Virus record (IMG/VR): IMGVR_UViG_3300030406_003319
Location: 1-35,012 of that record
From: a virus
Length of the DNA: 35,012 nt
Direction: 5' to 3' (one strand)
The notes under the pieces are model-generated. The model saw only the letters and a program-made list of their open reading frames with translations, searched no databases and had not been told where the DNA came from. Below are positions 1-35,012 of the stretch, in pieces. The position numbers and the translations under genes are program-made. Position 1 is the stretch's first letter. Each line of letters begins with the position of its first letter.

Positions 1-98
1 GAACCTAAAACCTCATTCACAAAAAAGGCCCGGATTTATTCCGGGTTTTTTTTTGCTCAAAATGTTACATGAATTTGACTTTTAAAAATGTCAAAACC
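1..98. repeat. Left copy of the 98-bp terminal direct repeat
   Basis: These 98 bases are identical to 34914-35011. The match stops at base 99 (t here, a at 35012). Exact end redundancy of about 98 bases is what a short-read assembler leaves when a circular or circularly permuted molecule is assembled, so I read this as closure of a 34,913-bp genome rather than a true packaged terminal repeat. The repeat holds a terminator and the last few bases of the gene that ends at 34921. Confidence 0.9.
21..54. terminator. Rho-independent terminator, probably bidirectional
   Basis: A GC stem (CCCGGA at 29-34 with TCCGGG at 40-45, loop TTTAT) is followed by nine T on the plus strand and preceded by six A, which become T on the minus strand. 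It can therefore stop rightward transcripts from the accessory operon (through the circular junction) and leftward transcripts from the replication operon. The second copy in the terminal repeat lies at 34934-34967. Confidence 0.85.
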
Positions 99-174
99 TC
101 AGATAGTACCTAAAATTTGATTATTTGAGGCTTATTTCTAATATCTACTGGGCAGGGTTCTAATATATATTTTG

Positions 175-390
175 TCAGGGTAATTTTTTGATTTGTCTGT
201 TGCGCCACAAAAGCTTATCCCGGCTGCGACCTTTGTTAAAACATTTTTCATGCAAACGTATGTCAAGATCATGCCACCAGCCAAACACGGCTTTGCAAAA
301 TATAGTGTCTTTGCCAGGCATGGCAAACATGCAAGTTTTGTCCTCTTCATGCGATAAAGGACATTTATGTATAAAATCCATTTTTTGCAT
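175..390 (-). CDS. Small cysteine/histidine-rich hypothetical protein
   Basis: I do not recognise this 71-residue ORF. It has four Cys and several His (K-C-P-L-S-H near the N terminus, then T-C-M, F-C-K, E-K-C-F), a pattern compatible with metal binding, plus a basic C terminus. The open frame reaches a GTG at 402, but that GTG lies inside an operator-like site (395-404). ATG at 390 or 381 is a likelier start. No good Shine-Dalgarno sequence is visible. It would be the last leftward gene, lying between the iteron/hairpin element and the terminator at 21-54. A competing leftward frame (138-350) overlaps it and looks less protein-like. Whether it is expressed is uncertain. Confidence 0.4.
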   Translation of the reverse strand: MQKMDFIHKCPLSHEEDKTCMFAMPGKDTIFCKAVFGWWHDLDIRLHEKCFNKGRSRDKLLWRNRQIKKLP

Positions 391-394
391 AAAA

Positions 395-404
395 GTGTTC
401 ACAC
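395..404. promoter_or_regulatory. Operator-like site GTGTTCACAC
   Basis: An imperfect palindrome (GTGT-TC-ACAC) sharing the core TGTTCACA with five other intergenic sites. It lies 52 bp from the copy at 447-456, about five helical turns, and overlaps the N-terminal extension of the small ORF at 175-390. Confidence 0.45.
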
Positions 405-490
405 CGACACTAAAAAAGACTAAAGTAAGTAAAGTAAGTAAAGTAAGTGTTCACACTACTTTAGTTACTTTAGTTCTCCTGCGTGTCGGT
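403..490. repeat. Nested inverted repeat with 9-bp iterons; candidate origin or terminator
   Basis: Three perfect tandem copies of TAAAGTAAG (421-447) are followed by an operator-like core and two perfect tandem copies of the inverse unit TACTTTAGT (457-465, 466-474). The arms 419-436 and 457-474 can pair over 17 of 18 positions. An outer inverted repeat, ACCGACAC (403-410) and GTGTCGGT (483-490), encloses everything. Its outer arm abuts the stop codon of the primase-helicase gene. Iterons beside a replication gene suggest an origin. Read leftward, the long AT hairpin is followed by TTTTTT (411-420 region), so a terminator is the main alternative. Function is inference; the repeats are directly visible. 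Confidence 0.6.
447..456. promoter_or_regulatory. Operator-like site GTGTTCACAC between iteron arms
   Basis: This site is identical to 395-404. It sits exactly between the direct iterons (421-447) and the inverted iterons (457-474), in what would be the loop of the hairpin. Binding of the phage regulator here could influence replication or termination; that is inference. Confidence 0.45.
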
Positions 491-2355
491 TAATTTATTA
501 GGTCATCCAAATCTGTGCGGTTTTTCGCATAAACTCCGCGCTCAATTTTCAATATTCTTTGTTGTTTTAATAACTTTTTCAGCCAACTACTTACGCTTGC
601 ACTGCTAGTAATATTCAACGTTTCTTTTAGCGCTAGCTTCATATCTTCATACGTAAAGTTATCGCCTTGCGTATCCACCGCATCCAGTACTCGGTCCTCA
701 TCGGTCGTTTCTTTTTCGCGATACCAAAACACCTCACCTTTTGGCAGTGGTTGCAAGTACTCATATAGTAAATGATTGCGTTCCTCATCATCGGTCAGCT
801 TGATGCCTAACGGCAAATTATGAAACTCACTATTCGTCCTGGTCTTTGTGATCTTCATTACTTTCAACTTATCATTAAACGTGCCTGCAAGCTGAATCAA
901 GTTATCCAACCAAAAAGAATAAAACGATCCGCCAAACACCATAGATGTATCCAACGGCACTTGCTTTTCTGCCATCTTCTTATGATGCGCAACCACCATC
1001 ACCGCCAGTTTATAACGCTTCTTTATAGATTCAATAGTCTCAAGTAAGTTACGGAGCTGATCATTTTTAACCGTATCAACCTGCGTGCTAGTATACAAAT
1101 TATCAATGATAAGAACCTCATACGGCGTTTTACTTGCTTTTAGATTGCCTTCAATCTTTATATATGAGTCCTCAAAAAGCTTCTTTTGGTCCGCACTTAT
1201 AATGTGCAAGTTCTTGGCCATTATATGTTTGCGGTCAGGGTATTTATCCAAAAGTGCGTTCATCATAGATGTAATTCGCTGCGTCATCATTGCATCCATC
1301 ATTTCAAATTGTACCAGGAGAACGCGTCTCGGCTTTGGTACATTGAACGTCATAAATGGCACACCCATCGACACGCACAAAGCAAACTGCAAGGCAAATA
1401 AAGACTTCCCTACATTCGTACCACCGGCCACACTGGTCCGGCCATCTTCAAGTAGTATCTCATCACATATATAATGCACTTCGTCCTGGAACGTTTCAAG
1501 AAAGTCCAATACATTGTATACCGGATCACCACCAAGGTCCGCAGGATCATCGCCAAACCGCTTTGCGTCATGGATCAGCATATTTAGTTTTATAGCATCA
1601 TTACCATCAACAAAGTAATCTGTGAGGTCCATACCATCACTCAGTTCCAAAATTTTTATATTGCGATCCGCATGGTATAACTGATTTGCTAACTTCTTAG
1701 CACCTTTCTGACCACTTTCATCGGCATCGTAACAAATAACAATGTTATTAAACTCGTCCAATGCGCTAATATCTTTTGGAATGCCGTTAGCACCACTGGT
1801 AAATGTTACGGCCGGGAATCCATAACACGAAGCACTAACGGCATCTTTCTCACCCTCACAGATAAGTAGCGTGCTATCAGGGTCAATATCTGATAGGTCA
1901 GGGTAAATTTTACATTCTGCATCACCAAACTGCTCGCCTTTATGGCGCTTAATATGATTGTCTGCTATACGAAATACTAATTGTACTTTGTTATCTACAT
2001 TGCGTACGCCGATACCAAACCGCTCTTCTAATGCAGTTTCATTCCACGGTAATTCTAAATTTTTTATAACAAACTCTGAATTAGCAATAAAATCAGCACG
2101 ATTGTTTATATATCCTGATTCTTTTACCGCACCATTACTTTTATTATATAATCGCTCTTTTACCACTGGCGGTTCAATTTCTCCATTTGTTATAGGCTTA
2201 TCCTCAAACCACCATGTCTTAGTGCATTTATGGCAAAATGCATGGTCCGGCTCAATCTGTACGTTATAGTTTTTCTTACCATCGTTGCATTTAGGACAAC
2301 GCGCACGATTTCCTACTGAGTTGATCTCAGTGAAAATCTCCGATGGCCGGATCAA
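490..2355 (-). CDS. Primase-helicase (zinc ribbon + TOPRIM + RecA-like ATPase)
   Basis: A probable bifunctional replication protein that primes and unwinds DNA at the phage fork. The 621 residues read in order: a zinc ribbon with Cys pairs at 20/23 and 41/44; a TOPRIM domain with CEGEKDA (about 166-172) and the metal-binding DAD at 210-212; a RecA-fold ATPase with Walker A GGTNVGKS at 311-318, Walker B LIIDN at 415-419 and VVAHH near 454-458; and a C-terminal winged-helix-like tail (about 555-610). This order and length resemble T7 gp4 and RepA-like phage primase-helicases. It is the last large gene of the leftward early operon, overlaps the upstream nuclease gene by 4 bp (ATGA), and ends against the iteron element. 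Confidence 0.88.
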   Translation of the reverse strand: MIRPSEIFTEINSVGNRARCPKCNDGKKNYNVQIEPDHAFCHKCTKTWWFEDKPITNGEIEPPVVKERLYNKSNGAVKESGYINNRADFIANSEFVIKNLELPWNETALEERFGIGVRNVDNKVQLVFRIADNHIKRHKGEQFGDAECKIYPDLSDIDPDSTLLICEGEKDAVSASCYGFPAVTFTSGANGIPKDISALDEFNNIVICYDADESGQKGAKKLANQLYHADRNIKILELSDGMDLTDYFVDGNDAIKLNMLIHDAKRFGDDPADLGGDPVYNVLDFLETFQDEVHYICDEILLEDGRTSVAGGTNVGKSLFALQFALCVSMGVPFMTFNVPKPRRVLLVQFEMMDAMMTQRITSMMNALLDKYPDRKHIMAKNLHIISADQKKLFEDSYIKIEGNLKASKTPYEVLIIDNLYTSTQVDTVKNDQLRNLLETIESIKKRYKLAVMVVAHHKKMAEKQVPLDTSMVFGGSFYSFWLDNLIQLAGTFNDKLKVMKITKTRTNSEFHNLPLGIKLTDDEERNHLLYEYLQPLPKGEVFWYREKETTDEDRVLDAVDTQGDNFTYEDMKLALKETLNITSSASVSSWLKKLLKQQRILKIERGVYAKNRTDLDDLIN

Positions 2356-3005
2356 AGCTGAGACTTAAGTTGCGAGATTTTTACAAGCGCTTTAAATATT
2401 TCAATCCCGGTTTCTAATTTCTCTCTCTTTATGATGTGCTGATGAAATTTGCCATCATCTTTTCCAAAACGCATAATAAGGCCATACGCTACATTGGCCT
2501 TTGGTTGCGCTTGTTCAAACATATACGTGTATGCAGCAAGTTGTAATTTGTTCTCTGCATACAGATATTTACTTGTCTTCCAGTCCACAATAACAAGGTC
2601 ATCTCCCATGCGAGCAATACAATCTATTGTGCCACCAACTTGCATTTCTTCATTTACCAGGACAAGTTCATTACGCAGTGGTTTGAATTTGACCTTCTCA
2701 TACCATTGCAAGTATCCTGCAAATGCTTTCATTGCAGCCTTTTCTTGGTTATAGCTATAATCTTTTGTGTCAATATCAAAGCCTTGCTGATGACCTTCAA
2801 TGAGCAAATGAAGTAATGTGCCGATCTGCGCAGCCTCATCTAACACCTTGTCACTATCTTGGCCACCAAGCATCATGCGCTTGGTCCATCCTAAAAGCGC
2901 CTGCTTATTCCATCCAAGTTGCTGATTAATAATTGTTGTTACGCTTGGCACGCGATTACCTTCTTCATTAATATATTTAGTGCCATGCAAATCAAACTTA
3001 CCCAT
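2352..3005 (-). CDS. PD-(D/E)XK exonuclease, RecB/Cas4-like
   Basis: Probable DNA exonuclease for phage recombination or replication. The 217 residues carry the family signature: H66 in GTLLH, D128 in GGTID, the D141-W-K143 catalytic pair and the Q155-x3-Y159 motif typical of the RecB/Cas4 branch. An upstream AAGGAG ribosome binding site supports the start. It overlaps the methyltransferase gene upstream by 8 bp and the primase gene downstream by 4 bp, consistent with translational coupling. No Cys cluster is visible, so it is not a canonical Fe-S Cas4. Confidence 0.85.
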   Translation of the reverse strand: MGKFDLHGTKYINEEGNRVPSVTTIINQQLGWNKQALLGWTKRMMLGGQDSDKVLDEAAQIGTLLHLLIEGHQQGFDIDTKDYSYNQEKAAMKAFAGYLQWYEKVKFKPLRNELVLVNEEMQVGGTIDCIARMGDDLVIVDWKTSKYLYAENKLQLAAYTYMFEQAQPKANVAYGLIMRFGKDDGKFHQHIIKREKLETGIEIFKALVKISQLKSQL

Positions 3006-3978
3006 GTAAACTCCTTATCTTTTTCGCTACTAATTCTACCACTGGCACGCTCACGGCGTTGCCACACATTTTATATCGTTGTGTATCTGATATCTTTTGA
3101 CCATCTGCATATGCAGTCCAGTCATCAGGAAAACCTTGCAAGCGCTCGCATTCTTTTGGTGTAAGCCTGCGCACTTCATTATCTAACTTATACAAACCGG
3201 TTTTATTGTCATTAATGCCACCCTCACCGGCAAGCGTCTTAGCAATACCTTGGTCGCTATATACTCTAGAGTTAAAGTCATAACTATCTTGTTTGCGTCC
3301 TAATGTTCCTACTTGAATCAATGTTTCACCACCTGAATGTGCGCCTCTCATTATGTTTTGTGTAATTGCGGTTGCACATTGATCCTTAGTCTGCCCCGGT
3401 CCTCGGCTCTTTTGTAGTACGCTATCGCTTTGTCCGATAGGAAATACTTTTGATCTACTTCTGTTTCCAAGATGTCCGACAATATATATCCGCTCTCTAT
3501 TTTGGGGTAGTACCCAGCGAGTATTAAGCAATTGGCATTCAACGGTATAACCAAGGTCGGCAAGAACTCTATAGATTGTAGCAAATGTGCGTCCATTGTC
3601 GTGACCAAGCAGGCCTTTAACATTTTCGAGTACAAAATAACGGATCGGCTTTCCATTTTCTCTGTAATATCGCAAAATCCGCGCGATATCAAAAAAGAGA
3701 GTACCTCGGGTGTCGTCAAAGCCTTTTCTTCGTCCGGCAATTGAGAAAGCTTGGCACGGAAATCCTCCACAAAGGATGTCAATGTTACTTGGTAAATCTC
3801 TTCCTGGCTGAATAGCGGTAATGTCTCCGAGTGCTTTGGCATCAGGAAATTTCTCCTGATAAACCATTGCAGCATACTTGTCTATCTCCGAATATCCTAC
3901 CCATGTAAACGTAAATCCTGCTTGCTCAAAACCTTTGTGGAAGCCACCAATACCACTAAAAAGGTCCAACATGCGCAT
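2998..3978 (-). CDS. C5-cytosine DNA methyltransferase
   Basis: Methylates cytosine at C5 in a short DNA target using S-adenosylmethionine. The 326 residues show all the key motifs: I (LDLFSGIGGF, 4-13), IV with catalytic Cys75 (GGFPCQAFS), VI (LENV, 117-120), VIII (QNRERIYIVG, 159-168), a target-recognition region about 190-270, and X (GNAVSVPV, 306-313). No cognate endonuclease with a matching recognition domain is evident next to it, so it is probably an orphan methylase protecting phage DNA from host restriction. The ribosome binding site AAGAGGTG lies just upstream. The target sequence cannot be read from the protein. Confidence 0.95.
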   Translation of the reverse strand: MRMLDLFSGIGGFHKGFEQAGFTFTWVGYSEIDKYAAMVYQEKFPDAKALGDITAIQPGRDLPSNIDILCGGFPCQAFSIAGRRKGFDDTRGTLFFDIARILRYYRENGKPIRYFVLENVKGLLGHDNGRTFATIYRVLADLGYTVECQLLNTRWVLPQNRERIYIVGHLGNRSRSKVFPIGQSDSVLQKSRGPGQTKDQCATAITQNIMRGAHSGGETLIQVGTLGRKQDSYDFNSRVYSDQGIAKTLAGEGGINDNKTGLYKLDNEVRRLTPKECERLQGFPDDWTAYADGQKISDTQRYKMCGNAVSVPVVELVAKKIRSLHG

Positions 3979-3979
3979 A

Positions 3980-4222
3980 TCATTTGCACCTCTTGCATAC
4001 TACCTTTTTCTTGCCATATGTAGGAATGTGTCCTACACGGTAGAATAACACATCTTGCCCATTGTGTTTAGCAGGATTGACCTTTTCCCATGTTCTACGG
4101 CATTTAGGACATGCTCTAATTGATGAATCTACAACTAATTTACGGCCACGTGTTTCTAAATTTTGCCTTATAGCACCTTGCCTATTTTCATTCTTTATAC
4201 TTTGATCAATTATCCATTGCAT
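3980..4222 (-). CDS. Small zinc-ribbon protein of unknown function
   Basis: The 80 residues have two CxxC pairs (CPKC at 38-41 and CKRC at 76-79), suggesting one treble-clef or ribbon zinc site, with a basic surface. I do not recognise the family. It lies between two DNA methyltransferase genes and ends within 2 bp of the start of the C5 methylase. Its ribosome binding site is GAGAGGTAA, the same type as the rightward accessory genes. A DNA-binding or modification-accessory role is possible but only by context. Confidence 0.7.
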   Translation of the reverse strand: MQWIIDQSIKNENRQGAIRQNLETRGRKLVVDSSIRACPKCRRTWEKVNPAKHNGQDVLFYRVGHIPTYGKKKVVCKRCK

Positions 4223-4233
4223 TGCTTACCTCT

Positions 4234-4935
4234 CTATATAGTTAATTGTGTTGATTGATTAAATATGTCTACCTGACTAACTTCTTGTTTGATTCTTTTT
4301 TGCGCAATATCCACAAAATCAGGGTTAATTTCACTACCAACATACTGTTTACCTAATTTTATTGCAGTTAGTGCAAGTGTTCCGCTACCCATAAATGGGT
4401 CATAAAATATTTTGCCGGGTGTGCGTGCTACTATAGGCAAATATGCCTCTACTGGGTCTTGAGCAGGATGCACACGTTTATTATGTATATAATCTGATTG
4501 TGGATTAACACCGGTAATAAGATCAATTGTAGGCACACCTTTCACATTAGATTCCATGCTCATTTTATCTGCGGTTACGCTCATAGCAATAGGTGTTATG
4601 GTTTTTATCCATTTATTTTTGATTCTACCAGTAGCGCCAATATTTCTGCGGTGATAATAAAGCCATTGAGTAAAGCCTGATAACGCTTCTTTCAGCTCCC
4701 ACATATATTCCTGACTCATAAATACATACACTGCATTTGCAGCAACGCGCTCCATTTCTTTACATAAACACGTCAGCCATATAATGTAATGCTCTTTTTT
4801 ATCACTGCTATATGGTCCGTAATCTTTTTTTGCATTCCACGGCGGTGATGTAACAATAACATCTACGGCATTGTCAGGCCATCTAGCCATAGTATCCATA
4901 CAGTCTTCGTTATATATTTTATTTGTTGACGGCAC
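4234..4935 (-). CDS. Amino-group DNA methyltransferase (N6A or N4C), SPPW type
   Basis: Transfers a methyl group to the exocyclic amine of adenine or cytosine. Motif IV is TSPPW (29-33), preceding motif I FYDPFMGSGT (177-186), with motif-X-like HPAQDPVEAY (156-165). That order is the beta class. SPPW occurs in N4-cytosine and some N6-adenine enzymes, so the base is undecided. It starts with GTG at 4935, preceded by AAGGTG, and overlaps the upstream small gene by 17 bp. With the C5 methylase and the PAPS-reductase-like gene it forms a DNA-modification group. Confidence 0.9.
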   Translation of the reverse strand: MPSTNKIYNEDCMDTMARWPDNAVDVIVTSPPWNAKKDYGPYSSDKKEHYIIWLTCLCKEMERVAANAVYVFMSQEYMWELKEALSGFTQWLYYHRRNIGATGRIKNKWIKTITPIAMSVTADKMSMESNVKGVPTIDLITGVNPQSDYIHNKRVHPAQDPVEAYLPIVARTPGKIFYDPFMGSGTLALTAIKLGKQYVGSEINPDFVDIAQKRIKQEVSQVDIFNQSTQLTI

Positions 4936-5137
4936 TTTTCACCTTATCTGTTATATCAAATTCTTTTTTACCTATCTTATGCACGGCAAAATGCACTTCA
5001 GGGTTTTTACGCTTTTTCATTAATAACTGCATCTTCTCTACTAAATGCTTGTATTTTAATGCAGTTACTATTTGGTCGCTGCGCTCTAAATCTTCTGTGT
5101 CATATGAGACACTTCCTGCGTAATGTTCTAATATCAT
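4919..5137 (-). CDS. Hypothetical protein, 72 aa
   Basis: Unrecognised. It is a mostly helical, charged protein (K-rich centre, D-I-T-D-K-V-K-S-A near the end) with no membrane segment or Cys pairs. A TTG at 5146 gives a longer frame, but ATG at 5137 forms an ATGA overlap with the PAPS-reductase-like gene upstream and has AAGGA before it, so I chose 5137. Its position between two modification genes suggests an accessory role, but nothing in the sequence shows it. Confidence 0.65.
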   Translation of the reverse strand: MILEHYAGSVSYDTEDLERSDQIVTALKYKHLVEKMQLLMKKRKNPEVHFAVHKIGKKEFDITDKVKSAVNK

Positions 5138-5937
5138 AATCCGCAAAATCCTTCCTCACACATAAACATTTCTAATTGATCACCAAAATCAACACGTTCA
5201 AGCGGTGTACATGAACGGTGCAAATATATTGGTTCTTTTAAACCTTTCTTACTTGAATCTCTGATAGCTTCGTCAATCTTGACTGCTTTATCAAATTCTT
5301 CAGGTAACTTTTCTTTTAATTCTTTCCAGTTTTTATTACTATGATATGGACAAAATACACATGATGATTTTGGTGGTACTGGAAAACTGCGATCCTTAAA
5401 AAATGATATGCATTCACTACGCCTCATTCTCATATCTATTAATGGATAATGATATGTAATACGTGGTAGCATAGATTCTTTTACGCGCTCTATTTCGTCC
5501 ATCGTAATACCTAGCCATACTTCAGTCATTGGCATACGCTTACGTGGTTTAAGACCGTATATACTGCGTATAGTCTTAATAACTGGCTCAATTTTATATT
5601 CCTTAGTGCATTGTCTACGGACCATACCACCATTTTCTGAGAAAGCAGGAATGCTCGCAAAACGCTGACCAGTACTATTTTGCTGATTTAATAAATCTTC
5701 ATATAAGTTCCTATCACTATTGACATGAATAGGTATGCCATTATTTAATTTGGCCCAGTCCTTTAAGACTTCTAATATCTCATATGTCATAGGTAATTCT
5801 GCGCCAGGATCAGCAAACACTGCATGATCTGCTCTAGGTATATAACCTAATGAACTCATCATATACATTGCAGTAGACTGTACGCCTAGACCTAATGAAA
5901 TTACTTTAAGATTAGCTGAACTCGGGGTATTCTTCAT
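5134..5937 (-). CDS. PAPS-reductase-like / adenine nucleotide alpha-hydrolase fold protein
   Basis: A PP-loop ATPase-type protein of the kind annotated as phage phosphoadenosine phosphosulfate reductase. Visible are the modified PP-loop SLGLGVQST (14-22 from the chosen start), FADPGAE (41-47), RRQCTKEYK (107-115) and a C-terminal SSCVFCPYHS (192-200), whose paired Cys could bind a metal or Fe-S cluster. Family members transfer sulfur or activate nucleotides. DndC, which makes phosphorothioate DNA, is a distant relative, but no DndA, DndD or DndE is present. The frame is open to 5994; I prefer ATG 5937 because homologues start just before the PP-loop and it shortens the overlap with the upstream gene to 26 bp. 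Confidence 0.8.
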   Translation of the reverse strand: MKNTPSSANLKVISLGLGVQSTAMYMMSSLGYIPRADHAVFADPGAELPMTYEILEVLKDWAKLNNGIPIHVNSDRNLYEDLLNQQNSTGQRFASIPAFSENGGMVRRQCTKEYKIEPVIKTIRSIYGLKPRKRMPMTEVWLGITMDEIERVKESMLPRITYHYPLIDMRMRRSECISFFKDRSFPVPPKSSCVFCPYHSNKNWKELKEKLPEEFDKAVKIDEAIRDSSKKGLKEPIYLHRSCTPLERVDFGDQLEMFMCEEGFCGL

Positions 5938-6298
5938 ATTGATAAAACCATGTACGTTTACTTGTTTGATTATTCTTTGCCGTTTGCAAGGCAAGACTTA
6001 ACATTTTTTCATTATTATATGGCACAAATGCGCACTTATTAATAGGTGTATAATAAACCGCCACAACATCGACACGACCACTATTGACATACTTAGCGCA
6101 GCGTATTTGTATCGCAGTCTTAGTGGTAGGCTTTGTGATAGTCTTTATTTGTACTCGCTGAAAAGAGCCATTTTTTAACTCCACAATAAGATCGACATGA
6201 TCAATATCAACTTCAGGAATATATGTAGTATATCCTTGCCTTAATAATTCTTGACGCACTGCAAGCTCTCCAATTGTACCTTTATTGGTACTATGCAA
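5912..6298 (-). CDS. Small PD-(D/E)XK endonuclease-like protein (PDDEXK_11 / I-Ssp6803I type)
   Basis: The 128 residues have the layout of the PDDEXK_11 group: N-terminal G-x-x-G-E (E11), D36 after a beta strand, then Q50-I-K52-T. These are the acidic and Lys positions of the catalytic core. The family includes the intron-encoded enzyme I-Ssp6803I, but here it stands as a free gene. It could be a homing-type or host-DNA-degrading nuclease or a resolvase. It overlaps the genes on both sides (8 bp upstream, 26 bp downstream). Confidence 0.75.
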   Translation of the reverse strand: MHSTNKGTIGELAVRQELLRQGYTTYIPEVDIDHVDLIVELKNGSFQRVQIKTITKPTTKTAIQIRCAKYVNSGRVDVVAVYYTPINKCAFVPYNNEKMLSLALQTAKNNQTSKRTWFYQYEEYPEFS

Positions 6299-6767
6299 CT
6301 TTCCATATCCTTAATTGTTCATGCTCCATGTGATAATGCTCACCATATCCCATGTCACTTAAATTACTAGGATTAATTAACTCTACAGAGTAAACCCACC
6401 CTTTAATCTCATATCTTGGCATCTTACCGCTAACAAGCACGTACATATCACAATCATCAACCTTACGCCACTTTTTTGCCACTAAATAGCCAGGGTCATG
6501 TCTAGTTGTCTTTACATCAATACGTATATCTTCGCCATTGTGACCGCGCATTCTTAAATCATATCCACGGCGATGTGGTCCAATACTTAAATCAGGATAG
6601 CCGTTTATAATTCTTGCTACTGCAATCTCTCCGGCAAAGCCGTTAATGTCATTATCAGCTTTTGCGATCGCGTCTGAGTTCGTTCCATTTGCTAGGTTTT
6701 GATTGTGACGCGCTACGCCCACCATCTTCGCTAGTTCTTGTTCCATTTTGTTCAATGTTATTATCAT
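6291..6767 (-). CDS. PD-(D/E)XK nuclease-like protein, 158 aa
   Basis: A second free-standing nuclease-fold protein. The helix GFAGEIAVARI supplies E47, then GYD70, then IRIDVKTT with D84 and K86, followed by a strand with a YLVA motif. I know similar sequences from marine phage genomes, without a proven function. The start at 6767 is supported by AAAGGT eight bases upstream; the frame is open to 6809. The first 113 bp overlap out of frame with the end of the upstream gene, yet the N-terminal helix looks genuine. Confidence 0.75.
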   Translation of the reverse strand: MIITLNKMEQELAKMVGVARHNQNLANGTNSDAIAKADNDINGFAGEIAVARIINGYPDLSIGPHRRGYDLRMRGHNGEDIRIDVKTTRHDPGYLVAKKWRKVDDCDMYVLVSGKMPRYEIKGWVYSVELINPSNLSDMGYGEHYHMEHEQLRIWKVA

Positions 6768-7089
6768 TGTGATTACCTTTGGTATGTTGTTCAGCATGCA
6801 ATGAAGCATACAATATAGAGTAATTCATAATATCTTGACATCTGCTCCGCACAGTTTCGTCACTTACTTGTTTGCCAGTTTTTGCATCATTGCAGATAGC
6901 ATCAACATGTTTTAATACATAAACCATCATGGCCTGCGATGGACTAATACCTAACCTATCAGCAACATGTTTAAAATTATAATGCTTATCCTTATTGGAT
7001 ATTGTGTATTCAATTGACTTAGAATCGCTTATATCTAATGCTTCTTCAATAAATGCATCTCTAAATTCATTAAATTCTTTATATGTCAT
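6655..7089 (-). CDS. Possible nucleotide-modification-associated (DUF1599/Nmad1-like) protein
   Basis: The 144 residues contain an all-helical core (about 1-100) with YNFKHVADRLGISPSQ and a D-I-M-N-Y-S-I-L-Y segment. This resembles phage DUF1599 / nucleotide-modification-associated helical domains, distant relatives of MazG pyrophosphatases; the resemblance is by eye. The last 40 residues are low-complexity, polar and rich in S, K, R and N; that is where the DNA also encodes the start of the nuclease in another frame, so this tail may be a by-product of overlap. It starts in an ATGA overlap with the 57-residue gene upstream and has CCGGAG before it. Confidence 0.65.
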   Translation of the reverse strand: MTYKEFNEFRDAFIEEALDISDSKSIEYTISNKDKHYNFKHVADRLGISPSQAMMVYVLKHVDAICNDAKTGKQVSDETVRSRCQDIMNYSILYASLHAEQHTKGNHNDNNIEQNGTRTSEDGGRSASQSKPSKWNELRRDRKS

Positions 7090-7259
7090 TGTTTAAACTC
7101 CGGATCATCAATAACACGAATTATATCATCCATTATATCTGTCATAATACGAAATCGCGTTGTTTCACTGGCAAGGTTTGGTTGCTTATCAGCATAACTT
7201 TCTAAATTATCTACAATGGCCTTGCCCACAATAGCAATCATTTTTTGTTTTGCGTTCAT
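7086..7259 (-). CDS. Small hypothetical protein, 57 aa
   Basis: An uninterrupted frame fills the gap between its neighbours and overlaps both by ATGA (7086-7089 and 7256-7259), which is strong evidence for a translationally coupled gene. GGAAAG lies about eight bases before the ATG. The protein is helical, with acidic stretches (T-D-I-M-D-D-I-I) and no recognised motif. Function unknown. Confidence 0.75.
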   Translation of the reverse strand: MNAKQKMIAIVGKAIVDNLESYADKQPNLASETTRFRIMTDIMDDIIRVIDDPEFKQ

Positions 7260-7456
7260 ATTTTTACGCTTTCCAATGAATTTTTAGCTTTATCTATAGC
7301 ACTATATAATAAGTCTAATAGTGTTTGCTTGCCTTTGACTTGCGCTTTTAAGTCTGCTATATGACCATTCATTTCAAATATTGCTTTTTCCATACTGCCG
7401 TATTTGTTTACGGCTTTCCCAACTACATTGTTTATATCTTTTTGTATATCGTACAT
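7256..7456 (-). CDS. Small coiled-coil protein, 66 aa
   Basis: Predominantly helical, with heptad-like spacing (I-A-D-L-K-A-Q-V, L-L-D-L-L) and no Cys or membrane segment; not recognised. Its stop overlaps the next start by ATGA. The purine run AAGAAAG upstream is a weak ribosome binding site. Probably an accessory early protein. Confidence 0.65.
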   Translation of the reverse strand: MYDIQKDINNVVGKAVNKYGSMEKAIFEMNGHIADLKAQVKGKQTLLDLLYSAIDKAKNSLESVKI

Positions 7457-7527
7457 ATTCTATTTTCTTTCTTGTTAATACATTTTATACACTTGCAATT
7501 ATATATATAACAAACATTCATTGTCTT

Positions 7528-7668
7528 TTATTTCTTTCCGGCATCAGGCAGCTTACCGCCTACGCCAACCTGGGTATTAATCTTCAAGCCTTTCGATGCC
7601 GGATTATTGTCCAAGGACCGATTCGCCAACCGTTCATCAGACTTAACATTTAGTGTCTTATCTTCCAT
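7528..7668 (-). CDS. Small hypothetical protein, 46 aa
   Basis: A short leftward frame begins at ATG 7668, 20 bp after the resolvase gene ends, and finishes at 7528. The product is polar, with S-D-E-R-L-A-N-R-S-L early and a Gly-rich end (V-G-V-G-G-K-L-P-D-A-G-K-K). AAGGA precedes the ATG but is very close to it. It explains most of an otherwise empty 231-bp gap. It is short enough to be chance. Confidence 0.5.
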   Translation of the reverse strand: MEDKTLNVKSDERLANRSLDNNPASKGLKINTQVGVGGKLPDAGKK

Positions 7669-7687
7669 GTCCTTGGACTGTATATCT

Positions 7688-7990
7688 TTATTCCACGCGA
7701 AGCACATCTTTAAACATCTCTTCGTCCATTATAAATAACCATTTACCGCGATCCTCACGAACGGCAACTAGGTTTGCATTTTTGAATGCTAAGTAACTTG
7801 CTATCTTTTTACGGCGCTTCACTTGTACGTGTAATTCTAACTCACCGCGTATAGCTTTAATATCTATATCAGAAGCAAGTCCAAACGCTCTACCATCACT
7901 ACCCCATGAACGTTCGGCATCGAAGCCGAGGTCAGAAAGTAATTCCTTAACCTCGACTTCGCCACGATAGCCTTTTTTAGCTACGTTCAA
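7688..7990 (-). CDS. Holliday-junction resolvase-like PD-(D/E)XK nuclease (Hjc type)
   Basis: The 100 residues match the archaeal Hjc-like layout: K-G-Y-R-G-E (E11), a Ser/Trp region, the acidic SDIDIK (D41, D43) and the Q56-V-K58-R-R-K-K strand followed by basic residues. Such enzymes cut four-way junctions during replication and recombination and clear branched DNA before packaging. It overlaps the upstream ssDNA-binding-like gene by ATGA. The small size equals a bare nuclease domain. Confidence 0.8.
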   Translation of the reverse strand: MNVAKKGYRGEVEVKELLSDLGFDAERSWGSDGRAFGLASDIDIKAIRGELELHVQVKRRKKIASYLAFKNANLVAVREDRGKWLFIMDEEMFKDVLRVE

Positions 7991-8523
7991 AACGGCAACT
8001 CTTCTTCTTTAGCGTCTTGCTGTTTCTCTTCACCTGCATCCAGCGGAGATCCATTGGTAAAAAGGTTTTCAGCGTTATAGCGTGCCTTCATGTCGGCCCA
8101 CTGTTTTGCCACATCATCATCTAGTGCCTTTTTAGGATTTGGAACGACTGTATATTGTGTCTCTAAGTCCTGACCACTACGTGTAATAGTGATGTCATAG
8201 TCTTGCACCTCGCCCCATTCCTTATTATCAGATAGTGCCTTAATCTGACTGAGGATAGTCTTTTGCTTAATTTCTAAGAACTTTACTTCGCCATTAATAG
8301 CAATAGTAAGAAACCAAAAATACTTAGCATCTTTTACGCCAGTTGGTATATCTGTTGGTCCGTGATACCTAACTGGTTTATTAGAACCTTCAGGCCAATG
8401 CACATATCCTGCAATTGGCGTAGTAAGGATGCGCATTCTATTCTCACCTTGCTCTAGTTTTTTCATAAATAGACCGCCTGATTCACTAGTCGGTATATCT
8501 AGTCCACTTAAACTATTTGACAT
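7987..8523 (-). CDS. Probable single-stranded DNA-binding protein
   Basis: The 178 residues resemble phage ssDNA-binding proteins: a beta-rich core with aromatic residues (Y-F-W-F-L-T-I), a segment K-F-L-E-I-K-Q-K-T-I-L-S-Q-I, a Y-D-I-T-I-T-R-S-G strand and an acidic C-terminal tip ending E-E-E-L-P-F. Such a tip usually docks replication partners. ATG 8523 is preceded by AAGGA at good spacing, so I prefer it to the open frame reaching 8544. Its place between the resolvase and the head of the operon fits a replication role. Confidence 0.7.
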   Translation of the reverse strand: MSNSLSGLDIPTSESGGLFMKKLEQGENRMRILTTPIAGYVHWPEGSNKPVRYHGPTDIPTGVKDAKYFWFLTIAINGEVKFLEIKQKTILSQIKALSDNKEWGEVQDYDITITRSGQDLETQYTVVPNPKKALDDDVAKQWADMKARYNAENLFTNGSPLDAGEEKQQDAKEEELPF

Positions 8524-8524
8524 A

Positions 8525-8761
8525 TTATTTTTCCTTATTTTCATTATCGATTAATGTGATTTTATAATCACTTCTGTGCACTAACGCAATTACTTGTGTT
8601 AGAATTTGTTTATCTAATTCTTGATGTACTTTAATACCAATATCAGCTCCGTCAGGTTCATATGTACTATTGTCTACCTTATATATATCTAATAATGAGC
8701 GTATTTTGCGCGCTATGCGTATCTGTTCATTATCATCTTTTATGTGTACTCTAAAAATCAT
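8525..8761 (-). CDS. Hypothetical protein, 78 aa, after a structured leader
   Basis: Unrecognised. An alpha/beta protein beginning M-I-F-R-V-H-I-K-D-D-N-E-Q with a charged end. The frame is open to 8827, but ATG 8761 directly abuts the 3' arm of the stem in 8762-8841. No Shine-Dalgarno sequence precedes the ATG; the bases immediately upstream are CGCCCC, part of the stem. Translation may therefore depend on the structure, or start weakly. Two bases separate it from the next gene. Confidence 0.65.
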   Translation of the reverse strand: MIFRVHIKDDNEQIRIARKIRSLLDIYKVDNSTYEPDGADIGIKVHQELDKQILTQVIALVHRSDYKITLIDNENKEK

Positions 8762-8841
8762 GGGGCGACTTGAGGATTCAATTGAGAGGTTAGAATCAAA
8801 ACACAGTGCAGTACACTGTGTAAACAAGAAGGATGTCGCCC
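8762..8841 (-). ncRNA. Candidate structured leader RNA (closed multibranch element)
   Basis: An 8-bp GC stem, GGGGCGAC (8762-8769) with GTCGCCCC (8834-8841), encloses two hairpins: GATTC (8775-8779) with GAATC (8793-8797), and a perfect 8-bp ACACAGTG (8801-8808) with CACTGTGT (8814-8821). It fills the gap between the regulator gene and the next leftward gene, so the leftward transcript would carry it as a 5' leader. On that strand the first hairpin contains CCTCTC, the complement of the GAGAGG ribosome binding sites elsewhere in the genome. The pairing is visible; the RNA function is inference. It could instead act as DNA. Confidence 0.5.
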
Positions 8842-8845
8842 CAAA

Positions 8846-9052
8846 TTATTCATGCCAAATGATGCTATCTTCTTGAACATTGAATATACGCGATATGTTG
8901 TCGCGATGTCTAAATTGAAATGTTCTCTCGCCTTTTAGCATCATCGTAAGAAGTGCCGGACTTATGCCGACTAGTGCGCTTAGTCTTCGTTGCGAAATTT
9001 TATTCTGAGATAACAATTCGCTAAATTTTACTTTGGTATGTGTTTGTTCCAT
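8846..9052 (-). CDS. Cro/XRE-type HTH regulator, 68 aa
   Basis: A small DNA-binding protein. The helix-turn-helix is visible at about 18-42 (K-I-S-Q-R-R-L-S-A-L-V-G-I-S-P-A-L-L-T). There is no C-terminal dimerisation or LexA-type protease domain, so it is Cro-sized rather than CI-sized. It is the only classical repressor-like gene I see, next to the integrase and two operator-like sites, so it probably controls the lysis-lysogeny choice. TTG 9064 gives a longer frame, but ATG 9052 starts where the family would. No Shine-Dalgarno sequence is evident, suggesting a leaderless or weakly translated message. Confidence 0.8.
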   Translation of the reverse strand: MEQTHTKVKFSELLSQNKISQRRLSALVGISPALLTMMLKGERTFQFRHRDNISRIFNVQEDSIIWHE

Positions 9053-9065
9053 AAACGTTAACAAA

Positions 9066-9094
9066 ACTTAATGTGAACACTTTTTTATTTGCAA
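9066..9094 (-). promoter_or_regulatory. Weak candidate promoter of the regulator gene
   Basis: On the minus strand TTGCAA (9094-9089) is followed after 17 bases by TTAAGT (9071-9066), a poor -10. The spacer holds the operator-like site 9071-9080, which would fit autoregulation. The start point would fall only a few bases before ATG 9052. Confidence 0.3.
9071..9080. promoter_or_regulatory. Operator-like site (GTGTTCACAT on minus strand)
   Basis: It contains the TGTTCACA core on the minus strand (9072-9079). It lies between the divergent regulator and integrase genes, about 40 bp from the second site, near four helical turns, as expected for cooperative or looped binding by a small HTH dimer. 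Confidence 0.55.
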
Positions 9095-9102
9095 GTATTA
9101 TT

Positions 9103-9130
9103 TTGCATTTTGTTCACAAATGTGTATATT
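9103..9130 (+). promoter_or_regulatory. Candidate integrase promoter with operator in the spacer
   Basis: TTGCAT (9103-9108), a 16-base spacer and TATATT (9125-9130). The spacer is filled by the near-palindrome TTTGTTCACAAA (9109-9120). The predicted start near 9137 leaves a short leader carrying GAGAGG before ATG 9153. An alternative TATAAT at 9135-9140 lies too close to the start codon to leave a leader. Confidence 0.5.
9109..9120. promoter_or_regulatory. Operator-like site TTTGTTCACAAA
   Basis: The most symmetric copy of the shared motif (TTTG-TTCA-CAAA), lying in the spacer of the candidate integrase promoter. A bound regulator would block RNA polymerase there. Confidence 0.55.
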
Positions 9131-9152
9131 CAACTATAATTGAGAGGATAAA

Positions 9153-10259
9153 ATGGCAAGTTTAAACACATTTCGTAATTCATATAAAGTTGCATATCGC
9201 GACCCACGCGATGGTAAAAGAAAGCAACGTTACTTTAAAACTAAAGAAGAAGCTATTATTGCATTAGGTCATTGGCAGCAAGTAGAATTGTATGCTAAGA
9301 ACAATATGAACTGGCGCGCATTATTGTATAATGAAGCACCACAAAAAACATTAGATGAGATATTTACGGCTTTTACTAATAATGTACTAAGCACATTAAC
9401 TAATGTAGATACAATTGCTAAGTATAATGTGGTAATTAATAGTTGTAAGAAAGTTTTTCCTGGCAACACAATTGCTTCTGAAGTACGCACTACATCGCAA
9501 AACGTAATGGGTGTTACAGTTACTGGTTGGACCATATATAAACATATTATGGAATATCAGCATAATCGTTCGCGCCGTGGCATAGATAGTTATATGAGAG
9601 ATTTATTACACATATTTAATTGGGCCTATGAGGAAGAACTAGTAGACAAGCGCATCATGCGTAAAAGCGATCGCTATAAAAAGCATGAGCTTGCACCGCT
9701 TACATTTAAAGTATGGTCCAATGAAGAAATCAATTATATCTTCAACCATTCTGAATTATCACAAGAGCAAAAAGATATATTGTGGTTATTTGCTATTACC
9801 GGTGTTCGTGCTAATGAATTAGTTGGCCACAATACTAAAAAGCCATACAAGGAGTTACACTGGCATCATATTGACTTTATTGGTAATAAGATGCAATTAC
9901 TGCAAAAGCGCCGTCAAATAAGAGAAACGGCATCTGTACATCCAAGTGCGATTGCAATATTTAAGAAGCGTTTTAGAAGTGGAGCTGATAGACCGCTTGA
10001 TATGAACTACAAAGAACTTAATGCATTAATTAAAGAAATTAGTAGTATTGTAGCAATTAAATTTACGTGCCATGACTTACGCAGAATGAAAGCACAAGTA
10101 TTACGTAATGAGACTCAAGATATTACGCAAGCATCAAAAGGTATTGGTGATAAAACAACTGAGGTAGTGCATAATCATTATGCAGGCACAACCATTGAAG
10201 AGCAACAAGCAATTAATGATACTGCTTACAATGCTTTTATTGATATTGTTAAGCAGTAA
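9153..10259 (+). CDS. int: Tyrosine integrase
   Basis: Site-specific recombinase that integrates and excises the phage genome. The 368 residues show an N-terminal arm-binding-like segment (Y-K-V-A-Y-R-D-P, with K-R-K-Q-R-Y-F-K-T), a SAM-like core-binding region, and the catalytic set R219 (TGVRANEL), H307 and R310 (HDLRR), H340 and Y343 (HNHYAG). The leader AATTGAGAGG precedes the ATG. It is the only rightward gene between two leftward operons, and its 3' end overlaps the end of the late operon by 11 bp tail to tail, so late transcripts would run antisense to it. No attP could be identified by eye. Confidence 0.95.
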   Translation: MASLNTFRNSYKVAYRDPRDGKRKQRYFKTKEEAIIALGHWQQVELYAKNNMNWRALLYNEAPQKTLDEIFTAFTNNVLSTLTNVDTIAKYNVVINSCKKVFPGNTIASEVRTTSQNVMGVTVTGWTIYKHIMEYQHNRSRRGIDSYMRDLLHIFNWAYEEELVDKRIMRKSDRYKKHELAPLTFKVWSNEEINYIFNHSELSQEQKDILWLFAITGVRANELVGHNTKKPYKELHWHHIDFIGNKMQLLQKRRQIRETASVHPSAIAIFKKRFRSGADRPLDMNYKELNALIKEISSIVAIKFTCHDLRRMKAQVLRNETQDITQASKGIGDKTTEVVHNHYAGTTIEEQQAINDTAYNAFIDIVKQ

Positions 10260-11004
10260 GTTGTCTTAATACTAATTGAGTAGAATATATATCAGGTGCT
10301 ACTTGCCTGAATGTCAATGGGCGAACTAACCTTACCCAATGAAATGGCCCAGTAGTACCATCTTCACTATATATAAAAGGTTCGCGATCAGTTACTGTAT
10401 TAGCAAATGTTTCTAGGCTAGTTTTATTTGCGCTCGTCATGTGATCTAAACTAAGTGTAAGTGTTTTAAAGTTATTATGCTTACTAAAATAATAACGATT
10501 AGCACCAAGTGCTTTTACTTCTTCTGAACCATATGTATGCTCTTCTATAATATTTGCGGTAGGTTGTACTGGTAGTTCAAATGGATTGCCAAAAAATATT
10601 TCTGATATACCAGTTAAATCTCCAACTGCGCTATTAATAGTCCAATATTGCATCTGTAATTCAGTAAGCGTTCTAATATTCCAACCAACGACAATATCAT
10701 TTATAGTATTAACAATACCATTAAAAGTTCCACTCGCTGCATCATCACGTTGTATTAGTATGTCATTACCTGTTGCTACTGTACTATATATAGCACAAAA
10801 TGTAGGGTTTACAGCAGTGCCAAAATTAAACTGCAAACCTTCATTGACTGCCCAACCACCAATGACATCTGTAATGTTTCCATCTACGGCACGAAGTTCA
10901 TTAGATAATACATCACTACTACTAAAAACAAAGCTACCAGTAGTTCCATCAGTTAATGTTGCGGAGCGTGAATTTAAGTTATCGTAATATATAGTTGCAG
11001 TCAT
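10249..11004 (-). CDS. Tail-tip protein, paralogue of its neighbour
   Basis: A beta-rich 251-residue virion protein. It shares with the adjacent upstream gene an N-terminal ATLTDG block, an F-S-S-S...NE-x-R-A-x-D block, a central YW followed by EIFFG-x-x-F, and a C-terminal VRL-x-x-x-x-TF-x-QVA-x-x-x-YS block. The N-terminal half looks like a discoidin-type beta sandwich, but that is only an impression. It is the last gene of the late operon, immediately after the tail hub and its paralogue, so it is likely a distal tail or receptor-associated protein. Start and upstream stop overlap by one base. Confidence 0.65.
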   Translation of the reverse strand: MTATIYYDNLNSRSATLTDGTTGSFVFSSSDVLSNELRAVDGNITDVIGGWAVNEGLQFNFGTAVNPTFCAIYSTVATGNDILIQRDDAASGTFNGIVNTINDIVVGWNIRTLTELQMQYWTINSAVGDLTGISEIFFGNPFELPVQPTANIIEEHTYGSEEVKALGANRYYFSKHNNFKTLTLSLDHMTSANKTSLETFANTVTDREPFIYSEDGTTGPFHWVRLVRPLTFRQVAPDIYSTQLVLRQLTA

Positions 11005-11786
11005 TATGAAGAACTTTCTTCCTGAAGAGTTAATGTGGCAGAATATGTGTTTGTTGCTACTTGATTAAATGTTATTGCTTTTGCTAATCTAACTGTGTGG
11101 TATTCTGAGTCATCATAATAAACAAAAGTATGTAAATTGCTGTAATTAGTTTGCAGTAATTCTAATTGTGTTTTATCATTATCTGTTAACAATGGAATAT
11201 TAATTGTCCATGTACGCAGTTCTGTATCTATTTTATTAGAAAATTCTGTATTATCATACGCACTAGCAACAAAACTATTAAATGGCTTTATTATACTTAT
11301 ATCAAGTGTAGTAACGTTGAACGCTTCTCCAAAAAATATTTCAGCAGGACTTAAAAATCCACTTGTTGCCTCTAATAGCCAATAGCGATAACTTGCTTTC
11401 GTGAATGATAAAATATTCCAGCCTGCAGAAAAAGTAGAAGTAAATGCATACTGCACCGCTGTATTACCACTAACGGCATCATCTGCATGTATTCGCAAAT
11501 TATCTGTCTCTTGATTTATAAAATATATAGCCATAAAATCAATTGTTTTTGCAGAACTAAAATCAAATTGTAGAGTGTCATTATTTGAATATCCAAGTTC
11601 AGGGTGAATAGCTGTTCCAAAACTACTGATTGTAGCTGTAAGGTCTAAGTCTATTGCTCTGTTTTCATTGGTTATAGTACCTGATGAACTGAAAGAAAAT
11701 ACTCCAGGGTTACTATTAACAATTTTACCGTCAGTAAGTGTGGCATCACGCGTTGCAACATTATCAAAATATAACTTATGTGCCAT
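11004..11786 (-). CDS. Tail-tip protein, paralogue of its neighbour
   Basis: The 260 residues are the upstream member of a tandem paralogous pair (see 10249-11004). Conserved blocks include DATLTDG near residue 14, FSFSSS, NENRAIDLD, PAEIFFG and VRLAKAITFNQVA. Divergence between the copies is high, so the duplication is old. The pair follows the tail-hub candidate in one-base start-stop contact, which argues for coordinated synthesis of tail-tip components. Confidence 0.65.
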   Translation of the reverse strand: MAHKLYFDNVATRDATLTDGKIVNSNPGVFSFSSSGTITNENRAIDLDLTATISSFGTAIHPELGYSNNDTLQFDFSSAKTIDFMAIYFINQETDNLRIHADDAVSGNTAVQYAFTSTFSAGWNILSFTKASYRYWLLEATSGFLSPAEIFFGEAFNVTTLDISIIKPFNSFVASAYDNTEFSNKIDTELRTWTINIPLLTDNDKTQLELLQTNYSNLHTFVYYDDSEYHTVRLAKAITFNQVATNTYSATLTLQEESSS

Positions 11787-13885
11787 TATGCTTTATGCAC
11801 TTCCATTGCTTTGATTTTAAGACTATTTACCGTGCGAGTAGTCTCAATAATTCTAAACTGATAATCAGTATATGATGCACTGCTATCGCGCATACGAAAA
11901 TCTGCTGGTGGATTACTAAATGTCACCATATCTCCAATCTCAAGATACCAAACAGTTGGGTTTAGCAATTCGCATTCTGCGGTTACACGTTGTACTTGAT
12001 ACAAATTAATTAAATTTACTGGCCCAGTTGTTTCATTTACCCAATCTAAATTAACATTGACAACATTGTCATTATCACCAAACCCATATTGAGTCTGTGT
12101 TGCAGTCTTAATTGTGCTTGAACCACTTAAATATGTGCCTTTAGCAGGATGCTTATCATATCTGTAATTTATCTTCCACATTACCTGACTTAAAGGAATT
12201 GTGCCAAAATTAGCATTTCTATACATAGACTGTGTTAAATCCTGATCAATTGATTTACTTGTAGCATCTTCGATTAAATAATGTATCTTGCCGTCAATTG
12301 GCCTATAATAACTTATAAACCCTGCTTCTTGTTGTAATTTTACTATAGCATTTTGCACAGTCATGTTTTCATCGTCTATTGTGCATCGCACGCTATCTGT
12401 AAAATTTGCTCTAATATCAGATTCAGATGTGGTATCTATATAAGTTGTACCAGGACCAAAATTGCGCAAGATATTATAATGAACTTCTGTGGGCGTAAAA
12501 TTATTTGCTCCAATACTTGTATAGCCTGATTCTATTGTATCAGCATCTGTGCCAAGATATAACACTGGTGGTAATTCTTGATCTCGTGCCTTGCTGTTAG
12601 CATTATTAATTGGAATATAAGTAGTAAACTCAATGTACATCTCAGCAATCTGTAATGTAGCACTACCAGTGCCTACCTCTTGATAATATCCATATATTAT
12701 GCCGTTTAGATTTACTCCAGCAGCATTATTATTCCATGCAGTAGTAATATCTTTTTTAGAGTCTACATACGAACCTGATAGATTAGAAATTACTGGACTC
12801 CAATTGTTTGCTGATGTAATTGCCTCATTTAATATAGTAGTGCCATCGCCAGCTTTTATCCATACTTCAACTCCACCTGGAACGTCACTTCTTGCTCTTA
12901 TAACTGCACGTACAGATTTTATAGTACCATTAAGCGTTCCACTCATCTCACCAAAAACGCCAACTGGATCATCTCCGCCTTGCACGGCAGTAACTTGAAC
13001 AATTGTATTATTGTCATTGTCAATTGCGTTAGCAATTAATCCAGTGTCATCTATAGTAGTTGGTATGTCTGACGCAGATGCATCTGTATTTGGAAATAAT
13101 CTTACTGTTTGACGAAAATATGATTTATTTGTATCAGGATCGTCATCATTAGAAACAGTGACGTTGTTAGTGTTAAATTTTGTTGTTGAACCAGTACCAG
13201 CTTGTTGTATAGGTACAAACTTGTCAATACCATCAACATATATATGTGGCCTACCGCCTTTATCTGTTAAGCCTTCACTATAGAATAAACTATCTCTATC
13301 ATGTGCAACAAACTTAACTGGTCTTAGTTGTTTGCTTAAACATGCTCCTGATGTTGACTCATTAGAGATATTTGCCGTATATGCACCATAGCTCAATGAT
13401 TTAAACATTTTATCACCTGGCATATTGTATCCAGCTTCAGATGTTACAAATTCTTGCAATACTGTTTTTGTGCGCCACGCAGCATCATCTTCACAACTTA
13501 CAGTGATTTCTCGTTCTGTAAGTTTTGTAATACCTATAATACGACCAACAAATACTTTTAAACATTGACCAATAGAAGATGTTGTACCATCTGTACCAAA
13601 ATATATTGTAACTACTTTATTGGTGCGCTCGCCAAATGTAACATCATATCCTGCGTTAGCAATACGCAATGATATTGTGCTTATTCTGCTTGTTCTATTA
13701 CGTAGGTCTATGCTGGATGTTATAGCCGGCGTAGCAAGTAACCTACCATCGTAGGCCTGAGAATCGACTGTTACATCTCTAGTGCTAAGATATAAAGTTG
13801 AACTACCACCAATCTGCACCAATGGGAATATATCGTTGTTGCGCTTAAGAGAGTTTGAAAAGTTTGCATGAAAAGATAATGCCAT
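11786..13885 (-). CDS. Tail hub / tail-tip structural protein
   Basis: A 699-residue, beta-rich protein transcribed just after the tape measure gene, the usual place for the distal tail hub of siphophages. The first 140 residues contain the strand set F-V-G-R-I-I-G-I-T-K-L-T-E-R-E-I-T-V-S-C-E-D-D, typical of hub-like domains. The middle is an Asn/Thr-rich region (about 280-430), possibly an inserted carbohydrate-binding-like module. The last 200 residues (W-K-I-N-Y-R-Y-D, then W-Y-L-E-I-G-D-M-V-T-F) resemble hub domain repeats. The assignment rests on order and general features. Confidence 0.65.
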   Translation of the reverse strand: MALSFHANFSNSLKRNNDIFPLVQIGGSSTLYLSTRDVTVDSQAYDGRLLATPAITSSIDLRNRTSRISTISLRIANAGYDVTFGERTNKVVTIYFGTDGTTSSIGQCLKVFVGRIIGITKLTEREITVSCEDDAAWRTKTVLQEFVTSEAGYNMPGDKMFKSLSYGAYTANISNESTSGACLSKQLRPVKFVAHDRDSLFYSEGLTDKGGRPHIYVDGIDKFVPIQQAGTGSTTKFNTNNVTVSNDDDPDTNKSYFRQTVRLFPNTDASASDIPTTIDDTGLIANAIDNDNNTIVQVTAVQGGDDPVGVFGEMSGTLNGTIKSVRAVIRARSDVPGGVEVWIKAGDGTTILNEAITSANNWSPVISNLSGSYVDSKKDITTAWNNNAAGVNLNGIIYGYYQEVGTGSATLQIAEMYIEFTTYIPINNANSKARDQELPPVLYLGTDADTIESGYTSIGANNFTPTEVHYNILRNFGPGTTYIDTTSESDIRANFTDSVRCTIDDENMTVQNAIVKLQQEAGFISYYRPIDGKIHYLIEDATSKSIDQDLTQSMYRNANFGTIPLSQVMWKINYRYDKHPAKGTYLSGSSTIKTATQTQYGFGDNDNVVNVNLDWVNETTGPVNLINLYQVQRVTAECELLNPTVWYLEIGDMVTFSNPPADFRMRDSSASYTDYQFRIIETTRTVNSLKIKAMEVHKA

Positions 13886-13888
13886 AAT

Positions 13889-15772
13889 CTATGCGAGAGC
13901 TTCACGCCTTAATTCTTCTTTTATAGCAGGCAGTACTTTGGTCCTAACGTGATCTTCATCACCAACCATATCGCCTGCAATGTTAATTGTAACGCCACCA
14001 CTAGGTTGGCCAGTGTTATTCATTTGTGCTAGGTTTTGCAGACCAATACTATTAACTGCGCTACGTTGCATCACAAACTCACCTGCTTGTGCCATGATTG
14101 GCACATTGTCTTGTCCTTGGACCATACCGCCAGTAGCAAAGCGTTGTACTCCATTGCTTTTAATTAGTCCACCAGTATGAGCAAAAAGACTAGCAAATGC
14201 GCTAATTGCAGAACCACCTGCTGCCGTTCCGGGTGTTAGAGACAATACTGTACCAAGAGTCTTTAATAATATTGCAAATTTCTTTTCAGCAGACAAACCT
14301 TCTTGACTTAATGCGCGTAGGTTTGCACCAACCTGGCTAAAAGCACTACCAAGTTGTTGTGCTGACATTGCCATGTCCTTGTTAAGAGAGATGTTTTGTT
14401 TTTGTATTTCAAAGCCTTTTACGACCGTATTTAAAAATTGTTGTTCTTGGTCGGATAGTTCTACTTTTTTGCCATTGATTTCATTAAGCTTAACCACTAA
14501 CTCACCAGTTTGTAGGCTTTCGTCTTTTATGACTTGTACTTTATCCTTTAATGTTGAAGTGAGCAATCTTTCTGCATCAAATATTAATTGTCTTGATTTT
14601 AAGTATTGCTCATCAGCTCCTTGATTTTGCGCTTGTATTAAGTACAATTTATTAAGCAAATCTGTATGAGTGCGTTGCAGGTTAGTATTTTTTTCTAATA
14701 CAGTAGTACCTTGATTTAAAGTACTAATATATTGATTCATTGTCATACCACCTTGATTGGCGCTATTAGTTGTGTCATCTATAGCATCAGATAAATCATC
14801 AAAAGTTCCAGTCATTTTTAATACTTCTGAGATGCCTGCTGCTAATAAACCCACTACACTAGCTTTTAAGACTCTATTAAAATTAATTGTTCTTGCTTGA
14901 GCTACTAACATTACTGCATTATACCCACCAATGACAGTTACTAACGCAGTAGCGTGCCTCATAAATGTTAAAATATCTTGGGTATCAATCGCGCGAAAAA
15001 ATCTTTCAGTTAGTTTTACCGCTTCCATTAAAACTGGCGCTAATACATCACCAACTTTTGCTTGAAACCTTGTAATAGCATCTTGCATATTACTCATAGC
15101 ACCAGTTAGCGTTTCACTCATGCGCTTACTACTACCCTCAATACCTGATGCAGGATCGATTAAAGTACGTAATAATGCTTGTCTAAATTCAGGTAATGTC
15201 GTTTTAGATAAATCATCTAAACCTTGCGTGGTCTTTATAATATTAAGAATACCACGTTCTCTAAGTATGTCTGCTGCACCAGCACCACCAGCAAACGCGC
15301 GACCTAAAGCATTTGCTGCTTCTGTTGCGCTTGTTCCCATAAATGCAGCAAGGTCAGTAACGGACCTAAGTGTTGCTTCTGCATTTAAGCCAAATGCTTG
15401 TAACTGCGCACCAGCATTGACAACATCATCAAGCATAAACGGCGTAGTTGCAGCAACGTCATTAAATGCCTTAAATGCTCTTTCTGCGCCTTGTGCGCTA
15501 CCAGTAAGACCTACTAACCTTGTTTTAACATCTTCAAATTGTCTTGAAGCATTTACAAAACCACTAATTGCTCTAGTAACACCTATTGTGGCAAATGAGA
15601 CTAGTAACAAATTATTTCGTAATGCACCAACTTGCCTGCGTAAACCCTCAGTAGCTTGGCGTTGACGATTTTTTGATTTAGTTGCTCTTTCTGAAGATTT
15701 TTCAATTTCTTGAAAACCTTTTTTAGCATTCTGAAAACCTTTAGTTCTTATTTCTATTATGAACTTGCTCAT
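13889..15772 (-). CDS. Tape measure protein
   Basis: Sets tail length and is ejected with the DNA. The 627 residues contain a basic helical start (S-E-R-A-T-K-S-K-N-R-Q-R), hydrophobic helices (about 50-70, 275-290 and 505-530), and the tape-measure-typical block T-P-F-M-L-D-D-V-V-N-A-G-A-Q-L-Q-A-F-G. A Gly/Ala-rich end (A-H-T-G-G-L-I, then A-Q-A-G-E-F-V-M) also resembles many siphophage tape measures. By the usual rule of about 0.15 nm per residue, the tail would be near 95 nm. It overlaps the frame of the chaperone extension by 32 bp. Confidence 0.9.
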   Translation of the reverse strand: MSKFIIEIRTKGFQNAKKGFQEIEKSSERATKSKNRQRQATEGLRRQVGALRNNLLLVSFATIGVTRAISGFVNASRQFEDVKTRLVGLTGSAQGAERAFKAFNDVAATTPFMLDDVVNAGAQLQAFGLNAEATLRSVTDLAAFMGTSATEAANALGRAFAGGAGAADILRERGILNIIKTTQGLDDLSKTTLPEFRQALLRTLIDPASGIEGSSKRMSETLTGAMSNMQDAITRFQAKVGDVLAPVLMEAVKLTERFFRAIDTQDILTFMRHATALVTVIGGYNAVMLVAQARTINFNRVLKASVVGLLAAGISEVLKMTGTFDDLSDAIDDTTNSANQGGMTMNQYISTLNQGTTVLEKNTNLQRTHTDLLNKLYLIQAQNQGADEQYLKSRQLIFDAERLLTSTLKDKVQVIKDESLQTGELVVKLNEINGKKVELSDQEQQFLNTVVKGFEIQKQNISLNKDMAMSAQQLGSAFSQVGANLRALSQEGLSAEKKFAILLKTLGTVLSLTPGTAAGGSAISAFASLFAHTGGLIKSNGVQRFATGGMVQGQDNVPIMAQAGEFVMQRSAVNSIGLQNLAQMNNTGQPSGGVTINIAGDMVGDEDHVRTKVLPAIKEELRREALA

Positions 15773-16133
15773 CTTGTTCCAATTTTATACATGCATTATA
15801 CTCTTCATCTATAGCAGAAAAGATGACGAAACGCTCATACGGCATTGAATCTAAATTGTCTGCTACTGGTAAATTAAATCGCTTAATGGCCATAAATTCA
15901 TCAAGCCATAACAAAGTATCACCATCGCTAAAATAACTGATATCAGCACAATGCAAGAGGTTAAAATAAAGTTGCTGACCCGGTGTAAACTTTTGCTGGT
16001 CATCTTCATCCAATATGCGTTTAATCTCATGCCATAGCTCCTCTTCTGTAAAAGTTATGCGCTTGCGAAGTGTAGGACTATTTGCTTTATAAGGAAATGT
16101 AAGCTCACGTGACTTGATCTTATGGTAATGCAT
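15741..16133 (-). CDS. Tail assembly chaperone T extension, made by -1 frameshift
   Basis: This frame begins with M-H-Y-H-K-I-K and encodes 130 residues, but it is best read as the C-terminal part of a gpG-gpT fusion. The -1 frame is open from the A8 run near 16161-16168 straight through this ATG: after slippage the codons read K-E-L-K-A-R-V-A-L-W and then M-H-Y-H. The fused product would be about 226 residues. In lambda-like phages gpGT binds the tape measure protein while gpG covers it. No convincing independent ribosome binding site was seen. Confidence 0.8.
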   Translation of the reverse strand: MHYHKIKSRELTFPYKANSPTLRKRITFTEEELWHEIKRILDEDDQQKFTPGQQLYFNLLHCADISYFSDGDTLLWLDEFMAIKRFNLPVADNLDSMPYERFVIFSAIDEEYNACIKLEQDEQVHNRNKN

Positions 16134-16153
16134 CCATAAAGCTACGCGAGCCT

Positions 16154-16420
16154 TTAATTCTTTTTTTTACTAGGTACTTTATATGTATTGTAGATATCCA
16201 TAAGCACAACGTCTATCTGATTATCGTCAAGATGGCTTAATTCTTTTTCTGCATCTTCAAATGCAAAATCCATTATCCACTCTAGAACAGTGTAGAACTT
16301 AGAACTATCGACATTGCCATTCATATCAACGGCAGAAATCTCTAGCTTGTGTAACTCACGTCTATCTTTAAATGTTAATTCACGGCATTCAAATGTACCA
16401 TGTTCTGATTTGATGGTCAT
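16154..16420 (-). CDS. Tail assembly chaperone G-like protein
   Basis: An 88-residue, mostly helical acidic protein between the tail tube and tape measure genes, the canonical position of gpG. It ends V-P-S-K-K-K-N at a stop directly after a run of eight A. Start-side residues R-E-L-T-F-K-D-R-R-E-L-H-K-L fit phage tail chaperones. The short form is made when the ribosome does not slip; slippage adds the downstream T domain. Confidence 0.75.
   Translation of the reverse strand: MTIKSEHGTFECRELTFKDRRELHKLEISAVDMNGNVDSSKFYTVLEWIMDFAFEDAEKELSHLDDNQIDVVLMDIYNTYKVPSKKKN
16160..16169 (-). promoter_or_regulatory. Programmed -1 frameshift site (A8 slippery run)
   Basis: On the minus strand AGT is followed by eight A, then GAATTAA. 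The zero frame (AGT AAA AAA AAG AAT TAA) terminates two codons later; a -1 slip on the A run opens the downstream frame through 15741. The arithmetic of the two frames agrees with -1. I did not see an obvious strong stimulatory hairpin. Confidence 0.75.
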
Positions 16421-16449
16421 ACAACCTCACTACTTGTATTAACCCAGGT

Positions 16450-17445
16450 CTAAGATGCTGTAATTTCAATTATAGAAGCAGTCTCATTTGCTGCAAAAGC
16501 TCTAAATGGAATATTCTGCAATAAGAAGTCACCAACTTCAGGCTTTGAATTATCAATCATTACATCAGGTAAACTTAGTGTGTATCCACTTGACTCAGCA
16601 AGACTCAATGCAATACCAGCGCTATCTCCAGCAATTTTAGCATCAAGATCGTGAATACTATCATCACGTTTTGCCACTAATGTACCAGTAACTTCATATG
16701 GTCCATTTTGTACGTAGCCAAATGGATAATAATTTGTAGTATCTTGATAATGCACTCTAACTAGTGGCCTACTTATTACAATTTCATAACTTTGCAATAC
16801 TAACGCTTCACTGTTTAGCGTAGATGTTGAAAGATTAAAAATGTTTTTTGGTGCAGCCGTATCTAACGTCTTAGAACTAGGCGCTCCAAACGCACTCTGT
16901 ACTGGTCTGTATCCTGACATAAACTGAGTTTCTACTACAAGCTCACCACCATTTGTACCAACATCTGATCTAAGTGTCATAGATGTAGCAAAACAACCGG
17001 GCATAGAAACATCATTATTTGTACCATCAGAACCAGCATTTTCAAATAAAAGTGTGACTGCATTGACATTTGTACCACCATGTTTCATAACAGAAGCACT
17101 ATTGTCATTTGTATTTGCTGCTGGTGTTAATGAGGCTGTGCTTGATCCATCACCAAATAATGCTAGGCATGATTTTAATATCGCTGTTGGTGTGCCACGC
17201 ATTGTTAAAGTAGCCTCATACATTTGCGTATCAGGTCTGTGATGACCTTGACTCTCAAGTTGTCCAAGCACACTATTTTTGCTTGGAGCAACATCAATTG
17301 GAGCTGATGCAGCTTCTATGTTATAATCTGTAACTTGTAAAAAATTCCAAGTATCGCTAGTATTATGAGCAGTTCCTAAAGCTGCTGAACCATTACCAAT
17401 ACCAACATCAATACTTGTTTTTGATTGAAAATTTGTTTCAGCCAT
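16450..17445 (-). CDS. Major tail tube protein
   Basis: The 331 residues are beta-rich, with Gly, Ser, Thr and Asn prominent, few charges, and segments such as Y-E-A-T-L-T-M-R-G-T-P and Y-E-V-T-G-T-L-V-A-K-R that look like tube-protein strands. It lies between the tail terminator candidate and the tail chaperones, where siphophages place the tube protein. Length is in the upper range for such proteins and may include an extra surface domain. Confidence 0.75.
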   Translation of the reverse strand: MAETNFQSKTSIDVGIGNGSAALGTAHNTSDTWNFLQVTDYNIEAASAPIDVAPSKNSVLGQLESQGHHRPDTQMYEATLTMRGTPTAILKSCLALFGDGSSTASLTPAANTNDNSASVMKHGGTNVNAVTLLFENAGSDGTNNDVSMPGCFATSMTLRSDVGTNGGELVVETQFMSGYRPVQSAFGAPSSKTLDTAAPKNIFNLSTSTLNSEALVLQSYEIVISRPLVRVHYQDTTNYYPFGYVQNGPYEVTGTLVAKRDDSIHDLDAKIAGDSAGIALSLAESSGYTLSLPDVMIDNSKPEVGDFLLQNIPFRAFAANETASIIEITAS

Positions 17446-17630
17446 TACTTACTTTCCTTTTCTTTAGTTGGTTCTGCACTTTCTAAATGCTTTTCTAATT
17501 CCTTTGGCACAGAGTCTATTTCAATGCTCTCTCCAGCCATTAGGCGATTATGTTTTGCTGCACTTTCAAAGGCATAAAAATTTTTACTATCATCAAGCTT
17601 TTTATAGCTATCTTTTGCTTTATATTTCAT
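17445..17630 (-). CDS. Small hypothetical protein between tail terminator and tube
   Basis: A 61-residue hydrophilic protein, basic at the N terminus (M-K-Y-K-A-K-D-S-Y-K-K) and ending with charged E/K repeats. It overlaps its neighbours by 1-4 bp, indicating coupling. Small proteins here can be tail-assembly accessories, but nothing specific is recognisable. Confidence 0.7.
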   Translation of the reverse strand: MKYKAKDSYKKLDDSKNFYAFESAAKHNRLMAGESIEIDSVPKELEKHLESAEPTKEKESK

Positions 17631-18058
17631 CCTATCACTTCCATTACTGATACGTTTACTTCCATACTGGCCGATACTAAATCAGGATTATCTTCATCTC
17701 TAGCGTATTCTATCGAACTAACATTAGCGTTATAGAATTGCCTTGAGCCTGATACAGTATAATTTCTATTATTATAAATAAGTCTTTTCATTCTTTCAGC
17801 AATCTCAGATACTTGCTTTAATGTAAGCTTTGTATAATTGCCTGCTAAGTCCACTTGATACGATACATTAACTGTATATTCACGTACTTTTGCTGTAGTT
17901 AAAGTCTCATTTAATTCATCAGAAACTGGCGTTATCAAAAAACTTTGATTACCCTCATGGGCATCGTAATAGATCGGCATTGAAAATTCATCAGCAATAA
18001 TACTAGATAAACTTTCAATGACCCGATCGTAGATAACATTTTCGTAAGAAATTGCCAT
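17627..18058 (-). CDS. Probable tail terminator / tail completion protein
   Basis: The 143 residues fit the gpU/gp17-type tail terminator pattern: an N-terminal helix (V-I-Y-D-R-V-I-E-S-L-S-S-I-I), then alternating strands with V-R-E-Y-T-V-N-V-S-Y, a long helix Q-V-S-E-I-A-E-R-M-K-R, and final strands (S-A-S-M-E-V-N-V-S-V-M). These proteins cap the tail tube and join it to the head. Position directly before the tail tube gene supports this. Confidence 0.65.
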   Translation of the reverse strand: MAISYENVIYDRVIESLSSIIADEFSMPIYYDAHEGNQSFLITPVSDELNETLTTAKVREYTVNVSYQVDLAGNYTKLTLKQVSEIAERMKRLIYNNRNYTVSGSRQFYNANVSSIEYARDEDNPDLVSASMEVNVSVMEVIG

Positions 18059-18063
18059 CTATA

Positions 18064-18162
18064 TTAACGGCGCTTAGATGACATCTTGCGCTTTTTCATC
18101 ACTTTTTTCTTGAGCTTCTTCTTCTTTTTGCCCATTTTACCATATCCTTTACCCATTGGCAT
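18064..18162 (-). CDS. Lysine-rich micropeptide, 32 aa
   Basis: A short frame with an excellent ribosome binding site (AAGGAG eight bases before the ATG) lies between two structural genes with 5 bp and 11 bp gaps. More than half the residues are Lys or Arg (runs K-K-K-K-K and K-K-K-V-M-K-K-R-K), after a Gly/Met-rich start. Function unknown. It may bind DNA, RNA or the packaged genome, like the other basic small proteins of this operon. Confidence 0.75.
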   Translation of the reverse strand: MPMGKGYGKMGKKKKKLKKKVMKKRKMSSKRR

Positions 18163-18173
18163 AGCGTTACTCC

Positions 18174-19154
18174 TTATCTGTAGATTTGACCTGACTTGAT
18201 TGTTCCAATTGGCAGTTCGTCACTTTGAAAAATAATTGACCATTCATCATTAGCAACGTACACTCCTGCCTGAAATCTTATCCTTGCTCCATACGCAAGT
18301 GGTTGATAATCACCATTCACTTGCTCGGCATCCACTACCTTGTGCATGCGCAAACCCTCACTATTTTTTACAAACACATCGTATTTGACTGGACTAGTTG
18401 TACCTAGTGCAAACGTACCACCAGTAGAAATAACTACTCTTACTTCATCATAGTCCACTGCTGGTGGACCATGCAGTTTGATATCTTCAACATAACCAGT
18501 TGTAGAAGCGTTAAGAGATATTTCTTGTATCACACCTTTTTCAGAAGCAAAAGATGTCTCATTAGACATGACATATTCACGTCTTTTGAGTTTATCTAAC
18601 AGTCCAGTACCGTCAGGATTGATTGCCATTTCTTCAATGGCTTGTGCTTTTTCAGGATCGTGACTTCTTACCAGGTCGGCGCAGGCGAGAATGGCGTTTA
18701 TACGAACGATAATAAAATCATAGTTTCGCTCGCTTGCGCCTTGGTATGTGGTGTTTGCACGCTTATATATAGGTCTATTCAAATAAGACCGCATGAGATC
18801 GGCCTGCTCTTTGCATATCCTAGTCTTTAAATCTTCCCAGTCTTGCCCTGCTTCAAATACTGCGCTATTTAAAGCAGATACAGAACTAGATGCTAAATAA
18901 AAATCAACGCTATCTGTTGATTCATTGTATTTAAACTCGTTATCTGCGTTAGGTGTATCAGTAACCTTAGTCAGCTCCACACCGTCTTTGTATAAATTTT
19001 CTACATAGCCAACATCAGATAAGCGGTACAAATTACTGCTTACTGTGGTCCAATTCGGAGCGCATACACGCTTTCTATCATAACGGTCAATATCATTAAC
19101 CACTCCTTGTAGGTCAGTTGTAATGTTACAGAATGCTGAATATATACTGCTCAT
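18174..19154 (-). CDS. Virion structural protein, possible head-tail connector/adaptor
   Basis: The 326 residues have an unclear family. The N-terminal half is mixed, with a helical segment around L-K-T-R-I-C-K-E-Q-A-D-L-M-R-S-Y-L-N-R-P. The C-terminal half is a run of beta strands (V-R-V-V-I-S-T-G-G-T-F-A-L-G, then W-S-I-I-F-Q-S-D). It is transcribed after the lysis block and before the tail terminator, so a neck or tail structural role is likely. Confidence is in its being a real virion gene rather than in the role. Confidence 0.55.
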   Translation of the reverse strand: MSSIYSAFCNITTDLQGVVNDIDRYDRKRVCAPNWTTVSSNLYRLSDVGYVENLYKDGVELTKVTDTPNADNEFKYNESTDSVDFYLASSSVSALNSAVFEAGQDWEDLKTRICKEQADLMRSYLNRPIYKRANTTYQGASERNYDFIIVRINAILACADLVRSHDPEKAQAIEEMAINPDGTGLLDKLKRREYVMSNETSFASEKGVIQEISLNASTTGYVEDIKLHGPPAVDYDEVRVVISTGGTFALGTTSPVKYDVFVKNSEGLRMHKVVDAEQVNGDYQPLAYGARIRFQAGVYVANDEWSIIFQSDELPIGTIKSGQIYR

Positions 19155-19342
19155 GCTATAGCCATATCCTCAATGTTAGGAAGTAATGTAATGTTTGGTA
19201 TTTCAGCAGCAGCTATTAACGCTAGTATTAGTGATATTCTTTCACCGTGTGATTTGTAATCACGGCGCAGTTCTTTTTCTAATTCTTTTAGTCTGCACAT
19301 TACTTCTATAATGTTCTCTATTTTTTGTACTTCACTATCCAT
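19151..19342 (-). CDS. Small helical protein, 63 aa
   Basis: The first 35 residues form a charged coiled-coil-like helix (I-E-N-I-I-E-V-M-C-R-L-K-E-L-E-K-E-L-R-R), followed by a hydrophobic stretch I-S-L-I-L-A-L-I-A-A-A-E-I that could be a short membrane or packing helix. It overlaps the endolysin-like gene by 8 bp and the downstream structural gene by 4 bp. Not recognised. Confidence 0.65.
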   Translation of the reverse strand: MDSEVQKIENIIEVMCRLKELEKELRRDYKSHGERISLILALIAAAEIPNITLLPNIEDMAIA

Positions 19343-19817
19343 ATGCTTCTACTATCTTCACAAAATGGTCGACAGTACCTTTACCACGCGCAGTGTTATA
19401 ATACTGCTTCCATTGACGAGCCTGATCTAATAATGTCTTTGGTAGTTTTTGTGGTACTCTGCGCCAGTGTAATCTACAAAAAGCAATCTGTGCTTTTACG
19501 TTATACGTTAAAATAATGCGCCAAGCATCTTCATTAGGACTAGTAAAAAAACGCCAGTCCAACATACAAGCATTTGCCACCTCACGCATTAAATCTTCTC
19601 TATATGCGAGGTAGTTCTTGCATATATCAACGGCATTGTGTGGTTCGCATTGGAAGAATCCACGTGCTACATTATTACCACCTTTTTGATATAGATACTC
19701 ATACTTTGATTCAACAAGGCCAGTATTATACACTAGCGACACTGCTTCCTGACTATGCAGGCCAATGTCATGCAATGTCTCATCAATGAGATTGATCATT
19801 TGATCTTTATTGACCAT
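19335..19817 (-). CDS. Probable endolysin (lysozyme / transglycosylase-like)
   Basis: A 160-residue protein with a lysozyme-fold look: a conserved-type helix T-G-L-V-E-S-K-Y containing candidate catalytic Glu36, followed by A-R-G-F-F-Q-C-E-P at 51-59, which resembles the GLFQ block of soluble lytic transglycosylases. The rest is helical with many Trp. No signal peptide is seen, so release would need a holin. It is followed upstream in the operon by several small membrane proteins, consistent with a lysis cassette. Confidence 0.65.
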   Translation of the reverse strand: MVNKDQMINLIDETLHDIGLHSQEAVSLVYNTGLVESKYEYLYQKGGNNVARGFFQCEPHNAVDICKNYLAYREDLMREVANACMLDWRFFTSPNEDAWRIILTYNVKAQIAFCRLHWRRVPQKLPKTLLDQARQWKQYYNTARGKGTVDHFVKIVEAYG

Positions 19818-20051
19818 CTAGAACTTCCACACTAATCTGCCAATAGCGACAATAACATCCATGCATTCTTTAGCGATAGCTTGTTGTTCCTGCTTAGATA
19901 CTTTACCATCTTTCTTAGCATCGTGATACTTTTGTGCTACTTCTTTAATTTCTTTAATTAAAGGTCTATAGCGCACAGCAGCCATTGTACCCACTGCGCC
20001 TAAAATAATTACTAGCATATATGCTGCATTACTAAGTGATAACCATTCCAT
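19818..20051 (-). CDS. Small membrane protein, holin candidate
   Basis: The 77 residues contain one clear membrane helix near the N terminus (A-Y-M-L-V-I-I-L-G-A-V-G-T-M-A-A-V, about 10-26), then a charged amphipathic helix with K-E-I-K-E-V-A-Q-K-Y-H and a final hydrophobic segment M-D-V-I-V-A-I-G-R-L-V-W. It lies immediately before the endolysin-like gene. That fits a class III-like holin, but other lysis or virion roles are possible. Confidence 0.6.
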   Translation of the reverse strand: MEWLSLSNAAYMLVIILGAVGTMAAVRYRPLIKEIKEVAQKYHDAKKDGKVSKQEQQAIAKECMDVIVAIGRLVWKF

Positions 20052-20052
20052 A

Positions 20053-20292
20053 TTATTTTCTTTCCTTTAGTATTTGTTTTATTTCATCGATGTCTTGCAT
20101 AATAACATCGAGTTTATAATTAACTAAATTTTCGTCAGCTTCGTATTGACGCTTATCTATTTTAAGCTCTAATTCCTTTTTTATGCTACTAACATCTGCT
20201 TTCATAAATCCAAAAGCAAGTGTCATAGAGCCAATAAGTACTACTATTGTAACAATATTCTCAATAGATACATTGGTATTTAACTTTACCAT
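20053..20292 (-). CDS. Small membrane-anchored coiled-coil protein
   Basis: The 79 residues have an N-terminal membrane helix (V-T-I-V-V-L-I-G-S-M-T-L-A-F-G-F, about 14-29) followed by a long charged coil (K-K-E-L-E-L-K-I-D-K-R, ending Q-I-L-K-E-R-K). The layout is that of an inner-membrane spanin or a holin-associated protein. It overlaps the DUF6321-like gene by 7 bp. Confidence 0.6.
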   Translation of the reverse strand: MVKLNTNVSIENIVTIVVLIGSMTLAFGFMKADVSSIKKELELKIDKRQYEADENLVNYKLDVIMQDIDEIKQILKERK

Positions 20293-20537
20293 TTTTTACA
20301 ACTCCAGTAACGTGCAGTTAACTTATTCTTACCAGCAGGCGTATCACATTTATGCCTGGCCCTAAAAGATTTACGCCTAGCAGGACTGCTTTTTTTTATG
20401 CGCATATTTGGATCGCCATAACGTATTAACTTGACTTTCTTACCTACTTTAGCAAGTACTGCAAACTTCTTACGCTTACCCGGAGTACGCTTTGGCTTAT
20501 TGTAACCACTAAATCTTTCACCGCGATATGTGATCAT
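20286..20537 (-). CDS. DUF6321-like basic protein
   Basis: An 83-residue Arg/Lys-rich protein with Y-R-G-E-R-F-S-G-Y-N-K-P-K near the start, then L-I-R-Y-G-D-P-N-M-R-I and a C-terminal S-F-R-A-R-H-K-C-D and A-R-Y-W-S-C-K-K-W. I recognise this as the DUF6321 pattern, common in marine phages and of unknown function. Its two Cys are conserved-looking. The location in the lysis/virion block and the basic charge suggest a virion-associated or nucleic-acid-binding role. Confidence 0.75.
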   Translation of the reverse strand: MITYRGERFSGYNKPKRTPGKRKKFAVLAKVGKKVKLIRYGDPNMRIKKSSPARRKSFRARHKCDTPAGKNKLTARYWSCKKW

Positions 20538-20827
20538 TTTGAACCACCATTTATCCTTCCTCTTATAAAACTTAATTCATCTGATAGTTCGCGCCAAAAA
20601 CGTTCTCTATCCTTATCACTAGAATTAAGTCGATCAATTAATTTTACATTTATCTGCATAGCTTGATCCTGCACAGCTTCCATTTTATGAATGCTTTGCT
20701 TGATTTCTTCAAGGTCCTCGGACTGCGCTTTGTTTTCTTGGATTAAGTTGTATAAAACAAATCCGAACATTAAAGCGATAAAACCAGCACTCCCAAGCTG
20801 AAGGTAAAGTTCCGCAAGTTCTGTCAT
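20534..20827 (-). CDS. BhlA/UviB-like holin candidate
   Basis: The 97 residues begin with a short outside segment, a membrane helix (S-A-G-F-I-A-L-M-F-G-F-V-L-Y-N-L-I, about 13-29), then a long coiled coil (E-D-L-E-E-I-K-Q-S-I-H-K-M-E). This is the architecture of BhlA/UviB-type holin-like proteins. Four-base overlaps join it to genes on both sides. Which of the small membrane proteins here is the actual holin cannot be decided from sequence. Confidence 0.55.
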   Translation of the reverse strand: MTELAELYLQLGSAGFIALMFGFVLYNLIQENKAQSEDLEEIKQSIHKMEAVQDQAMQINVKLIDRLNSSDKDRERFWRELSDELSFIRGRINGGSK

Positions 20828-21072
20828 CTAGCTCTCCTCACTTTTGCTCTAGTTGATTTACTGTATTTAGCACGCTGCTTACCTCGTTTACTTGCAGCAC
20901 GCTTTCTTCTGTTCTCATATGCCTTTTGTGATGGTGTCATGGATGCACGTACACTAGCAGGAAGATATCTACCGCGCTTTCTGCGAGGCTTTTTGCTATC
21001 TTTTGGGTTAACGTATCCCCAGTTCTGTTTTGTCCATTTTTTGAGGCTTTTTTGTGATTTTTTAAGTGCCAT
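20824..21072 (-). CDS. Highly basic protein, 82 aa
   Basis: An Arg/Lys-rich protein with repeated K-R and R-R pairs (K-K-P-R-R-K-R-G-R, then N-R-R-K-R-A-A-S-K-R-G-K), one aromatic cluster W-T-K-Q-N-W-G-Y, and almost no acidic residues. It adjoins two other basic proteins. It may bind DNA or RNA, for example in the virion; function unknown. A one-base overlap joins it to the next basic gene upstream. Confidence 0.7.
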   Translation of the reverse strand: MALKKSQKSLKKWTKQNWGYVNPKDSKKPRRKRGRYLPASVRASMTPSQKAYENRRKRAASKRGKQRAKYSKSTRAKVRRAR

Positions 21073-21263
21073 TATCTGTATCCACCACCAGCTTTTTTAT
21101 ATGCTCGCGCTAACATTTGGGCCTTACGAGCAGACCATTGCCCAGCTCTACCGCCTTTACTTCCTGCTTTGATGCGGTAGAATAATCTTTTTCTAAGTGC
21201 AGGCTTTGTATAATTACCAGCTTCGTTTACGCGTGATTTTGTACGTTTTTTCTTACGTGGCAT
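21072..21263 (-). CDS. Short basic protein with SARKAQ motif
   Basis: The 63 residues are basic (P-R-K-K-K-R-T-K-S-R at the start) with A-G-N-Y-T-K-P-A-L-R-K-R-L-F and a C-terminal G-Q-W-S-A-R-K-A-Q-M-L-A-R-A-Y-K ending in G-G-G-Y-R. I know near-identical short sequences from marine phages; I think they belong to a short DUF (possibly DUF5872), but I am not certain of the name. Function unknown. Confidence 0.7.
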   Translation of the reverse strand: MPRKKKRTKSRVNEAGNYTKPALRKRLFYRIKAGSKGGRAGQWSARKAQMLARAYKKAGGGYR

Positions 21264-21390
21264 TCTTTACTCTCCGCAACTCTCGGTTAATAAAATAGTG
21301 ATCATTAAAGTCATCTTCTTTTAGTTCTATTTTCGCTTCGGTTTCCCAAAAATGTTTAATGGATTTATATCTAAGGATTTTTTGTACCAT
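21253..21390 (-). CDS. Small hypothetical protein, 45 aa, overlapping both neighbours
   Basis: A frame starting at ATG 21390 inside the end of the upstream gene and ending inside the start of the SARKAQ gene. It accounts for the 63-bp gap between them. GAGAT lies upstream at suitable spacing. The product starts basic and aromatic (M-V-Q-K-I-L-R-Y-K), then has an acidic stretch E-L-K-E-D-D-F-N-D and an arginine-rich end, a composition unlike random reading. Unrecognised. Confidence 0.5.
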   Translation of the reverse strand: MVQKILRYKSIKHFWETEAKIELKEDDFNDHYFINRELRRVKNAT

Positions 21391-21641
21391 GCTTCAATCT
21401 CTTTCATCTCAGCATCATGTATTGACTTGAGGTCAGCAACTCGTTGCTCAAGTTCGTTAATTCTTCTGTCATTATTTTTAATTGACTGCGTAATCTCATT
21501 GTACGTATAAACAAGTCCAGCGATGAGAACAATACCTTGCAAAAGCCACTTAGCGTTGATATGCAAAGACAAATTATCATCAACGATTCCAGCTTTGTAG
21601 CTCCGCGCTGTTTGTGGATTGTAACTCTTTTCATCGCTCAT
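21327..21641 (-). CDS. Membrane-anchored coiled-coil protein, 104 aa
   Basis: A cytoplasmic N-terminal segment of about 30 residues is followed by one membrane helix (W-L-L-Q-G-I-V-L-I-A-G-L-V-Y-T, about 32-46) and a long coiled coil (R-R-I-N-E-L-E-Q-R-V-A-D-L). It is spanin-like in shape, and the preceding coupled gene encodes a possible lipoprotein, which would make a two-component spanin pair plausible. That pairing is inference. Confidence 0.6.
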   Translation of the reverse strand: MSDEKSYNPQTARSYKAGIVDDNLSLHINAKWLLQGIVLIAGLVYTYNEITQSIKNNDRRINELEQRVADLKSIHDAEMKEIEAWYKKSLDINPLNIFGKPKRK

Positions 21642-21757
21642 ACCTCATAACCAGCTATAGACCATCCACCATCACAGCTACCAAGCAAGACTAAACCTCC
21701 TAGCACAATAATTAAAAATGCTAGTATAGAAACGTAATCTTTCCAATCTTCATTCAA
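21638..21757 (-). CDS. Possible small lipoprotein / membrane peptide, 39 aa
   Basis: A short frame starting at TTG 21757, overlapping the end of the upstream gene, and ending in an ATGA overlap with the gene at 21641. It has a hydrophobic stretch (I-L-A-F-L-I-I-V-L-G-G-L-V-L-L, about 11-25) ending in L-L-G-S-C28, which resembles a lipobox. The N terminus is acidic rather than basic, which is unusual for a signal peptide. It could be an outer-membrane spanin subunit or simply a membrane peptide. The non-ATG start lowers confidence. Confidence 0.5.
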   Translation of the reverse strand: MNEDWKDYVSILAFLIIVLGGLVLLGSCDGGWSIAGYEV

Positions 21758-22082
21758 CGTCTGAAGTCCAATCTGTTTTAGCTAATATGTTCATAATTTG
21801 ACTGTGAGAGTATTTGTCATATGAAGCAAATACTTCAGGATCGTTATCAGGCTCATTGTCGCAAGCAAACTTTAGTAATGCTTTTGAGCTATCTCCAGTC
21901 TCGCCATTGTTCTTTCTAAGTGTTTCTTTGCTAGATTGTATAGCGTTGTCGATGAGAGCATTAGAGCCATCTTCCTCATTGTCCGCTGCATCAATATCTG
22001 CAACTGGCACAATCATATATGCTCTGTGCGACCATCTACCACTATAGTCATCTGACCATCTGTTTGTTACTTCTTCACTCAT
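21750..22082 (-). CDS. Hypothetical protein, 110 aa
   Basis: An acidic, soluble protein with Trp-rich N terminus (R-W-S-D-D-Y-S-G-R-W-S-H-R-A-Y) and a helical, polar remainder. It follows the LamG fibre gene by 9 bp. I have seen similar short proteins near marine phage fibres but do not know a function. It might be a fibre accessory or chaperone; that is context only. Confidence 0.65.
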   Translation of the reverse strand: MSEEVTNRWSDDYSGRWSHRAYMIVPVADIDAADNEEDGSNALIDNAIQSSKETLRKNNGETGDSSKALLKFACDNEPDNDPEVFASYDKYSHSQIMNILAKTDWTSDVE

Positions 22083-22091
22083 AATTTTCCT

Positions 22092-25000
22092 CTAAGGTAT
22101 TGTTGTTGAACGATTAGTATCACCTTTTGCATATCCGTTAGGTTCTGCGTTTGGTGAACTTTTTAAATCTGATGATTCTGTATTGGTAGCAGTACCATGA
22201 TTTGAGTTTCCACTTCTATCGTAGATAGTACCATTACCCACATCACTTAATCCTGTTTTAGCATCTAAAGCACTCATTGCCCAATAACCTTTTAGATTAT
22301 CTGAGTAACTATCAAGTAGGTTACTATGTCTACCTGCTGTGTAAATTGCTAATACTTCTGTGCTACTAAGTTCTTTGTTCCAAATAGCTGTTTGCCCTAT
22401 CTCTACAACACCATAACTAGCACCTGCTGACCTTCTTAAAGCTCCTATTGCTTGATTATCTAAATTAGAAGTAAAACCACCCGATGTTCCCGAACTCTCA
22501 GATGATTCATTTATAACTCCATTTACATATAATGACCTACTTGATGTAGATGCAAAAACAGCTACTACATGATGCCAAGTATCTGCTGATAAAGCACCCG
22601 ATACTTTGTTATATATTCCACTACTCCTATCTATCATTGTAAATTTGCTTGTAGCATTTGACCAAAAAATTGCTTTGTATTCAGAATCTGTATTTATATC
22701 AGCAATAGAAAATATATATGCAGTTTGACCACTAAGAGGCTTTACCCAAGCAGACACAGAAAAAGGATAAGTGCTTACAGATTGAGGTATGTCTATATAT
22801 TCATCTGTACCACCAAAATCAAAATAGTTATACGCAGAATTTAATCCTGCAAGAAAAGATTGATCAGGGAGAACTGAGGAATAGACTAAATCACTTGAGT
22901 CTTGATTTGTCATTGTGCCGACATTGCCTTGTACTTCTTTGATGCTAATGCTTGATAATGTTCCTATAAATGATTGAGAACGAAGCGTAATAATGCCATC
23001 TTGGTTTGGAACTGCATAATTAGTAAATGTGCCTACACCACCTATTGATGATGATATTCCAAAATTAATTCCAAATGTAGCAGAACCACCTTGATGAGTT
23101 AATCCACCACTTGTATATGCAGAACACACAACTACTATTTTATATACTTTTGATGTATCCCAAGTAACATTATCTGCTATAACATAATAATCACTACCAA
23201 CACTACCGCCATTTACAACCATTTCTCCGTTAAATGTAGTAAGCGAAGATAAACTGCTTGGTACTGTTACACCTGTCCCATCACTAAAATCGTGTGTTAA
23301 TGTTTCAGCTCCCAACACAGGCTCATTTACATCTATGATGGCAGGGTGAGTATCACTTAGGTCTGCTGATTGGAAAACTTTTTGTACACTAAAGTTTTTT
23401 AAATTATATACATCTGTTCCTGTGCGATTACCCATTCTTAAAAATGATGGAATAGAATAACCAAGATTTGTTATTTTATTAATAAAAGTAAATGTTTGAT
23501 ACTCACTTGTAAGTGAAATATTAGTAGCAGGAAACACATATTGATTTACATCATACCATCTTACAGTTTCACCAACTCCACTTCCATTAGTTACAATTTT
23601 TGCTTGGAATTGTAGTTTTACTATATCACCTACTGCATATCCAAGTGATGTAGAAAGACCAAGATTAGCTAAATTTCCTGTGTTCATTCCTGCATCGTTA
23701 GCACTTGGTATAGTTAATGTTAATTCATCCCCACTTACGGAAATAACTTCTCTATCAACTACCTTTGGCACAAATTGATTTAATCCCCCAAATGTATTTT
23801 CACTTAACTCTTCTCCTGTACTCTCAAATGCACCTAAATCATAACCTGCGACCATTTGTTGTACTATGTCATCTGATGCACCATTTGTGATCGTACCATC
23901 GTTTGAGTTAGAACTTGAATCTGCTATAGTAGGATATGCTTTACTTGTGTCATCGCCCATTCTCCAATAACCAACCAATCCACTAAGTGAAGATTCATCA
24001 TAAGTAATTCCTTTCTGATAGATAGCGTAGATTTCTTCTGCTGATTTGGCTACATTGTAAACTGCTACGCTTGATATACTGCCTAATAATGTATTAGCAT
24101 CATCACCAATAAAATATTCATTTACAGTCCCAATTTGGAAATTAGTTACATCTGTACTGTTAGAAACTTTCTCAACTCCATTAATATAAAGTTTTGTACC
24201 ACTACTACTACTTACACCTACTATATGTATCCACTCATCTGCATATTCTTCTGTAGCATATTGATTATTAGATGTCACTCCATTAGCTTTGACTCTGTAC
24301 ATAATATGATTTTTACCATCACTATTACCTGTACCTGTATGCCATATTTGTACAAAATTATTTGAATCATTTTCAAAAAGTAAAATAGTGTTTACATTTG
24401 AAGATGTATTATCAGTTGGATTTACCCATATTGAAAATGTATGTGTTGAATACAATGCAGAAGATGAGAGAACTATATGGTCATTACTACCATCAAAATC
24501 CACTACAGAAAAGCGATTGTCTCTCATGGGGGTGAATCTGCTCTTTGCAAACTGTGAAATGGTTTGAGCATCGAGTGCTGTTTTGTAAAGTGCAAGATTA
24601 GAAATAGCACCATCAAAATAATGAGCAGAATCAGATGCAAAATGTTTGCCAATTTTTGCAGTTTGGTCAGTTGTTTGAGCAGGTTCACCAACATTTGATA
24701 CAGTTACTTTTAAAACACCATTTTGATATATATATGCTTCATTAGCAGTACCATCAATAGAGATAGCAAAATGATACCAGTCTGTAGTGTTTAATACATC
24801 ACCAAATTCTGCTTTTAATACTCCTGCACTTGTATCTCTTAAAAAATAAAATGGTTTATTATCAGTACCATCATCTATTCCAAGTCCAAATCCTGTACTA
24901 TTTGGTTCTGCGTAACCTACATTAAATATTCTTGCAGTATCTGTATTACCATCGTTTTTTACCCATATAGAAAATGATTTATTTGGACTTTCAACCCAAC

Positions 25001-25736
25001 TTTCTAAATCTGTATTTAAATCCACAAAATCATTCGTGCCGTCAAAGTCTAAGTAGAAATCCTGTCTTGCAATTGATCTATCTTCTTCAGGAAGTGCTTT
25101 GTCTCCTGCTCTAAGCCATAGTTTTAGATTGGAAGTTCTATCTGTAGCGTAAGTAGATGCTTTAGAAAAATCAACTGGCTTAGAGCCAATTTTTGCAATA
25201 TCATCGGAACTTAAAGCAATATCCCAAATAGCAATTTCATCAATGAGTGCATCAATATAAGTATTAGAAAATTTGTCTTTTCCTATTGCAAGAGTTCCAT
25301 CTAAAACTGTGTTAATACCAGTAAAAGAAGAATCTCCACCAGAAGCTACACCATTAATATAATAATTTACTGCATTTGAAGAATAAACAACTGCTATATG
25401 ACACCATTCATTATTTGGAATTGCATCTGTTGAGCCATCTGCTGTATTATTAAATCCTGCCATGTGCAACTTATAACCATCAGAAGCATCACCAATAGAT
25501 ATAAAATTTGATTGATTATTAGAGCTTGTTCCATAGTGAATAATAGCTCTAAAAGCATCAACTCGTGTGTTTTTAATCCAACAAGCAAAAGTTCTTGCAT
25601 TGCTTCCTGAGGGTAATCCTATGTCAGATGTTTCTAAATAATCATTAGAACCATCGAAATTGAAAGAATATTTGTTTGGGAATGCTAAAAGCGCATTGCC
25701 TGCGGTAAGCAGATTGCCTAATTGTAGATTAGGCAT
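22092..25736 (-). CDS. Multi-LamG-domain tail fibre / receptor-binding protein
   Basis: At 1214 residues the largest protein. It contains four concanavalin-like LamG domains, each with F-D-G-(S/T)-(N/D) or F-G-G-T-D at the start, F-(S/A)-x-W-(I/V) and Y-(I/V)-N-G-V or equivalent strands, at about 20-185, 226-395, 408-600 and 968-1180. Between the third and fourth lies a beta region (about 640-935) with carbohydrate-binding-module character. Such proteins bind surface glycans, so this is the best candidate for host recognition. It is transcribed right after the capsid-region genes, not with the tail-tip genes. No transmembrane or chaperone domain is visible. Confidence 0.85.
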   Translation of the reverse strand: MPNLQLGNLLTAGNALLAFPNKYSFNFDGSNDYLETSDIGLPSGSNARTFACWIKNTRVDAFRAIIHYGTSSNNQSNFISIGDASDGYKLHMAGFNNTADGSTDAIPNNEWCHIAVVYSSNAVNYYINGVASGGDSSFTGINTVLDGTLAIGKDKFSNTYIDALIDEIAIWDIALSSDDIAKIGSKPVDFSKASTYATDRTSNLKLWLRAGDKALPEEDRSIARQDFYLDFDGTNDFVDLNTDLESWVESPNKSFSIWVKNDGNTDTARIFNVGYAEPNSTGFGLGIDDGTDNKPFYFLRDTSAGVLKAEFGDVLNTTDWYHFAISIDGTANEAYIYQNGVLKVTVSNVGEPAQTTDQTAKIGKHFASDSAHYFDGAISNLALYKTALDAQTISQFAKSRFTPMRDNRFSVVDFDGSNDHIVLSSSALYSTHTFSIWVNPTDNTSSNVNTILLFENDSNNFVQIWHTGTGNSDGKNHIMYRVKANGVTSNNQYATEEYADEWIHIVGVSSSSGTKLYINGVEKVSNSTDVTNFQIGTVNEYFIGDDANTLLGSISSVAVYNVAKSAEEIYAIYQKGITYDESSLSGLVGYWRMGDDTSKAYPTIADSSSNSNDGTITNGASDDIVQQMVAGYDLGAFESTGEELSENTFGGLNQFVPKVVDREVISVSGDELTLTIPSANDAGMNTGNLANLGLSTSLGYAVGDIVKLQFQAKIVTNGSGVGETVRWYDVNQYVFPATNISLTSEYQTFTFINKITNLGYSIPSFLRMGNRTGTDVYNLKNFSVQKVFQSADLSDTHPAIIDVNEPVLGAETLTHDFSDGTGVTVPSSLSSLTTFNGEMVVNGGSVGSDYYVIADNVTWDTSKVYKIVVVCSAYTSGGLTHQGGSATFGINFGISSSIGGVGTFTNYAVPNQDGIITLRSQSFIGTLSSISIKEVQGNVGTMTNQDSSDLVYSSVLPDQSFLAGLNSAYNYFDFGGTDEYIDIPQSVSTYPFSVSAWVKPLSGQTAYIFSIADINTDSEYKAIFWSNATSKFTMIDRSSGIYNKVSGALSADTWHHVVAVFASTSSRSLYVNGVINESSESSGTSGGFTSNLDNQAIGALRRSAGASYGVVEIGQTAIWNKELSSTEVLAIYTAGRHSNLLDSYSDNLKGYWAMSALDAKTGLSDVGNGTIYDRSGNSNHGTATNTESSDLKSSPNAEPNGYAKGDTNRSTTIP

Positions 25737-25739
25737 TGC

Positions 25740-26039
25740 TTATCCTAAGTATGCGATCACTGAACCACTAGCTAATGTAAAAGCAGTCCAATCACCAAAT
25801 ATTGTTATTCCAGCAGGAAATTCATTGGAAGTATCGATCGCATCACCATTACCACCAGCCGTACCAACGTAGCTACTGCTTGATGGCGTTAGTGTAGTGA
25901 ATGTGGATGCAGTAATGAATTGAATCGCAACAATTTTCTTGCCTGAGATAGCATCTGTACCATCTTCAAATAGGCAACCATTTTGCCCTAATGATACATT
26001 CTGCGATTCTTGAACTGAGTATTTGTGTATGTTTGCCAT
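25740..26039 (-). CDS. Virion protein, head decoration candidate
   Basis: A 99-residue beta-rich protein with N-V-S-L-G-Q-N-G-C-L-F-E-D-G-T-D-A-I-S-G and I-V-A-I-Q-F-I-T, then a Ser/Gly-rich loop and T-I-F-G-D-W-T-A-F-T-L-A-S-G. Similar sequences occur beside marine phage capsid genes. It sits two genes after the major capsid protein, where decoration proteins often lie. A near-ideal ribosome binding site, GGAGAAA, precedes it. Confidence 0.65.
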   Translation of the reverse strand: MANIHKYSVQESQNVSLGQNGCLFEDGTDAISGKKIVAIQFITASTFTTLTPSSSSYVGTAGGNGDAIDTSNEFPAGITIFGDWTAFTLASGSVIAYLG

Positions 26040-26081
26040 ATTTTCTCCATCTCTAAGGTTTGGCGCACCGTGAACGAGACA

Positions 26082-26240
26082 TTAAGATTGTTTTTTCTTA
26101 GCCTTTTTCTTGACTTCCTTAACGATCTTTGGCCCACCGAGCTTATTCTTTTGCACTTCATAGCCTTCATTAACAAGCGCTTGCGCTTTTTCTCTGCTAT
26201 CTACGTTGCAATAATGATTGTCTTTTTTTAATACTATCAT
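26082..26240 (-). CDS. Small basic hypothetical protein, 52 aa
   Basis: The frame is open to 26303, but ATG 26240 (M-I-V-L-K-K-D-N-H-Y-C) has GAAAGA upstream and avoids running through the hairpin after the capsid gene. The protein is alpha/beta (R-E-K-A-Q-A-L-V-N-E-G-Y-E-V) with a Lys-rich tail (V-K-K-K-A-K-K-K). It resembles small head-region proteins seen after major capsid genes. Function unknown. Confidence 0.65.
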   Translation of the reverse strand: MIVLKKDNHYCNVDSREKAQALVNEGYEVQKNKLGGPKIVKEVKKKAKKKQS

Positions 26241-26261
26241 AATAATCTTTCTATATATTGC

Positions 26262-26292
26262 ACTGGGCGATGACAAACCACCACCGCCCAGT
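26262..26292 (-). other. Strong hairpin without U tract after the capsid gene
   Basis: ACTGGGCG (26262-26269) pairs perfectly with CGCCCAGT (26285-26292) around a 15-base loop. It lies 10 bp after the capsid stop. No T run follows on either strand, so it is not a normal terminator. It may stabilise the 3' end of a processed capsid message or act as a processing or pausing site. Confidence 0.55.
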
Positions 26293-26302
26293 ATAGTTAC
26301 CA

Positions 26303-27214
26303 TTACGGATTCAAGAACTCAATTCCTTTAACATGGTTAGAAGTAGTAGCTACACATCCATAGATAATGTCAGCAACAACTTTAGTACCAAGAAAATCAA
26401 CCGAGTATTCTGATTGTATCCTAATGTCCTGTTGAACAGCAACTGCAATCGCGCTCTTATGTACGAGATAACCAGCATGAGTACCAGTACCAGCAGCACT
26501 AGATACTAATGAGCTAGTAAATACTGGAATACCAAATAAGCTTCCAATCTCACCGCGATTCATAGCATCGTTATCTGCACCAAAACCAATGCCAGCAGAT
26601 GAACCAGCAGCAACAAATGCTCTTGAGTTTAGTAGGTCAGCAAAAATCAATGGATTCACGAAGAATGCACATTCATCTCTTGGAATATCATTAGACATTA
26701 ATGTTCCAAGTGCTGTTTCAACATCAGCGTTTGACATAGAATTGTCAGCAGCCAAAGACTGAGTTGTACCTAATCCTTGAAGTTTGGATTCGATTTCTGT
26801 ATCAACTGCTTTTGATAAAGCATATGCCATAGACTGCGCATACTTATCAAAAAGCTGCTCATTAGCCTGAATCATTGCAATGTCTTCAAATAACTTTGCA
26901 GCATAAGTATGCTGGTCAATATTTAAAGCAATTCCAGTTTCAGTGTTCGCAGTATAAGCAACACCATCGTTTGCAACTTTTGTAGCACTTGCAACTTCTT
27001 GGATTGTTGGGATGTTTAATACGTCACCTCTGCCTTGCACCATTGATGAATAATCATCAAAAAATGGTTTTAAGACAAGGTTCTTTTCAAAGTAGCGATA
27101 GATACCATCAGACCATAGTTCAGGAATAAATACATCAAGATGCGATGCATCAGGATTTAGATCACCAACCGCACTACCTTGGGTAGTATCACCACTATAA
27201 TTAGCTAAAGCCAT
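26303..27214 (-). CDS. Major capsid protein
   Basis: Builds the icosahedral head. The 303 residues fit a HK97-fold coat protein: N-terminal P-E-L-W-S-D-G-I-Y-R-Y-F-E-K-N, a central A-K-L-F-E-D-I-A-M-I-Q-A-N spine-helix-like region, R-D-E-C-A-F-F-V-N-P-L-I-F-A-D-L-L, G-S-L-F-G-I-P-V-F-T-S, and a C-terminal strand set ending K-V-V-A-D-I-I-Y-G-C. It follows the scaffold gene directly. No N-terminal scaffold fusion or large insertion is seen. Confidence 0.9.
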   Translation of the reverse strand: MALANYSGDTTQGSAVGDLNPDASHLDVFIPELWSDGIYRYFEKNLVLKPFFDDYSSMVQGRGDVLNIPTIQEVASATKVANDGVAYTANTETGIALNIDQHTYAAKLFEDIAMIQANEQLFDKYAQSMAYALSKAVDTEIESKLQGLGTTQSLAADNSMSNADVETALGTLMSNDIPRDECAFFVNPLIFADLLNSRAFVAAGSSAGIGFGADNDAMNRGEIGSLFGIPVFTSSLVSSAAGTGTHAGYLVHKSAIAVAVQQDIRIQSEYSVDFLGTKVVADIIYGCVATTSNHVKGIEFLNP

Positions 27215-27227
27215 AATTTAGACTTCC

Positions 27228-27785
27228 TTATTTTCTTGCTCGACTGTAGCTTGCAACTATCTTATCCCAATTGCTCATGCGATCTTTCTGATTCATCTTT
27301 GTCCAATCACCTTTGACCTCATTCGCAGGAACAGCAGGATTATTTGCAACAGCTACTTTCGGCGTGTTAACAATTTTACCGTGCAATGCTTGAAGTTTGC
27401 TTAATGGCAAATCCCCAAATGTCTCACGGTCTTCTTCATTAAACTCAGAAAGTATATTATTTCTCATCTGCTCTTCTTGCTGCTTTGCTTGCGCCACAAC
27501 AGGCTCAAGTTCAGCAATTCTTGTCGCACGTTCTTCAGCGAGTGTTTGCCACTCTTGCTGCTTTTCAAGCTCTGCTTGACGTTGCGATTCGATCTGCTTC
27601 TTCAAATCAGCAAGCTCAGATTCTACTTTCTGCGCTCTTTGGCGATATTTTTTTGCATCTGCGATCAATACTCCAACATCGCCCTGTTGGGGTTGATCCT
27701 GCGCTTCTTGAGTCGCTACTCCTTGGCCATCGTTTGCTGGTGTTGGCTCATTACCAGGTACGCTCTGTACACTATCTTCAGACAT
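27228..27785 (-). CDS. Scaffolding protein
   Basis: Guides procapsid assembly and leaves before DNA packaging. The 185 residues have a disordered Gln/Pro-rich start, a long highly charged coiled coil (Y-R-Q-R-A-Q-K-V-E-S-E-L-A-D-L-K and Q-R-Q-A-E-L-E-K-Q), then a basic C terminus (W-D-K-I-V-A-S-Y-S-R-A-R-K), which in scaffolds binds the coat. Position just before the capsid gene is canonical. Confidence 0.85.
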   Translation of the reverse strand: MSEDSVQSVPGNEPTPANDGQGVATQEAQDQPQQGDVGVLIADAKKYRQRAQKVESELADLKKQIESQRQAELEKQQEWQTLAEERATRIAELEPVVAQAKQQEEQMRNNILSEFNEEDRETFGDLPLSKLQALHGKIVNTPKVAVANNPAVPANEVKGDWTKMNQKDRMSNWDKIVASYSRARK

Positions 27786-27797
27786 ACTGTCTCCTAT

Positions 27798-28316
27798 TTA
27801 CACTTTTACCGTGTGGCGTTTGTTAATCTTTTTCACATTATTGCGAATTACATCAGCAAACATTTTGACCACTTCCTTTTCAGCAATTGGTCCTATCTTA
27901 TTATTACGAACGATGACACGCGCCTTATCAGGTCGCTTGATTATGTTCTTACGTTTGCGTGCATTACCAAACTTTCCAAGCTGATTGTCTTTAAGTTTTG
28001 TCGCTTGAAGTTTGTCTTTAATACCATATAAAATTCCTAATTCACCACTTGGAAAACCGCTTCTAATAAAACGAAATGCACCAAGCATTGCACCAGTAAG
28101 TTTTAGATTTGGCGGTTCTACTTGTGTGCTTTTTTGACCTTTCACGGCTTTACCTGATGCTTTATTTTTACGATAACGTGATGTATAAGAAGCAAATGTT
28201 TTACCTTCAAAGTCTACACCCATCTCTGTTTGAGCTTTATGAGCATCTGCTATTTCCTTGCCATGCTTATCAAGGTCTTTTTTTGTAAATCGTAATACTT
28301 TTTGAATCTTTAACAT
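27798..28316 (-). CDS. Basic neck / tail-completion candidate protein
   Basis: The 172 residues are very basic, with F-T-K-K-D-L-D-K-H-G-K-E-I-A-D-A-H at the start, a polar basic loop (S-R-Y-R-K-N-K-A-S-G-K), L-K-L-T-G-A-M-L-G-A-F and I-A-E-K-E-V-V-K-M-F-A-D-V-I. That helical, loop and strand pattern resembles phage virion-morphogenesis neck proteins. ATG 28316 overlaps the upstream stop by one base (TAATG), so it is preferred to 28334. Confidence 0.6.
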   Translation of the reverse strand: MLKIQKVLRFTKKDLDKHGKEIADAHKAQTEMGVDFEGKTFASYTSRYRKNKASGKAVKGQKSTQVEPPNLKLTGAMLGAFRFIRSGFPSGELGILYGIKDKLQATKLKDNQLGKFGNARKRKNIIKRPDKARVIVRNNKIGPIAEKEVVKMFADVIRNNVKKINKRHTVKV

Positions 28317-28984
28317 TATACAAGTGGTATCCATAAATGACGGCAGTTGTATCCACCTCTATCAAGAAATGCGCCTGGTTGCTCTGCTTCTATTTCTACG
28401 CGTGTTAATGGCTGATCATTTAAAAATGTTCTGCATAAATCTCTATTCTTATTATCGCGTGGTCCTTGATAGCGATACAAAGTGCTTTCAGGTAAATCTT
28501 CTGACATTGTAGCGATAACACTTTGCTGATATGTACCTAACGTACTTGTAATAATTGTATCTACTCTTGGAACATCTCTTGCAAGATTGCGTTTAATAAG
28601 GTCTGCTATATCATCTTTACCTAATTTATTTGTAATGCCTTGTGATATACTCATTCTTATGGACTCTCCAATTGTGCCAGTAAGCCTTACAACATTAGAA
28701 CGTTGCATATTTTGTAAAGCTAGGAGTTGATTTTCCGATGTTGCTCCAAAAAATGGAATATCATCCAATAAAGATTCAGTTGCTGCCATGTATGCAGTAA
28801 TTGCATTTCTAGCACCTAAATCTTCGATAAAATATGTACCGATATCGATTGCAGATAGAAAAAGTAATATTTCTTCTACAGATAGACCTTCTTCTTCTAG
28901 TTCTTTGGTATCATCAATAAAATCGTTACTAGCTTGATCGATTGCGCTATTAAAAGCGTCTATGGTATCATCAAGAACCGCCAT
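28316..28984 (-). CDS. Phage head morphogenesis (Mu F / SPP1 gp7-like) protein
   Basis: A 222-residue minor head protein, helical for the first 160 residues, ending with the family signature Y-R-Y-Q-G-P-R-D-N-K-N-R-D-L-C-R and G-G-Y-N-C-R-H-L-W-I-P. That Cys/His-containing C-terminal block is typical of Mu F-like proteins, which associate with the portal. It is encoded immediately after the portal gene, with a 14-bp overlap. Confidence 0.85.
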   Translation of the reverse strand: MAVLDDTIDAFNSAIDQASNDFIDDTKELEEEGLSVEEILLFLSAIDIGTYFIEDLGARNAITAYMAATESLLDDIPFFGATSENQLLALQNMQRSNVVRLTGTIGESIRMSISQGITNKLGKDDIADLIKRNLARDVPRVDTIITSTLGTYQQSVIATMSEDLPESTLYRYQGPRDNKNRDLCRTFLNDQPLTRVEIEAEQPGAFLDRGGYNCRHLWIPLV

Positions 28985-30329
28985 TTTGTAGTCTGTTTAA
29001 TAATCGATTAACCGGTTGGTCTTGCTGCTCAACTTGTTCTTGTTGTGCCTCAAACTCTGCACGTTGTTCAGGACTTGCATCAGGATTCATGTAATCAAAA
29101 TAATCTTGCTTGGTTGCAAGACCAGTTTCAAAACGCCAACTCCACAATGCGATCTCCGTGTCAGGTGTGAGAGCATAATTCGGTTCGAGAAAGTCTACAC
29201 TGTAATCTTCACCGACATCTACGCCTGCTTCTACACGAAGTATTTCTCTATCGATTTTGTAGCGTTTTTGTTCCCAAGGTCGCCATGTATCTTCTTTTTC
29301 GCCAGTGGTGATATCTCTAGCTTCCATCTCTAAGATAGATAAACTAGCTGCACTTGGCGCGTTACCTGAGTCATCTCTAGCAAATTTTGCTCTAATGTGG
29401 TTATTATTTAAGGTTGACTCCACGAAAAAACGTGTCGCGTCCACTATTTCTTGAAGCGAACCACCACTATTGGTTACTCCAAAATTTGCACCTTCCGGCA
29501 GGTAAAGTATCTTGTCTGTCCCAATCTGAATCCTACTAGCATCATCAACGCCAGCAACAAACTTGATGCCCATTGCACCATAACGCACTGCTATCTCAAG
29601 TTCAAACAATGCTACATTTAGCGCTAAGTCAGCCTGCGCAACATCCATAGCGTTCTTTACGCTATTAAAATCACGTATTGGTGGATGCCTATGGCAAAAG
29701 GTAACTGGCATGACACCATATGGATTGATATCGCCATCATTGACGCTTATCTTGCGTCCATGATCATCCAGCAGATAATGCTCGCCCTGGTATCCAGGCC
29801 TAGATTCAGTCCATACTGCATGCATTGGTGCGTCCATCCTGCTGTTGCCTTGAAACTCAATTGGATAGCAAACGCCAATTGGCTGATCTCTGCTATCTCC
29901 AGCAAGAAAGATTGGCGTAAAATGAGATAGTATCTCATATTTTAGTTCTTGCTCCATTTCGCACCATCTTGAGCGAAAGGCCATAGAACCTAACAAGAAT
30001 GTAAGCCTTTCAAGTTGTCTGCGCTGCGCGTTTAGACTGTGGACGTTTATGGAGGCAAGGTAAGTATCCGAAGCGCGCATTCTTGGGGGGCGCTTATATG
30101 TCATAGCTCGTACAGCGCAGACTCTACCAGTTATATTTGAATTTAGCATTGGCGCTTGTCTTAGTGTTTCTGCACTAAAGTAATCGCGCACATAATCATC
30201 GACATTGATACCCTCGTACCAATCCATGAGATAATCGCGCTCTCTTACGCGTTCATCTTCGATGTATCTTAAACTATCTTTTAAACTTTCAGCTATCGCA
30301 CTCTGCGATAAATCAGGAATTGTTACCAT
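28971..30329 (-). CDS. Portal protein
   Basis: Forms the dodecameric ring through which DNA enters and leaves. At 452 residues it has the usual length. It starts with helical segments and W-Y-E-G, then M-L-N-S-N-I-T-G-R-V, V-M-P-V-T-F-C-H-R-H-P-P, a long stem-like helix (A-Q-A-D-L-A-L-N-V-A-L-F-E-L), and a Gln/Glu-rich C terminus. Position between the large terminase and the head morphogenesis gene is the standard order. Confidence 0.88.
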   Translation of the reverse strand: MVTIPDLSQSAIAESLKDSLRYIEDERVRERDYLMDWYEGINVDDYVRDYFSAETLRQAPMLNSNITGRVCAVRAMTYKRPPRMRASDTYLASINVHSLNAQRRQLERLTFLLGSMAFRSRWCEMEQELKYEILSHFTPIFLAGDSRDQPIGVCYPIEFQGNSRMDAPMHAVWTESRPGYQGEHYLLDDHGRKISVNDGDINPYGVMPVTFCHRHPPIRDFNSVKNAMDVAQADLALNVALFELEIAVRYGAMGIKFVAGVDDASRIQIGTDKILYLPEGANFGVTNSGGSLQEIVDATRFFVESTLNNNHIRAKFARDDSGNAPSAASLSILEMEARDITTGEKEDTWRPWEQKRYKIDREILRVEAGVDVGEDYSVDFLEPNYALTPDTEIALWSWRFETGLATKQDYFDYMNPDASPEQRAEFEAQQEQVEQQDQPVNRLLNRLQNGGS

Positions 30330-30336
30330 ATATTTC

Positions 30337-31647
30337 TTACCAATCTATTACTCCGGCCATTCTCTGTTTAATAGGAAATAAGTTTACAATCATGTAACGC
30401 ATGGCATCGTTGATGTGATCATATACGCCATCTTTTAATGGCTCTTCTTTGATGGATTGCTCTGCTCTATTCTCAGGATATCTGTAATTTTCATAGCTTG
30501 CAATTGAGCCTTTGCACTTATCTGACACAAAGAAGTGCGTATCGCCATTTGCATCTTCAAACCATCTACGCATATGTGATACGCCATTTACCACATTGCG
30601 CGTCATAGCATCTTTTCTAAATCGTATGCGCATACCTTTGCGCCAAAATATCTGTATATCGCTCATTCCGGACTGGCTATTTCTACCACCACCGGCCGGG
30701 TCGCCAAAATACCCAGCAATCTGATATGGCTTTTTACGGACCATATTCGCAAGGTCTTCTGTCTTGATATTCTCTACCATTGCTATTTCGTCAATCTGAT
30801 AGATAGTTGGTAATCCTTTTGACTTAAAATCGATTTGAGCGAAAACAACGGCAGGCTTGCGGAAACCGAAGTCGATCGAGCAGTATGTTGGCAAACTGGG
30901 ATTGTATTTAAGGTCTTTGCGTACTTGAACAGTGGAGTCAAATGGGTAGACCTTACCGGAAAATGAGGTAAATTGAGCTTCGTACTCTTGTAAGAATGTT
31001 TCATTGGTTAATTCCTTTTTTAAATCTTCCGGGTTGTCTTTAAAAAATGGTGACTCACTACTTGGGTGTTGCCAACTTTCCCAGTCAGGATAGTTTGAAT
31101 CACTACCTCTTTCCCATAATTTATGCCACCAATTATAACCACGTGGTGTAGACACCATCAAGCACCAACCTTGTCTATCTGATAGCGTTGGTCTGAGATA
31201 CTGCTCCCATATCAATTTATTTGGCATTGCTGCAGCTTCGTCTATTACTAAATAATCCACGCCTTCTCCGATTAAACTTTCCGGAGAATCTGCTGACTTG
31301 ACCGATAGCTCAGAGTTTAACCCGGCAAGTTTCATGTAATACAAATCGCCATTAACTTCTTTTTTGTTTTCAATAGGCAATTTGAGTTTTACCATAATGT
31401 CTTCTTTGATGATACGTGCAATCTTTTGTGATAGGTTGTAGCTTGGTGATACTATCCAGCCACGAGTGTTTGGCGTAAGTAGCCAAGGAAGTATCTCGTA
31501 TGCAGCGGAGTAAGATTTACCACTGCGCCTGCCTTGGCAGTTGATGCGAAAGCGAGCTTTGGAATTGTGTATGTTAAGCTGTTGCGGAATCGGTTGGTAT
31601 CCCACCAGCTTCCACAATTTCTCTTTGTTGACTATCTGTTTGATCAT
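30337..31647 (-). CDS. terL: Terminase large subunit
   Basis: ATP-driven packaging motor and nuclease. The 436 residues show Walker A QGRRSGKS (38-45), Walker B YLVIDEA (132-138), the coupling motif VSTPRG (165-170) and nuclease acidic residues at SIDFGF (D259), FGDPAG (D316) and DHINDAM (D410, D414). The N-terminal G-Y-Q-P-I-P-Q-Q motif supports the start, although it overlaps the end of the small subunit gene by 74 bp. Confidence 0.96.
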   Translation of the reverse strand: MIKQIVNKEKLWKLVGYQPIPQQLNIHNSKARFRINCQGRRSGKSYSAAYEILPWLLTPNTRGWIVSPSYNLSQKIARIIKEDIMVKLKLPIENKKEVNGDLYYMKLAGLNSELSVKSADSPESLIGEGVDYLVIDEAAAMPNKLIWEQYLRPTLSDRQGWCLMVSTPRGYNWWHKLWERGSDSNYPDWESWQHPSSESPFFKDNPEDLKKELTNETFLQEYEAQFTSFSGKVYPFDSTVQVRKDLKYNPSLPTYCSIDFGFRKPAVVFAQIDFKSKGLPTIYQIDEIAMVENIKTEDLANMVRKKPYQIAGYFGDPAGGGRNSQSGMSDIQIFWRKGMRIRFRKDAMTRNVVNGVSHMRRWFEDANGDTHFFVSDKCKGSIASYENYRYPENRAEQSIKEEPLKDGVYDHINDAMRYMIVNLFPIKQRMAGVIDW

Positions 31648-31969
31648 CCATCGGGTTACCTTGAAACCCCACTTCTTTTAGCACTAACTCCAGGTTGTTT
31701 GTGTGGTCCACTTGAGACTTGTCCGTTTGGTTTAAGTAATTCTTACCTAAGAATATGAGCAATGCCGTGTTGCCTTGGCCGGCGTGCTTCCATTGGAGCT
31801 GACGCAGAGATAGTTTCATCTCTTCTTTGCCTTGCTCGTATTCTGCTTTGTACTTCTTGCGTATTACTGCTTCATTAACAGCAAAGTATTTACCTATTTC
31901 TAGGTAGGTGCAACCAAAACTGGCAAGCATCTTGACTTTATCCGGGTCTATATCTGCTTTTTTTCCCAT
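31574..31969 (-). CDS. terS: Terminase small subunit
   Basis: Recognises the packaging site and loads the large subunit. From ATG 31969 the 131 residues give a helix-turn-helix-like N terminus (D-K-V-K-M-L-A-S-F-G-C-T-Y-L-E-I-G-K-Y-F), a helical oligomerisation region (L-S-L-R-Q-L-Q-W-K-H-A-G) and the frequent A-L-L-I-F-L-G-K-N-Y-L segment. The open frame reaches 32152, but that extension lies inside the upstream gene and is not protein-like. The C-terminal tail, coded also by the start of terL, is polar. Confidence 0.85.
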   Translation of the reverse strand: MGKKADIDPDKVKMLASFGCTYLEIGKYFAVNEAVIRKKYKAEYEQGKEEMKLSLRQLQWKHAGQGNTALLIFLGKNYLNQTDKSQVDHTNNLELVLKEVGFQGNPMDDQTDSQQREIVEAGGIPTDSATA

Positions 31970-31973
31970 ATAC

Positions 31974-32294
31974 TTATAGTTTATTCGGCGACACGAAGAG
32001 CTTGCTACATTTAGCCATGGTCCGTAGCCAGTAAGTCTTTGCACTGCTTTCGCTGATGCCGAGCGCGTCAGCAATAATCGGAAATGTGTGTTGTTGTATG
32101 CGCATGCTAAAGACTTCGCGTTCGCGTGGTGATAGCTCATCGTAAAGATCATGCGCTGATGTTTGCAGCCATCTCATGTCAGGTGCGATAAAACCGCTTT
32201 GGAATATGGCCATCTTTTTAGCGTAATCTTTTGCGCGAGTGATGGCACTAACTAAGCGTTCCGCATCTTCGTCTGTTAGTTCTACCCAATCCAT
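31974..32294 (-). CDS. Sigma-70 region-4-like / late transcription regulator
   Basis: The 106 residues end in a clear helix-turn-helix: L-S-P-R-E-R-E-V-F-S-M-R-I, then I-I-A-D-A-L-G-I-S-E-S-S-A-K-T-Y-W-L. This matches region 4 of sigma factors and related phage regulators (ArpU- or LuxR-type). It is the first gene of the late operon and next to an operator-like site, so it may activate late or lysis genes. It lacks region 2, so it would need host RNA polymerase holoenzyme or act as a plain DNA-binding protein. ATG 32294 is chosen; a TTG-initiated extension to 32411 is unlikely. Confidence 0.75.
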   Translation of the reverse strand: MDWVELTDEDAERLVSAITRAKDYAKKMAIFQSGFIAPDMRWLQTSAHDLYDELSPREREVFSMRIQQHTFPIIADALGISESSAKTYWLRTMAKCSKLFVSPNKL

Positions 32295-32318
32295 GTGGTG
32301 GAATGTAAACAGTGCAGA

Positions 32319-32328
32319 GTGTTCACAA
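32319..32328. promoter_or_regulatory. Operator-like site GTGTTCACAA upstream of the late operon
   Basis: It carries the TGTTCACA core (32320-32327) 25 bp before the first late gene. On the minus strand TTGTGA inside it could serve as a -35 for a leftward promoter, but the matching -10 (TACATT after 15 bases) is poor. Confidence 0.5.
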
Positions 32329-32409
32329 AAAGAAAAAAAATTTTTAGGGAGTGACTTCGTGGAAATCAAAAAGTCGGCCTTGCTGCACTGTCCAGTCAAA
32401 GAATGCAAC

Positions 32410-32431
32410 AAAAAAACGGATTATAAATCCG
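32410..32431 (-). terminator. Leftward rho-independent terminator
   Basis: On the minus strand CGGATT, loop TAT and AATCCG form a perfect 6-bp stem followed by seven T (32416-32410). It lies between the divergent operons, upstream of the late genes. It either blocks antisense transcripts from the right or acts as an attenuator in a late leader, in which case an antitermination step would be required. Confidence 0.6.
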
Positions 32432-32525
32432 CGACCTATCGAGAGTAAACTCCAATATGTAACACAAACTATTACAAACTAGGTCCGGCCGTCCGGTGTC
32501 TATTTTGTATTGATTGGACTTGAAA

Positions 32526-32554
32526 TTGCTTTATAAATATTGTTCACAAATAAT
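32526..32554 (+). promoter_or_regulatory. Candidate promoter of the rightward accessory operon
   Basis: TTGCTT (32526-32531), a 17-base spacer and AATAAT (32549-32554), with the operator-like core TGTTCACA (32541-32548) inside the spacer, the same geometry as the integrase promoter. The leader to ATG 32621 would be about 60 bases. Confidence 0.5.
32540..32549. promoter_or_regulatory. Operator-like site TTGTTCACAA
   Basis: Nearly identical to the site in the integrase promoter (9109-9120) and placed at the same point of a promoter spacer. This is the strongest hint that one regulator controls both units. Confidence 0.55.
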
Positions 32555-32620
32555 TAGTAATTGTAAAATATTATCAATAAATTATAGCATATTAATTAAC
32601 AAACTGTGAGAGGTTAGAAC

Positions 32621-33307
32621 ATGAATAAGTATATTACACATTTATCAAGAGTTTCAAGTAATAGCAAAGTTGGACCAATACCGGTTAGTACTACCGAGGC
32701 GTCAACGTGTCCGCCGTCCTGCCCATTTATTAACGCCGGTTGTTATGCTAAAACCGGGCCGGTTTCATGGCATTGGAAAAAGGTTACTAACGGTTTACGC
32801 GGTGACACGTTCAAAGAGTTTTTATCTAAGATAAAAGCTTTACCAAAAGGTCAATTGTGGCGTCATAACCAAGCCGGTGACTTACCCGGAAACAATGAAC
32901 GTTTAGACGGTGACGCATGCGAAGAGTTAACCAAGGCCAACAAAGGAAAGCGCGGTTTTACATATACTCATTACGATCCAAAAAAACACGGTAACGGCGT
33001 TATAATTAAAGCAATGAACAAAGCCGGTTTCACTGTGAATCTATCCGGTAATAGCATTGATGAAGCTATAGAACTAAGCAAGTTAAACGTTGGCCCGGTT
33101 GTATCTGTTGCAGATAGTGAAACTAAAGGCGCGTTTAAAAAAGGCGGTAAGCAGTTCGTACAATGTCCGGCAACCGCAGAAAACAACAACGTAAGTTGTG
33201 CAACCTGCCAACTATGCGAGGTTAAAACACGCAAGTCAATTGTATATTTTCCGGCGCACGGAACACAAAAGAAAACAGTCAATAACATATTAAATAAGAG
33301 AGGTTAA
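32621..33307 (+). CDS. DUF7227-like cysteine-rich phage protein
   Basis: A 228-residue protein with the pattern I associate with DUF7227: G-P-I-P-V-S-T-T-E-A-S-T-C-P-P-S-C-P-F, then G-C-Y-A, W-H-W, L-W-R-H-N-Q-A-G-D-L-P-G, and a C-terminal cluster with C-P-A-T-A, V-S-C-A-T-C-Q-L-C. The Cys pattern (CxxxC then GCYA) recalls phage Gp37/Gp68-type proteins with Fe-S-like clusters, but no activity is known to me. It is the first and largest gene of the accessory operon, with leader GAGAGGTTAGAA (32608-32619). Confidence 0.75.
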   Translation: MNKYITHLSRVSSNSKVGPIPVSTTEASTCPPSCPFINAGCYAKTGPVSWHWKKVTNGLRGDTFKEFLSKIKALPKGQLWRHNQAGDLPGNNERLDGDACEELTKANKGKRGFTYTHYDPKKHGNGVIIKAMNKAGFTVNLSGNSIDEAIELSKLNVGPVVSVADSETKGAFKKGGKQFVQCPATAENNNVSCATCQLCEVKTRKSIVYFPAHGTQKKTVNNILNKRG

Positions 33308-33310
33308 AAC

Positions 33311-33493
33311 ATGAGTACTTTTAATGATAAAGAATGGCAAGAGTTATCAGAACTAGGACACAAGATTATTATTGATTTAAGCACAAACCCAAACGGTGAC
33401 GGCGTGCCGGGCCGGAATAGCAGGTTTCAAGCAATATCAAACATGATCAAATATTTAAGATTGCATAATTTGGAGGTTAAAAAAAATGGATAG
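33311..33493 (+). CDS. Small hypothetical protein, 60 aa
   Basis: A soluble, mostly helical protein (W-Q-E-L-S-E-L-G-H-K-I-I-I-D-L) with a polar loop N-P-N-G-D-G-V-P-G-R-N and a second helix. Unrecognised. The leader AGAGAGGTTAAAAC immediately precedes the ATG. The next gene overlaps its end by 8 bp. Confidence 0.75.
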   Translation: MSTFNDKEWQELSELGHKIIIDLSTNPNGDGVPGRNSRFQAISNMIKYLRLHNLEVKKNG

Positions 33494-33617
33494 TATAATA
33501 TTAACTATTATTATTATTGCGCTTTATGTGAGACTTTACCACGTAAAGCAAGAGCGCAACCAATATAAAAATACATTAATTCAAAACAAACAAAGAGAGG
33601 TTAAAAATGAAAAATAA
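33486..33617 (+). CDS. Small single-span membrane protein, 43 aa
   Basis: A frame starting at ATG 33486 with the strong ribosome binding site GGAGG, overlapping genes on both sides (8 and 11 bp). Residues 4-15 form a hydrophobic helix (I-I-L-T-I-I-I-I-A-L-Y-V), followed by a basic, polar tail (V-K-Q-E-R-N-Q-Y-K). It lies in the accessory operon far from the lysis block, so membrane-linked exclusion or host takeover is possible; function unknown. Confidence 0.75.
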   Translation: MDSIILTIIIIALYVRLYHVKQERNQYKNTLIQNKQREVKNEK

Positions 33618-34140
33618 AAGCACTGCAACCAAGTTCCTAGAATATATAGAGCGCAACCCAAAACTGCGTTATAAACAAATGCAACAATTTTTTTGGCGTA
33701 ACAAATACCCAAATAAACCGCTTGCGGATATGTCTAGAGGTTATTATTGTACAAATATTCAAGCATTGATTTATAAAGGCCATATAGCAAAAGATAAAAA
33801 TAAACTATATAGTCTTACAAAGTCCGGCAAGCAGTACCAAAAAACGCCATATGCAGAAACTAATGAAGCTAAAATAGCTATGAAAGCAGTTGAAAATTAT
33901 AAACGAGGAATGCAAGATTTGCATCAATGGCATTTACAAAGAGCGGATGCGCGCGGACATATTGAAACTATTGGTGAACTTAAAGCGCTTTTAAATGAAT
34001 TTGACAATCATTATAAAATAGAGGTTGCAATTGACCCGGAAATAAACGCAGTTGGACCAATAGCAACTCAAGTTTGTGAAGATCAGGACGGTTTTAGGCG
34101 CTTAATTACATTGTTTCCAACTCATACAAGGCCGGTTTAA
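33607..34140 (+). CDS. Winged-helix-like DNA-binding protein candidate
   Basis: The first 80 residues of this 177-residue protein look like a winged helix: A-T-K-F-L-E-Y-I-E-R-N-P-K-L-R-Y-K-Q, then Y-Y-C-T-N-I-Q-A-L-I-Y-K-G-H-I and a wing-like K-L-Y-S-L-T-K-S-G-K. The remainder has a helix with L-H-Q-W-H-L-Q-R and a beta-rich end (Y-K-I-E-V-A-I-D-P). It could be a second regulator of the phage. Leader AGAGAGGTTAAAA. Confidence 0.6.
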   Translation: MKNKSTATKFLEYIERNPKLRYKQMQQFFWRNKYPNKPLADMSRGYYCTNIQALIYKGHIAKDKNKLYSLTKSGKQYQKTPYAETNEAKIAMKAVENYKRGMQDLHQWHLQRADARGHIETIGELKALLNEFDNHYKIEVAIDPEINAVGPIATQVCEDQDGFRRLITLFPTHTRPV

Positions 34141-34202
34141 TGAATGACTTTATTATACTAATTGTTTTCATAATAATTGCGTATTTATTAGACCCGGATT
34201 AA
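34140..34202 (+). CDS. Membrane microprotein, 20 aa
   Basis: It starts in a TAATG overlap with the gene before, encodes M-N-D-F followed by about 13 hydrophobic residues (I-I-L-I-V-F-I-I-I-A-Y-L-L) and ends D-P-D. A single membrane span fills nearly the whole peptide. Translational coupling and composition argue for a real gene; the length makes it uncertain. It lies just before the ribozyme-like element. Confidence 0.5.
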   Translation: MNDFIILIVFIIIAYLLDPD

Positions 34203-34210
34203 ATACGCGC

Positions 34211-34285
34211 TTTTGTTATACCGATGAAGCCTTAAGGCAGAAACTGGTGTAGATTAATCCGATCCGCGCCAGTCTATAACTAAAA
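34211..34285 (+). ncRNA. Candidate type I hammerhead ribozyme
   Basis: Stem I is GTTATA (34215-34220) with TATAAC (34275-34280), extendable by TTTT/AAAA across a bulge. The core CCGATGA (34221-34227) follows, then stem II GCC/GGC with loop TTAA (34229-34238), GAAA (34240-34243), stem III ACTGGTG (34243-34249) with CGCCAGT (34267-34273), and cleavage triplet GTC (34272-34274). A15.1-U16.1 and the GUC fall in register. Deviations are C for U at core position 4 and an A-A mismatch (34228, 34239) at the base of stem II. Cleavage after 34274 would cut the operon message 27 bases before ATG 34302. Activity is unproven. Confidence 0.6.
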
Positions 34286-34301
34286 TAAGAGAGGTTAAAA
34301 C

Positions 34302-34697
34302 ATGTATAAAGAATATCAAGACGGTAAAATTACGTACCGCGAAGCATGCCAAGAGCGCTTCAAACATGCGAAAGAATATCAAAAGAAAAGTACATTTGAT
34401 ATTTTTGAAAGCTTAGATATGTTTGATAGTTCATATTTAAATGACGTTTGTCCATCATTTATGCTAAATTGCAATGATGGCCAAGTAAAGCAAGAAAATG
34501 ATCTGCGCTTTTGGATTGCAAATAGTACTTTTGATAATATGGACCAAGAGCAATATAACACGCATATGATATATTTAAGCGGTGTAAGTGGTGAAAATGT
34601 TTTATTATTTGAAACTACAGATATAAATATTTTTTATAGTGTTATCAAAAGCAATTTTGAAATATTTGAAGCAATGCAAAAAGAGGTTAGAAAATGA
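34302..34697 (+). CDS. Hypothetical protein, 131 aa
   Basis: An acidic, soluble protein rich in Asp, Glu, Phe and Tyr (S-T-F-D-I-F-E-S-L-D-M-F-D-S-S-Y), with basic residues only in the first 30. Not recognised. Charge and size are compatible with a DNA-mimic or inhibitor protein, but that is speculation. Its leader AGAGAGGTTAAAAC lies directly after the ribozyme-like element, so its message may have a ribozyme-made 5' end. The next gene overlaps it by 4 bp. Confidence 0.75.
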   Translation: MYKEYQDGKITYREACQERFKHAKEYQKKSTFDIFESLDMFDSSYLNDVCPSFMLNCNDGQVKQENDLRFWIANSTFDNMDQEQYNTHMIYLSGVSGENVLLFETTDINIFYSVIKSNFEIFEAMQKEVRK

Positions 34698-34921
34698 ATA
34701 ATAAAATAAGTATAAGAAATTGCGGTCAATATATTGTGCAATTTAACAAAAAGCATAAAAATGTTTTATGGATTAAAGACACTAAAAACAATAAAACAAT
34801 ATATATAGATGATAGCACACTAGAGCAATTAATTTTTATACATAAAAATAACGTAATTAATGCTAATGATGACGGCTTAATTTATGCATGTGAGCAAGGT
34901 ACGCAAAAAGTAAGAACCTAA
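34694..34921 (+). CDS. Small hypothetical protein, 75 aa
   Basis: Alpha/beta, Asn/Lys-rich (I-R-N-C-G-Q-Y-I-V-Q-F-N-K-K-H-K, then V-L-W-I-K-D and I-Y-I-D-D-S-T-L-E-Q-L). Unrecognised. It is the last gene of the rightward operon; its stop lies in the terminal repeat, directly before the terminator. Leader AGAGGTTAGAA (34682-34692) lies inside the preceding gene. Confidence 0.75.
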   Translation: MNNKISIRNCGQYIVQFNKKHKNVLWIKDTKNNKTIYIDDSTLEQLIFIHKNNVINANDDGLIYACEQGTQKVRT

Positions 34922-35011
34922 AACCTCATTCACAAAAAAGGCCCGGATTTATTCCGGGTTTTTTTTTGCTCAAAATGTTACATGAATTTGACTTTTAAAA
35001 ATGTCAAAACC
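34914..35011. repeat. Right copy of the 98-bp terminal direct repeat
   Basis: Identical to 1-98. Base 35012 (a) disagrees with base 99 (t), so the final base may be an assembly edge error. Confidence 0.9.
34934..34967 (+). terminator. Terminator of the rightward operon (repeat copy)
   Basis: The same hairpin as at 21-54. It lies 13 bases after the stop codon at 34921 and is followed by a T run, so it ends the accessory transcript. Confidence 0.85.
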
Positions 35012-35012
35012 A

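Follow-up and report, generated by a model that had tools for sequence, protein, structure and literature searches.

A putative self-cleaving hammerhead variant in a phage operon, with A.A in place of a Watson–Crick pair at the foot of stem II

The stretch of DNA analysed here (hereafter the window) is the 35,012-base IMG/VR record IMGVR_UViG_3300030406_003319, which carries the terminase, head, and integrase genes of a tailed phage. Its terminase is only about 31–32% identical to those of named phages, e.g., Pelagibacter phage HTVC202P. The last 2.4 kb are occupied by a series of genes on the plus strand, which opens with a DUF7227 gene (32621) and closes with a gene of 75 residues that ends at 34921; a GC hairpin and then a T run lie beyond this end. 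Near the end of the series, between the gene for a 20-residue membrane peptide and the gene starting at 34302, lies the hammerhead-like element described below (Table 1), in the location given by the original prediction. Near-identical versions of the peptide precede the ribozyme directly in L007, L191, and L195, and a 38-residue membrane peptide takes its place in L005 and L009. No relatives of the 34302 protein were found in named phages.

Two further observations concern the gene series itself. The DUF7227 protein (32621–33307), which also gave a weak GP88 match, has counterparts of ~50% identity in PAK_P1-like Pseudomonas phages and in Roseobacter phage CRP-345 and was present in 10 of the 22 ribozyme-bearing records; a scanned stretch of a DUF7227-bearing Roseobacter phage contained no element. 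A leader of the form GAGGTTA(A/G)A...ATG is common to six start codons (32610, 33300, 33473, 33597, 34291, and 34683) and represents an unusually uniform ribosome-binding motif within the series. A candidate second copy of the element at 33276–33313 was rejected, since it consisted only of this shared ribosome-binding leader, AAATAAGAGAGGTTAAAACATG, and contained no ribozyme.

Table 1. Coordinates of the hammerhead-like element, its parts, and the two adjoining genes in the window.
Feature	Position	Strand	Basis or remark
Gene of 20-aa membrane peptide, MNDFIILIVFIIIAYLLDPD	34140–34202	+	Stop codon 12 nt upstream of stem I
Whole variant type I hammerhead element	34215–34280	+	Sequence; model R2 match; RNA parts GUUAUA-CCGAUGA-A-GCC-UUAA-GGC-A-GAAA-CUGGUGU...GCGCCAG-UC-UAUAAC
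Stem I, 5' strand GUUAUA	34215–34220	+	Pairs with UAUAAC 34275–34280, 6 bp
Core CCGAUGA	34221–34227	+	Consensus CUGAUGA; C4 = 34222, G5 = 34223
Position 10.1, A	34228	+	C in most relatives
Stem II, GCC-UUAA-GGC	34229–34238	+	Arms 34229–34231/34236–34238, loop UUAA; 100% of cells paired, 15 sequences
Position 11.1, A (canonical C)	34239	+	A in 15/15 aligned sequences
GAAA segment (G12 A13 A14 A15.1)	34240–34243	+	Invariant across 15 sequences
Stem III hairpin, CUGGUGU/GCGCCAG	34244–34272	+	Arms 34244–34250/34266–34272
U16.1 C17, predicted cleavage after 34274	34273–34274	+	GUC invariant, 15 sequences
Downstream leader, 27 nt	34275–34301	+	First six bases = stem I 3' strand
Shine–Dalgarno AGAGAGG within the leader	34288–34294	+	Sequence
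Downstream gene, 131 aa, without known family	34302–34697	+	Relatives at 7 loci

The window copy has the topology of a type I hammerhead: stem I is open, stems II and III are closed by loops, and all three meet in a three-way junction, which is also the minimum-energy fold of the RNA. The folding energy is only mildly low and unremarkable when taken alone (z −1.78). Both this fold and the homologues agree with the type I hammerhead originally predicted, including its register and coordinates, and the cut position after 34274, the C at position 4, and the A-A at the foot of stem II had all been read correctly. G12 A13 A14, the A15.1–U16.1 pair, and H17, which a hammerhead requires, are present in the window copy and lie in invariant columns. 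The required core C3 U4 G5 A6 N7 G8 A9 is exact in most relatives and departs from the consensus at position 4 in the window copy, which has C; the second departure is A.A at 10.1–11.1, where the consensus has a Watson–Crick pair. Because both U4 and the 10.1–11.1 pair fail in the window copy, we file it as a hammerhead variant. In natural hammerheads, contacts between stem I and loop II usually make the reaction fast; loop II of the present element has one invariant A (column 22), for which inspection of the stem I flanks revealed no consistent partner.

The first strong evidence for the element came from protein searches, as these are blind to RNA. Relatives of the 34302 protein (L003–L006) and of the 33607 protein (L007) all had the element in the same gap, and a wider profile search with the 34302 relatives yielded seven IMG/VR loci (L003, L004, L005, L006, L009, L228, and L191), all seven contigs carrying the element. 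In L007, the upstream gene and the peptide are as in the window and the downstream gene is different. Pattern scans of IMG/VR, followed by a descriptor consisting of [CU][UC]GAUGA, GAAA, UH, and three stems, added contigs with unrelated stems from unrelated phages. Since the scans used exact patterns and some listed only a share of their matches, the members found are a lower bound and understate how widespread the group is; likewise, the records are fragments, so that copy numbers per phage are lower bounds. Among the 80 genome-contig loci listed, none had a convincing element. In bacterial genomes of one order, the element was found in 0 of 391, with few candidates scored per genome, so this result does not show that prophage copies are absent. 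The single match in 395 genomes of a second order was dismissed, as it had neither GAAA nor stem III.

Fifteen distinct sequences were aligned, with the loop of stem III masked and the structure fixed beforehand. Over 17 pairs, 98.4% of cells were paired, a percentage that leans towards structure because the descriptor favours pairing; this bias does not extend to the diversity of pair types or to the members retrieved by protein homology. Two-sided changes occurred at 14 of the 17 pairs (6/6 in stem I, 2/3 in stem II, and 6/8 in stem III, A15.1–U16.1 included), and the number of double-changed cells was 91, compared to 28.9 obtained by shuffling. When the register was slid by 1–3 columns, pairing fell to 27.5–38.5%. 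Between the window and L007, 8 of the 66 bases of the element differ; among these differences is the pair next to the cleavage site, which is A-U in the window and G-C in L007. The check for covarying homologues in related phages that accompanied the original prediction was therefore positive. Covariation was unchanged on the eight sequences that remained without the whole clade of the window, and a covariance model built from these eight, all from unrelated phages (model R2), matched the window at 34213–34282 with 42.3 bits (E 5.6e-10, a rough value, as are all our covariance-model E-values, which come from short calibrations); the next best match within the window scored 12.7 bits.

These data bear on the possibility that the resemblance arose by chance in AT-rich intergenic DNA, which has nothing in its favour except the shortness of the core. 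Covariation in independent phages refutes it, and the match of the leave-clade-out model opposes it, as do shuffling and flank swapping. Dinucleotide shuffles of the window, scanned on both strands, gave one descriptor match in 150; with a looser descriptor, 20 matches were observed in 342 kb of related records vs. 0.15 expected, three of the 20 copies lying outside the targets of the earlier pattern searches. When downstream flanks were swapped among 171 pattern-matched places, 0.11 passes were expected vs. 8 real ones. We regard the probability of a chance resemblance as negligible. Sequence comparison confirms that the element is real, a conserved structured RNA of hammerhead build.

Aside from A15.1–U16.1, the pair 10.1–11.1 is described as the most conserved of the hammerhead, and its G10.1 helps to hold a metal ion discussed in the hammerhead mechanism. 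Copies retrieved by protein homology have A.A at this place in the window and L003, C.A in the rest, and G-C in none; A11.1 is found in every one of them. Their core is CUGAUGA in L004, L007, L009, and others and UUGAUGA in L005. A.A recurs in L456 and L145, the L456 copy having a canonical CUGAUGA core, and there are C.A relatives whose CUGAUGA core is otherwise perfect. By its sequence, the window copy is a member of a phage group with C.A or A.A at the normally Watson–Crick position 10.1–11.1, and the original view of the A-A mismatch as possible decay proved wrong, given C.A in relatives with an otherwise perfect core and A.A in other phages. L539 and one of the L145 copies have G-C at this position. 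Because A11.1 and either C10.1 or A10.1 are set by the patterns of the scans, base frequencies taken from these scans are biased. As a control, a pattern with G10.1/C11.1 and the same geometry matched 23 stretches, one of which was a true hammerhead (L539), vs. 71 stretches and about 14 hammerhead-bearing contigs for the C.A pattern; C.A is thus the commoner form in IMG/VR, in the short-stem geometry. As stem II covaries, the mismatch lies between a real helix and the sheared A9–G12 pair.

Three records deserve separate description. L145 (IMGVR_UViG_3300032087_002188; 9107–10068, minus strand) has three copies within ~1 kb, with G-C, A.A, and C.A; these three hammerheads stand before three small genes, and two of them have an identical stem I (gcaaat/atttgc). 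L539 (IMGVR_UViG_3300047160_015936), at 9996, combines the canonical G10.1–C11.1 with the same short stem II and precedes a start codon by 30 nt. In L456 (IMGVR_UViG_3300030098_001818), a hammerhead-like copy at 8819, about 1.2 kb upstream of the A.A copy, has G.U at 10.1–11.1 and UA replacing UC at the cleavage site.

A metal ion has been placed at the A9 phosphate and a nitrogen of G10.1 (PMC7151607; PMC6257768), and C at 10.1, judged from base chemistry, would be unable to supply an N7 for it. The best tolerated mismatch at 10.1–11.1 is U.U, which was reported as a natural exception to Watson–Crick pairing there; U4C, itself a reported natural variant, considerably lowers activity in vitro, yet a viroid with this change stays infectious (PMC3088659). 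The C.A and A.A hammerheads may be slow, and the cost of U4C, together with U.U being the mismatch best tolerated, suggests the same for the window copy.

A rival reading is that the group as a whole are hammerheads and the copy shared by the window and L003 is dying, too slow with U4C and A.A combined, while its structure lingers. Two core departures that do not occur in the close relatives L007 and L195, as well as the in vitro cost of U4C (PMC3088659), would fit such a history. However, both changes are common to the window and L003, and the two elements match at all 66 nt even though 34 of 396 sites have changed in the adjacent gene, which suggests selection. Furthermore, A.A recurs with intact stems in L456 and L145, and U4C left the viroid infectious (PMC3088659). 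A dying copy seems unlikely to us.

Searches with Rfam models, which had been suggested together with the original prediction, gave no hammerhead match for the window copy at either the gathering or a relaxed threshold; the weak relaxed-threshold matches within the window were unrelated and low scoring. RF00163 (Hammerhead_1) and RF02277 (Hammerhead_HH10) matched at no member's site in 18 records. All Rfam models equally missed L539 with its canonical G-C pair, so the negative result says little and is weak evidence of novelty. The nearest model was RAGATH-1-hammerhead (RF03152), with 31.9 bits for L145 and 29.8 bits for L154 at a cut-off of 56.3 and no match to the window copy. In this model, a hairpin lies upstream and stem II consists of a single pair, whereas members of the phage group have a covarying stem II of three pairs. 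Inspection of the flanks by eye for a RAGATH-1-like pseudoknot revealed no consistent partner.

Hammerheads in phage operons are already known. The type I hammerheads of phages and prophages described by Perreault et al. (2011; PMC3088659) share with the present group the order of parts, GAAA, A15.1–U16.1, H17, the three stems, clustering around single genes in phage operons, and a proposed role in processing of long transcripts. In contrast to them, 10.1–11.1 is C.A or A.A here rather than G-C, the aligned members have three stem II pairs beyond the mismatch, and the window copy has C4. HHphage and HHmeta of saltern viruses are likewise core-variant hammerheads close upstream of a start codon in a phage transcript, but their variation is an insertion near C3 and not an altered 10.1–11.1 pair (PMC3088659). 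The Bcep176 hammerhead with A6C is another natural core variant from a phage, in which the change shifts the metal preference from Mg2+ to Mn2+; it differs from the present group in the core position affected and in the order of parts in the published sequence (PMC7151607). In the main texts of the minority of journals searched, C.A at 10.1–11.1 was not mentioned, and the group with C.A or A.A in its core appears to be new as a hammerhead variant.

Placement relative to genes is conserved. In 18 of 19 distinct scored copies, the predicted cut lies 24–33 nt before a start codon (median 27; raw distances), the exception being the C.A copy of L145 with 86 nt; in the window, the predicted cut after C34274 is 27 nt upstream of ATG 34302. 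The stop codon of the upstream gene usually falls in the element itself or no more than about 12 nt away from stem I. In L195 and L205, which carry the same element, the reading frame related to the 34302 gene ends after 22 codons, and the ribozyme is intact. Flanking genes differ among L007, L005, L009, L195, and L205, so the element stays while its neighbours are swapped. Two phages have two copies and one has three, one copy having the canonical G10.1–C11.1. In L070/L514 (IMGVR_UViG_3300029448_006517), a gene of 190 residues lies between two hammerheads that are nearly identical and separated by 659 nt.

A fixed distance to the start codon would also suit a translational element, and a conserved hammerhead-shaped regulator that no longer cuts can be imagined, which might, for example, bind a protein, offer a nuclease a landing site, or switch translation from its place 27 nt before the start codon. 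GAUGA, GAAA, A15.1–U16.1, GUC, and the exact junction spacing are nevertheless kept across unrelated stems, and a plain hairpin element would not need such cutting features. In addition, a copy with the canonical pair resides in the same phage, within about 1 kb of C.A and A.A copies. We consider a non-cutting regulator very improbable. Because the core is canonical in most relatives but for 10.1–11.1, self-cleavage after GUC is the simplest reading, and judging from sequence the window element is quite probably a self-cleaving hammerhead variant that processes polycistronic phage RNA and leaves a short leader with a 5'-OH on the next gene.

According to this scheme, the element would be transcribed within the multi-gene operon and then fold, and the retained core suggests that cleavage after C34274 would be carried out by G12 and the 2'-OH of G8, as in other hammerheads. 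The upstream product would end in the stem II and stem III hairpins with a 2',3'-cyclic phosphate, and the downstream product would begin with a 5'-OH and the 27-nt leader in which the 34302 gene has its ribosome-binding site. A long transcript with copies on either side of single genes would be converted to gene-sized messages with separate stability and translation. In prophages, hammerheads are clustered around single genes, and tandem constructs are cleaved in vitro and in E. coli; HHphage precedes a start codon by 13 nt, and the 5' end of its transcript was mapped to no more than 3 nt from the cleavage site (PMC3088659). A broader proposal, that the group is a lineage that dispenses with the near-universal G10.1–C11.1 and its metal-binding N7 and serves as a general cutter ~27 nt before start codons, providing every message with a short leader that starts in a 5'-OH, is somewhat doubtful at present and offered as tentative.

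A covarying natural group without the 10.1–11.1 pair, in which one phage also has a copy with it, provides matched ribozymes with which one can ask what this pair and its metal site do, and the fixed placement at 24–33 nt makes the purpose of phage hammerheads directly testable. Elsewhere in the window, at 2998–4935 on the minus strand, two methyltransferase-like genes were recognized by eye: the gene at 2998–3978 resembles a cytosine-5 methyltransferase, and that at 4234–4935 is a second gene similar to DNA methyltransferases.
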